DNA of 64,000 nt from Nibricoccus aquaticus (GTDB taxonomy: Bacteria; Verrucomicrobiota; Verrucomicrobiia; Opitutales; Opitutaceae), in the NCBI RefSeq assembly GCF_002310495.1, contig NZ_CP023344.1, positions 2,683,501 to 2,747,500 of the forward strand. The letters are read 5' to 3'. Under the pieces are notes generated by a model that saw only the letters and a program-made list of their open reading frames with translations, was not told where the DNA came from and made no database searches. Positions 1-64,000 of this stretch are shown here, in pieces (the first letter of the stretch is position 1; each line of letters opens with the position of its first letter). Made by a program: the position numbers and the translations under genes.

Positions 1-2
1 GC

Positions 3-1949
3 ATTTATGTTTATGCGCCGGGCAATGCGTTCGCGGCGACGCTGACGCTGGGCGATGTCGTCACGACTTCCGGCACGATCACGGAGTTCAACGGGCTCAC
101 GGAACTCACGACGCTCCTCAATCTCGCGAAGATCGGCACGGCGCCGTTGCCTGCGGCGGTGACGGTTTCGCTGCCGGCTGCGTCGGCCACGGCGCTGGAG
201 CGTTATGAGGGTATGCGCGTGATCATGCCGCAGACACTCACAGTCACGGGTAACGACGGACTCGGCCAATATGGAGAACTCGTGCTCTCGGCCGACGGAC
301 GTTTGATGACGCCGACGAACGTGATCGATCCGAATGACAATCCGGCGAGCGGCACGACTTCGACCGGCACGAGCAATGTTCCGGCGGTCACGGCGATGCA
401 GACAGCCAATAATCTGGCGTCCATCGTGCTCGATGATGCGAGCACGGTGGCGTTCCCGGCGGTGACGCCATATTTGACAAGTACGGACGCGCTCACTGCG
501 ACGCGCCGCACGGGCGACACGGTCACTGGCCTCGCCGGCGTGCTCAGCTACCGGTTTAATTTCTATCGCATCGATCCGCAGGCGGGTGCGCCGGTGACGT
601 TCGCCAATGCCAATCCGCGTCCGATTACGCCTCCATCGGTCGGCGCGGCCAATGTGCGGGTGGCGAGCGCCAATGTGCTCAATTACTTCCTCACGCTCAG
701 CGGTAGCGGTGGGCGTGGCGCGGACACCGAGGCGGAGCGGCTGCGGCAGCGGGCGAAGATTCTCGCGGAGCTCAGTGCGATCAACGCGGACGTGTTTGGG
801 TTGATGGAGATCGAGCGCAGCGCCACCAACGGCGCGCTCGCCGATCTCGTCGCGGGGTTGAACGACATCTTCGGCGCGGGGACTTATGCGTACGTAAACT
901 CGTCGGCGATCGCGGGGACGGATGCGATCCAGGTGGCGTTGATTTATAAGACGGGTGTCGTGACGCCGGTCGGCGCGCCGATCACGGACACGGCTCCCGG
1001 TGCGTCGATTCACAATCGTCCGCCGCTCGCGCAGACGTTCTCGGTGAACGCAAATGGCGAGAAGTTCACGGTCGTCGTGAATCATTTGAAGTCGAAGGGC
1101 AGCGGCACGGGCGCCGACGCGGATCAAGGCGATGGTCAGGCGGCGTCGAATGTGACGCGCAAGGCGCAGGCGACGATGCTGGCGGCGTTTCTGGCGAATC
1201 CGGCGGTGACGTTTGGCGATCCGGATGTGCTCATCATCGGCGATCTGAATGCCTACGCGGAAGAAGACCCGATCGACATCCTGCGCGCGGCGGGTTTCGC
1301 GAACCAGCTGGAGCGTTTTCATCCCGGCGGCACGTACTCGTATCAGTTCGATAATCAGTTCGGTTATCTCGACCACGCGCTGGCGAATGCGAGTCTGTCC
1401 GCGCAGATCACGGGTGCGTCGGAGTGGCATGTGAACGCGGACGAGCCGTCGTTCTACGATTACAACAACGAGGACAAGGCCGCGGCGCAGCAGGCGATCA
1501 ATGTGGGCATGCCGTTCCGCGCGTCGGATCACGATCCGGTTATCATCGGGCTCAGCCTGCTGCCGCCTGCACCTGCGGGTTTCGCGAGCTGGATCGCGCA
1601 GTATGGCATTCCCGCCGGGCAGGCGGGACCGGCGGATGATTTCGACGGCGACGGTGCGACGAATCTTTTCGAGTACGCGCTGGGGCTGCGTCCGGATCTC
1701 GCGGGCACGAGCGGGCTGCCGGTGTTGACCTCGGCGGGTGACGATCTGGCGTTTCGGTTTACGCGGCCGATCGCGCTGCCGGATGTGAGCTATGCGGTGG
1801 AGACGTCGCCCGATCTTGCGGTGTGGACGCCTTGGCCGGGAGTGTCGGTCGTGGAAGCGACGACGGAGACGACGGAAACGTTGCTGACGTTGATCCCGGT
1901 TTCGGAGGGGAAGCAGTTCGTGAAGCTGGCGGTGACGCAGTTGCCGTGA
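3..1949 (+). CDS. Secreted ExeM/NucH-family endonuclease (5'-truncated)
   Basis: The frame is already open at base 3, so the gene starts upstream of the window; the ATG at 147 is internal. The visible 648 residues begin in an OB-fold-like region typical of ExeM/NucH nucleases, followed by an endonuclease/exonuclease/phosphatase domain. Its motifs run in the usual order: ASANVLNYF (about 665), GLMEIE (about 798), NHLKSKG (about 1081), GDLNAYAEEDP (about 1240) and SDHDPV (about 1527). These are the metal- and phosphate-binding positions of the DNase I fold. The tail after about 1560 has a Ca-binding-like repeat (DFDGDGATNLFEYALG) seen in many exported verrucomicrobial proteins. ExeM-type enzymes degrade extracellular DNA. 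Family call is firm; the natural substrate is inferred. Confidence 0.87.
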   Translation: MYVYAPGNAFAATLTLGDVVTTSGTITEFNGLTELTTLLNLAKIGTAPLPAAVTVSLPAASATALERYEGMRVIMPQTLTVTGNDGLGQYGELVLSADGRLMTPTNVIDPNDNPASGTTSTGTSNVPAVTAMQTANNLASIVLDDASTVAFPAVTPYLTSTDALTATRRTGDTVTGLAGVLSYRFNFYRIDPQAGAPVTFANANPRPITPPSVGAANVRVASANVLNYFLTLSGSGGRGADTEAERLRQRAKILAELSAINADVFGLMEIERSATNGALADLVAGLNDIFGAGTYAYVNSSAIAGTDAIQVALIYKTGVVTPVGAPITDTAPGASIHNRPPLAQTFSVNANGEKFTVVVNHLKSKGSGTGADADQGDGQAASNVTRKAQATMLAAFLANPAVTFGDPDVLIIGDLNAYAEEDPIDILRAAGFANQLERFHPGGTYSYQFDNQFGYLDHALANASLSAQITGASEWHVNADEPSFYDYNNEDKAAAQQAINVGMPFRASDHDPVIIGLSLLPPAPAGFASWIAQYGIPAGQAGPADDFDGDGATNLFEYALGLRPDLAGTSGLPVLTSAGDDLAFRFTRPIALPDVSYAVETSPDLAVWTPWPGVSVVEATTETTETLLTLIPVSEGKQFVKLAVTQLP

Positions 1950-1965
1950 GGCGAATTCGTTCCGA

Positions 1966-2066
1966 GGTGGAACGCGCGGTCCCCGCGCGTTGTTAGTCGT
2001 CGTTCGCGATATTGGCCGGATGCGCCCGCGTGCGTCCAACAGCGCGCCGGGACGGCACGCTCCACC
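1966..2066. repeat. MITE-like element, copy 1
   Basis: A 101 bp intergenic segment bounded by imperfect inverted arms: 1966-1994 pairs with 2038-2066 at 24 of 29 positions, ends GGTGGA and TCCACC. No ORF inside. Related arms occur at 55132-55159 and 62728-62863. It fills the gap between the nuclease stop and nth. Confidence 0.7.
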
Positions 2067-2113
2067 CCGAATATGATTTGCGCGCGCGACCGTGTTTACC
2101 CGAGCCTGCGCGC

Positions 2114-2770
2114 ATGTTTGAGAAGAAGACGGAGCGCGCGGCGTTTATCGATCAGCGGCTGGCGGAACTCTATCCGGAGACGCCGGTGCCGCTCGATCAC
2201 AAGGATGCGTACACGTTGCTCGTCGCGGTGCTGCTCTCGGCGCAGTGCACGGACAAGCGCGTGAACCTGACCACACCGGCGCTCTTCGCACTGGCGGACA
2301 ATCCGGCGGCGATGGCGCATGTGCCCGTGGAGCAGATACAGGCGATCATCCGGCCGTGCGGGCTTTCGCCGCAGAAGGCGCGGGCGATTTCGCAGCTTTC
2401 ACAGATCTTGATGGCGAAGCATGGCGGCGCGGTGCCGAAGACGTTCGAGGAGCTGGAGGAGCTGCCGGGCGTGGGGCACAAGACGGCGTCGGTGGTGATG
2501 GCGCAGGCGTTTGGCGTGCCCGCGTTTCCGGTCGATACGCACATCCACCGGCTGGCGCAGCGCTGGGGGCTGACGGCCGGGAAAAACGTGGAGCAGACCG
2601 AGGCGGATTTGAAGCGGCTGTTCCCGCGTGAGCACTGGAACGCGCTGCACCTGCGGATCATCTTTTACGGCCGCGAACACTGCACGGCGCGCGGCTGCGA
2701 TGGAACGGTCTGCGAGATCTGCCGGACGGTTTATCCGGCGCGGAAGCGGGCGGTGCGGGTGAAGAAGTGA
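2114..2770 (+). CDS. nth: Endonuclease III (DNA glycosylase/AP lyase)
   Basis: 218 residues, normal for Nth. It removes oxidised pyrimidines and nicks AP sites in base excision repair. The helix-hairpin-helix LPGVGHKTA carries the catalytic lysine (Lys123), and VDTHIHR carries the catalytic aspartate (Asp141). The ATG at 2114 is chosen because the upstream in-frame extension runs through the MITE-like repeat. The C-terminal cysteines are 190, 195, 200 and 203, spaced C-x4-C-x4-C-x2-C rather than the C-x6-C-x2-C-x5-C of the [4Fe-4S] cluster in E. coli Nth. The cluster may therefore be absent or bound differently. No Shine-Dalgarno is visible. Confidence 0.93.
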   Translation: MFEKKTERAAFIDQRLAELYPETPVPLDHKDAYTLLVAVLLSAQCTDKRVNLTTPALFALADNPAAMAHVPVEQIQAIIRPCGLSPQKARAISQLSQILMAKHGGAVPKTFEELEELPGVGHKTASVVMAQAFGVPAFPVDTHIHRLAQRWGLTAGKNVEQTEADLKRLFPREHWNALHLRIIFYGREHCTARGCDGTVCEICRTVYPARKRAVRVKK

Positions 2771-2899
2771 GGGGCGGGGACGGAAGAGAGAGGGTAGAGA
2801 ATAGAGGATAGATCGTTGAGGGACGGAGAAAGCGGGGCGGTGCGGAAAACAGAGTTGATTCGGCTGGGAGCGCCCGCCACGTTCCCCGGCTCAGTTTGG

Positions 2900-2976
<77 letters not shown>

Positions 2977-3220
2977 TTTCAAAGGGAAGGCGGGATAAAG
3001 GGAGATGGCGGCGACGAAATTGGCAGTTTTCTGGAACGGAGCGTTCTGTCAGGCACCATCAGAAGCGCTGGCTGGAATCTCAGTAGAAAAGACCAATGCA
3101 AAAAGTCCGCCTAGACTTCACGGTGATACAGTTTCAAAACAGTGACCGCCGTTGCACCCCAAATTCCGAGGTCACAACCCATATCCCTTGCTGTGTCCCC
3201 GGCCCGAAACTTTTATCCCC

Positions 3221-3754
3221 ATGAACGAGAATTCTACCCCTCGACTAGATATTGCAAAAGCCTCCCATGGATTTGGCGGAGGAGGAGGAACACTGTTAGT
3301 GGTTCAGATCGAACGATTTTCTGCTGTGCACGTTCTCTGGCTTTTCACTCAACCGGTTCCTTTCAGTTTCCACGCCCAAGGTCGGATGAGATTTCCGACT
3401 GCGAAGGAATTAGAAGAAAAGGGGGTGGAGGGAAAGCTAGCACCTACACCTGAAATGATATGTGCGGAAGCTGTTACCCAAGCACAGTCCGCCATTGCTA
3501 ATCATGTTTTGAGCAAGGCTGATCAGGCTTTTAAGGACTATCTGTCTGTTAGGAATGCGCCGCAGTTTGAGTTCGAAAGACCAGACGACGTAGATCGTTG
3601 TTTCTTCAACTTTATCCTGAGAGCTGACCATGAGCAGCTCGGAAAAGTAGAGTCGATGCTCTCTGGTGGTAATCTCCTTTCTGCATTGATCACGAAGTAC
3701 CGAGTTTACGCCGCTGTTAGTGAGAAATTTCTCAATGAGGGAGGATCGCAATGA
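3221..3754 (+). CDS. Hypothetical protein in tRNA-adjacent island
   Basis: I do not recognise a family. From the ATG at 3221 (leader ttttatcccc, like several starts here) it would encode 177 residues. A later ATG at 3386 would give 122 residues and keeps the part that looks most like protein, from MRFPTAKELEEKG onward. The C-terminal part is soluble and helical-looking (DQAFKDYLSVRN, NFILRADHEQLGKVESML). No signal peptide or membrane segment follows the 3386 start. Base composition is clearly more AT-rich than the flanking genes, which suggests acquired DNA. The start is uncertain. Confidence 0.55.
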   Translation: MNENSTPRLDIAKASHGFGGGGGTLLVVQIERFSAVHVLWLFTQPVPFSFHAQGRMRFPTAKELEEKGVEGKLAPTPEMICAEAVTQAQSAIANHVLSKADQAFKDYLSVRNAPQFEFERPDDVDRCFFNFILRADHEQLGKVESMLSGGNLLSALITKYRVYAAVSEKFLNEGGSQ

Positions 3755-3802
3755 GGTCCGGCGTTTGCGGAATTGAGGCGGGATCAAACGGGCCAGTCGG
3801 GG

Positions 3803-3825
3803 GCCAAAAGGGTCAGACCTGATGG
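3803..3825 (+). repeat. TCAGACCTGA direct repeat, copy 1
   Basis: The segment starting gccaaaagggtcagacctga is a near copy of 4410-4432, and the two bracket the membrane-protein gene at 3845. The core TCAGACCTGA is itself a small palindrome (TCAG..CTGA). Confidence 0.5.
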
Positions 3826-3844
3826 CTGCGACAACTTTGTCGAA

Positions 3845-4429
3845 ATGAACTTTAAAACAGCCTCATTTATTGCAGCGGCAGTTTTTATTCTCTGGGTGTT
3901 GATTGGCCTGCTGCCGCTCTTGCTGTTCGATAATCCCACAGAAAGAGGAACGTTTGGGGACATGTTTGGAATGGCCAACGCCCTTTTCTCAGGTCTCGCG
4001 CTTGCTGGAGTAGTATGTGCCATTTTATTACAACGCGAAGAGCTGTCCCTCCAACGTAGGGAGCTCGAACTCACCCGTGATGAGCTGAGGAAGACCTCAG
4101 AAGCGCAAACGAGCTCAGCCAACAGCTTGATCGAGCAGCAAAAGCTAGGAGAGCGAAACGCTCAGATCCTAGCATACACGGCTTTACTACAATCCTATGA
4201 TCAACGGATCAGCGCCGAGAAATCGAAAGCGGACAGTAATCGAGCCAGAGGTATTCTCTACATGCTCGGATCTAAGTCCCTTTCAAAAGAACGAGATTCC
4301 TTAGAGCAAAAATTGAGAGAACTCATCGGTGGAAATCGTTTACCTGCGCAATGCACGGAAAACCTCGATTCGGCTACGGTAGCTCAAGGCGGCAGCAATG
4401 AAGATACCGGCCAAAGAAATCAGACCTGA
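3845..4429 (+). CDS. Two-helix membrane protein with coiled coil
   Basis: 194 residues. Two membrane helices lie at about residues 6-27 and 42-60, joined by a loop containing GTFGDMFGMANALFSGLA. A long charged coiled coil follows (LQREELSLQRRELELTRDEL). From memory, this TM-loop-TM plus coiled-coil arrangement with a GxFGDxFG loop resembles proteins annotated as putative phage abortive infection (putAbiC-like) and many uncharacterised relatives. That is a resemblance, not a demonstrated function. The ATG at 3845 puts the first helix at the N-terminus. The gene is AT-richer than its surroundings and lies between two near-identical short repeats. Confidence 0.65.
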   Translation: MNFKTASFIAAAVFILWVLIGLLPLLLFDNPTERGTFGDMFGMANALFSGLALAGVVCAILLQREELSLQRRELELTRDELRKTSEAQTSSANSLIEQQKLGERNAQILAYTALLQSYDQRISAEKSKADSNRARGILYMLGSKSLSKERDSLEQKLRELIGGNRLPAQCTENLDSATVAQGGSNEDTGQRNQT

Positions 4430-4432
4430 GTG
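4410..4432 (+). repeat. TCAGACCTGA direct repeat, copy 2
   Basis: Near copy of 3803-3825; it overlaps the stop codon of the preceding gene (TGA 4427-4429). Marks the right edge of a possible one-gene unit. Confidence 0.5.
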
Positions 4433-4490
4433 TTCGTGCGCCGCTGAATCATCTCACCTGCTGCATTGTCAGAGGCACCCCTCTTAACCC

Positions 4491-4808
4491 ATGACGCTAA
4501 AGTTTTCGCTCCGATGGATTTTCAATACGCGTATGCTTTTAGGGGCGTTGATTGGATGCGGGCTCTTTGCCTCCATCAACTCTCTACGTGATGCGAAATA
4601 CCATTCCGGTCCCGGCTACGTCACATACGGTGACGGAGATCGTTACCCGGAGCGTGAAGAGTGGGTCAGTGAATCCAAATACAAGAAACACCGCACAGAT
4701 TATGCGTGGTTCGGAATTATATTTTGCATCACAGCGTGGCTTTTAGCAGCGCACAACGCCCGTTTGGAAGATGCCGAAGCAGCAAAAAATAGGCCTGATA
4801 TGTCTTAA
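4491..4808 (+). CDS. Small two-helix membrane protein, unknown
   Basis: 105 residues. A hydrophobic stretch near residues 14-28 (MLLGALIGCGLFASI) and another near 72-87 (AWFGIIFCITAWLLAA) flank a hydrophilic loop with charged and aromatic residues, suggesting two membrane passes. No family recognised. The leader ctcttaaccc directly precedes the ATG. Composition matches the two preceding island genes rather than the GC-rich chromosome, so it was probably acquired with them. Confidence 0.6.
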   Translation: MTLKFSLRWIFNTRMLLGALIGCGLFASINSLRDAKYHSGPGYVTYGDGDRYPEREEWVSESKYKKHRTDYAWFGIIFCITAWLLAAHNARLEDAEAAKNRPDMS

Positions 4809-4973
4809 AAACCGCCTGCAGTTTCCCCTGATGGGAGCGACAATTTCACGACCGACACTTCTGAGTGCTGGCTCGTATTATCGCTACGATTTGAATGTGG
4901 CCGAAGCGTTTTTTGTTTCACGGGCGAGCGGTTGCGGAAATGGAGAGGTGGGTTTGGGTTTCGGCTTTCACGC

Positions 4974-5930
4974 ATGAACACGCGCCAGACTTCTTCGATG
5001 AGCCGACGGGAGTCGTTGCGGTTGCTGGGGGTGGGGTCGGTGGCGTTGGCGGCGGGGACGGTTTCCAGTTTGGGCGGCGCGGAGGAAATAAAGGCGTCGG
5101 AGAAAATTCTCACGCGGACGATTCCGTCGTCGGGCGAAGCGGTGCCGGTGATCGGGCTGGGGACGTGGCAGACGTTTGATGTGGGGGCTTCGGAGGCGGA
5201 GCGTGCGCCGCTCGCGGAGGTGCTTGCGGCGTTTGCCGGGTTGGGCGGGCGGGTCGTCGATTCGTCGCCGATGTATGGGCGGTCGGAGGAGGTGTTGGGC
5301 GATCTGGCGGCGCGGGTGGGTGTGCAGGAGAAGCTTTTTGTAGCGACGAAGGTGTGGACACAGGGGCGGCAGGCGGGCGTGGAGCAGATGGAGGAGTCGA
5401 TGCGGCGGTTGCGGCGGACGCGCGTGGACTTGATACAGGTGCATAATCTCGTCGATGCGGAGGCGCATCTGGAGACGTTGCGCGTGTGGAAGGCGGCCGG
5501 GCGGGTGCGGTATCTCGGGCTCACGCACTACACGACGGGCGGGCAGGCGGAGCTGGCGCGGTGGCTCGAGAAAACGCCGGTGGATTTTATCCAGATCAAC
5601 TACTCGGCCGGCGAACGGGAGGCGGAGCGGCGGTTGTTGCCTCTGGCGCGCGAGCGGGGTGTGGCGGTGATCGCGAACCGGCCGTTTTCGCAAGGGGCGT
5701 TGCTGGGGCGGTTGCGCGCGCGGGCGTTGCCTGGCTGGGCGGCGGAGATCGGGTGCGAGAGCTGGGCGCAGGTGCTTTTGAAGTTCATCGTGGGGCATCC
5801 GGCGATCACGTGCGCGATCCCGGCGACGTCGAAGGTGGCGCATTTGCGCGATAACATGCAGGCGGCGTACGGGGCGCTGCCGGATGAGGCGCTGCGGGAG
5901 CGGATCGCGAAGGAAGTGGCGGGCGTGTGA
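4974..5930 (+). CDS. Tat-exported aldo/keto reductase
   Basis: 318 residues from the ATG at 4974; alternative ATGs exist at 4932 and 4998. A twin-arginine signal (SRRESLRLLG, then a hydrophobic stretch) indicates folded export, unusual for a nicotinamide enzyme. The aldo/keto reductase barrel shows the catalytic set: Asp and Tyr in VVDSSPMYGR, Lys in VATKVW and His in LIQVHN. GLGTWQTF begins the barrel. The substrate is unknown; related exported reductases are found among verrucomicrobial carbohydrate genes. The gene stands alone, with strongly G-ending codons. Confidence 0.82.
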   Translation: MNTRQTSSMSRRESLRLLGVGSVALAAGTVSSLGGAEEIKASEKILTRTIPSSGEAVPVIGLGTWQTFDVGASEAERAPLAEVLAAFAGLGGRVVDSSPMYGRSEEVLGDLAARVGVQEKLFVATKVWTQGRQAGVEQMEESMRRLRRTRVDLIQVHNLVDAEAHLETLRVWKAAGRVRYLGLTHYTTGGQAELARWLEKTPVDFIQINYSAGEREAERRLLPLARERGVAVIANRPFSQGALLGRLRARALPGWAAEIGCESWAQVLLKFIVGHPAITCAIPATSKVAHLRDNMQAAYGALPDEALRERIAKEVAGV

Positions 5931-6250
5931 GCGGGAGGCTGGGGCGAGCGGACGTGAACGAGGCGAAGTCGGAGGGTTACACAGAGGGCACGGAGGAAGA
6001 CCGGAGGGCGGGGAGGCGTGCTGGTGGAGCTGGGGTCGTTTCGGCTGAGAGTGGTGTGGGCCAGCGAGGGGATTTTAGACCCAAGACTGTGTCTCTCCTG
6101 ACTCGGTGAGTATTCAGTGCGCTCTGTATAGCGGCTTTGATGTGGGGTGTTTTGGCGGGGATATTGGGCGGCAGAAGCCGAGAAAGAGAAGAAAAGTGGG
6201 CAAGAATCGAGAAATGGAAATACGGCTTAATTATCTGTTTTTGAGCATTA
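5931..6250. other. Intergenic stretch without a recognised gene
   Basis: About 320 bp after the aldo/keto reductase. It begins G-rich and becomes AT-rich towards 6200. No credible coding frame, tRNA or terminator was seen; the right end probably belongs to the promoter region of the 24-residue peptide gene. Confidence 0.6.
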
Positions 6251-6265
6251 TCCGTTATTAACGGA
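6251..6265. promoter_or_regulatory. Palindrome upstream of the small peptide gene
   Basis: TCCGTTATTAACGGA is a perfect 7 bp inverted repeat around one central base, in an AT-rich stretch 147 bp before the 24-residue peptide start. It has the form of a dimer-bound operator. No convincing -35/-10 pair could be assigned by eye. Confidence 0.45.
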
Positions 6266-6411
6266 CACGAGGCTGAAACTTTTGCTCGAAATAAGGGTAA
6301 TACCGGGTATCACTCTCTCAGTTCTTTCTCACTTCCGTCATCATCCGATGGCGGTTCTGAACAGCCGAAGTTGGTAGTCGACGGAGGCCCAAACAATAGG
6401 AGGCACTTAAC

Positions 6412-6486
6412 ATGCTCGCCTTTGTAATCGGTGCGTTTCTGGTGCTCGGACTTCTTGAGATGGTCCGGGTCGCCTATAAAGCGTAA
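6412..6486 (+). CDS. 24-residue single-helix membrane peptide
   Basis: The ATG at 6412 is preceded by a strong Shine-Dalgarno (AGGAGG, 8 bases upstream). The frame encodes 24 residues, MLAFVIGAFLVLGLLEMVRV then AYKA, and stops at TAA 6484-6486. It is one hydrophobic helix with a glutamate near its C-terminal end and a basic tail, so it should insert in the inner membrane. An excellent intrinsic terminator lies 30 bp downstream, making this a self-contained transcription unit. The architecture resembles small accessory subunits such as KdpF or CydX in size only; I see no family match. Too short for ordinary gene callers. Confidence 0.72.
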   Translation: MLAFVIGAFLVLGLLEMVRVAYKA

Positions 6487-6515
6487 CCACTAAATAAATA
6501 AGCAAGTAATACACG

Positions 6516-6552
6516 CCCCGGCCGGGTTTTCCTGGCCGGGGTTTTACTTTTT
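6516..6552 (+). terminator. Strong intrinsic terminator
   Basis: GC-rich hairpin 6516-6526 with 6531-6541 (11 bp stem with one G.T, TTTT loop), followed by TTTTACTTTTT. Terminates the 24-residue peptide transcript. Confidence 0.93.
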
Positions 6553-6587
6553 GGGGGTGTGGAAAGCGGGAGGCGGGCGGAGATGGC

Positions 6588-6622
6588 GGATTTGAATGTG
6601 GAAATCAGGAAGGCGGGAAACG
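6588..6622. repeat. TGGAA-type degenerate repeat, copy 1
   Basis: Degenerate short-period sequence (tttgaatgtgg aaatcagg aaggcggg) also present at 10377-10413 and 12742-12778, always in spacers around the sugar operon. Confidence 0.45.
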
Positions 6623-6695
6623 GAGGGGATGAGGAGATCGAACGTGATCAGAGGGGAGGCGGAGGCGCTTTGGGTGAATTCACGCAGGGCGTCAG

Positions 6696-6839
6696 CTCGT
6701 GTGAGGCCTTCTGGGATTTGACGCGCAACGGCCTCACACGAGGTGAGGCCCTACACCGGAGGGTTTTCGCGGTGGACGACACGGAGGTCGTTCCTCCAAG
6801 GGGAACGGAAGGGACTCGGATGCCGACGGAGAGGTCGGC
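6696..6839. repeat. Cluster of four palindromes between convergent units
   Basis: Four hairpins lie side by side. (i) 6696-6708 pairs perfectly with 6730-6742 (13 bp, 21 nt loop). (ii) 6730-6737 pairs with 6743-6750. (iii) GGAGG/CCTCC at 6783-6797. (iv) GCCGAC/GTCGGC at 6822-6839. Hairpins i and ii share an arm and exclude each other. The cluster sits just past the stop of the minus-strand permease gene and may end or protect that transcript. It lacks a T tract. Confidence 0.65.
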
Positions 6840-6849
6840 ACTCCCGGGG

Positions 6850-7815
6850 TTACGAGCGGGTCTTGCGGCGGAACTGGTCGAGGGTGACGGCGGCGATGAT
6901 GATGACGCCGGTGACGATTTCCTGGATCCAGTTGGAGAGGCCGAGTTTGTTACAGCCGTTGTTCACGACGGTCATGATGAGCGCGCCGATGATGGTGCCG
7001 AGGATCGTGCCGGAGCCGCCCGCGAGGCTGGCGCCGCCGATGACGACGGCGGCGATGATGTTGAGCTCGAGGCCGACGGCGGTGGTGGGGTCGCCGCCGG
7101 TGAGGTAGGCGAATTGGAGCAGGCCGGAGAGTCCGGCGAAGGCGCCGCCGGCGATGTAGATGTAGAGCTTGGTGCGTTCGACGCGGATGCCGCAGAGGCG
7201 GGCGGTGGCTTCGCTGGAGCCGATGGCGAAGATGTGGCGGCCGAATTTCGTGTATCGGAGCATCAACGACGCGAGGACGGCGAGACCGAGCATGAGCCAG
7301 ACGCCGGAGGGCAGGCCGTTGGGGCGGAGCTGCATGAGGCTGTTGATCCAGGTTTCGTCGGGCGGGTAGACGGGCTGCTCGTCGGCGAGGCCTTTGGCGG
7401 CGCCGCGAAGAACGAGCATCATGCCGAGGGTGACGATGAAGGGCATGAGCTTGAGGCGCGTGATGAGCGTGCTCGTGACGAGTCCGGCGAGGGCGCCGAC
7501 GCCGACTCCGGCCATGGCAGCGGCGAGCGGGGGCCAGCCTTCCTGGAGGAGGAGGGCGATGACAACAGAGGAGAGCGCGATGAGAGAGCCGAAGGAGAGA
7601 TCAACGCCGCCGGAGATGATGATCATCGTCATGCCGATCGCGCCGACGCCGATGACGGCGGTTTGCTGGAGCATGATCGAGGTGTTGCTCCACGAGACGA
7701 AGTGCTCGAAGGCGAGCGAGGCGAAGAGCGTGTAGACCGCGACGAGGCCGAGGAACGGGCCGGCTTTGATGAGCCAGCGGCGCAGGTCGAAGGAGGAAGG
7801 GGAATCAGCGGACAT
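6850..7815 (-). CDS. Sugar ABC transporter permease (RbsC/XylH type)
   Basis: 321 residues with about eight to ten membrane helices. It forms the inner-membrane channel of a pentose/hexose importer of the ribose/galactose class. Characteristic stretches are TMIIISGGVDLSFGS and AVVIGGASLAGGSG. It is the last gene of a minus-strand operon with the binding protein (9425) and ATPase (7826), starting 10 bp after the ATPase stop. The importer specificity cannot be read from sequence; context with L-galactose-type enzymes suggests an L-galactose or L-fucose-like sugar. Confidence 0.93.
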   Translation of the reverse strand: MSADSPSSFDLRRWLIKAGPFLGLVAVYTLFASLAFEHFVSWSNTSIMLQQTAVIGVGAIGMTMIIISGGVDLSFGSLIALSSVVIALLLQEGWPPLAAAMAGVGVGALAGLVTSTLITRLKLMPFIVTLGMMLVLRGAAKGLADEQPVYPPDETWINSLMQLRPNGLPSGVWLMLGLAVLASLMLRYTKFGRHIFAIGSSEATARLCGIRVERTKLYIYIAGGAFAGLSGLLQFAYLTGGDPTTAVGLELNIIAAVVIGGASLAGGSGTILGTIIGALIMTVVNNGCNKLGLSNWIQEIVTGVIIIAAVTLDQFRRKTRS

Positions 7816-7825
7816 TGAAGAAAGG

Positions 7826-9322
7826 TTAGCTGCGGCCGGTGGCTTCGAGCATGATTTGGTGGGCGTCGGTTTGGGCGACGGGTCTGGCTTCGCCTAACAC
7901 GCCGCGGCACATGACGGCGATGCGGTCGCAGATGCCGAGGAGCTCGGGGAGGTAACTGCTGACGACGAGGACGGCTTTGCCGGCGCACGCGAGTTCGTCG
8001 ATCTGGCGGTAAATGGTGGCCTTGGCTCCGATGTCGATGCCGCGCGTGGGTTCGTCGAGGAGGAGGACATCGACGTCGTGGTGGAGGAGGCGGCCGATGG
8101 CGATTTTTTGCTGGTTGCCGCCGGAGAGCGCGCCGGCGGGCTGGTTGGGCGACTGGCACTTGATGCCGAGTTTTTCTATCCAACGGCGGGCGTCTTCGGC
8201 GAGGCGCGCGGGATTCACGAAGGTGTTGAGACGCGTGAGCGTCATGTTGTCGGCGATGGAAAGATCGAGGGCGAGGCCTTCGAGTTTCCGGTCTTCGCTG
8301 ACGAGGCCGATGCTTTGTTTCCAACGTTCGTCGGGGGTGGCGCGGCCGATGTAGGTGCCGACGCGGATTTCGCCGGAGCGGACTTTATCGAGGCCGAAGA
8401 CGAGACGGAGGAGTTCGGTGCGGCCGGCGCCGATGAGGCCGGCGATGCCGAGGACTTCGCCGGCGCGGAGTTCGAGCGAGGCGCTGGAAGGCTTCGAGGA
8501 GCCGGCGATGTTTTCGAGCGAGATGATGACGTCGCCGGTGGTGCGGAGCGTGCGCGGGTAGAGCTCGTGAACGTCGCGGCCTACCATCATGGCGACGATT
8601 TCGTTGTCGGTGATTTCGGAGACGCGGGCTTCGCCGACGCTGCGGCCGTCGCGGAGGACGGTGATGCGGTCGCAGACGGCGCGGACCTCTTCGAGGAAGT
8701 GGGAAATGTAGATGATCGCGAGGCCCTGCGCTTTCAGCTGACGGATGAGGGCGAAGAGGCGCTCGATGTCTTTTTGCGTGAGGGAGCTGGTGGGCTCATC
8801 GAGGACGAGTATCCGGGCTCCCACGACAACGGCGCGGCCGATTTCGATGAGCTGGCGTTCGGCGGGCGGGAGTTCGCTGACGGTCGTCTCGGTGGAGATG
8901 TGATCGAGGCCGACGGTGGTGAGGGCTTTGCGGGCGAGCGTGCGCGTTTCGCGCCAGTTCATGAAGCCGCCGCGGCCGGGTTCGATGCCGAGGACGATGT
9001 TTTCGGCGACGGAGAGATGCGGCGCGAGCGCGAGTTCTTGATAGATCATCGCGATGCCGGCTTCGCGGGAATCTAGGGGCGTGCGCGGGTGGAACGGTTT
9101 TCCGTCGAGCGTGAGTGTGCCGGCGTCGGGCGTGTGGACGCCGGAGAGCACTTTCATGAGCGTGCTTTTGCCGGCACCGTTTTCGCCGACGAGGGCGAGG
9201 ACTTCACCGGCGCGAGCGGTGAGGCTGACGCCGGCGAGTGCGCGCGTGGGGCCGAAGTTTTTTTCGACGCCTTCCATGCGGAGGAGGTCGGGGGTCGAAC
9301 TGGCGGCGGGGACGGACGGCAT
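7826..9322 (-). CDS. Sugar ABC transporter ATPase, duplicated (RbsA/MglA type)
   Basis: 498 residues with two nucleotide-binding halves, as in RbsA, MglA and XylG. The first half has Walker A GENGAGKST and Walker B ILVLDEPTSSL. The second has the degenerate P-loop GLIGAGRTE, signature SGGNQQKIAIGR and Walker B VLLLDEPTRGID. A degenerate second P-loop is normal for this family. It powers sugar import with the permease downstream and the binding protein upstream. The spacer before it holds a TAGGTCCTA-type repeat array. Confidence 0.95.
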   Translation of the reverse strand: MPSVPAASSTPDLLRMEGVEKNFGPTRALAGVSLTARAGEVLALVGENGAGKSTLMKVLSGVHTPDAGTLTLDGKPFHPRTPLDSREAGIAMIYQELALAPHLSVAENIVLGIEPGRGGFMNWRETRTLARKALTTVGLDHISTETTVSELPPAERQLIEIGRAVVVGARILVLDEPTSSLTQKDIERLFALIRQLKAQGLAIIYISHFLEEVRAVCDRITVLRDGRSVGEARVSEITDNEIVAMMVGRDVHELYPRTLRTTGDVIISLENIAGSSKPSSASLELRAGEVLGIAGLIGAGRTELLRLVFGLDKVRSGEIRVGTYIGRATPDERWKQSIGLVSEDRKLEGLALDLSIADNMTLTRLNTFVNPARLAEDARRWIEKLGIKCQSPNQPAGALSGGNQQKIAIGRLLHHDVDVLLLDEPTRGIDIGAKATIYRQIDELACAGKAVLVVSSYLPELLGICDRIAVMCRGVLGEARPVAQTDAHQIMLEATGRS

Positions 9323-9360
9323 GTGTGGACGCTGGTAGGCGCGCGGATTTTTTTAAGAAA

Positions 9361-9398
9361 TAGGTCCTATAGGTCTTATGGGACGTGTAGGACTTATG
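9361..9398. repeat. TAGGTCCTA/CTTATGGG tandem repeat, copy 1
   Basis: Roughly 9 bp units (taggtcctat aggtcttatg gg) forming a degenerate tandem array in the spacer between the binding-protein and ATPase genes. Other copies: 10453-10490, 19615-19643, 20529-20567. Confidence 0.75.
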
Positions 9399-9424
9399 TC
9401 GGAGTCGGAGGGCGGAGGTGTTTT

Positions 9425-10372
9425 TTATTCGCCGCCGAGGATGGCTTTGACGGCGGGGGAATCGAGGTTGGCTTTGGTGACGAGTTCGCAGCCGGTGTCG
9501 ACGCGGGCTTCGAATTTTTCGCCGCGGATGACGGCGACGGCGGTCTTCACAGAGAGGTAGCCCATCTTGAAGGGATTCTGGGCGACGATGGCGTCGATCT
9601 GGTCGCGCTTGAGAGCGGCGACGAGTTGGGAGGAGGTGTCGAAACCGACGAATTTTTTCTTACCGGCGAGGCCGTTCTGGCGGAGGGCGAGGAGCATGCC
9701 CTGAGTGGAAGGATCGTTGGGGCAGAAGATGCCGTCGGCCTCACGGATCTTGTCGATCATGTTCATGGCGGCGTCTTGCGCGGTGGAGATGCTGGGGCCG
9801 GCGTAGCGGTTGCTCATGATGACTTCGATGCCGGGGTGTTTCTTCATGACGCTGAGGAAACCTTCTTCGCGCTCGTTGGTGCTGGCGGAGCCTTCGATGT
9901 AGCGGAGGAGGACGACCTTGCCTTTGCCGTTGAGGAGGCGGGCGAGTTCTTCGCCGCCGATTTCACCGCCGCGGCGGTTGTCGGTCGCGACGAAGGAGGA
10001 GAACTCTTTGCCGGCTTCGCCGTTGAGGGCGGAGTCCATGATGATGACGGGGATTTTGGCGTCGGTCGCGCTGCGGACGGGGCCGACGAGGGCGGTGGCG
10101 TCGAGCGGGGCGAGGACGATGCCGGAGACTTTGGAGCCGACGAATTGCTGGACGACGGCGATCTGCTGGGCGCGGTCGTTTTCGAGGATGGGGCCGCGCC
10201 AGTTGATCTTCACGCCGGTTTCCTCGGCGGCTTTGCGCGCGCCGGCTTCGACGGTTTTCCAGAAGGGATGCGTGGTGCCTTTGGGGATGACGGCGAGGGT
10301 GATGTCCTGGGCGAAGGCGGCGGTGGAAAGGGTGAGCGAGAGAGTGAGGAGGGAGAGCAGGGATTTTTTCAT
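9425..10372 (-). CDS. Sugar ABC transporter substrate-binding protein
   Basis: 315 residues. A signal peptide (MKKSLLSLLTLSLTLSTAAFA) precedes a type-1 periplasmic binding protein of the ribose/galactose cluster. It captures the sugar and delivers it to the 6850/7826 importer. Typical family stretches are GTTHPFWKTVEAGARKAAEE near the N-terminus, GIVLAPLDATALV, and FVGFDTSSQLVAAL in the C-terminal lobe. The leader cctcccc directly precedes the ATG. Gene order on the minus strand is dehydrogenase, binding protein, ATPase, permease. Confidence 0.93.
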   Translation of the reverse strand: MKKSLLSLLTLSLTLSTAAFAQDITLAVIPKGTTHPFWKTVEAGARKAAEETGVKINWRGPILENDRAQQIAVVQQFVGSKVSGIVLAPLDATALVGPVRSATDAKIPVIIMDSALNGEAGKEFSSFVATDNRRGGEIGGEELARLLNGKGKVVLLRYIEGSASTNEREEGFLSVMKKHPGIEVIMSNRYAGPSISTAQDAAMNMIDKIREADGIFCPNDPSTQGMLLALRQNGLAGKKKFVGFDTSSQLVAALKRDQIDAIVAQNPFKMGYLSVKTAVAVIRGEKFEARVDTGCELVTKANLDSPAVKAILGGE

Positions 10373-10376
10373 GGGG

Positions 10377-10413
10377 AGGATTTGATGTGGAACTCAGGAA
10401 AGCTGGAAAAGGA
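10377..10413. repeat. TGGAA-type degenerate repeat, copy 2
   Basis: Sequence gatgtggaactcagg aaagctggaaaagg, closely similar to 12742-12778 and more distantly to 6588-6622. Lies directly upstream of the binding-protein start. Confidence 0.5.
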
Positions 10414-10452
10414 AGTCGGAGAAAATGCTGCGGGAGTCGGAAGGAAGGGGAA

Positions 10453-10490
10453 TAGGTCCTATGGGACGTATGGGTCTTATAGGACCTAGG
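10453..10490. repeat. TAGGTCCTA/CTTATGGG tandem repeat, copy 2
   Basis: Degenerate array beginning taggtcctatgggacgta and ending cttataggacctagg, in the spacer between the zinc dehydrogenase and the binding-protein gene. Its two ends form an inverted pair. Confidence 0.75.
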
Positions 10491-10504
10491 GAAGACGAAG
10501 TTGT

Positions 10505-11521
10505 TTAGACTTCGATCATGGCTTTTAAGACGGCGGGGTTGCCGGAGATGTCGCGCGGGAAGATTTCGGGGACGTCGGCGAGTTTGAGGCGGTGGGTGAT
10601 CCACGGTTGCGTATTCACTTTTCCCGCTTCGACGAGGGCGATGATGTCGCGGAAGGTGGCGGGGAGGGCGTTGCGGCTGCCCATGACGGTGAGTTCGCGG
10701 CGGTGGAAGTTCGGGTCGTTGAAGGTGACGTCGCCTTGGAAGAGTCCGACGAAAACGATGCGGCCGCCGTGCGCGGGGAGGTCGAAGGTGCCCATCATCG
10801 ATTTCGGATTTCCGGTGGCGTCGATGACGCAGGTGGGGAGATCGCCGCCGCCGATTTTTTTGAGTTCGTCGATCGCGGACGGGCCGGCGGTGACGGTGTG
10901 TTTCACGCCGAGTTGATCGCGGCAGAAGGCGAGGCGGGATTCGGCGACGTCCATCACGATGAGCGTGGCACCGGTGACGAGGACGAACTGGATGACGCTG
11001 AGGCCGATGGGGCCGGCGCCGATGACGAGGACGACGTCGTCCTTCTTGATGTCGGCGCGCTCCACGGCGTGGGCGCCGATGGCGAGGGTTTCGACGAGGG
11101 CGAGCTGGTCGTAATTGAGTTTCTCGGACTTGTGGAGTTTGCGCGCGGGGATGGCGACGAGGGGGCGCATGCCGCCGTCGATGTGGACGCCCATGACTTT
11201 GAGGTCGGTGCAGCAGTTGGGTTTGCCGCGGCGGCAGGCGATGCAGCGGCCGCAGTTGATGTAGGGCTCGACGGAGCAGCGGTCGCCGGCTTTGAGGCCG
11301 TGCGGGTCGGATCCGGGGTTGATGACCTCGACGCCGAGTTCATGGCCGAGGACGCGCGGGTAGTTGAAGAAGGGTTGTTTGCCGGCGAAGGCGTGGAGGT
11401 CGGTGCCGCAGACGCCGATGCGGTGGACGCGGACGAGGGCTTCGCCGGGGGCGAGCGTGGGTTCGGGGGCGTCGTGGGTGGCGGCGAACTGGCCGGGGTT
11501 TTGGAGGGAAATCTGGAGCAT
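10505..11521 (-). CDS. Zinc-dependent L-galactonate-type 5-dehydrogenase
   Basis: 338 residues, medium-chain zinc dehydrogenase. Catalytic zinc ligands sit in GVCGTDLHA and LGHE. The structural zinc cysteines lie in INCGRCIACRRGKPNCC, and VIGAGPIGLS is the NAD-binding Rossmann motif. Two stretches, QPFFNYPRVLGHE and FVGLFQGDVTFNDPNFH followed by MGSRN, recall E. coli YjjN/LgoD, which oxidises L-galactonate to D-tagaturonate. Set beside an L-galactose-dehydrogenase-like gene and a lactonase, that activity fits. Another sugar-acid or polyol substrate remains possible. The start follows a repeat-filled spacer. Confidence 0.8.
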   Translation of the reverse strand: MLQISLQNPGQFAATHDAPEPTLAPGEALVRVHRIGVCGTDLHAFAGKQPFFNYPRVLGHELGVEVINPGSDPHGLKAGDRCSVEPYINCGRCIACRRGKPNCCTDLKVMGVHIDGGMRPLVAIPARKLHKSEKLNYDQLALVETLAIGAHAVERADIKKDDVVLVIGAGPIGLSVIQFVLVTGATLIVMDVAESRLAFCRDQLGVKHTVTAGPSAIDELKKIGGGDLPTCVIDATGNPKSMMGTFDLPAHGGRIVFVGLFQGDVTFNDPNFHRRELTVMGSRNALPATFRDIIALVEAGKVNTQPWITHRLKLADVPEIFPRDISGNPAVLKAMIEV

Positions 11522-11531
11522 GGATTTTTTT

Positions 11532-11564
11532 AACCGCGAATGGACGCTAATGAACGCGAATGGC
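11532..11564. repeat. GCGAATG/GCTAATG tandem repeat
   Basis: About 11 bp periodic units (accgcgaatgg acgctaatga acgcgaatgg) directly upstream of the zinc dehydrogenase start. Confidence 0.6.
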
Positions 11565-11592
11565 GGAGACGGAGATGAAGACGGAATTTTTT

Positions 11593-11673
11593 AACCACTT
11601 ATGCGCACTGAAGGACACTGATGCCGGAAGCAGAGACTTTCTGTTATTAGTGGCTCTCAGTGCTCATCAGTGG
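11593..11673. repeat. CACTGATG-type degenerate repeats
   Basis: Two stretches, 11593-11623 and 11646-11673, built from CACTGA, CACTGATG, CAGTG and ATCAGTGG units in both orientations, so the ends can pair. They fill the spacer between the L-galactose-dehydrogenase-like gene and the zinc dehydrogenase. Confidence 0.55.
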
Positions 11674-11681
11674 TGGAGAAG

Positions 11682-12635
11682 TCAGCCGATGAGGGCGTCG
11701 CGGTTTTCGGGGCGGCCGCGGGTGAAGTTGTGGTTTTTGATGGGGCGGAGGATGTCGAGGACGCGGCCCATGAGTTCGAAGTCGATGGGCTCTTCGAGGT
11801 AGGCGACGTTTTTGCGGATGTTCTCGGGGCTGGCGGTGCCGACGAGGGTGGTCGCGATCTGCGGGTGTTGCGTGGCGAACTGGATGGCGAGCTTGGCGAT
11901 GTCGGCGCCGACGGCTTTGCAATAATCGGCGGCGCGGCGGGCGGTCTCGAGCATGAGCTTGGGCGCGGGATGCCAGGCGGGGACGCCGCGATCGGAGAGC
12001 AGGCCCATGCCGGTCGGGGAGGCGTTGATGATGCCGACGCCTTTGCCGCGAAGATAAGGAATGAGCGAATCGAGGGCCGTATCGTTGAGCTCGTAGCGGC
12101 AGAAGGAGAGGATCGTATCGACGATGCCAGGACCGGTGCGGTCGAGGATGCTGGTGAAGACTTTGAGCGGGAGGCCGGTGATGCCGATGTGGCCGATGCG
12201 GCCTTCTTCACGGAGCTTCACGAGAGCGGGGAGGGTTTCGTTTACGATCTGGTTGAGGTCGGCGAACTCGATGTCGTGGCACTGGAGCAGGTCGATGTAG
12301 TCGACGCCCAGGCGGGCGCAGCTTTCGTCGAGGCTGGTGAGGATGCGCGCGGGGGAGAAGTCGAAGACGCCGTGGTCGTACTGGCCGATCTTCGTGGCGA
12401 GGTAGTAGCGGTCGCGTTTGATCTCGCGGAGGGCTTTGCCGAGGACGGTCTCGGACTTGGTGGCGCCGTAGTAGGGCGACGTATCGATGAAATTGATGCC
12501 GAGATCGACGGCGGTGTGGACGGTGCGGATGCCTTCGCTGTCGTCGGTGGCGCGGAAGACGCCGCCGAGCGGGGACGAGCCGTAGCTGAGGACGGACACT
12601 TGAAGACCGGTCTGGCCGAGGGGGCGGTATTGCAT
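11682..12635 (-). CDS. L-galactose/L-fucose 1-dehydrogenase (aldo/keto reductase)
   Basis: 317 residues from the ATG at 12635; longer in-frame starts run into the promoter region. The aldo/keto reductase catalytic set is visible: Asp and Tyr in FIDTSPYYG, Lys in LATKIGQY, His in LQCHDIEF. Several stretches closely follow plant L-galactose dehydrogenase as I remember it: SYGSSPLGGVF, CHDIEFADLNQIVNETLPAL, GITGLPL and GMGLLSDRGVPAWHPA. The family oxidises L-galactose or L-fucose (D-threo-aldoses) to the 1,4/1,5-lactone with NAD(P). It leads the minus-strand sugar operon. Confidence 0.83.
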   Translation of the reverse strand: MQYRPLGQTGLQVSVLSYGSSPLGGVFRATDDSEGIRTVHTAVDLGINFIDTSPYYGATKSETVLGKALREIKRDRYYLATKIGQYDHGVFDFSPARILTSLDESCARLGVDYIDLLQCHDIEFADLNQIVNETLPALVKLREEGRIGHIGITGLPLKVFTSILDRTGPGIVDTILSFCRYELNDTALDSLIPYLRGKGVGIINASPTGMGLLSDRGVPAWHPAPKLMLETARRAADYCKAVGADIAKLAIQFATQHPQIATTLVGTASPENIRKNVAYLEEPIDFELMGRVLDILRPIKNHNFTRGRPENRDALIG

Positions 12636-12702
12636 GGCGGGGAAAGTTGAGAAGATAGGCCGAAAATTGGCGGCTGTGAATGCCTGCTTTTGGGCAAAGC
12701 CT

Positions 12703-12715
12703 GTCAATCATTGAC
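12703..12715. promoter_or_regulatory. Palindrome GTCAATCATTGAC, candidate operator
   Basis: Perfect 6 bp inverted repeat around one base, 68 bp upstream of the minus-strand operon start (12635) and in the divergent gap to the esterase gene at 12935. A second small inverted repeat (GCTTT...AAAGC, about 12687-12701) adjoins it. Good position for a sugar-responsive regulator. Confidence 0.5.
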
Positions 12716-12741
12716 CCGAGCGGGGTGGGTGCGGTGGAGGA

Positions 12742-12778
12742 GAATTTAATCTGGAACTCTGGAAGGCTGGAAAAGGCA
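12742..12778. repeat. TGGAA-type degenerate repeat, copy 3
   Basis: aatttaatctggaactctgg aaggctggaaaagg, near copy of 10377-10413, in the divergent intergenic region. Confidence 0.5.
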
Positions 12779-12934
12779 GTGGACTGACGTTTGAAGACCG
12801 TGGATCGGACTGCGGGCGGAGCGTGGACAACGATGCGCGCGAAGGCGGAGTTGTCCCGTCCGGAGGAACAAGGGTTGCGTCGGGGTTTTGCAGCTCTGTG
12901 ATCGGCGTGAGTTCGACCGATCTTTTCTTATCCC

Positions 12935-14623
12935 ATGATGACCTTGATGACTGGCTTGGTTTTTTTTCGTGCAAAGCGCCGTGTGTGCGCGGCGGTTTTA
13001 TTTTTCGCGGCTGCGGTCGCGTTGAGCATGGGGGCGGAAGATGCGTCGAAGAAGCTGCGCATCGTGCTCGTGGGTGATTCGACAGTGACGGATCACGCGG
13101 GGTGGGGCGGCGGGTTTAAGCGTTATCTGGCCGAGGGTGTGGAGTGCGTGAACACGGCGCAGGGTGGGCGGAGCTCGAAGAGTTTTATCGACGAAGGGCG
13201 GCTCACCAAGGCGGTGGAGGCGAAGGGGGATTTTTATTTGATTCAGTTCGGTCACAACGATCAGCCGGGGAAAGGGCCGGCGCGGGAGACCGATCCGGCG
13301 TCGACTTATCCGGAGTATATGGCGCGGTATATCGATGCGGTGCGGGCGATCGGGGCGCAGCCGATTCTCGTGACGTCACTGGTGCGGCGGACTTTCGATC
13401 CGGCGAATCCGGGGAAGATCGTGACGACGCTGACGCCGTATGTGGAGGCGGTGAAAAAACTCGGCGCGGAAAAGGGCGTGCCGGTGATCGAGCTTCATGC
13501 GAGCAGTCTGGCGCTGTGCGAGAAGCTCGGGCCGGTGGAGACGGCAAAGTTTGATCAGGTGAAGGATGGGAAAGCGGATACGACGCATCTGGAGGAGAAG
13601 GGATCGTTCGTTTTTGCAGGGTTGGTGGTGGCGGAGTTGAGGGAGAAAGTGCCGGGGCTGGCGCAGGCGTTTCGCGGGGAGGTGGGAATGAGTGTGGCAG
13701 CTGTTTCGGCGAAGCCGGATGCGATCGTGTCGGCGGATAATTCGGGGACGCATGTGACGGTGAGTGCGGCGGTGGCTTCGGCGCCGGAAGGCGGGACGAA
13801 GCCGTTTGTGATTTTGATCAAGCCGGGCGTGTACCGGGAGCACGTGCATGTGCCGAAGGAGAAGCCGTTCATCACGCTGCGGGGAGAACCGGGCGAAGCG
13901 GCGGCGACGGTGATCACGCGCGGGGTGAATCTGAAGTCGGTGGATGACAAGGGGCACAAGGTGCAGACGCGCGAGAGTGCGACGGTGCTGGTGCAGGGCG
14001 CGGATTTCACGGCGGAGGGCGTGACGTTTGAAAACACGACGACGCGTGAGGAAAAAGTGCAGGCGCTGGCGATCTACGTGGAGGCGGATCGGGCGGTATT
14101 TCGCGGGTGCCGGTTCCTGGGCTGGCAGGATACGGTGCGCGTGGAGAAGGGGCGGCAGTATTTTGAAAACTGTTACGTGAACGGGCATGTGGATTTTATC
14201 TACGGCGGCGGGTTCTCGGTGTTTAATCGCTGCGAGATTCATTGCCGGGCGGATGGGTACATCACGGCGGCGTCCACGGATGAGAAGGCTCCGTGGGGTT
14301 ATGTGTTTCTTGACTGCCGGGTGACGGCGGGGCCGGAGGTGGAGCGCGGGGTTTATCTGGGGCGGCCGTGGAGGCCGTTTGCGGCGACGGCATTTGTGCG
14401 CTGCGAGTTGCCGGCGCAAATCCGGGCGGAAGGCTGGCACAACTGGGGCAAGGTGGAGAACGAAGCGACGGCGCGTTATCGTGAGTACAAGAACACGGGG
14501 CCGGGCGCGAAGGCGGACGGGCGGGTGAGCTGGGCGCGTGAGCTGACGGAGGCGGAGGCGCAGGCGTTCACGGTTGAGAAATTATTGAGCGGCAGCGACG
14601 GCTGGAGTCCGGTCAGGCCATGA
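12935..14623 (+). CDS. Fused rhamnogalacturonan acetylesterase and pectin methylesterase
   Basis: 562 residues with a signal peptide (about 1-33). Residues 41-235 are an SGNH/GDSL esterase of the CE12 type: Ser49 in GDST, Asn108 in GHND, and Asp215/His218 in DTTHL. Residues about 257-550 form a CE8 right-handed parallel beta-helix: Gln376, acid Asp399 in GWQDT, nucleophile Asp420 in GHVDFIYG, Arg477 in GRPW. One exported polypeptide can thus remove acetyl groups from rhamnogalacturonan and methyl esters from homogalacturonan. It overlaps the next esterase gene by four bases. It starts divergently from the L-galactose-type operon. Confidence 0.93.
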   Translation: MMTLMTGLVFFRAKRRVCAAVLFFAAAVALSMGAEDASKKLRIVLVGDSTVTDHAGWGGGFKRYLAEGVECVNTAQGGRSSKSFIDEGRLTKAVEAKGDFYLIQFGHNDQPGKGPARETDPASTYPEYMARYIDAVRAIGAQPILVTSLVRRTFDPANPGKIVTTLTPYVEAVKKLGAEKGVPVIELHASSLALCEKLGPVETAKFDQVKDGKADTTHLEEKGSFVFAGLVVAELREKVPGLAQAFRGEVGMSVAAVSAKPDAIVSADNSGTHVTVSAAVASAPEGGTKPFVILIKPGVYREHVHVPKEKPFITLRGEPGEAAATVITRGVNLKSVDDKGHKVQTRESATVLVQGADFTAEGVTFENTTTREEKVQALAIYVEADRAVFRGCRFLGWQDTVRVEKGRQYFENCYVNGHVDFIYGGGFSVFNRCEIHCRADGYITAASTDEKAPWGYVFLDCRVTAGPEVERGVYLGRPWRPFAATAFVRCELPAQIRAEGWHNWGKVENEATARYREYKNTGPGAKADGRVSWARELTEAEAQAFTVEKLLSGSDGWSPVRP

Positions 14624-15543
14624 GTGTGCGTGCGTGTTTGAGGATGCTCATCGGGTGGGTCGCGGCGGGTGCGTGCGCCGCGCTGAGCGCGGAAGAGCCG
14701 CGGGTAATCACGCTCTGGCCGGAAGGGGTGCCAGGGCTGCGGGCGGACGCGGCTCCGGAGCAGGTCGTGAACAACCGGATCGTGGCGGTGCATTATCCGA
14801 CGTTGACGGTCTATGCGCCGGAGGCGGGGAAGGGAAATGGGACGGCGGTGATTTTTTGTCCGGGCGGCGGGTATGTGCGACTGGCGATCAGGGAGGGAGG
14901 AGGGTACGAGACGAAGCGGCTGGTGAGCGAAGGCGTGACGGTTTTCATGTTGAAGTACCGGATGGTCGAATACGGACATCCGGCGCCGTTGCAGGATGTG
15001 TTGCGAGCGGTTCGGCTGGTGCGGTCGCGGGCGGCGGAGCTGGGCGTGAAGCCGGATCGGATCGGGTTGCTTGGGCAGTCGGCGGGCGGGCATCTGGCGG
15101 GGTGCGCGGGGTTGTTATGGGATACTGAGGAGGGGAAGACAGGCGCGGAGCTGGATAATGTGAGTGCGCGACCGGACTTCGTGGCGCTGGTTTATCCGGT
15201 GATCACGCTGGCGGAGGCGTACACGCACAAGGGCTCGCGCGAGGCGTTGTTGGGGAAGGAGCCGGCGGTGGAGCTGGTGGAAAAACTATCGCTGGAGAAA
15301 CACGCGCGGAAAGATGCGCCGCCGTTTTTCATCGCTGCGACGATGGCCGACAAGTCGGTACCGGTGCAGAACTCGCTGCGTTTTTATGAGGCGCTGCTGG
15401 CGGTGAAAGTACCGGCGGAGATGCACGTTTATGCGCAGGGTTCGCACGGGAACAGTCTCGATCCGCAGTATGGACCTACGGCGTTGTGGCCGGAGCGGTT
15501 GAGCGAGTGGATGCGATTTAACGGGTGGGGAGCGGCGCGCTGA
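14620..15543 (+). CDS. Exported alpha/beta-hydrolase (carbohydrate esterase)
   Basis: 307 residues; signal peptide MSVRACLRMLIGWVAAGAC with a possible lipobox cysteine. An alpha/beta-hydrolase of the acetyl-xylan-esterase/BD-FAE type: oxyanion motif CPGGGY, nucleophile Ser in GQSAGG, Asp in MADKSVP, His in GSHG. It probably removes acetyl or feruloyl groups from plant wall glycans. ATGA overlap with the fused esterase gene implies translational coupling. Two heptamer repeat arrays follow the stop. Confidence 0.88.
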   Translation: MSVRACLRMLIGWVAAGACAALSAEEPRVITLWPEGVPGLRADAAPEQVVNNRIVAVHYPTLTVYAPEAGKGNGTAVIFCPGGGYVRLAIREGGGYETKRLVSEGVTVFMLKYRMVEYGHPAPLQDVLRAVRLVRSRAAELGVKPDRIGLLGQSAGGHLAGCAGLLWDTEEGKTGAELDNVSARPDFVALVYPVITLAEAYTHKGSREALLGKEPAVELVEKLSLEKHARKDAPPFFIAATMADKSVPVQNSLRFYEALLAVKVPAEMHVYAQGSHGNSLDPQYGPTALWPERLSEWMRFNGWGAAR

Positions 15544-15551
15544 GCGCGCCG

Positions 15552-15640
15552 CAATGACCAATGACCAATGACCAATGACCAATGACCAATGACCAATGAC
15601 CAATGACCAATGACCAATGACCAATGACCAATGACCAATG
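15552..15640. repeat. Heptamer tandem array CAATGAC (TTGGTCA on the minus strand)
   Basis: Twelve perfect, uninterrupted copies of CAATGAC plus CAATG, starting 8 bp after the esterase stop. The minus-strand register TTGGTCA equals, from memory, the STRR2 heptamer described in the cyanobacterium Calothrix. Seven-base units shift frame, so it is unlikely to be coding. Confidence 0.97.
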
Positions 15641-15703
15641 GCCAGAAGCCAGAAGCCAGAAGCCAGAAGCCAGAAGCCAGAAGCCAGAAGCCAGAAGCCA
15701 GAA
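15641..15703. repeat. Heptamer tandem array GCCAGAA
   Basis: Nine perfect copies of GCCAGAA, joined without a gap to the CAATGAC array. Same period but a different unit, so two heptamer families abut. Confidence 0.97.
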
Positions 15704-15767
15704 AGGCTGGCGCGGCTAGCATGAAAGCGGGAGGTGTCCAACTCGCGGGTTGATAACCCGCGCTCCG

Positions 15768-16643
15768 TTAGCCGCGCGGGCCGAGGAAGGTGGAGGGGGA
15801 GACGCCGTGGATGCGTTTGAAGGTGCGGGAGAATTGAAAGGGATCGAGGTGGAGATCGGCGGCGATTTCGCGGACGAGGCGGCCGGAGGAATGGAGGCGC
15901 TCGGCGGCCCACTGCATCTGGAGGCGCTGGAGGTAGCGGTAGGGAGTCTCGTCCTGGAAGCGTTGGAAGAGGCGGCAGAGGTAGGCTTCGTCGACGTGGC
16001 AGGCGGTGGCGGCGGACTGGAGCGTGGGGAGGGCGAGGAAGTGCTGGTCGATGTGCGCGCGGCAGCGCTCGAAGGTGGCCATGGAGCGGCGGGCGGCGGG
16101 GGAGCTGGGCTGGTTGGCGCGAACGATGGCGAGGAGGAGAAGCTCGAGTTGAAGCGCGCAGCTGCGGGCGGTGTGTCGGTCGTGGAGCGTGCCGAAGCGG
16201 ATGAGTGCGTCGAAGGCGTTGCGGACATCCGTGGTGGTGCCGAGGCGGGTGAGCGTGCCGGGATTGAGGGCGCTTTCGCGCAAGAGCGCGGAGGCGCGGG
16301 CGCCGGTGAAGTTGACGAAGTATTTTTTCAGCGGGGCATCGGCGCTGGTGTGGATGCGGTGGCTGATTCCGGGGCCGTAGGTGAAGAGTGCGCCGGGGGC
16401 GAGATCGTGGCGTTTACCAGCTAGAACGAGTTCGCCGCGACCGGAGGCGACGAACTCGACGGATGGATACGGGAAAGTTTTGCGGTCGATGGTGTAGTCA
16501 GGCGCGCATTCCTCCCAGCCGCCGCAGACGACGGTGAGGCCGGGGGTGGGGCGGGGTTTTAAGTTGAGGTAGAAGCGGCGCGCGGCGGTGACCTGGGCGG
16601 AGACGAAGGCGGGGGGCTCGGGCGTCGGGCGCGGGGCGGGCAT
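15768..16643 (-). CDS. AraC-family transcription regulator
   Basis: 291 residues from the ATG at 16643. The N-terminal cupin-like half (FVASGRGELVLAGKRHDLAPG) is the usual sugar-sensing domain. The C-terminal quarter has two helix-turn-helix units: LQSAATACHVDEAYLCRLFQ and VREIAADLHLDPFQFSRTFK. It lies 83 bp downstream of the lactonase on the same strand, so it may be co-transcribed. It probably controls the surrounding sugar genes. The ligand is unknown. Confidence 0.88.
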   Translation of the reverse strand: MPAPRPTPEPPAFVSAQVTAARRFYLNLKPRPTPGLTVVCGGWEECAPDYTIDRKTFPYPSVEFVASGRGELVLAGKRHDLAPGALFTYGPGISHRIHTSADAPLKKYFVNFTGARASALLRESALNPGTLTRLGTTTDVRNAFDALIRFGTLHDRHTARSCALQLELLLLAIVRANQPSSPAARRSMATFERCRAHIDQHFLALPTLQSAATACHVDEAYLCRLFQRFQDETPYRYLQRLQMQWAAERLHSSGRLVREIAADLHLDPFQFSRTFKRIHGVSPSTFLGPRG

Positions 16644-16650
16644 CGAGCGA

Positions 16651-16684
16651 AGAGTGCGGGGTGAAAAGTGAAGGGTGAAAGGGG
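16651..16684. repeat. TGAAAAG/TGAAGGG degenerate repeat
   Basis: Short-period sequence (gcggggtgaaaagtgaaggg tgaaagggg) in the spacer just upstream of the AraC start. Confidence 0.4.
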
Positions 16685-16726
16685 ACGCGGCAGCGGATGG
16701 GCGTGAGCGGCGGCGTTGTGCGAGCC

Positions 16727-17554
16727 CTACAGGCGGTACCACTCGGCGGCGGTGTCGCCGAGGATGCGGGCGCGGTCGGAGTCGGAGAGCCGTGTGGTGA
16801 AGCCTTCGACGGTTTGGTGCCAGCGGGCGTATTCAGAGTTCACTAGACAGGGGGGCCAGTCGGAGCCGAACATGAGGCGCTGCGGGCCGAAGGCTTTGAG
16901 GACGATGTCGAAGTATGGATGGATTTGTTCGGGCGTCCACGAGGCGAAGCCGGGGATCTCGGTGACGACGCCGGAGAATTTGCAGGCGACGTTTTCTCGG
17001 CGGGCGAGGTCGCGGATTTGTTTCATCCAGATGACATCGGGCGAACCTTGGACGACAGGTTTGGCGATGTGGTCGAGGACGAAGACTTGGTTGGGATGGC
17101 GGTCGACGAAGCGCGTAGCTTCTTCGAGCTGGTTGGCGAAAATGAGGATGTCGTAGACGAGTTTGCGGGCGGTGACTTCGCGGATGCCGGCGTTGAAGGC
17201 GGGGTTGTCGAGGAAGCCGGCGGGCTGGCCCTGGACGACGTGGCGGATGCCTTTGAGGCGCGGGTGGGCGGCGAAGCGGTCGAGTTCGGCGGAGACGGAT
17301 TTTTCGGAGAGGGGGACCCAGCCGACGACACCTTTGATGAAGGGACTTTTATCGGCGAGTTCGAGCAGCCAGCGGGTTTCCTCGGTGGTCATGCGGGCCT
17401 GAACGGCGATGCAGCCGTCGATGGCGCGAGCGACGAGTTCGGGGGCGAGATCAACCGGGAGATAGTCGCGGCGGATGCGAGCCATGGCGTCGGAGATCCA
17501 GCCGAAGTCGTCGGTGTTGTAGCGCCAAAAGTGGTGATGCGAGTCGATCTTCAT
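16727..17554 (-). CDS. L-fuconolactonase-type amidohydrolase
   Basis: 275 residues from the ATG at 17554, where MKIDSHHHFW gives the family's N-terminal metal motif; the open frame upstream lacks protein character. It belongs to the COG3618 amidohydrolases, which open L-fucono-, L-rhamnono- or L-galactono-lactones to the sugar acid. Further marks are GIRHVVQGQP, VLDHIAKP and MFGSDWP with the distal Asp. It supplies the middle step between the L-galactose-dehydrogenase-like enzyme (11682) and the L-galactonate-type dehydrogenase (10505). Confidence 0.88.
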   Translation of the reverse strand: MKIDSHHHFWRYNTDDFGWISDAMARIRRDYLPVDLAPELVARAIDGCIAVQARMTTEETRWLLELADKSPFIKGVVGWVPLSEKSVSAELDRFAAHPRLKGIRHVVQGQPAGFLDNPAFNAGIREVTARKLVYDILIFANQLEEATRFVDRHPNQVFVLDHIAKPVVQGSPDVIWMKQIRDLARRENVACKFSGVVTEIPGFASWTPEQIHPYFDIVLKAFGPQRLMFGSDWPPCLVNSEYARWHQTVEGFTTRLSDSDRARILGDTAAEWYRL

Positions 17555-17835
17555 GGAGAAGGAGATTTCGGAGCGTGAGCGGGGTGGGGCGCGGGCCAAG
17601 GGAGAAAGCGGATGGGTTTCTGCTGCTAGGGCGCGCAGGGAGTTGAATGCAGATCGCCACGACTGCGAGCGTGCGAGCGTGCAGATCGCCTTGATGGGCG
17701 GTGGTGTTGATGGGAAGTCCGCTTGGATGGTGGCGAGATGGATGGCGAGTTTTCCCTCGGGCGGAGCTGTCATTGAGAGAGATTGTCGGTGGTGGGTTAG
17801 CGCTGGCATGAGGTATGCGATTTCTGGACTCTCTT

Positions 17836-18141
17836 ATGAACCTCACCGATTCCCACGAGCAGCCGTTCCTATCCCATGAACAGATCGCAGCACGCTCTCA
17901 CGAGCTGTGGCAAAAGGCAGGATCGCCGGAAGGGCGCGATCTCGAATTCTGGCTGGGCGCGGAGGCTGAGCTGGCGCGTGACCATGTGGACGTGAAGCAG
18001 ACGCAGCGCGGTGAGATCACCAATCCGGCACGCTCGACACCGGGTGGAAGCGAAAAAGGGAAACCTGCGACGTTTCCGAAAGATGAGAGTGCGGTGAAGC
18101 CGGCCAAGAAAACGAGCCGCGTGACTGCTGCTGCGAAATAA
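17836..18141 (+). CDS. DUF2934-domain small protein
   Basis: 101 residues. HEQIAARSHELWQKAGSPEG followed by RDLEFWLGAEAEL is the DUF2934 signature, a short helical domain of unknown role. The C-terminal half is basic and low-complexity, ending in a lysine/alanine-rich tail (VKPAKKTSRVTAAAK) that might bind nucleic acid. A strong terminator follows. The start could also be 17815. Confidence 0.85.
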   Translation: MNLTDSHEQPFLSHEQIAARSHELWQKAGSPEGRDLEFWLGAEAELARDHVDVKQTQRGEITNPARSTPGGSEKGKPATFPKDESAVKPAKKTSRVTAAAK

Positions 18142-18191
18142 TTTCCGGCGGGCTTTCGATTGTATCCCGAAAGCTTGGTACGGTGTGTGTG

Positions 18192-18241
18192 GGCCGCTCC
18201 TGCCCTGAAGTGATAATCAGCAGGAGCGGCCTTTGCTTTTT
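18192..18241 (+). terminator. Intrinsic terminator after the DUF2934 gene
   Basis: Perfect 12 bp stem GGCCGCTCCTGC (18192-18203) with GCAGGAGCGGCC (18220-18231), then TTTGCTTTTT. Confidence 0.93.
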
Positions 18242-18269
18242 GGAAATCTGAGACAGGTCAGGCGAATGC

Positions 18270-18295
18270 AAAAAAGCGCCAGGCTTTTGGGGCGC
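18270..18295 (-). terminator. Minus-strand terminator after the Gfo/Idh gene
   Basis: Read on the minus strand, GCGCC (18295-18291) pairs with GGCGC (18280-18276) and is followed by TTTTTT (18275-18270). It lies about 100 bp beyond the stop of the gene at 18398. Confidence 0.65.
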
Positions 18296-18351
18296 GGCGC
18301 TGGAGGATTTGCGAGCGAGTTTGTCTAGGTTGTCTAACTCGAACTCGGAAA

Positions 18352-18372
18352 GGCCTGACGTGAAGTCAGGCC
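18352..18372. repeat. GGCCTGAC-GTGAA-GTCAGGCC palindrome
   Basis: Perfect 8 bp stem with GTGAA loop, 25 bp past the stop of the minus-strand Gfo/Idh gene. Same design as 24349-24369 and similar to 6730-6750. Confidence 0.75.
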
Positions 18373-18397
18373 CGAAGGCGGAAGGACGACAGAAGGG

Positions 18398-19546
18398 TTA
18401 GTCGAGTTTGCTGAGGTTGACCCAGGCGCGCTTGGCGGAGGATTCGAGGCCGGCTTCGGCGAGTTGGACGCCTTTGGCGCCTTCGAGGAGGCTCCAGCGG
18501 AACGGTTCGTTGTTCACGACGTGCTTCAGGAAGAGCTCCCACTGGATCTTAAACGCGTTGTCGAAGTTCTGGTACTCGGGGACTTTCTGCCAGCCTTCGA
18601 AGAAATTGATCGGCTGGGTGATGTCGGGGTTCCAGACGGGGCGCGGGGTGTTCTCGGCGCGCTGGGTGTAGACGTCACGGAGAGTCGCGACGGCGGAGCC
18701 TTTGGTGCCGTCCACTTGGAGCGTGAGGAGATCGTCACGGCGGACGCGGACGGTCCACGAGGAGTTGAAATGGAGGATGATGTTTTGATCGGTCTCGAAC
18801 GTGGCGTAGGCGGAGTCGTCGGCGGTGCACTTGTAGCGTTTGCCGGATTCGTCGATGCGCTCGTCGATGTGCGTGGCGGCGAGGCAGGAGACGGCCTTCA
18901 CGTTGCCGAAAAGGTTGTCGATGACGTAGCGCCAGTGGCAGAGCATATCGATGATCATGCCGCCGCCGTCTTCCTTGCGGTAGTTCCACGAGGGGCGCTG
19001 GGCGGGCTGTAGGTCGCCTTCGAATACCCAGTAGCCGAACTCGCCACGGACGGAGAGGATTTTACCGAAGAAGCCGGAGTCGATGAGCATCTTGAGCTTC
19101 ATGAGACCGGGGAGCCAGAGCTTGTCCTGGACGACGCCGTTCTTGAGGCCGGCGGCGGTGGCTTCTTTGTAGAGCGCGAGCGAGGTCGGGATGTCGAGCG
19201 CGGTGGGCTTTTCGCAGTAGATGGCTTTTTTCGCAGCGATGGCTTTGCGGACGCCTTCGACGCGGCGGTCGGTGGTCTGCGAGTCGAAGTAGATCTGGTT
19301 GAAGGGATCTTTCAGCGCGGCATCGACGTCGGTCGTGACGCGGGTGACGCCGTTGGCCTTGGCGAGGGCCTGGAGTTTATCGAGGTTGCGACCGACGAGG
19401 ATGGGGTCGGGCATGATGACGTCGCCGTTGGCGAGTTTGACGCCGCCTTGTTTGCGGATGGCGCAGATGGAACGGATCAGGTGCTGATTCGTGCCCATGC
19501 GTCCGGTGACGCCGTTCATGATGATGCCGATGGTGTGTTCTTTCAT
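18398..19546 (-). CDS. Gfo/Idh/MocA-family oxidoreductase
   Basis: 382 residues. The N-terminal NAD(P)-binding Rossmann fold shows [10 protein letters not shown], and the family EKP motif is in YCEKPTALD. The C-terminal domain carries the substrate ([17 protein letters not shown], with a conserved His). Such enzymes oxidise sugars, sugar acids or inositols. It leads into an isomerase and a GH88 hydrolase on the same strand, so it probably handles a product of pectin-derived oligosaccharides. The exact substrate is not deducible. Confidence 0.88.
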
Positions 19547-19556
19547 TGGATTGGAA

Positions 19557-19590
19557 GTAGCGAGTAGCGGGTAGTGCGTAGCGAGTAGGA
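19557..19590. repeat. TAGCGAGTAG degenerate tandem repeat
   Basis: Short-period units (gtagcgagtagcgggtagtg cgtagcgagtagg) just upstream of the Gfo/Idh start. Confidence 0.5.
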
Positions 19591-19614
19591 CGGAAGGTCG
19601 GAGGATAGGGCCAA

Positions 19615-19643
19615 TAGGTCTTATGGGACTTATGGGTCCTATA
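19615..19643. repeat. TAGGTCCTA/CTTATGGG tandem repeat, copy 3
   Basis: taggtcttatgggacttatg ggtcctata, 9 bp period, in the spacer between the isomerase and Gfo/Idh genes. Confidence 0.75.
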
Positions 19644-19652
19644 TCGGAGGAC

Positions 19653-20486
19653 TCAGGAGTGATTGAGGTAGGCGGATTTTATGTTTTCGAGGAATTGGGA
19701 TTGGTCCTGCGACCAGAGGCGGTTGGAGAAGATTTCGACTTCGTTGAAGCCTTTGAAACCGGCTTCCTCGACCCAACCGCGGATCTGGCGGATGGGGATG
19801 CAGCCTTCGCCCATGAGGCCGCGGTCGTTGAGGAAATCGACGGTCGGCGTGCGCCAGTCGCAGATGTGGAAGGCGAAGAGCGTGCCTTCGCGTCCGCTGG
19901 CTTTGATCTCGGCCTCGAGGTTGTCGTCCCACCAAAGATGATACACGTCGGCGGCGATGCCGACGAAGGGGGATTTGAGCTGGTTACACATCGCGCGCGC
20001 CTGGCCCATCGTGTTTACGGCGGAGCGGTCGTTGGCGTACATCGGGTGAAGCGGCTCGATGGCGAGCTTCACGCCGGCGGCTTGGGCGTGCGGGAGGACG
20101 GCGGCGATGCCGTCGGTGATTTGTTTGCGGGACTCGACGAGGGATTGTCCGGGGACGGCGCCGACGACGAGGACGATCATGGGCGCACCGAGGGCGGCGG
20201 CTTCGTCGATGCAGCGGCGGTTTTCGTCGATGGCTTTGGCTCGGTCGGCAGGAGCGAGCGCTGGGAAGAAGCCGCCGCGGCAGAGGGAGACGATGCTGAG
20301 GCCGTGGTCGCGTATCAGTTTCCCGGAGTCGGCGACGTTGCGGCCTTCTAGGGCCTGGCGCCAGACAGTGATGCCTTTGACGCCGGCGGCGGCGTAGTTA
20401 CGCACGGCGTCATCGAGGGCCCACGGTTTAGTGGTGATCGTGTGGACGCAGAGGCGGGAGAGGTCGGTGAGCGGTGAAACAGGCAT
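19653..20486 (-). CDS. Sugar phosphate isomerase/epimerase (TIM barrel)
   Basis: 277 residues of the xylose-isomerase-like/AP-endonuclease-2 TIM-barrel family. Likely metal ligands are Glu in LAIEPLHP, Asp in [10 protein letters not shown], His in AFHICDWR and Glu in NEVEIFS. It interconverts or epimerises a keto-sugar. Pairing with a Gfo/Idh/MocA enzyme is a frequent arrangement for oxidised-sugar metabolism. Spacers on both sides hold TAGGTCCTA-type repeats. No signal peptide, so cytoplasmic. Confidence 0.85.
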
Positions 20487-20528
20487 TGGGGACGGCGGAG
20501 CGAATAGGCGAGTTGGCGGTGATCGGAA

Positions 20529-20567
20529 TAGGTCCTATAGGGCTTATGGGTCTTATAGGACCTATGG
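20529..20567. repeat. TAGGTCCTA/CTTATGGG tandem repeat, copy 4
   Basis: taggtcctatagggcttatg ggtcttataggacctatgg between the GH88 and isomerase genes. Ends taggtcctata and tataggaccta form an 11 bp inverted pair. Confidence 0.78.
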
Positions 20568-20594
20568 TGGCGCGGGGCGCGCCGAGCGGAGAAC

Positions 20595-21971
20595 TTAGAA
20601 GCCGAAGAAGGTGTAGTATTTGCCGTCGGCCATGCGCTGGATGAGGAGGGCGAGTTCGCGGGCGTGGTAGTCGCCCCACATGCAGGCTTCGCCACACGGA
20701 ACCTTCTGGCCTTTGGGCACGTGGTCCCAGCCGTTCGGACGGTGATAGACGGAGTGGAGGAGGAGGCCTTGGTGCTTCGTGTCGCCTGAAGTGTAGGTTT
20801 CGCTGAAGAGTGTTTTAGCGACGTTGAGGCCGGCGGTGAGGTAGCGGGCGCCGTCTTTGGCGTTTTTGTGGGCCTTCAGGTAATTGCCGAGGCGGATGAG
20901 GCCTTGGGCGGAGATAGCGGCGGCGGAGCTGTCGACGGGCTCGTGCGGGTTGAAGGGCTCGGCGTCGCGGTCGAGGTATTCGCCCATGAAGGCGAGGCCG
21001 GGGGCGCCGGTGTCCCAGTAGGGGATGCCGTCGGTCGGGGTGTGCGCGAGGTAGAAGTCGGCGGTGGCGCGGGCGGACTCAAGGAAGCGGGCGAGGATTT
21101 GTTTCTTGCCGCCAAAGGCTTTGAACTCGGATTCGGGGAGCGTATCCAGAAATTCGAGCTGCTCAGCGTAGCCGCAGAGAATCCAGGCCTGGCCACGCGT
21201 CCAGGTGCTGAAGGGTGAGTAGCCTTGTTGCGAGCTGGGGCAGCGGTAGGAGCCGTCGTTGAGATTGAAGATGGATTCGTGGGCGACGCGTCCTCGGAGG
21301 TCGTAGGAGTCGCGGCCTTTGCCGAAGTAGACGTTGTAGCGAGCGGTGGTCTCGGCGTGCTGGAAGATGCGGCCGAGGAGGTTGATCTTGCGGTCGCGTT
21401 CGCCCATCAGGCTGTGGCCGAGCTGGTGAGAGAGGGCGAGGGCGCGGAGCGAGCGGATGGTGTCGGCGAAGAGCGAGTGCGGGCCGTTGAAGGAGTAGAT
21501 GTAGCCCTGGTTTTCGGGGAGATCGGTCCAGCGCGCGGCCTGGACGGCACCGGTGATCTTGAGGGCGAGTTCGTAGAAATTGATGTCGCCTTCGGAGGCT
21601 TTGAGGAGGCCGGCTTTCGCGAGGAAGTAGAGGTTGCCGTAGGTGGAGACGTTGTTGAAGCCGTGGTCGTGGACGCCGATGTGGCTCACGTGGCTGGCCA
21701 TGTACTTGAGCGTGCCTTCCTGGCCGATCGCGAGGGCCTTCTTGTCACCAGTTGCCGCATACTGGAGGATCGCGGAGCCGAACTGGAAGCCTTGGGTCCA
21801 CTCGGTCCAGCCGCGCGAGGTGTATTTTCCCGCGATAGTGAACACGGGCGTGCCTTTGGAGGAGTCCCAGTCTTTTTGGAGATTGAAGATCTTTTTGGCG
21901 GAGACGTCCCAGAGGCGGTTGATGTCGGACGTGAGGGACTTCGGGGTGATGGAGGGATCGAGGCGGATCAT
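20595..21971 (-). CDS. GH88 unsaturated glucuronyl/galacturonyl hydrolase
   Basis: 458 residues, (alpha/alpha)6-barrel. GH88 marks: VHDHGFN with Asp102, FADTIRSL with Asp170 (probably the catalytic Asp149 of the Bacillus GL1 enzyme), and STWTRGQAW. The enzyme hydrates the double bond of 4,5-unsaturated uronic acids left by lyases and releases them from oligosaccharides. No signal peptide is present, so it probably acts in the cytoplasm on imported oligosaccharides. It would work on products of a rhamnogalacturonan lyase such as the one at 50586. Confidence 0.92.
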   Translation of the reverse strand: MIRLDPSITPKSLTSDINRLWDVSAKKIFNLQKDWDSSKGTPVFTIAGKYTSRGWTEWTQGFQFGSAILQYAATGDKKALAIGQEGTLKYMASHVSHIGVHDHGFNNVSTYGNLYFLAKAGLLKASEGDINFYELALKITGAVQAARWTDLPENQGYIYSFNGPHSLFADTIRSLRALALSHQLGHSLMGERDRKINLLGRIFQHAETTARYNVYFGKGRDSYDLRGRVAHESIFNLNDGSYRCPSSQQGYSPFSTWTRGQAWILCGYAEQLEFLDTLPESEFKAFGGKKQILARFLESARATADFYLAHTPTDGIPYWDTGAPGLAFMGEYLDRDAEPFNPHEPVDSSAAAISAQGLIRLGNYLKAHKNAKDGARYLTAGLNVAKTLFSETYTSGDTKHQGLLLHSVYHRPNGWDHVPKGQKVPCGEACMWGDYHARELALLIQRMADGKYYTFFGF

Positions 21972-21980
21972 GGTCGGAAA

Positions 21981-22008
21981 ATTATGAATGAAGAATTAGG
22001 AATTATAA
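21981..22008. repeat. AATTA-type degenerate repeat
   Basis: attatgaatgaagaattagg aattataa between the SDR and GH88 genes; much more AT-rich than its surroundings and repetitive on a 9-10 bp scale. Confidence 0.45.
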
Positions 22009-22014
22009 AACGTG

Positions 22015-22818
22015 TCAGAGGCGGCGGAGGTGGAAGCCGCCGTCGATGGGGATGACGGCGCCGGTTGAGAAGGGGAGGTCGCCGGCGATGATGGCGCGGA
22101 CGGCGCGGCCGACGTCTTCGCCGGTGCCCCAGCGTTTTTGGGGGACGAGGCCGTCTTCGAGGAGTTTGTCGTATTTGCCTTTCACGCCGGCGGTCATGTC
22201 GGTCGCCATGATGCCGGGGCGGAGTTCGACGACTTGGATGTTGTCGGCGGCGAGGCGGGTGGCCCAGAGCTGCGCGGCCATGGCGAGGCCGGCTTTGGAG
22301 ATGCAGTAGTCGCCGCGGTTCACCGAGGCGGTGTTGGCGGAGATCGACGTGACGTAGATGATTTTGAAACCGGTCGGGAGCGCGGGTGTTTGTTTGCCGG
22401 AGAGCCAGTGCTGGACGACGGACTGGGTAAGAAAATACGGACCTTGGAGATTGGTGCGGATGAGTTCTTCGAAGGACTCTTCGCTGGCTTCGGTGATGTC
22501 GGCGCGGACTTTGGGGGCGATGCCGGCGTTGTTCACGAGGGCGTCGATTCGGCCGAGGTTGGCGATCGTTTCGGAAACGAGGCGGGTGCGGTCGGCCTTG
22601 GAGCTGATGTCGGCCTGGACGGGGAGAAATTTTTGCGCGGGTGACTTGGAGGCCTGCTGGCAGAGTCCGACGGTTTCCTCGGCGGCGGCACGATTGCCAG
22701 CGTAGTTGATGGCGACGGAGCAGCCTTCGGCGGCGAGCTGGATCGCGACGCCGCGACCGAGGCCGCGGCCAGCGCCGGTTACAAGGACGACGGGGATGGG
22801 GTTCTGCGTGGACGACAT
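22015..22818 (-). CDS. Short-chain dehydrogenase/reductase
   Basis: 267 residues with the classical SDR pattern: NAD(P) motif [12 protein letters not shown], catalytic Ser in YVTSISA, and YxxxK as YCISK. Often labelled 3-ketoacyl-ACP reductase by similarity, but in this setting a keto-sugar or keto-deoxy-sugar-acid reduction is more likely. It is the first gene of the minus-strand GH88 block and is divergent from the AraC regulator at 22905, about 86 bp away. The leader acatcccc directly precedes the ATG. Confidence 0.88.
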
Positions 22819-22904
22819 GGGGATGTTATAGCGGAAAGGCGGGCGGGAGCGTGAGGATTTTGTCGTGGTGGGTTAGGACAATTTCGACTTGGGTGCTGTC
22901 CGAT

Positions 22905-23726
22905 ATGCGACGGTTTCGTTCACTGCTGATTGATAAGGCCGATATCCGGCTGCCGGGGTTGCATGTGCTGACGTTTGCGCTGCACCGGCATTTGCCGGAG
23001 CACGCGTCGGTCGAGCCGCATAAGCATGGGTGGAGTCAGGCGATTCTTTATCTGAGCGGAAATGGACGGCAGGTGCTCGCGGGGAGCGAGGCGCGGGTGG
23101 AGCCTGGTACATTGGTGCTGCTGCCGCCGGGGGTGTCGCACGCATTTTCGCGCGGGGATGGGCGCGCGCCGTTGTGCGTGATGATTGATTTTCGGTTGAA
23201 GGGGGCGCGCCGGCGGGAGGCGGTGGTGTGTTCGTTGAATCGCTCGGAGTTAGCGCAGGTGAAGCAGCAGCTCGGGCAGTTGATGAAGCTGCCGGGCGGC
23301 GCGAGTGGACAGAACGCGCTGCACTGGGAGGGCGCGGTGGCGATGTTGCAGGTGTTGATCACGGCGCTGCGTTCGGCGGGATGGCTGGAGCGCGTGGCGG
23401 CGGTTGCGGGCGGGAAAAGTGGCAACGCGATTCAGGGGATGCTCGCGAAAGTGGATCATGAGAGTCCGCTCGGGCAGGTGGTGCAGAAGAGCGGCTATCA
23501 GCGCGATCATTTGAACCGGCTGGTGAAGAAAGAGACCGGGCTGACGCTCGGGCAGTTTCGCGCGCAGCAGCGGCTCACGAAAGCGAAGGAATTACTCGGG
23601 CAAGGCGTGCAGGTCGCGGCGGTGGCGACGGCGGTGGGGCTGCCGGATCAGAGTTATTTCGCGCGGTGGTTTCGGCGGCAGACGGGGCAGGCGCCGAGTG
23701 TTTGGGGGCGCGGGCGGGTGGGGTGA
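22905..23726 (+). CDS. AraC-family transcription regulator
   Basis: 273 residues from the ATG at 22905. The N-terminal cupin (EPHKHGWSQAILYLSG, then GTLVLLPPGVSHAF) resembles the sensing half of AraC/XylS proteins. The C-terminal double helix-turn-helix ends with VATAVGLPDQSYFARWFRRQ. Divergent position to the SDR-GH88-isomerase-oxidoreductase unit makes that unit the likely target. Effector unknown. Confidence 0.88.
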   Translation: MRRFRSLLIDKADIRLPGLHVLTFALHRHLPEHASVEPHKHGWSQAILYLSGNGRQVLAGSEARVEPGTLVLLPPGVSHAFSRGDGRAPLCVMIDFRLKGARRREAVVCSLNRSELAQVKQQLGQLMKLPGGASGQNALHWEGAVAMLQVLITALRSAGWLERVAAVAGGKSGNAIQGMLAKVDHESPLGQVVQKSGYQRDHLNRLVKKETGLTLGQFRAQQRLTKAKELLGQGVQVAAVATAVGLPDQSYFARWFRRQTGQAPSVWGRGRVG

Positions 23727-23757
23727 GGACGGCGACTGATGTGACCACTGCCGTCCT
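23726..23757. terminator. Possible bidirectional terminator between convergent genes
   Basis: AGGACGGC (23726-23733) pairs with GCCGTCCT (23750-23757), between the AraC stop and the convergent gene ending at 23762. No long T tract, so only moderately supported. Confidence 0.5.
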
Positions 23758-23761
23758 TATG

Positions 23762-24247
23762 TCATTTAGCCTTATTCGGAACAGGCGCTGGAGAGCGGGC
23801 GTGCTCATTTCCCTTATCGCGTAGAATCGAGGAAAGGGCGCTCAAGTCCGCATAGTAAATCCCGCCAAGCGGCGTGCGAAATCCCAGCAAAACTTCAGAG
23901 ACTTCGCTTGAGTCTTCGACAAGTTCCCGTCCCGACAAAACGATCATATAACCCAATCCTTTCAGTCGTGGTGTGATGATCTCGAATTCCATGCGACTCT
24001 TTCGCTCTCCTGAGCCGCCGTGTGTGCAGCACCATTTGATTTTTGAAGAGCCTCCCAGCTTTGCATTACTTTCGGCGACGGTTAGCGGGTATTTTAGTGA
24101 GGCGATGAGACTCTCGAATTCCCAAAGCTCGTTCATCGCGTCTGCGGAAATTTCGAGCGCCGCATCGGTTGCGACGTTTGATCGATCCGCCGCTTGTGCG
24201 AAACAGGTCATGACAAGGAAAAGCAGGATAATTGCGGGGGGCTTCAT
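23762..24247 (-). CDS. Small secreted protein, unknown
   Basis: 161 residues with a signal peptide (MKPPAIILLFLVMTCFAQA). The mature part has a cysteine pair in KWCCTHGGSG and mixed alpha/beta character (FEIITPRLKGLGYMIVLSG). It ends in a short charged, proline-rich tail. No family recognised. Less GC-rich than its neighbours, which may mean recent arrival. It stands alone between the AraC terminator and the halogenase-like operon. Confidence 0.65.
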   Translation of the reverse strand: MKPPAIILLFLVMTCFAQAADRSNVATDAALEISADAMNELWEFESLIASLKYPLTVAESNAKLGGSSKIKWCCTHGGSGERKSRMEFEIITPRLKGLGYMIVLSGRELVEDSSEVSEVLLGFRTPLGGIYYADLSALSSILRDKGNEHARSPAPVPNKAK

Positions 24248-24348
24248 TTGGGATAGAGGTTGGTAGCGGGTTGCAGGCCTCGCGACGATGGAGGGGCGCC
24301 CGCCAGGGCTTAGGATGCGCGACGTTGGAGAGGCGTTGGAGACGAACC

Positions 24349-24369
24349 GGCCTCAGGTGAACTGAGGCC
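24349..24369. repeat. GGCCTCAG-GTGAA-CTGAGGCC palindrome
   Basis: Perfect 8 bp stem with GTGAA loop, just after the stop of the minus-strand gene at 24385. Same loop as 18352-18372. Confidence 0.75.
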
Positions 24370-24384
24370 CTACAATAAGCACGG

Positions 24385-26013
24385 CTAGGCGACGGTGTTG
24401 GCGGGCTGCTTTGCGGGCGCAGCGACTTTGCGTGGTTGGGTGCGGGTCGCGTGCGGCGGGAGTTCGGCGAAGGGGGCGGGGGCGCGGAACCAGGTGCGCC
24501 AGCCTTCGCGGAGTTCGAGCCAGAGGTATTCGCAAAAAAGTCCGGTGACGCGCAGCGGGAGCCAGCGATCGAGGAAGAAGCTCAGCATCGTGTGATGATG
24601 CGCGTTGGTTTTTCCCCACACGCCGCGGCGGAGGCGGTCGCGGGCCATTTTGGCGAAGCGGGCGTTGTAGAGGCGGATGAAGCGGCCGGGGAGTTTGGAT
24701 TCCTTGCTCGCGAAGGCGGGGCGTTCGAGGGCGCTGTGGCCGTGTTTGTAAGGCTGGGTGACGACGCCGAGGTAGTAGAGGTTGAGGTCGAGCTTGAAGG
24801 CCAGGGTCATCAGCTCCTGGTCGGCCATGTAGAAATATTTGTCTTTGTAGATGCCGTTGAACCAGCCCTCGTAGCTGGAGCGGAAGCGCTGGTTGTGGCG
24901 CTCGAGGTGGACGGCGGCGGGTTTGCCGCGGAGGCAGCCGTCGATCAGCGCGGCGGTGGCGCTGGTCGTGTAGCTGATCCAATCCATGCCGGGGGAATAA
25001 AACGGGTCCATGAACGCGGCGGCGTCACCGACGAGGGCGAAGCCTTTTCCGGCGAACGTGGTGGAGCGGTAGGCGAGGTTGCGGCGGAAATGGATGTCTT
25101 CCTTTTGCCACTTGGCGTCGGCGAGGATTTCGGCGGCGACGGGGTTGGTGTTGAGCATCTCGCGGAGGCGTTCGCCGAGGACGGGGCCTTCGGGGAGATC
25201 GGTGATGCGCTGGTCGAAGACGACGCCGACGCTGACGTCGCCGCCTTTGAGCGGGATGACCCAGGCCCACCAGCCGAGGCCGGTGATGTGGTTGGTGGCG
25301 GTGTAGCGAAAGGCTTTGGTGCGGCGCGCCCACTTGGGGAATTTTTGCGCGAGCTCGGGTGAGTCCATGTTCTTCACGCCGCTCCAGCGCGACCAGCAGG
25401 CGGCGATGGGATGCTCGTGGTTGACCCTGTACCAGCCGTTCTTGCGGGCGAGCATCGCGTTGACGCCGGACGCGTCCACGACCCACTTGGCGCGCTCGAC
25501 GCCGGTGCGGCCGTCTTCGTCGTCCCACGTGATCGTCTGCACGCCGCCTTCGACGAGCGTGATGTCTTTCACGCGGGCGGGGCGCAGTAGTTGGACGCCG
25601 GATGCGACGGCGTTCGCGAGGACTTTTTCGTCGAGGACGGAGCGGTCGACCTGGAAACTGCCGAGGCGGGAGTTGAAGGCCGGGCCGGTTTCGGAGCAGT
25701 CCTCCAGGGTCTTGGTCTCGCTATTTTTGAACCAGTAGCGGAGGCCTTGTTTGGCGAGTTGTTTCTCGTGGAGATGTTCGGTGAGGCCGAGGACGCGGGT
25801 AAGGAAATAGGAGCTGATCTCAACGGTGGCTTCGCCGACGCGGCGGGTCATCTTGGAACTGCGCTCGATGATGAGGATTTTGAGCTTGGGGTTGCGGCGC
25901 TTGAGGAGGAAAGCGGTGGCGCCGCCGGAGAGTGCGCCGCCGACAACGACGACGTCCCAGGGAGCTGAGGAAGGAGGGGTGGAGGAATCGGAGGGCGCGG
26001 TGGCGGTTTCCAT
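24385..26013 (-). CDS. Flavin-dependent halogenase-like oxidoreductase A
   Basis: 542 residues. The FAD-binding motif VVVGGALSGGATA opens the protein, and WWAWVIP matches the WxWxIP motif of flavin-dependent halogenases. GFALVGDAAAFMDPFYSPG is the second FAD contact. A lysine in LAKQGLRYWF lies where halogenases of this group keep their catalytic lysine. A halogenase, or a related FAD monooxygenase or reductase acting on a lipid or aromatic precursor, is likely. Last gene of a minus-strand operon with a second such enzyme, a tiny protein and a methyltransferase. Confidence 0.72.
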   Translation of the reverse strand: METATAPSDSSTPPSSAPWDVVVVGGALSGGATAFLLKRRNPKLKILIIERSSKMTRRVGEATVEISSYFLTRVLGLTEHLHEKQLAKQGLRYWFKNSETKTLEDCSETGPAFNSRLGSFQVDRSVLDEKVLANAVASGVQLLRPARVKDITLVEGGVQTITWDDEDGRTGVERAKWVVDASGVNAMLARKNGWYRVNHEHPIAACWSRWSGVKNMDSPELAQKFPKWARRTKAFRYTATNHITGLGWWAWVIPLKGGDVSVGVVFDQRITDLPEGPVLGERLREMLNTNPVAAEILADAKWQKEDIHFRRNLAYRSTTFAGKGFALVGDAAAFMDPFYSPGMDWISYTTSATAALIDGCLRGKPAAVHLERHNQRFRSSYEGWFNGIYKDKYFYMADQELMTLAFKLDLNLYYLGVVTQPYKHGHSALERPAFASKESKLPGRFIRLYNARFAKMARDRLRRGVWGKTNAHHHTMLSFFLDRWLPLRVTGLFCEYLWLELREGWRTWFRAPAPFAELPPHATRTQPRKVAAPAKQPANTVA

Positions 26014-26034
26014 GACGGGAAGGGCGGAGTGTTT

Positions 26035-27363
26035 TTAAGATTTGGCGGCGGCGGTCTCTCGGGTGGGCGAGGGCTGCGCAGTTTCTTCGACACCGTACAT
26101 GCCGGAGAAGTCGATGCGGGGGACGACGGGGAAGAATTTTTGCACGCGGCAGATGAAGAGGAAGAGGGCGAAGCGCCAGCGGACGGGCCACAACATGCGG
26201 GCGTCGCCGGCGACGATGGAGTTCACGGCGCGGTCGAGACCGAGTGGCGGCGTGGCGCAGAGGAAGACGGAGAAGGCGTCGTTGTCGTAGAAGCAGGCGA
26301 TGAGGTCTTTGAAGACCTTCGCGCGTTTCTTGATGCGCTTTGAGTAGCTCGTCCGCTCGGACTGCGTGAGGCCGCGGTTTTGGCGCTGGGCTTCCGTGAT
26401 GAGGCGGACGGCGTCGCGGGCGGAGTTCATGCCGACGTACACGCCGGAGGAGAAGATGGGGTCGAAGAAGCCGCCGGCGTCGCCGATCATCACCATGCGC
26501 TCGGTGGCGAGTTCCTGGCGGAAGTAGGAGTAGTCGCTGGTGACGTGGAACTCCATCGCGGGGCGCGCGCCTTGCATGATCTCGAGGAGCTTGGGCGAAC
26601 TGGCGACGGCGTGGTTGAAGATTTCCTCGGGCGTGCCTTTGCCGCGGCGCATCGACTCGACGGTGGTGACGAGGCCGACGGAGGTGTGGGCTTCGTCGAT
26701 TGGGATAAGCCAGAACCAGCCGTCGGCGAGGCGGACGACAACGGTATGGCCGGCGCCGATGCCGGGCGGGCGGATGACGTTTTCGAAGTGGCTGTAGATC
26801 GCGACGCGCTTGGGAAAGGGCGAAGGGTCGAGCGGCTTTTTGGCCTCGGAGGGGAAATGGTTTTCGCGTCCACCGGCATCGAGGACCCAGCGGGCGGTGC
26901 GTTCCTCGGTGGATTTATCGGCGTGCTCGATGGTGACGCGGATGCCGCCGTCGATGGGCGTGACGGAGCGGACGGTGGCGGGCTGCTTGATCTGGGTGCC
27001 GAGTTCGCGGGCGTGATCGAGGAGGAGTTTGTCGAACTTCGCGCGGCTGACCTGAAACGTCTGATCGAGGCCACGGACGATGCCTTCGGAAAAGATGATT
27101 TCCTTGGTGGCGAGGCCGTTGGTGAGGTGGAAGAGGGCGCCGGATTTTTTGATGAAGCCAGCGCGCTCGATTTTGGGCCACGCGCCGGTCTCGCGCATGA
27201 TCTCGTTGCCGTGCGGGAGGAGGGATTCGCCGATGTGGAAACGCGGGAAAGCGAGGCGCTCGACGAGGCAGACGTTGAGGCCTTCTTTGCGGGCGAAGGC
27301 GGCTGCGGTGCTGCCGGAAGGGCCGCCGCCGATGATGAGGACGTCGTGGTCGAAGTTTGTCAT
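26035..27363 (-). CDS. Flavin-dependent halogenase-like oxidoreductase B
   Basis: 442 residues. FAD motif IIGGGPSGSTAA, then IGESLLP, the halogenase-type WFWLIP, and MVMIGDAGGFFDPIFSSGV. GFIKKSGALFHL resembles the lysine-bearing segment of phenolic/pyrrole halogenases. It overlaps the 86-residue gene by four bases (27360-27363) and ends 21 bp before enzyme A. Alternative: a geranylgeranyl-reductase-type saturase, which shares the fold but lacks WxWxIP. No carrier-protein or synthase gene lies nearby to identify the substrate. Confidence 0.75.
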   Translation of the reverse strand: MTNFDHDVLIIGGGPSGSTAAAFARKEGLNVCLVERLAFPRFHIGESLLPHGNEIMRETGAWPKIERAGFIKKSGALFHLTNGLATKEIIFSEGIVRGLDQTFQVSRAKFDKLLLDHARELGTQIKQPATVRSVTPIDGGIRVTIEHADKSTEERTARWVLDAGGRENHFPSEAKKPLDPSPFPKRVAIYSHFENVIRPPGIGAGHTVVVRLADGWFWLIPIDEAHTSVGLVTTVESMRRGKGTPEEIFNHAVASSPKLLEIMQGARPAMEFHVTSDYSYFRQELATERMVMIGDAGGFFDPIFSSGVYVGMNSARDAVRLITEAQRQNRGLTQSERTSYSKRIKKRAKVFKDLIACFYDNDAFSVFLCATPPLGLDRAVNSIVAGDARMLWPVRWRFALFLFICRVQKFFPVVPRIDFSGMYGVEETAQPSPTRETAAAKS

Positions 27364-27620
27364 GGTGCTGACGGAAGTGATGACCCGTCCTCGAACTTCT
27401 CTAATCGCTCACGAGCGTAGGAAATGAATTCTTCGATCACGACGAGTGGAATATCGTTACCAAATGTTGTGATTATGAGCGTGCGCTCAGCATCGCTCCT
27501 AAACACTTCAGCGATGACTTCCTGATCGCAGAGCAGCTCCGCACCAAGGCCGTCGCGCTGAATATCAGAAGCGGTCTGCATGCTAAATGGACCTGCGATT
27601 TTCATTTCCTGTGAAGTCAC
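27360..27620 (-). CDS. 86-residue protein coupled to halogenase operon, unknown
   Basis: 86 residues, acidic, no signal peptide or membrane helix. Predicted alpha/beta from the pattern VIAEVFRSDAERTLIITTFG then IPLVVIEEFISYARERL. It overlaps the methyltransferase stop and the halogenase B start by four bases each, so all three should be translated together in fixed ratio. No family recognised. A role as partner or small subunit of the flavoenzymes is inference from the coupling alone. Confidence 0.75.
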   Translation of the reverse strand: MTSQEMKIAGPFSMQTASDIQRDGLGAELLCDQEVIAEVFRSDAERTLIITTFGNDIPLVVIEEFISYARERLEKFEDGSSLPSAP

Positions 27621-28366
27621 TTCGTTGAAGCCGCCGCTGGTTTCACCGCCGTGTACTCGCTGAAGAGACCGGCGAGGGCTATGCGTTTCACCTGCTCGAA
27701 ACCGACGCGATTCAGGCTGGCGAGGATCTGCTCGGGAGGGACGAAGGCGTCCATGGTTTCCCAGTAGTAAACCATCATCTCTTTCGCGGCGGCGCTGCGG
27801 GTGAAGAGGCGGGTGAAGCCGGGGTAGATATTTTTGAAGTACACGCGGAAGAGCCAGGCGCGAAAACCCTTTTGAGGTTTTGTCACTTCCAGGAGGAGGA
27901 CTTTGCCGCCGGGTTTGAGGGCGCGGAAGTATTCGGCGAAGGCGATGTCGAGATCGCCTACGTGACGAAGCGCGTAGCCCATCGTGAGGAAGTCGAATTG
28001 GTTGCTCTCGACGGGCAGTGCATCGGCGCGGCCGATCAGCAGGGTGGCATCGGGGACTTTGGCGGAGACGTGCGACAACATGCCGCGGCTGGGGTCGACG
28101 CAGGTGATGTTCTTGCCGCCGCCCAGTACGCGCGAAGCGGCTTCAGCGACGAGGCCGGTGCCGCTGGCGACATCGAGGACTTCCATGCCGGGTTTGAGGC
28201 CGTTTTTCTGCTGCGCCCATTTGCGGTAAAATTTCCCCGAGCCAAGGAAGCCCCAGCCGACGGTGCGGTCGTAGTAATTCGCGCCAGCATCGAAGAGTTT
28301 TTCCACGTACTCGGGTTTCTCGGCGTCGGTCTGGTAGCGTTGGGCGATGGGGGCGTGTGGTTGCAT
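27617..28366 (-). CDS. UbiE/COQ5-like SAM methyltransferase
   Basis: 249 residues from the ATG at 28366; the longer frame upstream lacks protein character. Class I SAM methyltransferase: motif I VLDVASGTGLVAEAA, and ALRHVGDLDIAFAEYFRALK as in UbiE/MenG. It could methylate a quinone, but coupling to two halogenase-like flavoenzymes points to a dedicated pathway for a lipid or pigment. First gene of the minus-strand operon, divergent from the LuxR-type regulator at 28581. Confidence 0.82.
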   Translation of the reverse strand: MQPHAPIAQRYQTDAEKPEYVEKLFDAGANYYDRTVGWGFLGSGKFYRKWAQQKNGLKPGMEVLDVASGTGLVAEAASRVLGGGKNITCVDPSRGMLSHVSAKVPDATLLIGRADALPVESNQFDFLTMGYALRHVGDLDIAFAEYFRALKPGGKVLLLEVTKPQKGFRAWLFRVYFKNIYPGFTRLFTRSAAAKEMMVYYWETMDAFVPPEQILASLNRVGFEQVKRIALAGLFSEYTAVKPAAASTK

Positions 28367-28580
28367 ATGAGAGAGAGCGGCGGTGGGCGCTGGGTACGTG
28401 GGGCGGATGGAAGGAGCGTGGTTAACGTATGGCAATACCGGGCGTGGGGCGGCGATTAAGCCTAGCCGTGGTGTGCGTGGGAAATTTTCTGAAACAGGCG
28501 CGGATATGTTCGGATAAGCCCATCGCCGCCTCTCTGTGCCCACACATCCCGGGGAGTGCGGCTCCAGCCTCATTCATACC

Positions 28581-29291
28581 ATGCCGTCTCCCGACTCCAC
28601 CGGGGCGTCGCCTGCGCGTAGCCAGGACCGCCCGTCTCCGTCCGCTGCGTCCGCTCGGCGCATCGTCATCGTCAAATGGGACATGCTCACGGCGGATGTT
28701 CTCGGCCGTCTGGCGCGCGAGGCCTATCCATCGGCTGACGTCACGATTTGCCGGACCGGTGCCGACGCGCTGGATACGTTGCGGCGCCGGCCGGCGGCGC
28801 TGGGGATTTTCGGGCTGACGCTGCCGGACATCGATGGGCTGGATCTGCTCGCGCTGGTGGCGGACGAGCATCTGGCGGCGCGGCGGATGATCGTGACCGG
28901 GCGGCGCGATGAGTATTCGCGGCAGGCGTTGCGTGTTGCGCGGGTGCAGGGCGTTTTCGACACGTCGGTGGAGGACAGCGAGTCGCTGGTGGCGGCGATC
29001 CGGCGGGTAGGGGAGGGCGGGGACTATTTTAGCGCGACGTTGGGCAGTGCGTCGCCGGTGCCAGCGTCGCGGCCGGACAAGGACCGGAAAGTGGAGACGC
29101 TGACCTTCATCGAGCAGCAGGTGTTCACGATCATGCTGGAAGGGCTCGAAGACGAACCGCTCGCGAAACGGCTCGGCATGACTGCGCAGGCCGTGTGCTC
29201 GCATCGCGCGAGCATTTTGAAAAAATTGCACGTGCAGAGCATCGAGCAGCTCCCGGCATTTATCCGGCGCACGAACAAGCCTTGGAAGTAA
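28581..29291 (+). CDS. LuxR-type regulator with degenerate receiver domain
   Basis: 236 residues. The layout is that of NarL/FixJ response regulators: a CheY-like N-terminal domain (about 27-140) and a C-terminal helix-turn-helix (LAKRLGMTAQAVCSHRASIL). The receiver chemistry is gone. The usual acidic pair is Lys32-Trp33, the phosphorylated Asp is Gly78 in FGLTLPDIDG, and the conserved Lys is replaced near Thr128; only Thr106 survives. It cannot be phosphorylated in the normal way and may sense a ligand or act constitutively. Divergent from the methyltransferase/halogenase operon, its possible target. Confidence 0.82.
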   Translation: MPSPDSTGASPARSQDRPSPSAASARRIVIVKWDMLTADVLGRLAREAYPSADVTICRTGADALDTLRRRPAALGIFGLTLPDIDGLDLLALVADEHLAARRMIVTGRRDEYSRQALRVARVQGVFDTSVEDSESLVAAIRRVGEGGDYFSATLGSASPVPASRPDKDRKVETLTFIEQQVFTIMLEGLEDEPLAKRLGMTAQAVCSHRASILKKLHVQSIEQLPAFIRRTNKPWK

Positions 29292-29356
29292 GCGGGTTTG
29301 CGCCCGCCCGCTCCGGGCTTCCCGTGCGGGGTTTTTGGCGTACGGTGGCGCGCAGC

Positions 29357-30061
29357 ATGAAACTCACGCCCGAACAATTCGCCGCGACCCTCGACTCGAC
29401 CAATCTACGTCTCGACGCCACTGCGGCCGAGATCGTGGCGCTCTGCAAAGAAGCGCAGACACACCGCTTCGCCTGCGTGATGATTTATCCGGCCAGCGTG
29501 TTGCTGGCCGCCCAGGTGCTGGCGGGAACCGGCGTTCGCATCGGCACGGTGATCGGGTTTCCCAGCGGGCGTTTCACGACGGCGGCCAAGGCGGCGGAGA
29601 TCGACGCGATGGCCTCCGCTGGTGCCCATGAAGTGGATATCGTGATGAACTACGCGGCGCTGCGCGATGGCCGTGAAGCGGATGTCGCCGCTGAGCTCGC
29701 CGAGCTGACGAGCCGTGCGCACGGCCACGGGCAGCTCGTGAAAGTGATCACGGAAAATTGTTACCTCAACGAAGCGCAGATCCTCGCGGCGCTGAACATC
29801 TGCGAAGAGGTGGGCGTGGATTTTATCAAGACATCGACGGGCTTTGGCAGCGCGGGCGCGAAGCTCGAGCACATCAAACTCTGGGCGGAAAAGCGGCGCG
29901 GGCTGATCAAGATCAAGGCGGCGGGCGGCATCAAAACTCTGCCCGACGCGCTGGCGCTGATTGCGGCGGGCGCGGAGCGGTTGGGGACGTCCAGCGCCAG
30001 TGCCCTGCTCGCGGAGTATCGCGGAGAAAAGTCCGCGACGGCCGCATCGGGCGCGTACTGA
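29357..30061 (+). CDS. deoC: Deoxyribose-phosphate aldolase
   Basis: 234 residues, class I DERA. It cleaves 2-deoxyribose-5-phosphate to glyceraldehyde-3-phosphate and acetaldehyde in deoxynucleoside salvage. Schiff-base Lys158 sits in DFIKTSTGF, Asp94 in HEVDIVMN, and Lys187 in LIKIKAAGGIK. The ATG at 29357 begins the family's usual N-terminus; upstream in-frame starts read back into the preceding gene. 65 bp after the regulator stop. Confidence 0.95.
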   Translation: MKLTPEQFAATLDSTNLRLDATAAEIVALCKEAQTHRFACVMIYPASVLLAAQVLAGTGVRIGTVIGFPSGRFTTAAKAAEIDAMASAGAHEVDIVMNYAALRDGREADVAAELAELTSRAHGHGQLVKVITENCYLNEAQILAALNICEEVGVDFIKTSTGFGSAGAKLEHIKLWAEKRRGLIKIKAAGGIKTLPDALALIAAGAERLGTSSASALLAEYRGEKSATAASGAY

Positions 30062-30134
30062 GCGGCCGCGCATGAGCGGAATCGTTGAGGCTTTTTTCTC
30101 GGCCCGGCCGAGGGAGATTGTTGGAGTCGCGCGC

Positions 30135-31103
30135 ATGGCAGCCGTCCGCAATTTTCCACGAGTGAAGCAATCCCGGCGCGTGCGCGTCATCGGCGCGCTG
30201 TTGCTGGCGGCGGTTTTTCCCGGCTGCGAACAACCGCCTGCCGCCACACGGACGACTATCGCGACGGTGGCGCCGGCCGCGGTCGATGAATCGAGCGGGC
30301 TTGCCGCTTCGCGCCGCACGCCCGATCTGCTTTGGACGCACAACGACAGCGACGGCGAACCGGTTCTCTACGCGATCGGGCTCGATGGGAAATTGTGTGG
30401 CAGCGTGCGCATCGCGGGCATCACGAACATCGACTGGGAAGACATGGTGTCGTTCGAGCTCGATGGCCGCGCGTGGCTCGCGGTCGGCGACATCGGCGAG
30501 AACATCACGCGCAAAACCGGTGCGGCTGTTTATGTGGTGGCCGAGCCGTCCGCTGCTGAACTTTCGCCGGAGCGCGAGACGGTGGTGCCAGTCGCGTGGT
30601 CGGTGCCGGTGCGTTACGCCGACGGGCGGCACGATTGCGAATCGCTCGCTGTCGATGTGCGTGAGCAGCGTATTTATCTGCTGAGAAAACGAGAGGACGA
30701 GAAACCGCTTTATTCGTTGCCGCTCCGCCCCGTACCAGCGGGCGCGTCCACTCCGGAAGCGCAACGACTCGGGCTGGTCCCGCATATTCCGCAACCTAAC
30801 TCCGAGCAACGCGCCGTGCCGATCGCCACGGGCCGCTGGCGTGGAAATCCGACGTCGATGGATATCGCCGCTGATGGATTGAAGGCAGTCGTGCTGACTT
30901 ACGGAGATGTGCTGCTGTTTGCGCGCAAACCCGGTGAAACGTGGGCGACGGCGCTCGCGCGCAAACCCGTGATCCTCCCGCCGCACGGACTCGCGCAGGC
31001 GGAGGCGGTGTGCTTTTCGCCGGACGGGCGCTCGATCTTTGTCACCGAAGAAAAACTCCACACGCAGCTGCTGCGCTACGACCTGACTCAATCGTCCCCA
31101 TGA
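30135..31103 (+). CDS. Lipoprotein with beta-propeller-like repeats
   Basis: 322 residues. The N-terminus has a basic stretch, a hydrophobic core and a lipobox ending at Cys31 (LLAAVFPGC), so it is probably a lipoprotein. The body contains blade-like segments: DESSGLAASRRTPDLLWTHN, WEDMVSFELDG, CESLAVDVREQRIYLL and EAVCFSPDGRSIFVTEE. These suggest a beta-propeller of the kind annotated as SdiA-regulated or phytase-like; the function is unknown. An alternative start at 30072 is possible. Its stop overlaps the next start (ATGA). Confidence 0.75.
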   Translation: MAAVRNFPRVKQSRRVRVIGALLLAAVFPGCEQPPAATRTTIATVAPAAVDESSGLAASRRTPDLLWTHNDSDGEPVLYAIGLDGKLCGSVRIAGITNIDWEDMVSFELDGRAWLAVGDIGENITRKTGAAVYVVAEPSAAELSPERETVVPVAWSVPVRYADGRHDCESLAVDVREQRIYLLRKREDEKPLYSLPLRPVPAGASTPEAQRLGLVPHIPQPNSEQRAVPIATGRWRGNPTSMDIAADGLKAVVLTYGDVLLFARKPGETWATALARKPVILPPHGLAQAEAVCFSPDGRSIFVTEEKLHTQLLRYDLTQSSP

Positions 31104-31585
31104 ACTTCTTGATGTCTTCACCGCCTTTCACGCGCCGGACCGCTGCTGGTTTATTGATGGGCGTGCTGATCTGTCTGCTGCCGATGACCGCGCTGGCTGG
31201 CGATAAAGAGGATGTGCGCGCCGCCGACCTGCGGCGGATCAGCGCGTTGATCCATGCGGACCGCGCGGCGCTCGATGCTGTGCTGGCCGACGAGTTAACC
31301 TACGGACACTCCGACGGGCGCGTGCAGACGAAGGCCGAGCTGCTGGCGGCGCTCACGGCGGGCGCGGTGACTTACCAATCTTACGATGGCCCGCCACCGG
31401 TGGTGCGTATCCAGGAAACGGTGGCATTGCTTTCGGGTATCGCGGAACTGGAAGCGACGGCGCGAGGCACGCAGGTGAAACTATGGCTGCGTTATCTCGC
31501 GGTTTACGAGAAGCGCGACGGAGCGTGGCGGCTCACCGCCTACCAATCGACGCGGCTCGAGCAGCCGCCTGCCGGGCTGCGCTGA
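31100..31585 (+). CDS. Secreted NTF2-like (DUF4440/SnoaL-type) protein
   Basis: 161 residues. Signal peptide through LLPMTALAG, then a cone-like NTF2 fold: LRRISALIHADRAALDAVLA, LTYGHSDGRVQTKAELLAAL and LRYLAVYEKRDGAWRLTAYQ. Such domains bind small ligands or catalyse simple reactions; nothing identifies the substrate. It overlaps the lipoprotein gene by four bases and so is translationally coupled to it. The leader atcgtcccc precedes the ATG. Confidence 0.82.
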   Translation: MNFLMSSPPFTRRTAAGLLMGVLICLLPMTALAGDKEDVRAADLRRISALIHADRAALDAVLADELTYGHSDGRVQTKAELLAALTAGAVTYQSYDGPPPVVRIQETVALLSGIAELEATARGTQVKLWLRYLAVYEKRDGAWRLTAYQSTRLEQPPAGLR

Positions 31586-31818
31586 GCGGGGCTGGCGCGG
31601 TTCGCGCGCGGCGTGGTGTCCGCCACGAGCGATGGGTGTCTGAGACACGCGTCGATGACGTGATTGAGAGGATTTTAACGCGTTCCGGGCCGAACCGGCC
31701 GGAATAGGGAGTGTCACGCGCGCAACTGTCATCTCAACCTTCTACCGTCAGACATGCACGTCGGCCCTTTCACGGGCAGGACGTTTTCCTACTCTTCTCC
31801 GTCTCGTCCGTCATCACC

Positions 31819-34494
31819 ATGTGCCCCGTTAATCTCCGCGCGAAACTTGCCCGCGCCTCTTTGTTCGCAGCGTTCGGTGCGCTGCTTTTCCCGGCCACCG
31901 CATCCGCCATCCTCGATCGCGATGCCAACCAGCTGAGCGACATCTGGCAGCTCCAGTATGGGACGGGAAACGTCTCCGCCGCCGCAGACACTGATCGCGA
32001 TGGATTCACGAATCTCGAAGAGAGCGCGGCCGGCACCAACCCGCTCGATCCAAACTCCCGCCCGGTGATGAACATGCAGTCGGGCGCAGGCCAGGTGCAG
32101 ATCAAGTGGGTCAATCCCGGCGACAAGCAGTACACCGTCCTCACTTCGCCGACCCTTGGCGCCGGCGCGGTCTGGACTACCGCAGGCATCTACACCGGCG
32201 GCGCCGGGCAGATGACGGCGGCGTTCAACGCCGGCTCGACTTCCGGTGGATTCTTCCGCGTGCAGATCGACGATCTCGATACAGACGGCGACGGTCTCTT
32301 CGACTGGGATGAGCGCCGCCTCGGGCTCGATCCCACGCGCAAAAACACCGATGGTTATGGCAGCACCACCATCACGGATTTCTATCGCGCCAACCAGGCG
32401 CTGCTTCTCGCGACCGATGCGAACGCGACCAACGACAACTCGGTCACGGTCGCCGCACTCGATCCGTACATGTCGGAAAACTGGGCCGATCCCGGTGTCA
32501 TCGTTTTCCGTCGCAGTGGCGGCACCAATGCGCTCCCGCTCACCGCGATCACCGTTAATTACACCATCGGCGGCACCGCCACGGCGGGCACCGATTACCA
32601 AGGCCCGGCGAGCGGCACAGTGGCCTTCGGGCTTGGCGTGAGCGAAGTGCTCATGAATTTCACGCCCGTGGCTGACGCTGACGTCGAGGGCTCGGAGACG
32701 ATCACGGTCACGTTGCAAACCGGCACCGGCTATATTTTGGGCACTGCACTCGCGGGCGCTCCCTCCGCGACTGTCGCGACGATCAACCTCGCCGACGCCA
32801 CGGGTGGCGCGATCTCCGATGAAGAAGCCGCGCGGTTCCTCGCGCAGGCGACCTTCGGTCCGACCGAGGGCGAGATTACCCGCGTGAAGCAGCTCGGGTT
32901 CTCCGGCTGGATCGACGACCAGTTCACCCGCGCGGCCAACTATCACCTGCCGCTCGTGCATACCTGGCAGGCCGAGTACCAGGCGCTCGCCACACCCGCC
33001 AACGCGACGTCCAGCGACCGCACCGAAGTCTGGTGGCGCCGCGCCATGGCGACCGATGGCGCGTCCGATCCGCTCCGCCAGCGCGTCGCTCACGCGATCA
33101 GCCAGATATGCATCATCTCGGACCGTGTCGAGACACTCGATGGCAGCCCGCGCGGCATGGCCGCTTATCACGACAAGCTGCTCGAAAACACCTTCGGCAA
33201 TTACCGCGATCTGCTGAAAGCCGTCTCGCTCCACCCGACGATGGGCATCTACCTCAGCCACCTGCGCAACCAGAAGGCCAACCCTTCGCGCAACATCTAC
33301 CCCGACGAGAACTATGCGCGTGAAATCATGCAGCTCTTCTCGATCGGCCTCTGGGAACTCAACCCCGATGGCACCCGCAAACTCGACGGGAACGGCCAGG
33401 CGATCCCGACCTACGATAACGAAGACATCTCCAACTTTGCCCGCGTCTTCACCGGCCTGAGCTACAGCAAAAAGTTCACGAGCTCCACGAACTTCACCGT
33501 AATTGACACCGTCGGCTTCACCGACGGAAACGCGCTGATGTGGGAGCCGATGAAAGGCTTTGACGCCTACCACGACCTCGCCGCGAAGACCCTGCTCAAC
33601 GGCTTGGTGCTTCCCGCCCGCACCGCCAGTCCGGGCGGCACCGGCACCGCGACCATGCTCGATGTCGATGCCGCGATGACCAATCTCACCAATCACAACA
33701 ACACCGGCCCGTTCATCGCGCGCCTGCTGATCCAGCGCCTCGTCACCTCCAATCCTACGAATGCCTACATCGGCCGTGTCGCCGCCGCCTTCGCCAACAA
33801 CGGCTCCGGCGTGCGTGGCGACATGCGGGCGGTGATCAAGGCCATCCTGCTCGATACCGAAGCCCGCTCGCTCTCGCTGCTCACCGAGCCCGATCAGGGC
33901 CTCCAGCGTGAACCCTATCTGCGCTACGCCGCGCTCACCCGCGCGCTGGGCACTGTTCCTGCCGACGGCCGCTACCGCGGGTTTCGCAACATCGACGGCG
34001 ATTTCCTCCAGCGCCCCTACAGCTCGCCCAGCGTGTTTAACTTCTACTCACCCGACTATCAGCCGCTCGGTGTGTTGAAGAACGCAGGCCTCGTTGGCCC
34101 CGAGTTCCAGATCACCAACGGCGTCACCGGCATCACCTCGCCCAATCGTTTCTATAACTCCATTCACAACACCACGCTGCTCCGGATGAACGTCTCTGCC
34201 GCCACGAACATCGATGGCACCGCAAACACCACGCTCGATTGCGTCATCGACACTGCGCCATGGATTGATGACGCCACGAGCAATCCCGAATCCCTCGTCG
34301 CCCGACTCGATCGCATCCTCGCCGCCGGCCAGCTATCGACCAACACCCTTCGGATCATCACGAAAGCCGTCCGCCGCATCGACGATCCGCTCGGCACGAC
34401 CGATCCCACGACCCGCACCACGCGGGCGATCAACCGCCTCCGCATGGCCGCCTACCTCGTGGCCATCTCACCCGAAGCCTGCGTGCTCAAATAA
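31819..34494 (+). CDS. Exported DUF1800 protein with Calx-beta domain
   Basis: 891 residues. A signal peptide (to about TASA) is followed by two Ca-binding-like repeats (ADTDRDGFTNLEES; DTDGDGLFDWDERRLG). A Calx-beta domain follows (VNYTIGGTATAGTDY and EGSETITVTL). The rest is DUF1800 (SDEEAARFLAQATFGPTEGE; YARELM-like YAREIMQLFSIGLWELN; DISNFARVFTGLSY). DUF1800 proteins are exported and nearly always paired with DUF1501 proteins, as here; their biochemical role is unknown. Confidence 0.93.
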   Translation: MCPVNLRAKLARASLFAAFGALLFPATASAILDRDANQLSDIWQLQYGTGNVSAAADTDRDGFTNLEESAAGTNPLDPNSRPVMNMQSGAGQVQIKWVNPGDKQYTVLTSPTLGAGAVWTTAGIYTGGAGQMTAAFNAGSTSGGFFRVQIDDLDTDGDGLFDWDERRLGLDPTRKNTDGYGSTTITDFYRANQALLLATDANATNDNSVTVAALDPYMSENWADPGVIVFRRSGGTNALPLTAITVNYTIGGTATAGTDYQGPASGTVAFGLGVSEVLMNFTPVADADVEGSETITVTLQTGTGYILGTALAGAPSATVATINLADATGGAISDEEAARFLAQATFGPTEGEITRVKQLGFSGWIDDQFTRAANYHLPLVHTWQAEYQALATPANATSSDRTEVWWRRAMATDGASDPLRQRVAHAISQICIISDRVETLDGSPRGMAAYHDKLLENTFGNYRDLLKAVSLHPTMGIYLSHLRNQKANPSRNIYPDENYAREIMQLFSIGLWELNPDGTRKLDGNGQAIPTYDNEDISNFARVFTGLSYSKKFTSSTNFTVIDTVGFTDGNALMWEPMKGFDAYHDLAAKTLLNGLVLPARTASPGGTGTATMLDVDAAMTNLTNHNNTGPFIARLLIQRLVTSNPTNAYIGRVAAAFANNGSGVRGDMRAVIKAILLDTEARSLSLLTEPDQGLQREPYLRYAALTRALGTVPADGRYRGFRNIDGDFLQRPYSSPSVFNFYSPDYQPLGVLKNAGLVGPEFQITNGVTGITSPNRFYNSIHNTTLLRMNVSAATNIDGTANTTLDCVIDTAPWIDDATSNPESLVARLDRILAAGQLSTNTLRIITKAVRRIDDPLGTTDPTTRTTRAINRLRMAAYLVAISPEACVLK

Positions 34495-34531
34495 ACCTTC
34501 CCGCTTTTTTAACCCGCGTCCCTTTCCCGCC

Positions 34532-36025
34532 ATGAGCCAACCCATCAACCGCCGCGCCTTTCTCGGCCAGGCCAGCTGCGCTGCTGTCGGCAGCACCTCG
34601 ATTCTTTCCACGCTCCTCAACCTCCGCATGGCCAGCAGCGCCGCCGCCCAGTCCATGCCCGCCGCTCCCAATACCGATGACTACCGCGCGCTCGTGTGTC
34701 TCTTCTTCGCCGGCGGCCAGGACTCTTACAACATGCTCATGCCCTGCGGCACCGAGCACGCCGCCTACGTGACCACGCGTGGCGGCCTGCACGACGATGC
34801 GGCTAATCCCGGCGGTCTCGCGCTGAGCCAGAGTGAGATTCTTTCGCTCGGAAATTCCGGCATGTTGCTAGGCCTGCATCCCAGTATGACCGGCCTGCGC
34901 GATCTCTACACGCAGGGTAAACTCGCGATGGTTGCGAACGTCGGCACGCTCAACGAGCGCATCACGAAGACGCAGTACAACAGCTCGGGTGCGAAACTGC
35001 CGCGCGGTCTCTACTCCCACTCTGACCAGCAGCAGCAATGGCACACCTCGGTCTCCACCGAGACCCGCGGCATCGGCTGGGCCGGGCTCGCCGCCGATCT
35101 GCTCCACTCGACGAGCAACGATCAGCGCATCTCGATGAACACATCGCTCTCGGGAAATAATGTCTGGCAGAGCGGCAACACGCTTTTCCCGTACAGCGTC
35201 AGCTCCTCCGGCGCGGTCGCACTGAGCGACTACAACAACAGCAACGCATCGAATCTGGGTGACACCAATCGCACCTCCACGCGCACCGCCGCCGTGAACA
35301 GCCTGCTCGGCCAGCAGTACCAGAATCTCCTCGAAAGCACGTTCTCCTCGAACATGCGTGACTCGATCGACACCGGCCTTTTCTTCAGCGCCTCGGTCAA
35401 CAGCATCGTCCTCACGACGCTGTTTCCCGGCGACACCGGCTACACCGGCACACCCGCCGGCTACACGCTCGCGAACGATCCCGCCCGCTCGCTCGCGGCG
35501 CAGCTTAAGATGGTTGTCCGCTCAGTCGCCGCACGCGCGGCACTCGGACTGCGCCGCCAGACGTTCTTCGTCAGCTACGGCGGCTGGGATCACCACGACG
35601 AGGTCATCGATGCCCAGGCCCGGATGCTCGATGTCGTCAGCCGCTGCCTCACCTGTTTCTACGCGGCGCTCGAAGAAGTGGGCTCGCAAAACCAAGTCAC
35701 GCTCTTCACCGCGTCCGACTTTGGCCGCACGCTCACCTCGAACGGCAACGGCTCCGACCACGCCTGGGGTGGTAATCACTTCGTCCTCGGCGGCGCGGTG
35801 AATGGCGGTCTCGTTTACGGCGCGTATCCTGACCTCACGCTCACCGGTCCGTCGATCGTCACGAGTCGCGGCGTCACGCTTCCCGCGCTCTCGGTCGATG
35901 AATATTTTGCCGACATGGCGCTCTGGCTGGGTGTGCCGCCGGGCAGTCTCAGCTCGGTGCTGCCGCGTATCGGAAACTTCTACACACCGAGCGGTACGCG
36001 TCCGGTCGGCTTCATGAAACCGTGA
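34532..36025 (+). CDS. Tat-exported DUF1501 protein
   Basis: 497 residues. Twin-arginine signal (NRRAFLGQAS, then a hydrophobic stretch). The body has the sulfatase/alkaline-phosphatase-like core of DUF1501: LVCLFFAGGQDSYNMLMP near the start, FVSYGGWDHHDE with metal-binding His/Asp, FTASDFGRTL and DHAWGGNHFVLGG. It probably forms a functional pair with the DUF1800 protein encoded 37 bp upstream. Substrate unknown. Confidence 0.93.
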   Translation: MSQPINRRAFLGQASCAAVGSTSILSTLLNLRMASSAAAQSMPAAPNTDDYRALVCLFFAGGQDSYNMLMPCGTEHAAYVTTRGGLHDDAANPGGLALSQSEILSLGNSGMLLGLHPSMTGLRDLYTQGKLAMVANVGTLNERITKTQYNSSGAKLPRGLYSHSDQQQQWHTSVSTETRGIGWAGLAADLLHSTSNDQRISMNTSLSGNNVWQSGNTLFPYSVSSSGAVALSDYNNSNASNLGDTNRTSTRTAAVNSLLGQQYQNLLESTFSSNMRDSIDTGLFFSASVNSIVLTTLFPGDTGYTGTPAGYTLANDPARSLAAQLKMVVRSVAARAALGLRRQTFFVSYGGWDHHDEVIDAQARMLDVVSRCLTCFYAALEEVGSQNQVTLFTASDFGRTLTSNGNGSDHAWGGNHFVLGGAVNGGLVYGAYPDLTLTGPSIVTSRGVTLPALSVDEYFADMALWLGVPPGSLSSVLPRIGNFYTPSGTRPVGFMKP

Positions 36026-36034
36026 TCGGAGCGC

Positions 36035-36598
36035 ATGTCCCGCAAACTCATCTCCATCGCAGTAGTCGCCGCGCTGCTGCTCGCGGTCACGGCTGTGATC
36101 GTGCAACTACGTCCTCGTCGCGAATCTGAGCCGAAGAAGAGCGGCCCGGTGCCGGTGGTTCACCTCGAAGGCTCGGCCGCGCCCGATCTTGGGCCGGCGA
36201 CGCTGCCGCTCGCCGATCCGTCGGCGTACGCAGAGTTGAATTCGAGCAAGACGACGGCGCTTCAAGACGTGCGCATCGTGGAAGGGCTCGTGCAGAACAT
36301 GCAGCAGTTGCTCAAAACCGCCGCCGTGCCGCCGCTGGGTTTCAACGAAGAGATCACGCGCGCGCTCACGGGCCGCAATCCGCTCGAACTCGCGTTCATC
36401 CCGTCCACGCATGCCGCGATCAATGCGCGTGGCTTGCTCTGCGACCGCTGGGGGACGCCGTTTCATTTTCATCCGGTGGCCAACGATCGCATCGACGTGC
36501 GCTCGGCGGGGCCGGACAAAACATTGTTCACGGCGGACGATGTGGTGAGCGCCTCGTCGCCAGCGGTCTCGGGCCCGGTGGCCGATCCGGGCGCGTGA
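36035..36598 (+). CDS. Membrane-anchored protein with GspG-like tail
   Basis: 187 residues. One N-terminal membrane anchor (LISIAVVAALLLAVTAVIV) is followed by a flexible proline-rich linker and a helical middle. The C-terminal segment DRWGTPFHFHPVANDRIDVR, then SAGPDKTLFTADDV, matches the tail of type II secretion pseudopilin GspG. It lacks the prepilin peptidase motif at the N-terminus. Encoded 9 bp after the DUF1501 stop and probably co-transcribed with it. Function unknown; the association suggests a link between the DUF1800/DUF1501 module and a pseudopilus-like surface structure. Confidence 0.75.
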   Translation: MSRKLISIAVVAALLLAVTAVIVQLRPRRESEPKKSGPVPVVHLEGSAAPDLGPATLPLADPSAYAELNSSKTTALQDVRIVEGLVQNMQQLLKTAAVPPLGFNEEITRALTGRNPLELAFIPSTHAAINARGLLCDRWGTPFHFHPVANDRIDVRSAGPDKTLFTADDVVSASSPAVSGPVADPGA

Positions 36599-36625
36599 GC
36601 GGGGGGCGCGCGTGGCGCGGAGTGT

Positions 36626-36859
36626 TTAGTGCGGAGTCATGGGCGGGTCGTGCGGATGATCCCGCTCGTACGCCTCTTCCCGGGCGGCGGTGTCGATGCG
36701 CAGCAGCCAGTAGATCGGACAGAAGGCGCACGCGGCGCTCAGGACCGGGATGAGGCCGAGCAGGCCCCACCAGCCGAGACCATTGACGGTGAAAAACAGG
36801 ACAGCGCTGCCGAGGAGGAAACGAACCCCGGCGTCATAGGAGCCTACGTTGGTTTTCAT
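36626..36859 (-). CDS. DUF2892-type small membrane protein
   Basis: 77 residues. MKTNVGSYDAGVRFLLGSAV, followed by a second hydrophobic stretch with GLLGLIPVLSAACAFCPIYW, fits the DUF2892/YgaP-transmembrane family (two helices, CxFCP-type turn). Its C-terminus is charged and histidine-rich (ERDHPHDPPMTPH). In YgaP this module is fused to rhodanese; here it is free-standing. Role unknown, possibly sulfur-related. Confidence 0.8.
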   Translation of the reverse strand: MKTNVGSYDAGVRFLLGSAVLFFTVNGLGWWGLLGLIPVLSAACAFCPIYWLLRIDTAAREEAYERDHPHDPPMTPH

Positions 36860-37018
36860 GGGGTGGATTAGGTTGATGCGAAAGGGTACGCCTCCGGAGG
36901 CGTTTCCGCTGCGCAGGGTTTGCCCGAAGCTGGGCATATCTGGACCGCGCGCGGCTGCGGATATGCCGATGGCTTGGTTCTCGCCACCGGCGCGCGCGCG
37001 GGTTTGGTTGACGGACTT

Positions 37019-37540
37019 ATGAGTCAAACGAGTCCCGCCCGCGCTGCCATCACGTCCACCTCGCCCTGCCCGTGTGGCAGTGGGAAAACCTTCGGCGAAT
37101 GCTGCGAGCCGATCATCCAGCAGAAGCGGGTGGCGACGACGGCGGAGCAAGTGATGCGCTCGCGTTTCACCGCGCACGTGATCGGCGACGAGGCGCATCT
37201 GCACCGCACGTACGTGCCGACCGCGAGCCAGCCGTATGTCGCCGAAGCGGAGACGGGCGAGCCGATGCAGTGGACGCGTCTGGTGATCCACTCGCACGAG
37301 CATGAGGTGAAGCCGGACATGTCGTATGTCGATTTCACCGCGTACTACCGCGAAGGTGACGGCGAGAAGGCGATGCACGAGAAGTCGGAGTTTCTCCGCG
37401 TGAATGGCGCCTGGATTTTTAACCGCCCGATCCGCCAGGGTCCGGCTCCGGTGAAGACGGCGGTCAAAGTCGGCCGCAACGATCCGTGCCCGTGCGGCAG
37501 CGGGAAGAAGTACAAGCAGTGCTGCCTGGCGAAAGCCTGA
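37019..37540 (+). CDS. YchJ-type SEC-C motif protein
   Basis: 173 residues. Two zinc-binding SEC-C motifs, [13 protein letters not shown] near the N-terminus and [13 protein letters not shown] at the C-terminus, flank a YchJ-like NTF2-fold core ([20 protein letters not shown], then [13 protein letters not shown]). The ATG at 37019 is used; an upstream extension lacks the family N-terminus. Likely a zinc-dependent cytoplasmic protein of unknown process; E. coli YchJ is comparably organised. Confidence 0.9.
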
Positions 37541-37552
37541 GGCCGGGCTGTG

Positions 37553-37576
37553 TAGCCGCGAGCGCGCAGCGAGCGG
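37553..37576. repeat. 24 bp dispersed repeat, copy 1
   Basis: Starts TAGCCGCGAGCG and ends CAGCGAGCGG; an exact 24 bp copy lies at 62677-62700. Both sit at the 3' end of a gene. Confidence 0.75.
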
Positions 37577-37756
37577 TGGGGCTTGAGAAAGAGGAGACGC
37601 GGTGATGCGCCGCGTCTCCAGGGCGGTGAATAAGATTTCGGGATTATCCGCTCGCCGGTTTTCGCGGGCTTTAAGAAACAGGTGATGCGTTCGTCATTCG
37701 CGGGAGGCGGCCATTCCGGCCTGGCTCCCGTCGAAAACCCCTCCGCGTCTTTCCCC

Positions 37757-40700
37757 ATGCGCCTTTCGCTTCTGCCGTTTGCTGCCGCTGTGTTGTTGTC
37801 GTTCGCGCCGCTGAGCGCGCAAACCCTCGGCCTCGCGCCGGAGCCCGCGCCGAAGACGGCCGGGGAGAAACGCGCCGCGTACGATGCGCGCCTCGCTGAG
37901 GCGAAGAAGCGCGCGGCGGAGAAATCCTGGGCGCTGGCGCGCGAGGCGTATGCGGCGGCACTGCCGTTCGCGCCGGATGCTGAGGCGAAGCGCTGGTGCG
38001 AGTTGTGGGTGCTGGATGCGACGTGGCGGAGTGGCGTGCCGCAGAAACACGGTGAGTATGCGGATGTGGTGGTGGCGTTTGAAAAGCTGCTTGCGCCTTA
38101 TGCGAAGACTTCGGAGCGCGACGATTATTGGGTGGCCGTGATAGAGAGCTTGGCCGCTGCAAAACGGGCCCAGCCGTGGCACTTTCGGAACTATAAAACT
38201 CCGGGGACCGATGAGCTGGCGGTGGCGGAGTATCTCGCAGCGCAGCCGGAAACGCCGGCTGCGGCGGCGCGGTATGCGGCGTTTTTGGGCCGGCTCACGG
38301 AGCTCGATGACCGATACTTCGAGCCCACGGCTGATTGGCGGGAGCGGTTGATGCAGCATCGCATGCAGGCGGCACGGGTGATCGCCGATCCAGTGGCGCG
38401 GGCGCGCTGGATGGTGCGGACGGCGGATTTTGCGGCGAAGGAAGCTGTCTCCAGCGAGCGTTGCGCGCGGTTGTACGCGGATGCGCTGGAGGCAGCCAAG
38501 GGCACGGTGTTTCAACCGCTGGCGGAGGCGCGGGAGTTTTTGTGGCGGGCTGATAACGGGCGGTTGACTCCCGATGCCAAACGGCGGCCCGATCTGCCGG
38601 CGTGGCTGGTGGAGATCGAGCGGCTTCAGATCGCGCTCACTGCGCTACCGGTGGAGGAACCGCTGCGGCAGCCGGCACTGAAGCAGTTGAACGATCTCAG
38701 GATCACGTGGACCGAGCGGCATGTGGAATTTTCCATTGAGGATATTTTCCGTCCTGAGGAGCGCGTGCGGTTCACGGTGGGAGCGGCGTATGTGGGACAG
38801 ATGGGATTTGAGGTGCATCGACTCTCACCAGCTGACTGGGCGAAAATCCATCAGGGGGTGCATGGCGAGGGCATGGCGGAGCTGCCGATGAAGCAGGACA
38901 AGGTGCTGGGCTGGGAGCTGAAACTCACGGCAGATGTCCCGGCTCATCTGTGGCAGACGCGAGTGATGGAGATTCCCGAGGCGCTGGCACCAGGGATGTA
39001 CGTGCTGGCGGTGCGAGACGATCTGGGGCGTTACCGGGTGCGGCGGTTCGCCGTGAGCAGTGTCGCCGGGACGATGGTGACCCTGGCGGAAAATCGCCGG
39101 GAGCTGTTTTGCTATGACAGCAAGGCATACGCGCCGGTCGCGCCGATGACTCGTGCGGTAGCGTGGCTGGGAAGCGCCAAAAATGAGAAGCCGGGCGATC
39201 CGATCACGCTTACAGCGGATGCGAACGGGCGTTTCGTTCTCGGTGAGACAGGGCTGAAACATTTTCAGACCGCGACGCTGGTGATCGAGGGCATGGGGCC
39301 GGTTATGTTGGGTGAGTCCTACAGCAGTTGGCGCGGAGATGGGAACGCGGAGGGCGATGCGTTGCATCTCGATTTGTTTCTGCCGCGCGAGCTTTACCGG
39401 CCGGGCGAGACGGTGCCGTTCAAACTCATCGGGCGTCATCGGCGCGATCATCGTTTCGTGAAGCCGGAGGGAAAACTCACGCTGAAGGCGCTGCTGGACG
39501 ATGTGCCGGTCGGAGCGTCGCTGGAGATGGCGTGGGATGAGGATGGCGCGATGACGGGGGAAATCGCGATCCCCGTGGGGACGCGTCCGGGACGCGTGGA
39601 GTTGTCGCTGTTCAAGGGCGCTGAGGAGGTGGAGACGGTGGAGTTTTTCACGGTGGATAGTTTCCTGCCCCCGCCGGCGTTTGTTTCACTGGATCTGGCG
39701 GGCGATGTGATGGCGGTGCGGCGCGGGGGACAGATGACGTTTCGCGTGAGTGCGAAGTATTTTTCGGGCGGGCCGCTCGTGGGTGCGCCGGTGGAGTTTG
39801 GCGTGAGGCCAGATGTGTTTTCTTTGGAGAGGGAAAATGAGGACGAGCGTGGTGTTCGTGATGCGTGGGTGGCGGAGATGAAACGGAAGACGTTTCGCGG
39901 CGTGACCGATGCCGGGGGCGTGGCGACGTTTTCCGTGGAGCTGCCGGAGTTTTTGCCGCCGGTGTTCTGGCTTACGCCGGGCTATACGGTGAAGCCGGCA
40001 GGTCTGCCGGAGATGCGCGGGAGCGAGGCGATGGTCGCGACGGAGTCCGGGCTGCGATTGGAAATCGCCGGCGGGGAAAAACCGCGCGTGGTCGCGCCGG
40101 GAGAGCAGATGACGCTGCGTTTCCGGTATCTGGATGCGCGGGGGAAACCGGCGCCGGTGTCGGGCGAAGTGAGTTTGATCGAGAGCTGCTGGCAGGAAGT
40201 GTGGCTCGATCCGGAGGGACGGGCGGTCACGGGCGGGGCATTGATCGAGGCGCGGAAAATGTTGGAGCTGCCGGCGGGCGCGGATTTGCCGGGCGTTTGG
40301 AAAAAGATCCACGCGGAGACGGAGACGGGTGTCGTGGCCACGGAAGCGCCAGTGGCGGGAGCGGACGGTTGGGCGAGCGTGACGTTCACGGTGCCGCGCG
40401 CGGGGGTTTATCATTTCGATTTTAATGCGGAGAGCGGGCGCGTGGTGGCGGTGGATGAGCGGATGTTTTGGGAAAAAGCGGGCAAGCCGGCGCTCGTGTA
40501 TGCGGTGGATGCGGCGACGCGGACGCTGGCGTTGAAGCCGGATCGAGAGTGGTTGATCGCGCCGGACGATATCGGCGCGGGAGAGAAGCCGCGGTTTCTC
40601 GTGATCATGCCGGAAGGCATCCGGCGGGGGTGGCTCGCGGTGAGCGGTGAAAAGGAAACGCGGACGCAGGCGTTCACGAGTGAGGGGCGCGTGACGCTGG

Positions 40701-43657
40701 TGACGTTCGACGATCCACCGCTTTTCAGTGCGCAGGGTGAGGCGCGGCTGATCACGGCGCGGGCGGAGCGTTACTATGCGGGCACGGAGGCGACGTTTGC
40801 CGTGAGGCATCCGGCGGAGACGATCCGCACGGAGATCGTGGGAGTGCCGGACGGGTTGCGTCCAGGCTCGCGCGGAGAAGTGACGCTGCGCACAAGCGAT
40901 CACGAGCGGCGGCCGGTGAGCGCGACGGTGGCGCTGGGTGTGTCGGATCAAGCGGTGAATGAATTGCTCTCGAAGGAGCGGGAGAGCGTTCCGGCGTTTC
41001 TGGGTTTCGACGGGCACGTGAGATGCAGCGTTTCCACGAGCCGCCGGTGGGAGAAGAAAGCGTGGGTGGTGCGGCTGGCCGATCCGCGGCGCGGGCTGGA
41101 GTTTTATGAGGCGGTGACGAGCGGTGAAGATGAGGTGATCTTGAATGCGTTCAGCATCCCCGCCGGGAGGGCAGGTGGTGGATCAATGGGGGCGATGTCG
41201 GTCACGGCGGGCAGCGGTGGGACGGAGGGGGCTTCGAGCCGGGTGGTGAGTGCGGATTTGTCGTCGAGATCGGATGGGATAATCGAGAAACCAGCCCGGC
41301 CCGAACCGACTTCGACGGTGCTGGGGCAGGTGTTTGGGGCGGAGCCGAAACCGGTCGTGACGCTGCGGAGGCATTTTGTTTCGACGGCGTTTTGGGCGCC
41401 GGGGGTGAAGACGGATGCGAAGGGCGAGGCGCGGGTGGCGTTTACGTTTCCCGATAATCTCACGGAGTGGAGGCTGGCGGCGTATGCGATCGGCAAGGAC
41501 GGGAACTCGTTCGGGACGGCGACGGCGTTTGCGAAGACGACGCTGCCGTTTCAGACGCGGCTGAGCGCGCCGAGGTTCTTGGTCGCGGGCGACATGGGCA
41601 CGGCGACGGGGATGCTGGTGAATCGCACGGCGAGTGAGGCGAAGGCGGAGGCGACGATTGCGGTCGCGGGGGATGCGGTGCGGTTGGCGGAGAGGGAAAA
41701 GGCTGAGCGGACGGCGCTGGCGGTTTCGGCGAATGGGGAGACGCGGACGACGTGGAGCGTGCAGGCGAAACAGCCGGGTACGACGGTGATGACATTGAGC
41801 GCTCATACGCCGGCGGAGGGCGATGCGATGGAGTTGTCGGTGCCGGTGATGGAGGACGGCATCCAGCAGAAGACGGCGACGAGTGTGAGGCTGCGCGCGG
41901 GCGAGAAGACGGCACGGTTGTCGGTGGAGTTGCCCGTGCCGCTCGATGCGGCGCGCACGGAGGTGGAGTTGAGGCTATCGCCGAGTAGGGCGGCGGCGGT
42001 GCTCGATGCGCTACCGTACCTGATCGAGTACCCGTATGGTTGCGTGGAGCAGACGATGAGCCGGTTCCTGCCGGTGGTGGTCGTGAAGAAGATGTTGAGC
42101 GATCTTGGTTTTGACGAGGCAACGATCAAGCGGCGGATGCTGGCGCGCGAAACGGCGAAGCAGGCGGCGCGGCGCGAGAAGACCGCGGGATTTGCGAAGC
42201 TCGACGATGTGGTGACGCAGAGTCTGGCGCGGCTGGTGGCGGCGCAGAGTTATGACGGATCGTTTGGCTGGTGGCCGGGGCAGAAGAACGCGGATCTCTG
42301 GATGACCGCGTATGTGGCGTGGGGACTGGCACTGGCGGACGAGGCAGGAGTCGAGGTGCCGGAAAAACTCAGCGAAGAAACGAACGACGCGCTCGGAAAA
42401 CTTTTAAAGCACGAAAGGCAGATCAACGACACGGTCGCGTGGGCGCTAGCGGCAGTGGTGCGGGTGGTGGGCAAGGAGATGGATGCGAAGGCGGTTGAGG
42501 GAGCGAAGGCGGTGTTTACGCGGCTCTATGAAGAGCGCGAAAAACTGTCGGCATCGGGGCGGGCGTGTCTGTTGCTCGCGGTGAAGCTGTGCGGGACGGA
42601 GGGGCAGCGCGCGGTGTTGTTGCGCAATCTGGAGAACGGTGCGGCGCGGGTAGTGTCAGGGGATTTTGGCGACACGGTGCAGTGGGGAAGTGAGCGTGGT
42701 TACTGGCGGGCGTCGGAAGGCTCGGTGGAGACGACGGCGCTGACGTTGCTCGCTCTGCTTGAGAGCGAGCCGGGGCATGTGTTGATCGAACCGGCGGTAA
42801 ACTGGCTGGTGCTCAATCGCGGGAGCGGCGGCTGGAGCAATACGCGCGACACGGCGTTTGCGGTGCTGGCGCTGTCGCGGTTCCTGAGCGTGAGCCGGGA
42901 GGCGGAGCCGGATGCGGTCGTGGAGATCGTGGCGAATGGGAAAGTGGTGCGGCGGGTGACGCTGGATCGCGCGTCGTTGCTGGAAGGGCCGGCTGTGACG
43001 CTGGAGGCATCGTCGCTGAAGGCGGGAGAAAATCAGGTGGAGTTGCGGCGGGTCGGCGGAAAATCGCCGGTGTACGGGCTGGCGCTGATGTCGGCTTGGG
43101 CGACAGGCGAGGCGGTGAAACCGGCGGGGCATTTGCTGGAGGCGGGGCGGACGTTTGACCGGCAAAAAGCGCGGGCGACGCTGGCGGGGACTTTACATTT
43201 CACGCCTGAAGCGCAGCCGGTAAATGGGAGCGCGATGGAAGGAGAGCAGGTCGTGGCGCGTGTCGCGCTAACCGTGCCGAACGATCTGGAGTATGTGATG
43301 GTGGAAGTGCCGAAGCCGGCGGGGTGTGAGCCGCTCAATCCGCTCAGCGGCTGGGATGCGCGGCTGGTGCGTATCGGGAAGTCGGGCACGGCGCTGGCGG
43401 TGAGTGGTGCAGGCGGCCGTGATGAGATGAGTGCGGATGGGGAAGAGGCGATTTACCGGGAAGAGCACGATGACAAGAGCGTGTTTTTCATCGACCGGCT
43501 GGATGCTGGAAACTGGGAGATCCGTTTCGGGCTGCGGGCGGTACACCGGGGCGATTATCGCGCGCTGCCGGTGCAGGCTGAGGCGATGTATGCGCCGGAA
43601 GTACGGGCTAACAGCGATGCGCGGCGGCTGCGGATCGAGGCAGGCGAAGCGCGGTGA
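37757..43657 (+). CDS. Giant exported alpha-2-macroglobulin
   Basis: 1966 residues from the ATG at 37757 (leader gtctttcccc). Signal peptide MRLSLLPFAAAVLLSFAPLS. A helical N-terminal third is followed by macroglobulin domains (LYRPGETVPFKLIG near 546), the A2M core (STAFWAPGVKTDAKGEARVA near 1210) and the thioester-bearing alpha/alpha toroid. The thioester signature is intact as C-V-E-Q: Cys1429 and Gln1432 in YPYGCVEQTMSRFLP. Bacterial A2Ms trap proteases in the periplasm by covalent capture. No penicillin-binding protein 1C gene, their usual neighbour, is present. G-ending codons dominate, opposite to the genes at 46.9-64 kb. Confidence 0.92.
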   Translation: MRLSLLPFAAAVLLSFAPLSAQTLGLAPEPAPKTAGEKRAAYDARLAEAKKRAAEKSWALAREAYAAALPFAPDAEAKRWCELWVLDATWRSGVPQKHGEYADVVVAFEKLLAPYAKTSERDDYWVAVIESLAAAKRAQPWHFRNYKTPGTDELAVAEYLAAQPETPAAAARYAAFLGRLTELDDRYFEPTADWRERLMQHRMQAARVIADPVARARWMVRTADFAAKEAVSSERCARLYADALEAAKGTVFQPLAEAREFLWRADNGRLTPDAKRRPDLPAWLVEIERLQIALTALPVEEPLRQPALKQLNDLRITWTERHVEFSIEDIFRPEERVRFTVGAAYVGQMGFEVHRLSPADWAKIHQGVHGEGMAELPMKQDKVLGWELKLTADVPAHLWQTRVMEIPEALAPGMYVLAVRDDLGRYRVRRFAVSSVAGTMVTLAENRRELFCYDSKAYAPVAPMTRAVAWLGSAKNEKPGDPITLTADANGRFVLGETGLKHFQTATLVIEGMGPVMLGESYSSWRGDGNAEGDALHLDLFLPRELYRPGETVPFKLIGRHRRDHRFVKPEGKLTLKALLDDVPVGASLEMAWDEDGAMTGEIAIPVGTRPGRVELSLFKGAEEVETVEFFTVDSFLPPPAFVSLDLAGDVMAVRRGGQMTFRVSAKYFSGGPLVGAPVEFGVRPDVFSLERENEDERGVRDAWVAEMKRKTFRGVTDAGGVATFSVELPEFLPPVFWLTPGYTVKPAGLPEMRGSEAMVATESGLRLEIAGGEKPRVVAPGEQMTLRFRYLDARGKPAPVSGEVSLIESCWQEVWLDPEGRAVTGGALIEARKMLELPAGADLPGVWKKIHAETETGVVATEAPVAGADGWASVTFTVPRAGVYHFDFNAESGRVVAVDERMFWEKAGKPALVYAVDAATRTLALKPDREWLIAPDDIGAGEKPRFLVIMPEGIRRGWLAVSGEKETRTQAFTSEGRVTLVTFDDPPLFSAQGEARLITARAERYYAGTEATFAVRHPAETIRTEIVGVPDGLRPGSRGEVTLRTSDHERRPVSATVALGVSDQAVNELLSKERESVPAFLGFDGHVRCSVSTSRRWEKKAWVVRLADPRRGLEFYEAVTSGEDEVILNAFSIPAGRAGGGSMGAMSVTAGSGGTEGASSRVVSADLSSRSDGIIEKPARPEPTSTVLGQVFGAEPKPVVTLRRHFVSTAFWAPGVKTDAKGEARVAFTFPDNLTEWRLAAYAIGKDGNSFGTATAFAKTTLPFQTRLSAPRFLVAGDMGTATGMLVNRTASEAKAEATIAVAGDAVRLAEREKAERTALAVSANGETRTTWSVQAKQPGTTVMTLSAHTPAEGDAMELSVPVMEDGIQQKTATSVRLRAGEKTARLSVELPVPLDAARTEVELRLSPSRAAAVLDALPYLIEYPYGCVEQTMSRFLPVVVVKKMLSDLGFDEATIKRRMLARETAKQAARREKTAGFAKLDDVVTQSLARLVAAQSYDGSFGWWPGQKNADLWMTAYVAWGLALADEAGVEVPEKLSEETNDALGKLLKHERQINDTVAWALAAVVRVVGKEMDAKAVEGAKAVFTRLYEEREKLSASGRACLLLAVKLCGTEGQRAVLLRNLENGAARVVSGDFGDTVQWGSERGYWRASEGSVETTALTLLALLESEPGHVLIEPAVNWLVLNRGSGGWSNTRDTAFAVLALSRFLSVSREAEPDAVVEIVANGKVVRRVTLDRASLLEGPAVTLEASSLKAGENQVELRRVGGKSPVYGLALMSAWATGEAVKPAGHLLEAGRTFDRQKARATLAGTLHFTPEAQPVNGSAMEGEQVVARVALTVPNDLEYVMVEVPKPAGCEPLNPLSGWDARLVRIGKSGTALAVSGAGGRDEMSADGEEAIYREEHDDKSVFFIDRLDAGNWEIRFGLRAVHRGDYRALPVQAEAMYAPEVRANSDARRLRIEAGEAR

Positions 43658-43672
43658 GCTCCGGGCGTCGGA

Positions 43673-45178
43673 TTACTCGGAGCGGCCTTTGAAGGCGGGG
43701 TGGAGGGCGGCGAAGGCTTTCGGATCTTCGTCGAGGAGGCAGCAGAGAGTGTCTGTGAGTTTTTCGGAGATTTGCGTGCCGTCGTAGTAGAGGACGACTG
43801 TCTCGAAGGGACCGCCGGGGCGGGCTTTGACGGCGACTTGATCGGGGGAGATCGAGGCGCGGCCGAGGACGCGGCTGGTGGGCCACTGGTCGTTGGCGAA
43901 GACGACGAAGGCGAGTTCGGAGCAGACGATGCGTTTGTCGCTTTCGACATCGAAGTTGAAATCGTACTCCTTGCCGACTTGGGCGAAAGTGCGGAGGAGG
44001 GCGGCGCGGGTTTCGTCGAGTGTGAGTTCGCGGCGGCGGAGGACGAGGAGGTCGTCGATGTTGAGGAAGTGATCGAGGGTGTTGATCTGCACGCCGGGGC
44101 GGAGGGCTTCGACGATGCGGGCGCCGGCGCGGATGGCGTCGTGGTGGGGGCGGACGAGCGGGTTTTCCCAGAGATCGAGTTCGCGGAGCTCGGCTTCGGT
44201 GCCGGTCCAGATGGCGACGTGGCCGTAGTGGCCGGGGATGGATTTGTCGGTGAGGCGGAAGGGGGTTTTCTCGAGGAGGACGTCGAGCGGGCGTAGTTGG
44301 GATGCGAGGACGGCGCGCTGGACGGGGGCGAGTTCGGTGAGGAAGCCTTTGCGGGTTTCGATGAGGCCGACGGTGTTGCCGACGGCGAGGCTGGCGGTGT
44401 TCATCGCGCCCTTGCCCAAGCGGTCGGCGAGATCGGTGACGAAGGTGACGGCGGCGTGTCCGCCGATGCGCCATTCTTCGAGTGTGCGCGTGGCGAGGTT
44501 TTGAGTGAAGAAGGCGTAGCCGGGGCTTTGGGTGATAATGTCGTCGAGGAGCGTTTCGTCTTCGGAGCGGTCGGTGGTTTTGCCGGCTTCGGCGCGGTGC
44601 CAGACGACGGCGCGGGCGAGGCGGGAGCGGTTGAGGGGATTGAGGAAGTTGCGGACGGCGGAATCGATTTCGCCTTCGACGGCGGGGTTGTCGCTCTTGA
44701 GGAGGCGGCGGGCTTTGCGGAGGTTGAAGAAAGGTTCGATGCCGAGGCGGTAGTCGTCGTGGAGCATGAGGGCGGCGGCGAGGACGAGCTTGGTCTGAAC
44801 GCGGGTGAGCGGGTTGTTTTCGAGGGCGGGCGTGGTGCGGGACCAGGCTTCGTCGCCCTGGCATTCGATGAGGGCCTGCCAGCGGCGGCGGAGGAGGACG
44901 TAGTCCTGGGCACCCGAATACATGCGCTCGAGGTCGGCAGCGGTGAGGATATCGCTGGTGAGGCGCGGGCCGGCTTCCTGGATGAAGTTCGCGGTGCGGG
45001 CGCGCCAGTCGAGCGAACGGTCGAGCAACATGCGCGTGGCGGCGAGATCCATTTCGAGGATGTCGGCGCGGGCGGGGAGGGCGGCGGCGTGAGCCGGTGG
45101 GAGTGCGCCGATGGAGAGGGCGGCCGCAACGAGGGCGGTGATGACGTGGCGGGGATGAACGAAACCGAGAAGCTGCAT
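43673..45178 (-). CDS. Exported permuted NlpC/P60-like cysteine hydrolase
   Basis: 501 residues with a signal peptide (to about AHAA). The N-terminal 290 residues are helical and unfamiliar. The C-terminal part is a permuted papain-like fold of the YiiX/NlpC-P60 superfamily: PLDVLLEKTP (about 298), GHYGHVAIWTG with His320, and a late catalytic cysteine Cys419 in IVCSELAF. Members act on peptidoglycan peptides or lipids. It converges on the A2M gene with only 15 bp between stops. Upstream on the same strand are a mutarotase and a LacI regulator, which may be coincidental. Confidence 0.8.
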   Translation of the reverse strand: MQLLGFVHPRHVITALVAAALSIGALPPAHAAALPARADILEMDLAATRMLLDRSLDWRARTANFIQEAGPRLTSDILTAADLERMYSGAQDYVLLRRRWQALIECQGDEAWSRTTPALENNPLTRVQTKLVLAAALMLHDDYRLGIEPFFNLRKARRLLKSDNPAVEGEIDSAVRNFLNPLNRSRLARAVVWHRAEAGKTTDRSEDETLLDDIITQSPGYAFFTQNLATRTLEEWRIGGHAAVTFVTDLADRLGKGAMNTASLAVGNTVGLIETRKGFLTELAPVQRAVLASQLRPLDVLLEKTPFRLTDKSIPGHYGHVAIWTGTEAELRELDLWENPLVRPHHDAIRAGARIVEALRPGVQINTLDHFLNIDDLLVLRRRELTLDETRAALLRTFAQVGKEYDFNFDVESDKRIVCSELAFVVFANDQWPTSRVLGRASISPDQVAVKARPGGPFETVVLYYDGTQISEKLTDTLCCLLDEDPKAFAALHPAFKGRSE

Positions 45179-45203
45179 GGCGGAGTTGGAGTGAGAAATG
45201 GAC

Positions 45204-45593
45204 TCAGGCGGACTCGAGAATCATGTTGGCGTATTGAACGGTTTCGCCGGTGCGGATGAGGCCGATGGCGTGGGGGACGCGTTTCTTGAAATCGACGTGC
45301 GGCTCGAATTCCAGGGGCACGCCGGCGAGAGCGTTTTTGAAAGCGGCCTGGGTGGCGTCGGTGTTGTTGGCCAGAAATTCCTGCGCCATCCAGGCGCGGC
45401 CGAGGACGAAGTTGCCGCGGAGAGCGGCGAGGACTTGGGGGACAGTGGGGACACCGTCGATGAGGGAGAGATCGATCGTCTCGATCTGCGGCCAGAAGGG
45501 GAAACCGCGATCGGAGATGACGAGGGTGTTGGTGTGGCGGATGCGCGCGAGGAGGTGAAGGAGCGCGGGATTGAGGATGCCGGTTTTGAGCAT
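45204..45593 (-). CDS. RbsD/FucU-family sugar mutarotase
   Basis: 129 residues. The N-terminus LKTGILNPALLHLLARIRHT, then NTLVISDRGFP, is the RbsD/FucU signature (catalytic His; Asp in SDRG). These proteins interconvert pyranose/furanose or alpha/beta anomers of ribose or L-fucose. It sits between a LacI regulator and the NlpC-like gene and near RhaM at 50126, so a deoxy-hexose (fucose or rhamnose) substrate is plausible. Confidence 0.88.
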   Translation of the reverse strand: MLKTGILNPALLHLLARIRHTNTLVISDRGFPFWPQIETIDLSLIDGVPTVPQVLAALRGNFVLGRAWMAQEFLANNTDATQAAFKNALAGVPLEFEPHVDFKKRVPHAIGLIRTGETVQYANMILESA

Positions 45594-45644
45594 GAGAAAG
45601 GCCGCGACAAAAACCGGAAGCGCGGGCGCTGGCGACTCAGCTTT

Positions 45645-46682
45645 TCACTTGGCCTTCATCTCGCGCAGCGTCGGACCATCGTTCCAGGAACCGGGAATAG
45701 TGGTGATGGAGGCGTGGTCGGGGACGCCGTATTCGTTGCGGTAAAGCTGGGCGATGATGAGCTCGACGCCGCGCGCGCCGATGAGGCGGGCCTGGAGATT
45801 AAGGCCGGCGCAGGGGATGACGTTCATGAGGACGTTGAGGCAGCAGAAGCCGTGGGTCTTGGGGACGTCGGCGCCGGCGGCTTCCATCCATTTGATGACT
45901 TCGGCGCGGTGGCAGAGGACGACGTCGGGGCGGGTCTGGCGGAACCACTCGGTGAATTCCTCCTGGTTGATCTCGGTCGCCATGAGCGGCGAGATGCGGG
46001 CGACGCCATCATGGTAATCTTGATACGAGCGGAAGGCGGCTTCCCAGCGGTGGAGTAGGCGCTCGTCGTGGTGTTTCTGAAGGACTAGGCCGGGGCGGCG
46101 GTAACCCATGTCTTGCAGGCGCTGCATGGCGATGACCATGGAGCGAAAATGGTCGGCGCAGACAGAGTGGAGGCCGGGACGCTCGATGATGTAGTCAGCG
46201 TAGATGCCGGCGTAGCGCGTCCAGTCGAGGCGGGAGAGATCGGGGTTGTCGCTTACGGGGAGGAGAAAGACGCCGCGGATGCCGCGCGACTGGAGGATGT
46301 GATCGAGGCGGGCAGCGGAGATGCCGCCTTTGCCGATGACGAAGGACTCGGCTTTGAAGCCGAGCTCGGCGGCGCGTTCGCTGGCGCCTTTGGTGAGCTC
46401 TTGGTGGTAACGGGAGGCGTTGACGGGGCGTTTGTCGGGGCCGTCGAGATCGATGACGGCGATGACACCGCGGAAGGTGCCGGTGCGCGAACGGCGCATC
46501 TCGGACATGAGGGCGCCGGCGAGGGGGTTGTGGCGGTAGCCAGCCTCGGCGGCGATTTTTTGAACGCGTTTGCGCGTCTCTATTTTGACGCGCGGATTGT
46601 CGCGAAGGGCTTCGGAGACGGTGGTGTGGGAAAGCCCGAGCTGGCGGGCGAGGTCGCGGAGGGAGGGGGCAGGAGAGGCCAT
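45645..46682 (-). CDS. LacI-family transcription regulator
   Basis: 345 residues from the ATG at 46682. DNA-binding domain SLRDLARQLGLSHTTVSEAL, then the hinge helix region NPLAGALMSEM. The remainder is a periplasmic-binding-protein-like sugar sensor (GVFLLPVSDNPDLSRLDW; PDVVLCHRAEVIKWMEAAG). Divergent from the symporter operon at 46920, with an imperfect palindrome in the gap, so it probably represses that operon until its sugar appears. Confidence 0.92.
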   Translation of the reverse strand: MASPAPSLRDLARQLGLSHTTVSEALRDNPRVKIETRKRVQKIAAEAGYRHNPLAGALMSEMRRSRTGTFRGVIAVIDLDGPDKRPVNASRYHQELTKGASERAAELGFKAESFVIGKGGISAARLDHILQSRGIRGVFLLPVSDNPDLSRLDWTRYAGIYADYIIERPGLHSVCADHFRSMVIAMQRLQDMGYRRPGLVLQKHHDERLLHRWEAAFRSYQDYHDGVARISPLMATEINQEEFTEWFRQTRPDVVLCHRAEVIKWMEAAGADVPKTHGFCCLNVLMNVIPCAGLNLQARLIGARGVELIIAQLYRNEYGVPDHASITTIPGSWNDGPTLREMKAK

Positions 46683-46715
46683 GCGTGCAGAAGGGGGCTG
46701 GGGCGAAAGGGCAGT

Positions 46716-46743
46716 GATGTACACTCCGGGTGGGAGTTACATC
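46716..46743. promoter_or_regulatory. Imperfect palindrome in the LacI/symporter gap, candidate operator
   Basis: GATGTAcACTCC on the left faces GGAGT-TACATC on the right across a short centre, 34 bp from the LacI start and about 180 bp before the symporter start. Typical place for a LacI-type operator. Confidence 0.55.
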
Positions 46744-46919
46744 CGTCTGAGGCTCTTACTGTCAGAGAGTTTGGCGGTTCGCGGCACTCCGCAAGCGTGT
46801 TTCAACGTCCACGCCCCGTCGCCCCGCTGGTTGCATTCGTATCGAGTCGCACCTGTTTCGTCTCCTCCTGACCGCTGGCGTTTGGCTCCCTTAATCACCT
46901 CCAGTTCAATTCAAAATCT

Positions 46920-48929
46920 ATGAGCGGTCTCCATTTTCTCGATATAGCGGTCATCGTCACTTACCTGGTCATCGTCGTCGTGGTCGGGTACCGCGCATCG
47001 CAGGCCTCCGCGAGCGAGGAAGGATATTTTCTCGCGGGTCGGAAATTGGGGAAGTTCTACCAGTTTTTCCTGCAGTTCGGAAATGCCACCGAGCCGTCGG
47101 GCGCGGTGAGCAACGCGACGCTGGTTTTTCAACGCGGCGTGTCCGGTGTCTGGCTGGGTTTCCAGACGATCTTCATGAATCCTTACTACTGGTTCATGTA
47201 TGTATGGTTTCGCCGCGTGCGTCTGGTGACGATGGCGGACTTGTTTGAAGATCGCTTCGGCAGCCGCGGGCTCAGCCGGATGTACGCGGTTTTCCAGATC
47301 GGCGTGGCGTGCGTGTTTCTTGGGTCGGGAAATTTCGTGGCGTACAAAATCGCGTCATCGCTCGTGCTGAAACCCGAGGTCAGCTGGAATGCGGCCGAGC
47401 AGGCTTCGGTGGCTGGTTACGCTGAGATGAAGGCGCTGGAAAAACAAATTCCCGACAACACACTCACGATCGAGTCGCGTCAGCGCCTTGATGAGCTGCG
47501 TGATCGTTATGCACGCGGTGAGCTGCACAGCTACATCACGTCGCTTCCAGAGATCCCCTTCTACCTCTGTTTCACCGTGGTGGTCGGCGCGTATATCGTG
47601 CTCGGGGGCATGACGGCGGCGGCGGTTAACGAAACGCTGCAGGGATTTTTGATCATCGTCTTTTCCATCATGCTCATTCCGGTCGGCCTGAAATTCATAG
47701 GAGGGTGGGATCAACTTAAACATAAGGTATCTGCGGCGGACCTGGACTTATTTGGCGTCAGCGGTTCGCCCGCGTTCATCGTGGCGTCGCTGCTCGTCGG
47801 CCTCGTCCAGATCCACGGCCTCAGCCACAACATGGGCATCAGCGGCTCGGCCAAGGACGAGTACGCGGCGCGCAGCGGCGGTGTGGGCGGCACTTATTTG
47901 AAGCGCATCATGATCATCCTTTGGGCGTTCGCGGGCATCATCGCCATCGCGATGTTCGGCAAGGATGGGCTTTCCGATCCGGACGCGGTCTGGGGCACGA
48001 TGTCGAAAGAACTACTCGGACCTGGCTTCGTCGGTCTGATGCTCGCTGGTGTGATCGCCGGCACGATGTCTACGCTCGCGGCCAAGGCGTTGGCGGTATC
48101 CTCACTCTTTGTACGCAATGTGTTTCGCGATCAGCTCAAGTCCACCGCCGCCACGATGAGTGCGGCGCGTTGGGCGGTGATCGCGGTGCTCGTGCTCGGT
48201 GTGATCTCTGGCGCGCTCATGGATAACGTCACCTCGGTGGTGAAGCTGATCCTCACGGTCAACGTGCCGTTCGGCGCGGCGGTGATCCTGATCTTTTTCT
48301 GGCGCCGCCTGACGGCGGGCGGCGTGTGGGCGGCGGTGATCCTATCGGCACTGGTCAACCTCATCGTGCCACTTTTGGCGAACCACGTGGAGTCGGTGGC
48401 GCGTTCGCCGGAGCTGACGCAAGTCGTCGAGTTCAAGGGCAAACCCCGTTCCGTTTATTGGGAGGAAGTGGTGCGTATCGATCCCGCCAATCCAGCCAGC
48501 GGCGTTAAAGGGCGCGGTCGTTTCAACATCGAGGTCTGGACGCTTGATAAGCTCGGCATCGTCAACGCCGCCGCGATGACGCCTGCGGGGCGCGAGACCG
48601 CGCAGTTTTTCTTCGACGGCTTTTTCCCGTTCGTGGTGATGCTCGTAGTCAGCCTGTTCACGAAACGCGCCGATCCGGTGCTTGTCGCCCAGTTCTACGG
48701 TAAAATGAAAACGCCCGTGGGACCGAGCCCCGAAGCTGATGCCGCCGAGGTCGAAGCAACCCGCCGCAATCCCACTCGCTTCGATGGCGACAAGCTCTTG
48801 GGCGCAGGTTCCTCATGGGAGTTCTGCAAATGGACGCGGCAGGATACCTGGGGCTTTCTCGCGTGCCTCGCGACGTCGTGGGCCATCGTGGGAGCCTTTG
48901 TGTTGGTGCTTCATTTTGCCGCGACCTGA
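46920..48929 (+). CDS. Sodium:solute symporter (SSS family)
   Basis: 669 residues with about 13-14 membrane helices. N-terminal ITYLV-like TM1 then EGYFLAGRKLGKFYQFFLQF, and FGNATEPSGAVSNATLVF typical of the SSS core. Two unusually long hydrophilic loops (about 155-215 and 485-550) interrupt the helices. It should import a sugar with Na+. First gene of a three-gene operon with an oxidoreductase and RhaM, so L-rhamnose or a related deoxy-sugar is the likely cargo. Divergent from the LacI regulator. Confidence 0.9.
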   Translation: MSGLHFLDIAVIVTYLVIVVVVGYRASQASASEEGYFLAGRKLGKFYQFFLQFGNATEPSGAVSNATLVFQRGVSGVWLGFQTIFMNPYYWFMYVWFRRVRLVTMADLFEDRFGSRGLSRMYAVFQIGVACVFLGSGNFVAYKIASSLVLKPEVSWNAAEQASVAGYAEMKALEKQIPDNTLTIESRQRLDELRDRYARGELHSYITSLPEIPFYLCFTVVVGAYIVLGGMTAAAVNETLQGFLIIVFSIMLIPVGLKFIGGWDQLKHKVSAADLDLFGVSGSPAFIVASLLVGLVQIHGLSHNMGISGSAKDEYAARSGGVGGTYLKRIMIILWAFAGIIAIAMFGKDGLSDPDAVWGTMSKELLGPGFVGLMLAGVIAGTMSTLAAKALAVSSLFVRNVFRDQLKSTAATMSAARWAVIAVLVLGVISGALMDNVTSVVKLILTVNVPFGAAVILIFFWRRLTAGGVWAAVILSALVNLIVPLLANHVESVARSPELTQVVEFKGKPRSVYWEEVVRIDPANPASGVKGRGRFNIEVWTLDKLGIVNAAAMTPAGRETAQFFFDGFFPFVVMLVVSLFTKRADPVLVAQFYGKMKTPVGPSPEADAAEVEATRRNPTRFDGDKLLGAGSSWEFCKWTRQDTWGFLACLATSWAIVGAFVLVLHFAAT

Positions 48930-48935
48930 TCATCC

Positions 48936-50129
48936 ATGAGCAGACAAGCCCGTCCCCGCCTCGCCCTGATCGGCGTCTCGGGGTACGCCAAAATCTACCT
49001 GCAACTGCTCGATGAAAATCGTGACCGCGTCGATCTCGTCGCCGCGGTCATCATCAATCCGGAAGAGGAGGCCGCAGTCGTCGCTGACTTCAAAAGTCGT
49101 GGCGTGGCGATCTACACTGATTACCTCCAGATGTTGAACGCGCAGGCGGGGAAAATTGACCTCTGTCTGATTCCCACTGGCATTTCCTGGCACGCGCGCA
49201 TGACGATTGCCGCGCTCAAGTCCGGCGCCAACGTGCTCGTGGAAAAACCACTCGCCGGTTCTCTTGCTGACGTGCGCGCGATCCGCAAAGCCGAGCGTGA
49301 GACCGGGCGCTTCGTGGCGGTGGGTTTTCAAGACGTGTACGTGCCGGAGGTCGCCTGGCTCAAAGAACGTATTCTTTCCGGCGTCATCGGTCGTCTGGAA
49401 TCAGTGCGCATGATCGGCCTGTGGGCTCGCCCCGCCAATTACTTCACGCGCAATAACTGGGCCGGCCGACTGAGCGCCGATGGAGCTTCGGTGCTCGATT
49501 CACCGCTCAACAACGCCTTCGCGCACTTCGTGAATCTTGCGCTATTTCTCTCCGGCCCGCGCGCGGCGGCGAGTTCTGTGGTCACCATCGAAGAAGCAGG
49601 CCTGTACCGCGCGCACGCCATCGAGTCGTTCGATACCGGCGTGGTCCGCGCCGTCTCGCCTGAAGGCGTGACGTTCTGGTTTGGCGTGAGTCATTCGTGC
49701 CGCGTCAACCGCGAGCCCGAGTTGTACTTCGAAGGCTCTCTCGGCCGCATCGAGTGGTGGCACGAGCAGAAATGCGTGATCGTCCCCAAGTCCGGCGCGC
49801 CCGCCGAGACACACACATTGCCCGATACCACCGCGACCCGCCGCGCGATGTTCGCCGCCGTGCTCACGCGACTCCACGATTCTGCGACTTTCATCTTCGA
49901 CGCCGAACTTTCCGAGGGGCACACGGCTTTCATCGACTCCGTGCATCGCGCCTCGCCCGTGCAGCAGGTGCCGCCCGCGCTCGTCTCGTGGGAGGATCTC
50001 CAATTCACGCACTGGTCCGGCCGCATCCCGGTCATCCGCGGAATCGAAGACGCCTTCGACCGCGCGCTCGCCCAACGCAGCACGCTGGCTGCCGCCGGAT
50101 TCACCCTCGAAACCCCTTCCACCTCATGA
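48936..50129 (+). CDS. Gfo/Idh/MocA-family oxidoreductase
   Basis: 397 residues. Rossmann start [15 protein letters not shown]; family motif [10 protein letters not shown]-terminal substrate domain with [20 protein letters not shown]. It probably oxidises the sugar imported by the symporter encoded 6 bp upstream. Its stop overlaps the RhaM start (ATGA), indicating translational coupling. Confidence 0.9.
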
Positions 50130-50440
50130 TCCGCAAAGCCTTTATCATGGCCGTCCACCCTGGCCAGGAAGCCGAATACGCCCGCCGCCACCAGCCCATC
50201 TGGGACGAGCTCACCGCCGTCTTGAAAAGCCACGGCGTGCATAACTACTCCATCTTCCTCGATCCGTCCACGCGTCAGCTATTCGGATACGCCGAGATCG
50301 AGGACGAATCCCGCTGGGCCGCCATCGCGCAGACCGATGTCTGCAAACGCTGGTGGAAATTCATGGGCGACATCATGCCCGCCAATCCCGACAACAGCCC
50401 CGTCTCCCGCGAGGTTAAAGAAGTTTTTCACCTGACCTGA
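50126..50440 (+). CDS. rhaM: L-rhamnose mutarotase
   Basis: 104 residues, the usual RhaM size. Family marks are [26 protein letters not shown] and [20 protein letters not shown]. It converts the alpha and beta anomers of L-rhamnose so that downstream enzymes receive the right form. Coupled to the preceding oxidoreductase gene by ATGA overlap and followed by a terminator, closing the symporter operon. Supports rhamnose, released by the GH78 and PL26 enzymes nearby, as substrate. Confidence 0.92.
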
Positions 50441-50488
50441 TCCTCAGACATCCGTCCGCCCATCGCTGCGGCCCGGAAGATAGAACGC

Positions 50489-50523
50489 ATTTCGCACAGC
50501 GATTCTTACGTGCGGAATTTTTT
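50489..50523 (+). terminator. Intrinsic terminator after rhaM
   Basis: ATTTCGCAC (50489-50497) pairs with GTGCGGAAT (50510-50518), one T.G pair, 12 nt loop, then a TTTTTT tail. Confidence 0.88.
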
Positions 50524-50585
50524 AGCTGCATCCTCGGTGGGAGGGAAACGTCTGGTCGCTCGCAGTCCTCAAACCCTTTCTCCCC

Positions 50586-53405
50586 ATGCCTGCTTTTACC
50601 CGTCGCGAGTTCGTCAAAAACGCAGCCCTCGCCGCTGCCGCCACTCAACTCGTCTCGTCGCTCCGCGCGGCGGATGCTCCCGCCGCCCCAGCCCTCACGC
50701 AGCCCGTCACGCGCAAGCCTCTCCCGGCTGGGCTCGCCGAACTTCACTGGCTCGAAGGCAAGACCCCGGCCGCGCTCCCCGGCGCGACGTGGGGCGCACC
50801 CTGGCCGCGCGGCAAACACGCCAAAGGCACCGACTTCACGCTTCGCTCCACCGGGGCCTCCGGAAAATCCCTGCCGCTTCAATCCTGGTCGCTCGCGTAT
50901 TGGCCGGATGGATCGCTGAAATGGACCGGTCACGCGCTGCCCGCCGACGCCCCCGTCTCGGATGGTTATGAACTCTCCGCTGGCACGCCCACCGCTCCCG
51001 CGAAGCCGCTGACCGCGACCGACTCCTCCGACGGCATCGAAATCGACACCGGCCTCATAAAGGCTCGCATCGCCAAATCCGGCCGCACGCTCATTCCGCT
51101 CATCACGCGCGACGGCAAAGAAATCCTCCGCAACGGCCGCCTCGTGCTGCTCCGCCAGGACTCGCTCCAGGCCGTCGGTGAGCCCCAACCCTTCTCCGGC
51201 GAGATCAGCGAAGTCGTGCTCGAGCAAAACGGCCCCGTTCGCGCCGTCGTGAAAATTTCCGGCAAACACGCCGTCGCTCCCCACGGCTCCTCCGCTTCTG
51301 CTGCCGCTTCGTCGCAGTCCTCCGTCGCCCGCGCCTGGCTCCCGTTCGTCGTCCGTCTCTATTTCTATGCAGGTGGCGACGCGGTGCGCATGATCCACAC
51401 GATCATTTACGACGGCGACGAGAAGACTGACTTCATCCGCGGGCTTGGCGTGAATTTCGAGGTGCCGTTGCGCGGCGAACTCCACGACCGCCACGTGCGC
51501 TTCTCGGGCGAGGACTCCGGTCTTTTCGGTGAAGCCATTCGCGGCATCACCGGCCTCCGCCGCGATCCAGGCGCGGCCATCCGCGAAGCACAATTCGCCG
51601 GCCAGGCCACGCCTCCTCTCGCTAAATGGAACGAGCAGGTGACTCGAAATCTCCAATACATCCCGGCTTACAATGACTGGTCCCTCTTTCAGTCCACCGC
51701 CGACGGCTTTACCATCCGCAAACGCACGCGCGAGGGTTACACGTGGCTCACCTCCGCCCAAGGCCGCCGCGCCGGTGGTCTCGGCTACGTCGGCACGCCC
51801 GACGGCGGCGTCGCTTTTGGCCTGCGCAACTTCTGGGAGAGTCATCCCGCGCAGCTCGACATCCGTGGCGCGACCACCGACACGGCGAACGTCACCGTCT
51901 GGATGTGGGCGCCCGATGCCGGTGCGATGGATTTGCGCGGCTACCACGACGGCCTCGGTCAGGACACCTACGAAAAACAACTCCGCGGCGGTCTCGAAAT
52001 CACCTACGAGGATTACGAACCTGGTTTCGACAAACCCGAGGGCGTTGCCCGCACCAGCGAACTTTTTCTCTGGCTCCTGCCGGCTACGCCCACGCGTGCC
52101 CGCCTCGCCGAACTCGCCGAAGCCGTCCGCACCCCGCCGCAGTTGATCGCGCGTCCCGAGTACCTGCACGCCTGCGGTGTTTTCGGCGGCATCTGGTCGC
52201 CCGTGGACGTCTCCACGCCCGCAAAAGCGGAACTGGAAAAACAACTCGATTGGTACTTCGGCTACTACGTGAAGCAGCGCGAGCAGCACCGCTGGTATGG
52301 CTTCTGGAATTTCGGCGATGTCATGCACACGTACGACTCCGACCGCCACGAATGGCGCTACGACGTCGGTGGCTTTGCGTGGGACAACTCCGAACTCTCC
52401 ACCGATCTTTGGCTCTGGCTCTATTTCCTGCGCACCGGTCGCGCCGATGTTTTCCGCTTCGCCGAAGCGATGACCCGCCACACCGGCGAAGTGGATGTGC
52501 ATCACCTCGGCCGTTTCGCTCCGCTAGGCTCGCGTCACAATGTCCTGCACTGGGGCTGCTCGGCGAAACAACTCCGCATCAGCACCGCCGCCAACCGCCG
52601 CTACTATTACTACCTCACCGGCGATGAACGCATCGGCGACCTCATGCGCGAGCAGCTCGAAGCCGCCCGCACGCTGGTGAAAATCCCGCCGACCCGCAAA
52701 CTCGCCGCCACCCGCGAAAGCGCCGATCGCGCGCGTCCGAAGATCGAGAGCACCAGCCTCGCCGGCCTCGGTTTCGGCACTGACTGGGGCTCGATGGCCT
52801 CCGCCTGGCTGACCGAATGGGAACGCACCGGCGACGAGCGCAGCCGCGCCCGCCTCGTCGCCAGCATGGCGACCATCGCGAAACAGCCGCGCGGGTTCTT
52901 CACGGGCAGCGGTGCCATGAATCTCGATACAGGCGCTTTCGACATCTCGACCAGTGACCGCGTCAGCGTTTCCCACCTCAGCGCCGTCTTCGGCCTCGTC
53001 GAGGTCTGTGCCGAACTCGTACAGCTCATCGACGATCCCGCCTTCAAAAAAGCCTGGCTCGATTACTGCGAACTCTACAGCGCCACGCCCGAGGAACAGC
53101 AGAGCCGTCTCGGCACGCGGCTTCGCGGCACGAGCCTCCGCCAAGGTCACTCGCGTCTCACCGCTTACGCCGCACGAGCCAAAGGCGACAACGCTCTGGC
53201 TGCCCGAGCCTGGGACGAATTTTTCGGCGGTGACGACAATCGTGAATCGCGTGCGGCCCGCCTCGAAACCAAACGCATCGACGGTCCCGCCGTGCTCAAT
53301 CCCGTCGATGAAGCGCCGCGCGTCTCCACCAACGGCACCGCTCAGTGGGGCCTCGCCGCCATCCAGAATCTCGCGCTCGTGTCGGATTCGTTGCCGCCCC
53401 GGTAA
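50586..53405 (+). CDS. Exo-rhamnogalacturonan lyase-like protein (PL26/YetA type)
   Basis: 939 residues. Twin-arginine signal (TRREFVKNAALAAAATQL). The N-terminal beta-rich region with KGTDFTLRSTGASGKSLPLQ, then SWSLAYWPDGSLKWTGH, resembles the RIFT-barrel start of PcRGLX/YetA (PL26) proteins. The later half looks like the (alpha/alpha) toroid (YGYYVKQREQHRWYGFWNFG; WDNSELSTDLWLWLYFLRTG). PL26 cuts rhamnogalacturonan I backbones from the end, leaving unsaturated galacturonic acid that GH88 (20595) could process. Family assigned from memory of these motifs. Confidence 0.78.
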   Translation: MPAFTRREFVKNAALAAAATQLVSSLRAADAPAAPALTQPVTRKPLPAGLAELHWLEGKTPAALPGATWGAPWPRGKHAKGTDFTLRSTGASGKSLPLQSWSLAYWPDGSLKWTGHALPADAPVSDGYELSAGTPTAPAKPLTATDSSDGIEIDTGLIKARIAKSGRTLIPLITRDGKEILRNGRLVLLRQDSLQAVGEPQPFSGEISEVVLEQNGPVRAVVKISGKHAVAPHGSSASAAASSQSSVARAWLPFVVRLYFYAGGDAVRMIHTIIYDGDEKTDFIRGLGVNFEVPLRGELHDRHVRFSGEDSGLFGEAIRGITGLRRDPGAAIREAQFAGQATPPLAKWNEQVTRNLQYIPAYNDWSLFQSTADGFTIRKRTREGYTWLTSAQGRRAGGLGYVGTPDGGVAFGLRNFWESHPAQLDIRGATTDTANVTVWMWAPDAGAMDLRGYHDGLGQDTYEKQLRGGLEITYEDYEPGFDKPEGVARTSELFLWLLPATPTRARLAELAEAVRTPPQLIARPEYLHACGVFGGIWSPVDVSTPAKAELEKQLDWYFGYYVKQREQHRWYGFWNFGDVMHTYDSDRHEWRYDVGGFAWDNSELSTDLWLWLYFLRTGRADVFRFAEAMTRHTGEVDVHHLGRFAPLGSRHNVLHWGCSAKQLRISTAANRRYYYYLTGDERIGDLMREQLEAARTLVKIPPTRKLAATRESADRARPKIESTSLAGLGFGTDWGSMASAWLTEWERTGDERSRARLVASMATIAKQPRGFFTGSGAMNLDTGAFDISTSDRVSVSHLSAVFGLVEVCAELVQLIDDPAFKKAWLDYCELYSATPEEQQSRLGTRLRGTSLRQGHSRLTAYAARAKGDNALAARAWDEFFGGDDNRESRAARLETKRIDGPAVLNPVDEAPRVSTNGTAQWGLAAIQNLALVSDSLPPR

Positions 53406-53557
53406 GCAGCGCATCCGGCCTGCGCTAGTGTTGCGTGTGTTTTGGCGTTGGGCTTTCCCGAGCCACGCGTTCTAGTCCGGTTTCTCCTCTCCTGTACGGT
53501 CAACCGCAGGTCGCGTTGTGCGATGCGTCTGCGGTGCTCACATCGCTCCTCACCCCT

Positions 53558-55123
53558 ATGAAAATCCCCTGCACCTTGCTCGCGTTGGCGTGCGCATTTG
53601 CCGCTGCCATTCCTGCGTTCGCAGCCGACACTCCGGTCGCGTCCGCCACGCTCACGATCCGCGCCGACACACCCGGTCCGGTCATCAATAAAAACATCTA
53701 CGGCCACTTCGCCGAACATCTCGGACGCTGCGTTTACGAAGGCATCTGGGTGGGCGAAGACTCCACGATTCCCAACACCCGAGGCATCCGCAACGACGTC
53801 GTCGCCGCGCTGAAAAACCTCAACGTCCCCGTGCTCCGCTGGCCGGGCGGCTGCTTCGCCGACGAGTACCACTGGAAAGACGGCATCGGCTCCCGCGAGA
53901 AACGCCCGAAAGTCTACAACTCCCACTGGGGTGGCGTCGTGGAGAACAACCATTTCGGCACGCACGAGTTTCTCGATCTCTGCGAACAGCTCGGCACCGA
54001 GCCGTATCTGGCGATCAACGTCGGCAGCGGCACCGTTCAAGAGATGATGCAGTGGATCGAGTACGTCACCTCCGACGGCCCCACGCCCATGGCCGACCTC
54101 CGCCGCGCCAACGGCCGCGACAAACCTTGGAAGGTGAAATACATGGGCATCGGCAATGAGAGCTGGGGCTGCGGAGGCAGCATGCGCCCCGAATTCTACG
54201 CCGACCTCTACCGCCAGTTCCAGGAGTTCGCCAAGAATTACGGCGACAACAGAATCTACAAAATCGCCTCCGGCTCCAATGCCGACGACTACAACTGGAC
54301 CGATGTCATGATGAAGTACGCCGGCAAAAAAATGCACGGCCTCTCGCTTCACTACTACACGCTCCCCACCGGTAGCTGGACCGGCAGCAAGGGCAAAGCC
54401 ACCGGCTTCGATGAAGCTCAATGGATCACCACACTCCGCCGCACGCTCCTCATGGACAAGTTCGTCGCCGGTCACTCCGCCGTGATGGACAAGTACGATC
54501 CCGAGAAAAAAGTCGCGCTCATCGTGGACGAGTGGGGCACCTGGTACGATCAAGAGCCCGGCTCCACGCCCGGCTTCCTCTACCAGCAAAACTCCCTGCG
54601 CGACGCCCTCGTCGCCGCGATTAACTTCAACATCTTCCACACCCACGCCGAGCGCGTGACCATGGCCAACATCGCCCAGACCATCAACGTCCTCCAGGCG
54701 ATGATCCTCACGGATAAAGAGAAGATGATCCTCACGCCGACCTACCACGTCTTCGAGATGTACAAGGTTCACCAAGACGCGACCTTCCTCCCGCTCGAGC
54801 TCAAGACGCCCGACTACGCGCTCGGCGAAGAGAAAATCCCGATGGTCAGCGCGACCGCTTCGCGCAACGCCGCCGGCCAGATCCACCTCTCGCTCGCCAA
54901 CACCAACCCGCGTGAAGCCATCACCGTGACCACCACACTGACCGGTTCCACTGCGAAGAAAGTGACTGGCCGCGTTCTCACCGCTCCGGCGATGGACAGC
55001 CACAACACCTTTGCCGCGCCAAACGTCGTCGCTCCGAAATCCTTCGACGGCGCAAAACTCGAAGGCGGCAAACTCACGATCACGCTCCCGGCCAAATCCG
55101 TCGTCGCACTCGCCTTGGAATAA
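53558..55123 (+). CDS. GH51 alpha-L-arabinofuranosidase
   Basis: 521 residues with a signal peptide ([20 protein letters not shown]). GH51 barrel: [19 protein letters not shown], acid/base Glu201 in GIGNESWG, and nucleophile Glu325 in [11 protein letters not shown]-terminal beta-sandwich closes the protein. It removes arabinose from arabinan and arabinogalactan side chains of rhamnogalacturonan I. Most GH51 enzymes are intracellular, so the export signal is notable. A strong terminator follows the gene. Confidence 0.95.
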
Positions 55124-55131
55124 ATAGCTCA

Positions 55132-55159
55132 GATGGAGCGTGCCGTCCCGGCGCGCTTT
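55132..55159. repeat. MITE-like arm, copy 2
   Basis: A 24 bp core beginning TGGAGCGTGCCGTCCC is identical to the reverse complement of the right arm of copy 1 (2040-2063). Lies 10 bp after the GH51 stop. A second arm is not obvious; the following terminator may replace it. Confidence 0.65.
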
Positions 55160-55195
55160 CCTCATCGCGCTCACGCGATGCCTGTCCCTTCAAAA

Positions 55196-55226
55196 CGCGC
55201 GGCACACTCCGCGCGTTTTTTATTTT
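55196..55226 (+). terminator. Intrinsic terminator after GH51
   Basis: AAAA, then CGCGCGG (55196-55202) pairing with CCGCGCG (55209-55215), loop CACACT, tail TTTTTTATTTT. Symmetric A/T flanks could stop transcription both ways. Confidence 0.93.
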
Positions 55227-55268
55227 CCGCACTCCGGCACTTCGCCTGCGGAAACGCGGACGGGCGAG

Positions 55269-55330
55269 AATCGCGGAAAAATTACCATTTCCGTGCTTCC
55301 GCTCCTCTGCGTTTCCGCGATTTTCTTTTG
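55269..55330 (+). promoter_or_regulatory. Leader hairpin upstream of GH78
   Basis: AATCGCGGAAA (55269-55279) pairs perfectly with TTTCCGCGATT (55312-55322), 32 nt loop, followed by TTCTTTTGG. It ends about 50 bp before the GH78 start, so it could be an attenuator, or two operator half-sites bracketing the promoter. Confidence 0.5.
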
Positions 55331-55379
55331 GACAACCTTTCCGCCTGCGCCTCGTCAGACCGCCAATCCCGTCTCGCTT

Positions 55380-58300
55380 ATGAAGCTGTCCGCCCGCCTC
55401 GCCGCCTCCGTTTTTATTTCGACCCTGGTCTGTGCGCTTCCCGCCGTGTACGCCGCGATCACCGTCACCGGCCTCCGCGTCGAAAATCTCTCCGCCCCCC
55501 TCGGCATCGACACCGCCCAGCCCCGCCTCGGTTGGAAACTTGCCTCCGACACCCGCGCCGACACTCAGACCGCCTACCAGATCCTCGTCGCCTCCACCGC
55601 CGAGATTCTCTCTTCCGACACCGGCGATCTCTGGGACAGCGCCCGCGTCGAATCGCCCGCGTCGCAATTCATCCCCTACGCAGGCAAGCCGCTCGCGTCA
55701 TCGCAGCAGGTCTTCTGGAAAGTCCGTGCCTTTGACGCCTCCGGCCAGTCCTCCCTCTACAGTCAGCCCGCTTCCTGGACGATGGGCATCCTCGGCGACA
55801 AAAAAAATCCCGGCTGGCAGCCCACCGCCCGCTGGATAACCGACGCCGATCTCCTCACGCGAGCCCGCAAAGCCCTCGGCTACAGCTCCGAGGTGACGAC
55901 CGACGAAAATGAAAAAAAATGGCTCATCCTCGATCTCGGCAAAAACCAGAAGGTCGATCTCGTCCGTCTCTACGCCGTCCGCCACACCGTCAACGAACGC
56001 CTCGGTTATCCGAAACGCCTTAAGGTCGAGCTCGCCAACAACTCGGGGATGCTCGGCGCTACCGTCCTCGCAGACTTCACGAAAGAAGATCTCAACCCAT
56101 GGCTCACCAAGACCGACATCCCCGCGCCCGAGGGCGGCGCCACCGGCCGCTACCTCCGCATCACAGCGACCAAGCTCCGCTCGTTCGACGATTTCGCCAG
56201 CTTCGCCCTCAGCCAGATCGCTGTCTTCTCTGACGGCAAAAATATCGCCGTCGGTGCGAAAGTCACCGCCCTCGATTCCCGCGAAAGCGCCCTCTGGTCC
56301 GCCGCCTCCGTCGTCGACGGCCTCGGCGTCCCCGGTGCGAATCCCCGCGCCAACGATGCCATCCTTCTCCGCCGCGAGTTCACCGTGAAGCCCGGCCTCC
56401 GCCGCGCCACGCTCCACTTGTCGGGACTCGGCCACTACGAACTCTCCGTCAACGGCACCCGCGCCTCCGACCGCCTGCTCACGCCCGGCTGGACCGAGCC
56501 GGCTCAAACGCTTCTCTACGACACGCACGACCTCACCGCGCGCCTCCAGCCCGGCGCCAACGCCCTCGGCCTCACCCTCGCCGGCGGCATGTACAACGTG
56601 CAGGAGAGCAAAGGCCGCTACGTGAAATTCGCCTCCGCCTTCCGCCCGCTCACCGCCTTCGGCCAGCTCCGCCTCGACTACGAAGACGGCTCCACCGAGT
56701 TCGTAGTCACCGACACCAACTGGAAAGTCGGTCAGGGCCCGCTCATGTTCTCCAACATCTACGGCGGCGAAGACTATGACGCCCGCCGCGAACTCCCCGG
56801 CTGGGACAAACCCGGCTTCGACGATTCCGCCTGGAAACCCGCCGCCGAAACCAAATCCCCAGGCGGCGATCTCCTCGGCGCCACCCACGGTTCACCCGCC
56901 TTCGCCACCTTCGAAACGTTCAAGCCCGCCTCCGTCAAGGAGCTCAGCCCCGGCGTCGTCATCTACGACTTTGGCCAGAACGTCGCCATGATGCCCCGCC
57001 TCAAAGTCCGCGGCCCCGCCGGCTCCATTGTGCGTCTCACGCCATCCGAACTTCTCAAACCCACCGGCGCGCTCGACCGCGGCTCCAGCGCCCACGGCGC
57101 CGCGCCCGCTTACTGGGAATACACGCTGCGCGGCGACGCTGACGGCGAAGACCATTTCCCGAAATTCTTCTACCACGGCGCACGTTACCTCCAGGCCGAG
57201 CTTCTCGCCCCCGAACTCCCTCCCGGCGTCAGCAACACCGCTCCCGCCGCCCGCCCCGAAATCCTCTCCCTCGAATCCGTTGTAACTCACTCCGACTCTG
57301 CTCCCGCCGGCGATTTCGAAACCTCCAATCCTCTCCTTAATCGTATCCGACTTCTGGTGCGATGGGCCCAGCGCAGCAACCTCGCCCACGTCCTCACCGA
57401 CTGCCCTCACCGCGAACGCCTCGGCTGGCTCGAGCAATACCACCTCAACGGCCCGTCGCTCCGCTACGAGTGGGACGTCACCCAGCTCTACATAAAAACC
57501 TTCCGCGACATGGCCGACGCGCAGACTCTCCGCGGCCTCGTCCCGAGCATCTCGCCCGAGTTCATCAAATTCGAAGGCGGCTTTCGCGATTCGCCGGAGT
57601 GGGGCGGCTCCGTCGTCCTCGCCGCCTGGCAGCACTATGTCTTCACCGGCGACGACTCTCCGCTCCGCGAAAATTACGACGTGATGAAACGCTACGCCGG
57701 CTACCTCGGCTCGCAGGCCAAGGCCCGCATCCTCTCGCACGGCCTCGGCGATTGGTACGACCAGGGCCCCAATCGCCCCGGCAACGCCCAGCTCACGCCC
57801 GTCCCGCTCGTCGCCACCGCGCTCTACTTCGAGATCAGCCGCACGCTCGCCCGCATTGCCGAACACCTCGGCAACACCGCCGACGCCACGCGCTACGCCG
57901 CTGACGCCGCCGCCATCGCCGACGCCTTCAATAAAAAATTCTTCGACGCCGCGAAACAGTCCTACGCCACCGGCTCGCAAACCGCGCTCGCCCTCCCGCT
58001 CGCCCTCGGCCTCGTCCCCGCCGAAAGCCACGACGCCGTCCTCGCTGCCCTCGTCTCCGAAATCCAAGGACGCGGCTACGCCGTCACCGCCGGTGATGTC
58101 GGCTATCGCTACGTCCTCCGCGCCCTCGCCGACGCCGGCCGCCACGACGTGATCCTCGCCATGGCCACGCAGGCCGAGAAACCCGGCTACGCCTTCCAAC
58201 TCGCCAAAGGCGCGACTTCGCTCGTCGAAGCGTGGGACGCCAACACCCACGCCTCCCAAAATCACTTCATGCTCGGTCAGATCATCGAGTGGTTCTACGC

Positions 58301-58658
58301 CGACCTCGCCGGCATCCGCCCCGATCCCGCCGCGACCGGTTTCAAACGCTTCGCGATCAAGCCCACTCTCGTCAAAGGCCTCAACTGGGTCAGCGCCACG
58401 CACGATTCGCCCTATGGACGCATTGAAACCAAATGGACGCGTGAAGGCAGCGTCTTCCTCCTCGATGTCACCGTCCCCGTCGGCACCACCGCCGAAGTTC
58501 ATATTCCGATCGCCTCCGACGATCTCTCGGCGATCCAGGACAACGGCCGCCCGGTCACTCACCTGACCGACATCAAGCACCTGCGGACTGTAAACAACAC
58601 AGCAGTCTTCGAAGTAGGCTCAGGGCGCTACAGCTTTTCAGCTCCGGCCATCAAGTGA
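55380..58658 (+). CDS. GH78 alpha-L-rhamnosidase with inserted discoidin-like domain
   Basis: 1092 residues; signal peptide MKLSARLAASVFISTLVCAL to about residue 25. N-terminal fibronectin-like domain, then an insertion (KKWLILDLGKNQKVDLVRLY to IAVFSDGKNIAVGAKV) resembling a discoidin/F5-8 type C carbohydrate-binding domain. The GH78 N-terminal and (alpha/alpha)6 domains follow. The catalytic motif DCPHRERLGW starts at Asp674, and SLVEAWDANTHASQNHFM lies near the C-terminus. It releases terminal L-rhamnose from rhamnogalacturonan, feeding the symporter/RhaM operon. Confidence 0.93.
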   Translation: MKLSARLAASVFISTLVCALPAVYAAITVTGLRVENLSAPLGIDTAQPRLGWKLASDTRADTQTAYQILVASTAEILSSDTGDLWDSARVESPASQFIPYAGKPLASSQQVFWKVRAFDASGQSSLYSQPASWTMGILGDKKNPGWQPTARWITDADLLTRARKALGYSSEVTTDENEKKWLILDLGKNQKVDLVRLYAVRHTVNERLGYPKRLKVELANNSGMLGATVLADFTKEDLNPWLTKTDIPAPEGGATGRYLRITATKLRSFDDFASFALSQIAVFSDGKNIAVGAKVTALDSRESALWSAASVVDGLGVPGANPRANDAILLRREFTVKPGLRRATLHLSGLGHYELSVNGTRASDRLLTPGWTEPAQTLLYDTHDLTARLQPGANALGLTLAGGMYNVQESKGRYVKFASAFRPLTAFGQLRLDYEDGSTEFVVTDTNWKVGQGPLMFSNIYGGEDYDARRELPGWDKPGFDDSAWKPAAETKSPGGDLLGATHGSPAFATFETFKPASVKELSPGVVIYDFGQNVAMMPRLKVRGPAGSIVRLTPSELLKPTGALDRGSSAHGAAPAYWEYTLRGDADGEDHFPKFFYHGARYLQAELLAPELPPGVSNTAPAARPEILSLESVVTHSDSAPAGDFETSNPLLNRIRLLVRWAQRSNLAHVLTDCPHRERLGWLEQYHLNGPSLRYEWDVTQLYIKTFRDMADAQTLRGLVPSISPEFIKFEGGFRDSPEWGGSVVLAAWQHYVFTGDDSPLRENYDVMKRYAGYLGSQAKARILSHGLGDWYDQGPNRPGNAQLTPVPLVATALYFEISRTLARIAEHLGNTADATRYAADAAAIADAFNKKFFDAAKQSYATGSQTALALPLALGLVPAESHDAVLAALVSEIQGRGYAVTAGDVGYRYVLRALADAGRHDVILAMATQAEKPGYAFQLAKGATSLVEAWDANTHASQNHFMLGQIIEWFYADLAGIRPDPAATGFKRFAIKPTLVKGLNWVSATHDSPYGRIETKWTREGSVFLLDVTVPVGTTAEVHIPIASDDLSAIQDNGRPVTHLTDIKHLRTVNNTAVFEVGSGRYSFSAPAIK

Positions 58659-58697
58659 TGCGCCGGCTGCGTTGCTGTCAGCCCCCTCAGTCACTTC

Positions 58698-59762
58698 ATG
58701 AAGATCTTGCCCCGGTTAATTGTCAGCGTTGCTCCTTGGTTGTTCTCGGTTCCGGCGCTGGTGGCTGAAACCGTTTCGCCCGCCTCTGCTCAAACGCAGG
58801 CATCCGCGCCAGGGAGCGCGTCGCCCCTTCTAAATTCTCCCTCCGTGCTGCCGGGCCGTGGACTCGCGCATCATCCGTTTTTCTACGCCGGTGAGTGGAA
58901 TCACCCGAACCCGGATCAAACCATGTTCATCGTGCGCGATGGTAAAGTGGTCTGGTCCTACTCGATCAAATTGAAAAGCCCCTCGGGCGGCATCCAGGAA
59001 TACAGCGATGCCACGATGCTCTCCAACGGCAGCGTCGTCTTCGCGCGCATGTCCGGCGCCACGCTGATTTCCGCCGCGAAGGAAGTACTCTGGAGCTACG
59101 ATGCGCCCAAAGGCTTCGAGGTCCACGTTGCCCAACCGCTCGGCCTCGACCGCGTGATGATCATACAAAACGGCAACCCCGCCAAAATGATGATCTTCGA
59201 CCTCACGACCAATACGGTCGAAAAAGAATTCGTCCTCCCCACCGGAAATCCCTCCGCGACGCACGGTCACTTCCGACGCGCCCGTATCACCTCCGCGGGC
59301 ACGCTTATCGCCTCACACATGGATAACAACAAGGTCGCCGAGTACGACATGACCGGGAAAGAAATTTGGTCTTACGCCGTTCCTTCGCCGTGGGCCGCCG
59401 TCCGCCTGAAGACCGGAAACACCCTCCTCACGAGCAACAAAGGTTTCGTGCGCGAAGTGAATCCCAAGGGTGAAACCGTCTGGGAGCTGACGCAGCAGGA
59501 CGTTCCCGAGATCAGACTCTTCAGTCTTCAAGAAGCGAACCGGCTCGCGAACGGAAACACCGTCATCAGCAACTGGTGCCCCAATGGACTGAAAAATCCG
59601 AAAGACTGGCCCACCTCTGTCCAGGTTTTCGAAGTCTCCCCGGACAAGAAGCTCGTCTGGGCTTTGCGCGAATGGACCGAGCCCGCCAACCTTGGCCCCG
59701 CGACCGTGATCCAGCTTCTCGACGAACCTGGCATTCCCGAAAACGGCGATCACCAGCGCTAA
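58698..59762 (+). CDS. Exported quinoprotein-like beta-propeller protein
   Basis: 354 residues with a signal peptide (MKILPRLIVSVAPWLFSVPA). Repeating blade motifs (FIVRDGKVVWSYSI; AKEVLWSYDAP; TGKEIWSYAVPSPWAAVRLK, TGNTLLTSNKGFVREV; PKGETVWEL; DKKLVWALREW) form a PQQ-like eight- or seven-blade propeller. Residues for PQQ or metal binding are not evident. It lies between a rhamnosidase and a GH2 gene, 39 bp and 37 bp away, and so likely belongs to the rhamnogalacturonan set, perhaps as a binding protein or lyase. Function unknown. Confidence 0.72.
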   Translation: MKILPRLIVSVAPWLFSVPALVAETVSPASAQTQASAPGSASPLLNSPSVLPGRGLAHHPFFYAGEWNHPNPDQTMFIVRDGKVVWSYSIKLKSPSGGIQEYSDATMLSNGSVVFARMSGATLISAAKEVLWSYDAPKGFEVHVAQPLGLDRVMIIQNGNPAKMMIFDLTTNTVEKEFVLPTGNPSATHGHFRRARITSAGTLIASHMDNNKVAEYDMTGKEIWSYAVPSPWAAVRLKTGNTLLTSNKGFVREVNPKGETVWELTQQDVPEIRLFSLQEANRLANGNTVISNWCPNGLKNPKDWPTSVQVFEVSPDKKLVWALREWTEPANLGPATVIQLLDEPGIPENGDHQR

Positions 59763-59799
59763 CGTTTTTCTCCAAAAGCCCCGCTGCATTTTTTCGCTC

Positions 59800-62679
59800 A
59801 TGAACTACCTCCGACTTTCTGCCCGTCTTGCCGCCGTCGCACTCTCAGCAGTCTCAGCGCTATTAGCCACCGAAACCAAAACCCTCCCGCTCTCCGGCCT
59901 CGGCGAACCCGGCGAGAAACCTGTCTTCTGGGATTTCAAAATCGATAACGGCCGCCGCTCCGGCGAATGGACCACTATCCGCGTTCCCTCGTGCTGGGAG
60001 ACGGAAGGCTTCGGCACGTTTTACTACGGCATTCAAGGTCGCGGGAAACCCGATACCGATCCGATCATCCCGAAAGAGCAGGGGACTTATCGCACCAAGT
60101 TCACCGTCCCCGCCGACTGGATGGGCAGCGCCATCCGCATCGTCTTCGAAGCCGCGATGACCGACACCACCGTCACCATCAACGGCCAGCCCGCCGGCCC
60201 CACGCACCAAGGCGGCTTCTACCGCTTTCACTACGACATCACTTCGCTCGTGAAGATCGGCGCCGAAAACACCCTCGAAGTTCTCGTCGCCAAAGAGTCG
60301 TCCAACACCTCCGTCAACCGCGCCGAACGCCGCGGCGACTACTGGACCTTCGGCGGCATCTACCGCCCCGTCTGGCTCGAAGCGCGCCCGCAGCAACACA
60401 TCGAATGGACCGCCATCGACGCCCGCGCGGACGGCAGTTTCTCAGCGCATGTTCATCTGGGCGCTCCGCTGCCTGAAAAGGACATTTCGTATGTGATTGC
60501 CGAAGTCATCGATGCGAATGATCGGCCTGTCGGTGAGCGTTTGACGGCTCGTTTCGATGCAGGGCGTCAGACAGCGATTATTCGCGGCAAATTCGAAAAT
60601 CCCAAAACGTGGACGGCTGAGACACCCCACCTGTATCGCGTCCGTTTCATGTTCGCACGGGCATCAGATGGACATTCATCAAATCCTGAAAGGTCCCGCG
60701 CATTCACTGGTATCGATCACACCGTCACCGAGCGCTTCGGCTTCCGCACTTTCGAAGTCCGCAAAAACGACGGCCTCTACCTCAACGGCACCAAGATCGT
60801 CATGAAGGGCGTCAACCGCCACTGCTTCTGGCCCGAGACCGGCCGCACCGTCACCCGCGAGCAAAGCTACGCTGACGCCCGCCTCATCAAGGCCGCCAAC
60901 ATGAACGCCGTCCGCATGGCCCACTATCCGCCCGACCGCCACTTCCTCGAAGCCTGCGACGAACTCGGCCTCTACGTCCTCGACGAACTCGCCGGCTGGC
61001 AGGGATTTTATGATACACCGACCGGCGCGCGCCTCATCGGCCAGATCGTCCGCCGCGACGTGAACCACCCGAGCATTCTCTTTTGGGACAACGGCAACGA
61101 AGGCGGCTGGAACACCGAAAACGACGGCGAGTTCGCCAAATGGGACCCGCAAAACCGCCCCGTCCTCCACCCGTGGGCCGTCCACTCCGACATCAACACC
61201 GACCACTACGAAAAATACGCGAGCACCGTGAAGCTCAGCGCCGGCCCGCAGATCTTCATGCCGACGGAATTTCTCCACGGCCTCTACGACGGCGGCATCG
61301 GCGCCGGCTTCCGCGATTACTGGGACGTCATGGGCAAAAGCCCGACCGTCGCCGGCGGCTTTTTCTGGGTCTGGTCCGACGAAGGCGTCCTCCGCACTGA
61401 CCAAGGCGGCCGCATCGATAACTTTGGCAACAACGCCCCCGACGGCATGGTCGGCCCTCACCGCGAACTCGAAGGCAGCTACCACGCCGTGAAAGAAATC
61501 TGGTCACCGGTTCAGGTGAAGCTGCCGGCGAAGTGGCCCAAGGAGTTCGATGGCCGCGTCGAGGTGGAAAACCATTTCAACTTCACGAATCTGGCCGAGT
61601 GTCGGTTTGAAATTCGATGGGTGACGTTCGGCCCTTGGGGCAAAAAGGAGACCCGCGAATCCGCAGGCCCTGAAGTGAAGGCGATTGTTCTTCCCTCGCC
61701 TGACGTTCCTCCCGGTAAAACGGGCACACTGGTGATTCCTGCCGTTCCTCAAGATCGCTTGGTCGAAGCGCTACGATTGACCGCATTTGATCCGCAAGGC
61801 CGCGAGCTTTGGAGCTGGGTGTCTGAGATCAATCCGCCCGACTATGCTACGGTTTCCCTCGAAGGTCCCGCGTTTTCCGTACGCGAATCGATAGACGAAC
61901 TGACGGTGAGTGTTTCGTCGCGGACATTCACATTTGATCGTGCGACTGGCTTGCTGAAATCGGTGGAGATCGACGGCAAGATGATCCCGCTGACCGGGGG
62001 TCCCCGGTTTTTTGCGCTACGGCGCAAAGACCGGACATTTGTGGATATAGCGCCCCCGGTCATGAAGCTGAAAGGCCTTACGACGATGCATGGCGATGAT
62101 GTGGTTGGTGTCGGTGTCTTGGTATCTTACGATGAGCCGTCGCTTCAGGTAGAATGGGCGCTAACCCCTGATGGGGAAATTCACTTAAATTATGCCTATC
62201 TCTTAGAGGGTGAGTTCGACGTCGCCGGCATCCGCTTCGACCTCGCGGATAGCACGCTCAAATCAAAGCGCTGGCTCGGCCGTGGCCCGTACCGCGTCTG
62301 GCAAAACCGCCAGGAAGGCGGTGTCTTCGATCTTCACGAAGTGGCGTTCAATAATCCGATTCCCGGACAAACCTACGCGTATCCAGAATTCAAAGGCTTC
62401 TTCCGCGACTGGCGCTGGCTCACGCTTGAAACCACCGCCGGCCGCATCACCGTCGAAAACGCTAGCGACACAGTCCCCTTCTTCGCCCTCGGCAAAATCA
62501 AGAGCGGCGAAAAAGACCTCATCACTGACTGGCCCGACATGGGCCTCGCGTTCCTCCACGCGATTCCCGCCATCGGCACCAAGTTCGACTTCCCCGAACT
62601 ACTCGGCCCGCAATCCCAGCCCGCGAAACTCAACGGCGTCCAACGCGGCACCCTGATCTTCCGCTTCGAGACCGAGTAG
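59800..62679 (+). CDS. Exported GH2 glycosidase (beta-galactosidase/glucuronidase type)
   Basis: 959 residues; signal peptide MNYLRLSARLAAVALSAVSA. Sugar-binding domain (TINGQPAGPTHQGGFYRFHY), immunoglobulin-like domain, then TIM barrel: KGVNRHCFWPETGR, acid/base Glu434 in GNEGGWN and nucleophile Glu490 in MPTEFLHG. A large C-terminal beta region follows. Codon choice is not uniform: about 60440-60720 and 61500-62215 drop the strong C-ending bias of the remainder. Substrate (beta-galactoside or glucuronide of pectin side chains) is inferred. Confidence 0.9.
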   Translation: MNYLRLSARLAAVALSAVSALLATETKTLPLSGLGEPGEKPVFWDFKIDNGRRSGEWTTIRVPSCWETEGFGTFYYGIQGRGKPDTDPIIPKEQGTYRTKFTVPADWMGSAIRIVFEAAMTDTTVTINGQPAGPTHQGGFYRFHYDITSLVKIGAENTLEVLVAKESSNTSVNRAERRGDYWTFGGIYRPVWLEARPQQHIEWTAIDARADGSFSAHVHLGAPLPEKDISYVIAEVIDANDRPVGERLTARFDAGRQTAIIRGKFENPKTWTAETPHLYRVRFMFARASDGHSSNPERSRAFTGIDHTVTERFGFRTFEVRKNDGLYLNGTKIVMKGVNRHCFWPETGRTVTREQSYADARLIKAANMNAVRMAHYPPDRHFLEACDELGLYVLDELAGWQGFYDTPTGARLIGQIVRRDVNHPSILFWDNGNEGGWNTENDGEFAKWDPQNRPVLHPWAVHSDINTDHYEKYASTVKLSAGPQIFMPTEFLHGLYDGGIGAGFRDYWDVMGKSPTVAGGFFWVWSDEGVLRTDQGGRIDNFGNNAPDGMVGPHRELEGSYHAVKEIWSPVQVKLPAKWPKEFDGRVEVENHFNFTNLAECRFEIRWVTFGPWGKKETRESAGPEVKAIVLPSPDVPPGKTGTLVIPAVPQDRLVEALRLTAFDPQGRELWSWVSEINPPDYATVSLEGPAFSVRESIDELTVSVSSRTFTFDRATGLLKSVEIDGKMIPLTGGPRFFALRRKDRTFVDIAPPVMKLKGLTTMHGDDVVGVGVLVSYDEPSLQVEWALTPDGEIHLNYAYLLEGEFDVAGIRFDLADSTLKSKRWLGRGPYRVWQNRQEGGVFDLHEVAFNNPIPGQTYAYPEFKGFFRDWRWLTLETTAGRITVENASDTVPFFALGKIKSGEKDLITDWPDMGLAFLHAIPAIGTKFDFPELLGPQSQPAKLNGVQRGTLIFRFETE

Positions 62680-62700
62680 CCGCGAGCGCGCAGCGAGCGG
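62677..62700. repeat. 24 bp dispersed repeat, copy 2
   Basis: Exact copy of 37553-37576; its first three bases are the TAG stop of the GH2 gene. Confidence 0.75.
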
Positions 62701-62727
62701 AGCCTTTGCGAGTGAAACCTCTATGGG

Positions 62728-62863
62728 GGTGGAACGTGCCGTCCCGCCGCGTTGTTCGGCGGCGATACCCGATTGCCCGCCTATCGCGCCTCTCCCTCCG
62801 CCCGACCGGCACTTATCAAGTGCCGCTCCCGCACCGCTCACTGCCAGCGCGGCCCGCTCCACC
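62728..62863. repeat. MITE-like element, copy 3
   Basis: Left arm 62728-62756 begins GGTGGAACGTGCCGTCCC and resembles the left arm of copy 1. The right end, GCGCGGCCCGCTCCACC (62847-62863), is inverted relative to it. About 136 bp, no gene inside. Fills the gap between GH2 and the DUF4450 gene. Confidence 0.6.
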
Positions 62864-62962
62864 TCAACCCACGTTCGCCCTTTTTCTCAGCCACGCTCCA
62901 TGACTGTCCGGCGCTTGCCAGCCGCGCATGACACGTGAGCGTTCGTCTAGCTCCTCCTCCCC

Positions 62963-64000
62963 ATGAAAACCCTCGCGCACCGCTGCCTCTCCGTCGCCAC
63001 CTTGGTCTGCTTCGCGAGCCTCCCGGTTTTCTCCCTCGCCGCCATACCTGACCCAGCACCTGCGACGACCACCGCCCCCAAACCTACCGACGACTTTCCC
63101 GCGACCACCGCGACTTCCCCCGGCGCTCCCGTAGCTTCGCCCAATCTCGTCTCCAACATCGAGCGCCCGCTCCGTTACCGCCCTGATGCCAACGGCGACT
63201 TCGTCATCGAAAACGGCACCGCTCGCTTCAACCGCCCGCTCTACGGCTTCCAGACCGCCTTCCGCGTCGAAGCCAGCGACCGCCCCGAATTCGGTTTCGC
63301 CACCCCGCGCAAAGGCGGTGTCCTGCGTATCGGCATTTCCACGCCATCAGGCAGCCGCTGGCTCAACGGCGCGGCTAAAATCACCGCACGCTACCGCCCG
63401 GGCTCCATGATCTACGAAGTCCGCGATCCGCTCCTCGGCGCCGTCACCATCAACCTCACCGCGCTTCCGACCAAAGACGCCGAAGGTCTCATCCTCCGCG
63501 CCGAACTCTCCGGAAAAACTTCTTCACCCGTCGAACTCGTCCTCCTCTTCGGCGGAGCCAGCAACGAAGCCATCAACAATCGCGGTGGCGACATCCTCGG
63601 CGGTCGCGACAACGCATCGAAATGGGAACTCCTCCCCGCCGATTGTGCCGGGCAAAAAATCACCCTCTCCACGGCTTCCGCCGCCAACACATTCACCCTC
63701 GAAAGCAAAGCCGGCACCTTCGTCGGCACGCTCTCCGCGCCCGGCCGCTGGTCCGTCGGCGACGCCACTGTAGCCACCGGCCTCGATAAACTCCTCACCT
63801 CCGTTTCTCACGACGCGCACCCCGTCGCCATCGGTCGCATCGCGCTCTCGCCGTCCACTCCGTCGTTCATCGCCATCCAGCGCAGTGCCAAAGAAACCCC
63901 GCTCGCCCGCACGGCTGCCGGACTCCCCGCCGTCTTCTCCGACGCCGAAACGTACCGTCTCTCCGTGGTCAGCCGTGTCATCGTCGATACGCCCGACCCC
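62963..64000 (+). CDS. Exported DUF4450-domain protein (3'-truncated)
   Basis: The frame is open from the ATG at 62963 (leader ctcctcccc) to the window edge: 346 codons, no stop. Signal peptide MKTLAHRCLSVATLVCFASL, a Pro/Thr/Ala-rich linker, then the DUF4450 start: RPLRYRPDANGDFVIENG, ARFNRPLYGFQTAFR and RPEFGFATPRKGGVLRIG. DUF4450 proteins occur in polysaccharide-utilisation clusters; many carry a glycoside-hydrolase-like C-terminus, which here lies beyond the window. The setting suggests a rhamnogalacturonan side-chain enzyme. Strong C-ending codon bias like the preceding genes. Confidence 0.82.
   Translation, partial: MKTLAHRCLSVATLVCFASLPVFSLAAIPDPAPATTTAPKPTDDFPATTATSPGAPVASPNLVSNIERPLRYRPDANGDFVIENGTARFNRPLYGFQTAFRVEASDRPEFGFATPRKGGVLRIGISTPSGSRWLNGAAKITARYRPGSMIYEVRDPLLGAVTINLTALPTKDAEGLILRAELSGKTSSPVELVLLFGGASNEAINNRGGDILGGRDNASKWELLPADCAGQKITLSTASAANTFTLESKAGTFVGTLSAPGRWSVGDATVATGLDKLLTSVSHDAHPVAIGRIALSPSTPSFIAIQRSAKETPLARTAAGLPAVFSDAETYRLSVVSRVIVDTPDP

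Follow-up and report, generated by a model that had tools for sequence, protein, structure and literature searches.

A putative free-standing gene for a 24-residue membrane microprotein in Nibricoccus aquaticus and its probable, though divergent, membership in an Opitutaceae family without a name

Introduction

The bacterial small membrane proteins AcrZ, MgtS, KdpF and CydX bind larger membrane proteins. Other short hydrophobic peptides produced from transcripts of their own, namely, DinQ and TimP, are described as type I toxins. In yet another setting, HNH genes are reported to be widespread in mycobacterial tRNA array units (PMC5966550), a paper whose main text lacks the terms "peptide" and "small protein".

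Here, a short unit in Nibricoccus aquaticus, contained within an analysed stretch of 64,000 nucleotides (the window), is compared with these systems and with a family of short genes in Opitutaceae. The predicted product is of the same size as AcrZ, MgtS, KdpF and CydX and likewise comprises a single helix, such that a docking role would fit; unlike those proteins, it found no match at E ≤ 10 in Pfam, NCBIfam or PDB, searches in which so short a query has little power, and its gene does not lie beside membrane-complex genes that it could serve, with the exception of an ABC sugar-type transporter encoded on the opposite strand. A short hydrophobic peptide and a predicted transcript of its own are shared with DinQ and TimP, whereas no antisense partner of the window gene was identified in a promoter scan of positions 5900-6900. 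In a manner recalling the mycobacterial arrays (PMC5966550), eight of 11 units in one group of the Opitutaceae family (group B) lie in or beside tRNA-gene clusters, and an HNH endonuclease gene was recognized with Pfam beside the cluster in one longer stretch (L307); by contrast, the window gene lies 3.4 kb from a single tRNA-Val gene, with no tRNA cluster. Finally, the window gene shares with groups A, B and g10 of the Opitutaceae family a short one-helix peptide, a Shine-Dalgarno sequence, a free-standing placing, a hairpin in the leader (groups B and g10) and a hairpin or terminator after the stop codon, yet differs in encoding only 24 residues, in lacking the tryptophan and D-Y-R residues typical of the family, in bearing a glutamate in the helix, in escaping the family profiles and in lying outside a tRNA cluster.

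Results

The elements of the unit and the loci with which it was compared are listed in Table 1. The palindrome, the AGGAGG, the 24-codon frame and the hairpin with its T tail that a first-pass annotation had described were all found where it had placed them, with the hairpin comprising 12 pairs.

Table 1. Coordinates of features in the window and composition of the Opitutaceae locus groups.
Feature	Position	Strand	Basis
Palindrome TCCGTTATTAACGGA, 15 bases, in AT-rich surroundings	6251-6265		Sequence
Upstream leader hairpin CCGTCATC-ATCC-GATGGCGG, 8 pairs	6335-6354	+	Alternative two-hairpin fold, not minimum-energy
Leader hairpin GCC-GAA-helix-loop-helix-GGA-GGC, common to groups B and g10	6364-6388	+	Descriptor match, leader scores, fold
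Shine-Dalgarno sequence AGGAGG, 8 nt 5' of the ATG at 6412	6398-6403	+	Sequence
ORF for predicted single-helix membrane peptide MLAFVIGAFLVLGLLEMVRVAYKA, 24 codons and stop (TAA, 6484-6486)	6412-6486	+	ORF scan, comparison with relatives
Intrinsic terminator: hairpin 6515-6542 (12 pairs, 10 G-C), then TTTACTTTTT, T-rich tail	6515-6552	+	Terminator scan
Aldo/keto reductase gene	4974-5930	+	
ABC transporter permease gene	6850-7815	-	Pfam
tRNA-Val(CAC) gene	2900-2976		
Group A: 12 g37 loci L228-L239, and L250, L251, L252, L253, L254, L282			Profile searches, context
Group B: L270, L272, L273, L274, L275, L277, L278, L279, L281, L285, L290			Profile searches, context
Group g10: L280, L284, L291			Profile searches, context
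Related outliers: L286, L303			Profile searches, context
Loci associated with tRNA clusters: L270, L273, L274, L275, L277, L278, L279, L285, L286; longer stretches L305-L309, L313			

The unit is flanked by the aldo/keto reductase and ABC transporter permease genes. As the genes that come next downstream in a crude gene map all lie on the opposite strand up to 12.7 kb, the ORF is unlikely to encode a leader peptide serving a following gene. The terminator was reported by the scan on the forward strand only, while the promoter scan described above, a weak test, found no sigma-70-type promoter near the unit on either strand. In the A-rich sequence at 6484-6501, the stop codon is followed by four in-frame codons and a second TAA, which would give the length seen in relatives and which may reflect chance.

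The palindrome, although present upstream as the first-pass annotation had it, does not appear at the matching place in aligned relatives from g37, a different genus of Opitutaceae, and may lie outside the transcription unit. Its core (CCGTTA..TAACGG) occurs at one site in the 4.73-Mb genome, with no regulon; it is possible that it acts as an operator in N. aquaticus only. Further upstream, positions 2850-4850 form a stretch of low GC content (approximately 0.46-0.55, as compared with 0.63 for the whole window) that starts at the tRNA-Val(CAC) gene, contains short frames without clear identity and may be an island inserted at that gene.

The frequency with which such signals occur together was considered in a 1.6-Mb portion of the N. 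aquaticus genome, relying on a crude, self-trained gene map (1208 genes; 10-11% intergenic, i.e., 163.5 kb). Within the intergenic portion, AGGAGG was found 4-11 nt upstream of 26 starts of small ORFs (10-60 codons), a number that includes some alternative starts of one ORF. A terminator followed within 120 nt in only one instance, namely, the window ORF, which also displayed the highest hydrophobicity of the 26 over its best 17 residues (2.52; next highest, 1.57). Of 125 terminator-like intergenic sites, 102 lie within 150 nt after a gene on the same strand and 23 are orphans; among the 16 listed orphans, all of them preceded by 140 nt or more of free sequence, only the window unit includes a Shine-Dalgarno sequence matching at all six positions. 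The first-pass annotation had considered this AGGAGG to be the only textbook example before a gene, which is roughly right: the window contains 18 AGGAGG-ORF combinations, most of which we take to be shadow frames within larger genes, and AGGAGG precedes the 5'-most start in seven of 973 well-scored genes in the 1.6 Mb, given the crude choice of starts in the map. AGGAG or GGAGG precedes the 5'-most start in 32 of those 973. Strong Shine-Dalgarno sequences thus look rare in this genome. The set of signals at the window unit is beyond chance, lending support to the earlier description of a small gene that encodes a membrane peptide and stands alone, equipped with a Shine-Dalgarno sequence and a terminator, and the ORF is very probably a real gene.

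A search of Opitutaceae genomes with the 24-residue peptide, as the first-pass annotation had suggested, did not lead directly to relatives. No convincing match was obtained in 57 relatives, 252 genomes of the family, 372 genomes of the order, plasmids or phages, with N. aquaticus being the sole representative of its genus in the comparison set; the few matches outside its own genome were of E 0.26 or worse and lay inside frames of at least 137 codons. The DNA of the unit matched 46 of the 252 family genomes, its own included, at E ≤ 0.1, and matched no plasmid or phage. Twenty-nine of these DNA matches, considered as loci (L013-L041), were first taken as chance, with a local search at E 0.001 re-finding seven of the 29, all seven of which overlap stop-to-stop frames of at least 172 codons. 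A hydrophobic-phase pattern downstream of AGGAGG occurred in two of 252 genomes, one match being the window; the other was rejected, as it lies in a 113-codon frame, which we take to be TatA-like. Synteny relying on the aldo/keto reductase neighbor yielded loci in 17 of the 252 family genomes, again including its own, and these were scanned by script for a Shine-Dalgarno sequence followed by a short hydrophobic ORF. In a wider contig collection, the closest relatives of this neighbor were 65-67% identical, and no record from the same genus was evident among the best 80 of 351 relatives.

Relatives were instead reached through one of the DNA matches that had been taken for chance. This locus, L030, owed its inclusion to a weak match that covers the window terminator and turned out, upon scanning by script, to carry a g37 relative consisting of a Shine-Dalgarno sequence, a short hydrophobic ORF and a terminator. 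Its 31-residue peptide is kept in 12 of 21 g37 genomes (E ≤ 1e-3), where start, Shine-Dalgarno sequence, frame and 3' hairpin are retained jointly, the hairpin following a TAA stop. In the alignment of these sequences, the ATG is invariant and indels are in-frame, of 3 nt. In a further g37 genome (G167), the frame survives only in its C-terminal portion.

Profiles were built from the 12 g37 peptides (A2) and from 12 diverse members (A4), and each was compared with the 252 genomes. By our own count, and among the matches listed, the family comprises one-helix genes of 27-31 residues at 32 loci in 31 of the 252 genomes and in 12 genera, a count that leaves out L286, L303 and longer class C frames; many of the lower-ranked matches to either profile sit in long frames. 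A 3' hairpin is present at most of these loci. The script detected no terminator-like hairpin at L272, L273, L281 or L290; the contig ends at L290, and at L273 and L281 a GC hairpin can be seen whose T tail is poor. Residues typical of the family include a tryptophan in the helix, replaced by cysteine in L284 and L291, and D-Y-R at the helix end. The frame of the relatives is under modest purifying selection, with pN/pS values of 0.466 (12 g37 sequences), 0.502 (10 from group B) and 0.306 (three from g10).

Comparison of group A with Pfam revealed no convincing family (best E 0.053, one of 12 members), nor did comparison with NCBIfam (best E 0.13, two of 12 members) or PDB (best E 0.83), the queries in each case being short. 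The family has no name and is absent from the profile libraries searched. Likewise, no description of such a family was found, among the matches listed, in open-access literature on small proteins of Opitutaceae or Verrucomicrobia and on tRNA clusters, which is weak evidence for its novelty. The view expressed in the first-pass annotation that no family could be recognized thus holds for named families; an unnamed family does, however, exist. A group B peptide matched neither plasmids nor phages, the leader pattern gave no matches in viral contigs, and, in the 25 and 14 largest clusters, genes located up to 1.5 kb from family units were not grouped with the neighbors of the window gene.

A second class of sequences, comprising L287, L288, L289, L292, L293, L296, L299 and L301, was seen in g37 and one g63 genome. 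Here, stop-to-stop frames of 71-120 codons end in ..VSYLAVAIL..DYRQGPKNYAAR, and at most of the loci there is a terminator that reads GTGTAACAGAGGCCGG..CCGGCCTCTTTT.

That the window unit instead gives rise to a non-coding small RNA, with the ORF being incidental, is very improbable. Such an RNA would account for the transcript region folding better than shuffled sequences (z = -4.64; -2.82 without the terminator) and for the lack of a codon signal (the score of the 24 codons is -1.3, which is uninformative); the hairpin region (z = -3.59) and the opposite strand (z = -2.75) likewise fold better than shuffles. Against this stand the purifying selection on the frame in relatives, the Shine-Dalgarno sequence and ATG of the window unit being placed as they are in relatives, and the outcome of the Rfam searches: only a tRNA reached the gathering threshold in the whole window, the best match at the unit scored 23.3 bits as compared with a gathering score of 47, and no match was obtained at the 12 g37 loci. 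Indeed, the first-pass annotation had reasoned that frames lost in relatives that kept the RNA structure would point to a non-coding RNA, yet in 12 genomes frame and hairpin persist together. It is possible that the RNA plays a role besides coding.

Assignment of the window gene to groups B and g10 was considered in tests of the leader, the hairpin and the peptide. Those of the leader and hairpin were post hoc, as the resemblance had been noticed beforehand. The 62-nt window leader was compared with 2399 other candidates from its own genome (sequences upstream of genes and of intergenic small ORFs), using leader sets from which L274 was left out, since that contig starts 59 nt before the ATG. 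In mean score, the window leader ranked first in each comparison: it scored 26.2 against the 10 leaders of group B, where the runner-up had 25.9, 30.8 against the three of g10 (runner-up, 24.6) and 27.3 against the 13 together (runner-up, 22.4), with none of 148 candidates matched for Shine-Dalgarno sequence reaching its mean. In terms of best single score, three other candidates reached the level of the window leader against group B and none did so against g10. The window leader is unlike those of group A, with 141 of 2400 candidates being as good. A descriptor of the hairpin in groups B and g10, namely, GCC-RAA-helix-loop-helix-(AA or GGA)-GGC before a Shine-Dalgarno sequence, found the window leader as its single match on both strands of the 1.6 Mb. 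Markov sequence amounting to 8 Mb gave one match to the hairpin by itself and none once a Shine-Dalgarno sequence and ATG were required as well. The descriptor fits 12 of 16 family loci (all 11 of group B and L280, but not L284, L291, L286 or L303). By inspection, the inner helix of the window hairpin (GTTG/CGAC) differs from that of group B (GCTC/GAGC) on both sides in two of four pairs and on one side in another, and its lower helix has lost the outermost pair. The hairpin appears in the predicted folds of eight of 10 group B leaders and of L280; in the window leader, by contrast, the two-hairpin form (-20.3) lies 7 kcal/mol above the minimum-energy fold (-27.3), which counts against membership.

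The peptide encoded directly after the Shine-Dalgarno sequence gave a weaker signal. In comparisons with peptides from group B (10 of 11), g10 (all three) and group A (10 of 18), a mean score as high as that of the window peptide was attained against group B by 0.0006 of 3105 hydrophobic decoys from its own genome and 0.0042 of 5000 shuffles, and against g10 by 0.0032 and 0.0050, respectively; with mean or best scores, the fractions ranged from 0.0006 to 0.011. Against group A, 0.26 of decoys were as good.

It would also be conceivable that the window ORF is a real gene unrelated to the Opitutaceae family, its leader resembling those of groups B and g10 by convergence or chance. Consistent with such a reading, no unbiased search recovers the window gene. 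Profile A4 had no match in its own genome at E ≤ 10, the best match of profile A2 in that genome (E 0.35) lies inside an 889-codon frame elsewhere than the window gene, and nhmmer searches with the family unit, leader or 3' part did not return the window. Covariance model R2 failed to find the window unit either in the 1.6 Mb or in the window with filters off; as it also misses all three g10 loci, this model is narrow, and its five matches in the genome lie in, or in our reading resemble, coding sequence. Although a hairpin follows the stop codon in both window and family, the 3' sequence was not recovered by the family 3' model, and a likeness to L250 in this region (TAAGCAAG...) that is good by eye was borne out by no model. 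Nonetheless, the ORF had been named ahead of any leader comparison, and it is precisely this ORF that takes first rank and provides the only descriptor match, such that an unrelated gene is highly unlikely. The link between the window gene and groups B and g10 comes mainly from the leader, the fit of the peptide being weak. Judged from these sequence comparisons, it is probably a member of the family, and, should it be a real gene, membership would be very likely.

A further possibility is that the window carries a decaying, non-working copy, in which leader and Shine-Dalgarno sequence can still be recognized and conserved residues, and perhaps the C-terminal end, have been lost. In alignment by eye, F and A-Y-K occupy the places of the family tryptophan and D-Y-R, the ORF is the shortest seen (24 residues, as compared with 27-31), the family profiles do not match it and its codon usage is neutral. 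Decay would, however, not favor the intact state of the Shine-Dalgarno sequence, ATG, membrane helix and strong terminator, and this explanation is considered rather unlikely.

The leader also bears on the main rival to a docking role, namely, that the peptide is type I toxin-like or a stress peptide that damages or depolarizes the membrane and is normally held back by RNA. Its size, single helix, free-standing transcript and structured leader would all suit such a peptide, as DinQ and TimP illustrate, as would the fact that certain genomes carry two family-like genes (L276 and L285 in G003, L233 and L286 in G176, L232 and L303 in G172). On the other hand, the conserved hairpin does not include the Shine-Dalgarno sequence of the window unit, which is unpaired in minimum-energy folds of the 82-nt leader. 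Moreover, no antisense RNA gene was identified, by the promoter scan, and the tryptophan and D-Y-R conserved in relatives would suggest a specific partner. A toxin-like peptide is considered unlikely.

In considering the genomic setting of the family, ARAGORN detected 4 to 23 tRNA genes in stretches of 1.6-3.1 kb around the cluster-associated group B units, with tRNA genes found on only one side within the examined stretch at L274 and L278. Five tRNA genes lie alongside the outlier L286, while none were detected around any locus of group A (18) or g10 (three), or near L272, L281, L290 or L303. The longer stretch L305 contains 25 tRNA genes, with the unit placed between those for tRNA-Asn and tRNA-Pro. 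A gene for a LysR-type regulator is found in all six longer tRNA-cluster stretches, as confirmed by Pfam for the L307 copy, and at L290. It is found in none of four longer stretches without tRNA genes, and is absent from the window and the 1.6 Mb at E 0.001. Instead of a long T run, TTCAATTT or a similar sequence comes after the 3' hairpin in most clusters, so this hairpin may not terminate transcription there. A tRNA-Val(CAC) gene lies upstream of the unit in both the window and L307, these being two cases only. The notion that leader and location tie expression of the microprotein to tRNA supply or translational stress, with the window gene being a copy that works outside a cluster, is improbable.

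Discussion

The favored explanation, at a probability of roughly 0.45, is that a membrane microprotein of 24 residues with a single span is encoded in the window by a gene standing on its own, that this gene belongs, in diverged form, to the unnamed Opitutaceae family and that its product acts on a larger membrane protein. According to this reading, a short mRNA would start upstream of the leader hairpins and end at the terminator near position 6552, with ribosomes presumably beginning at the AGGAGG just 3' of the conserved hairpin. The peptide would then enter the inner membrane, its basic end facing the cytoplasm as the positive-inside rule predicts, and might bind to a larger membrane protein, either regulating it or serving as an accessory subunit. 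Such a role is the first choice because of the size of the peptide, its single helix, its basic end and the conserved positions in relatives; given a real gene that belongs to the family, a docking or regulatory role is reasonably likely. The helix glutamate, to which the first-pass annotation had pointed, does not serve as evidence for docking, since the relatives shown have no such residue in their helices.

Genes this short slip past gene callers, and the profile libraries searched do not include them. If the family is real, it would provide a new set of membrane microproteins for a poorly studied bacterial lineage, with the leader hairpin offering a handle for finding further members, and would present a puzzle in the form of a coding gene found among tRNA genes in several genera.
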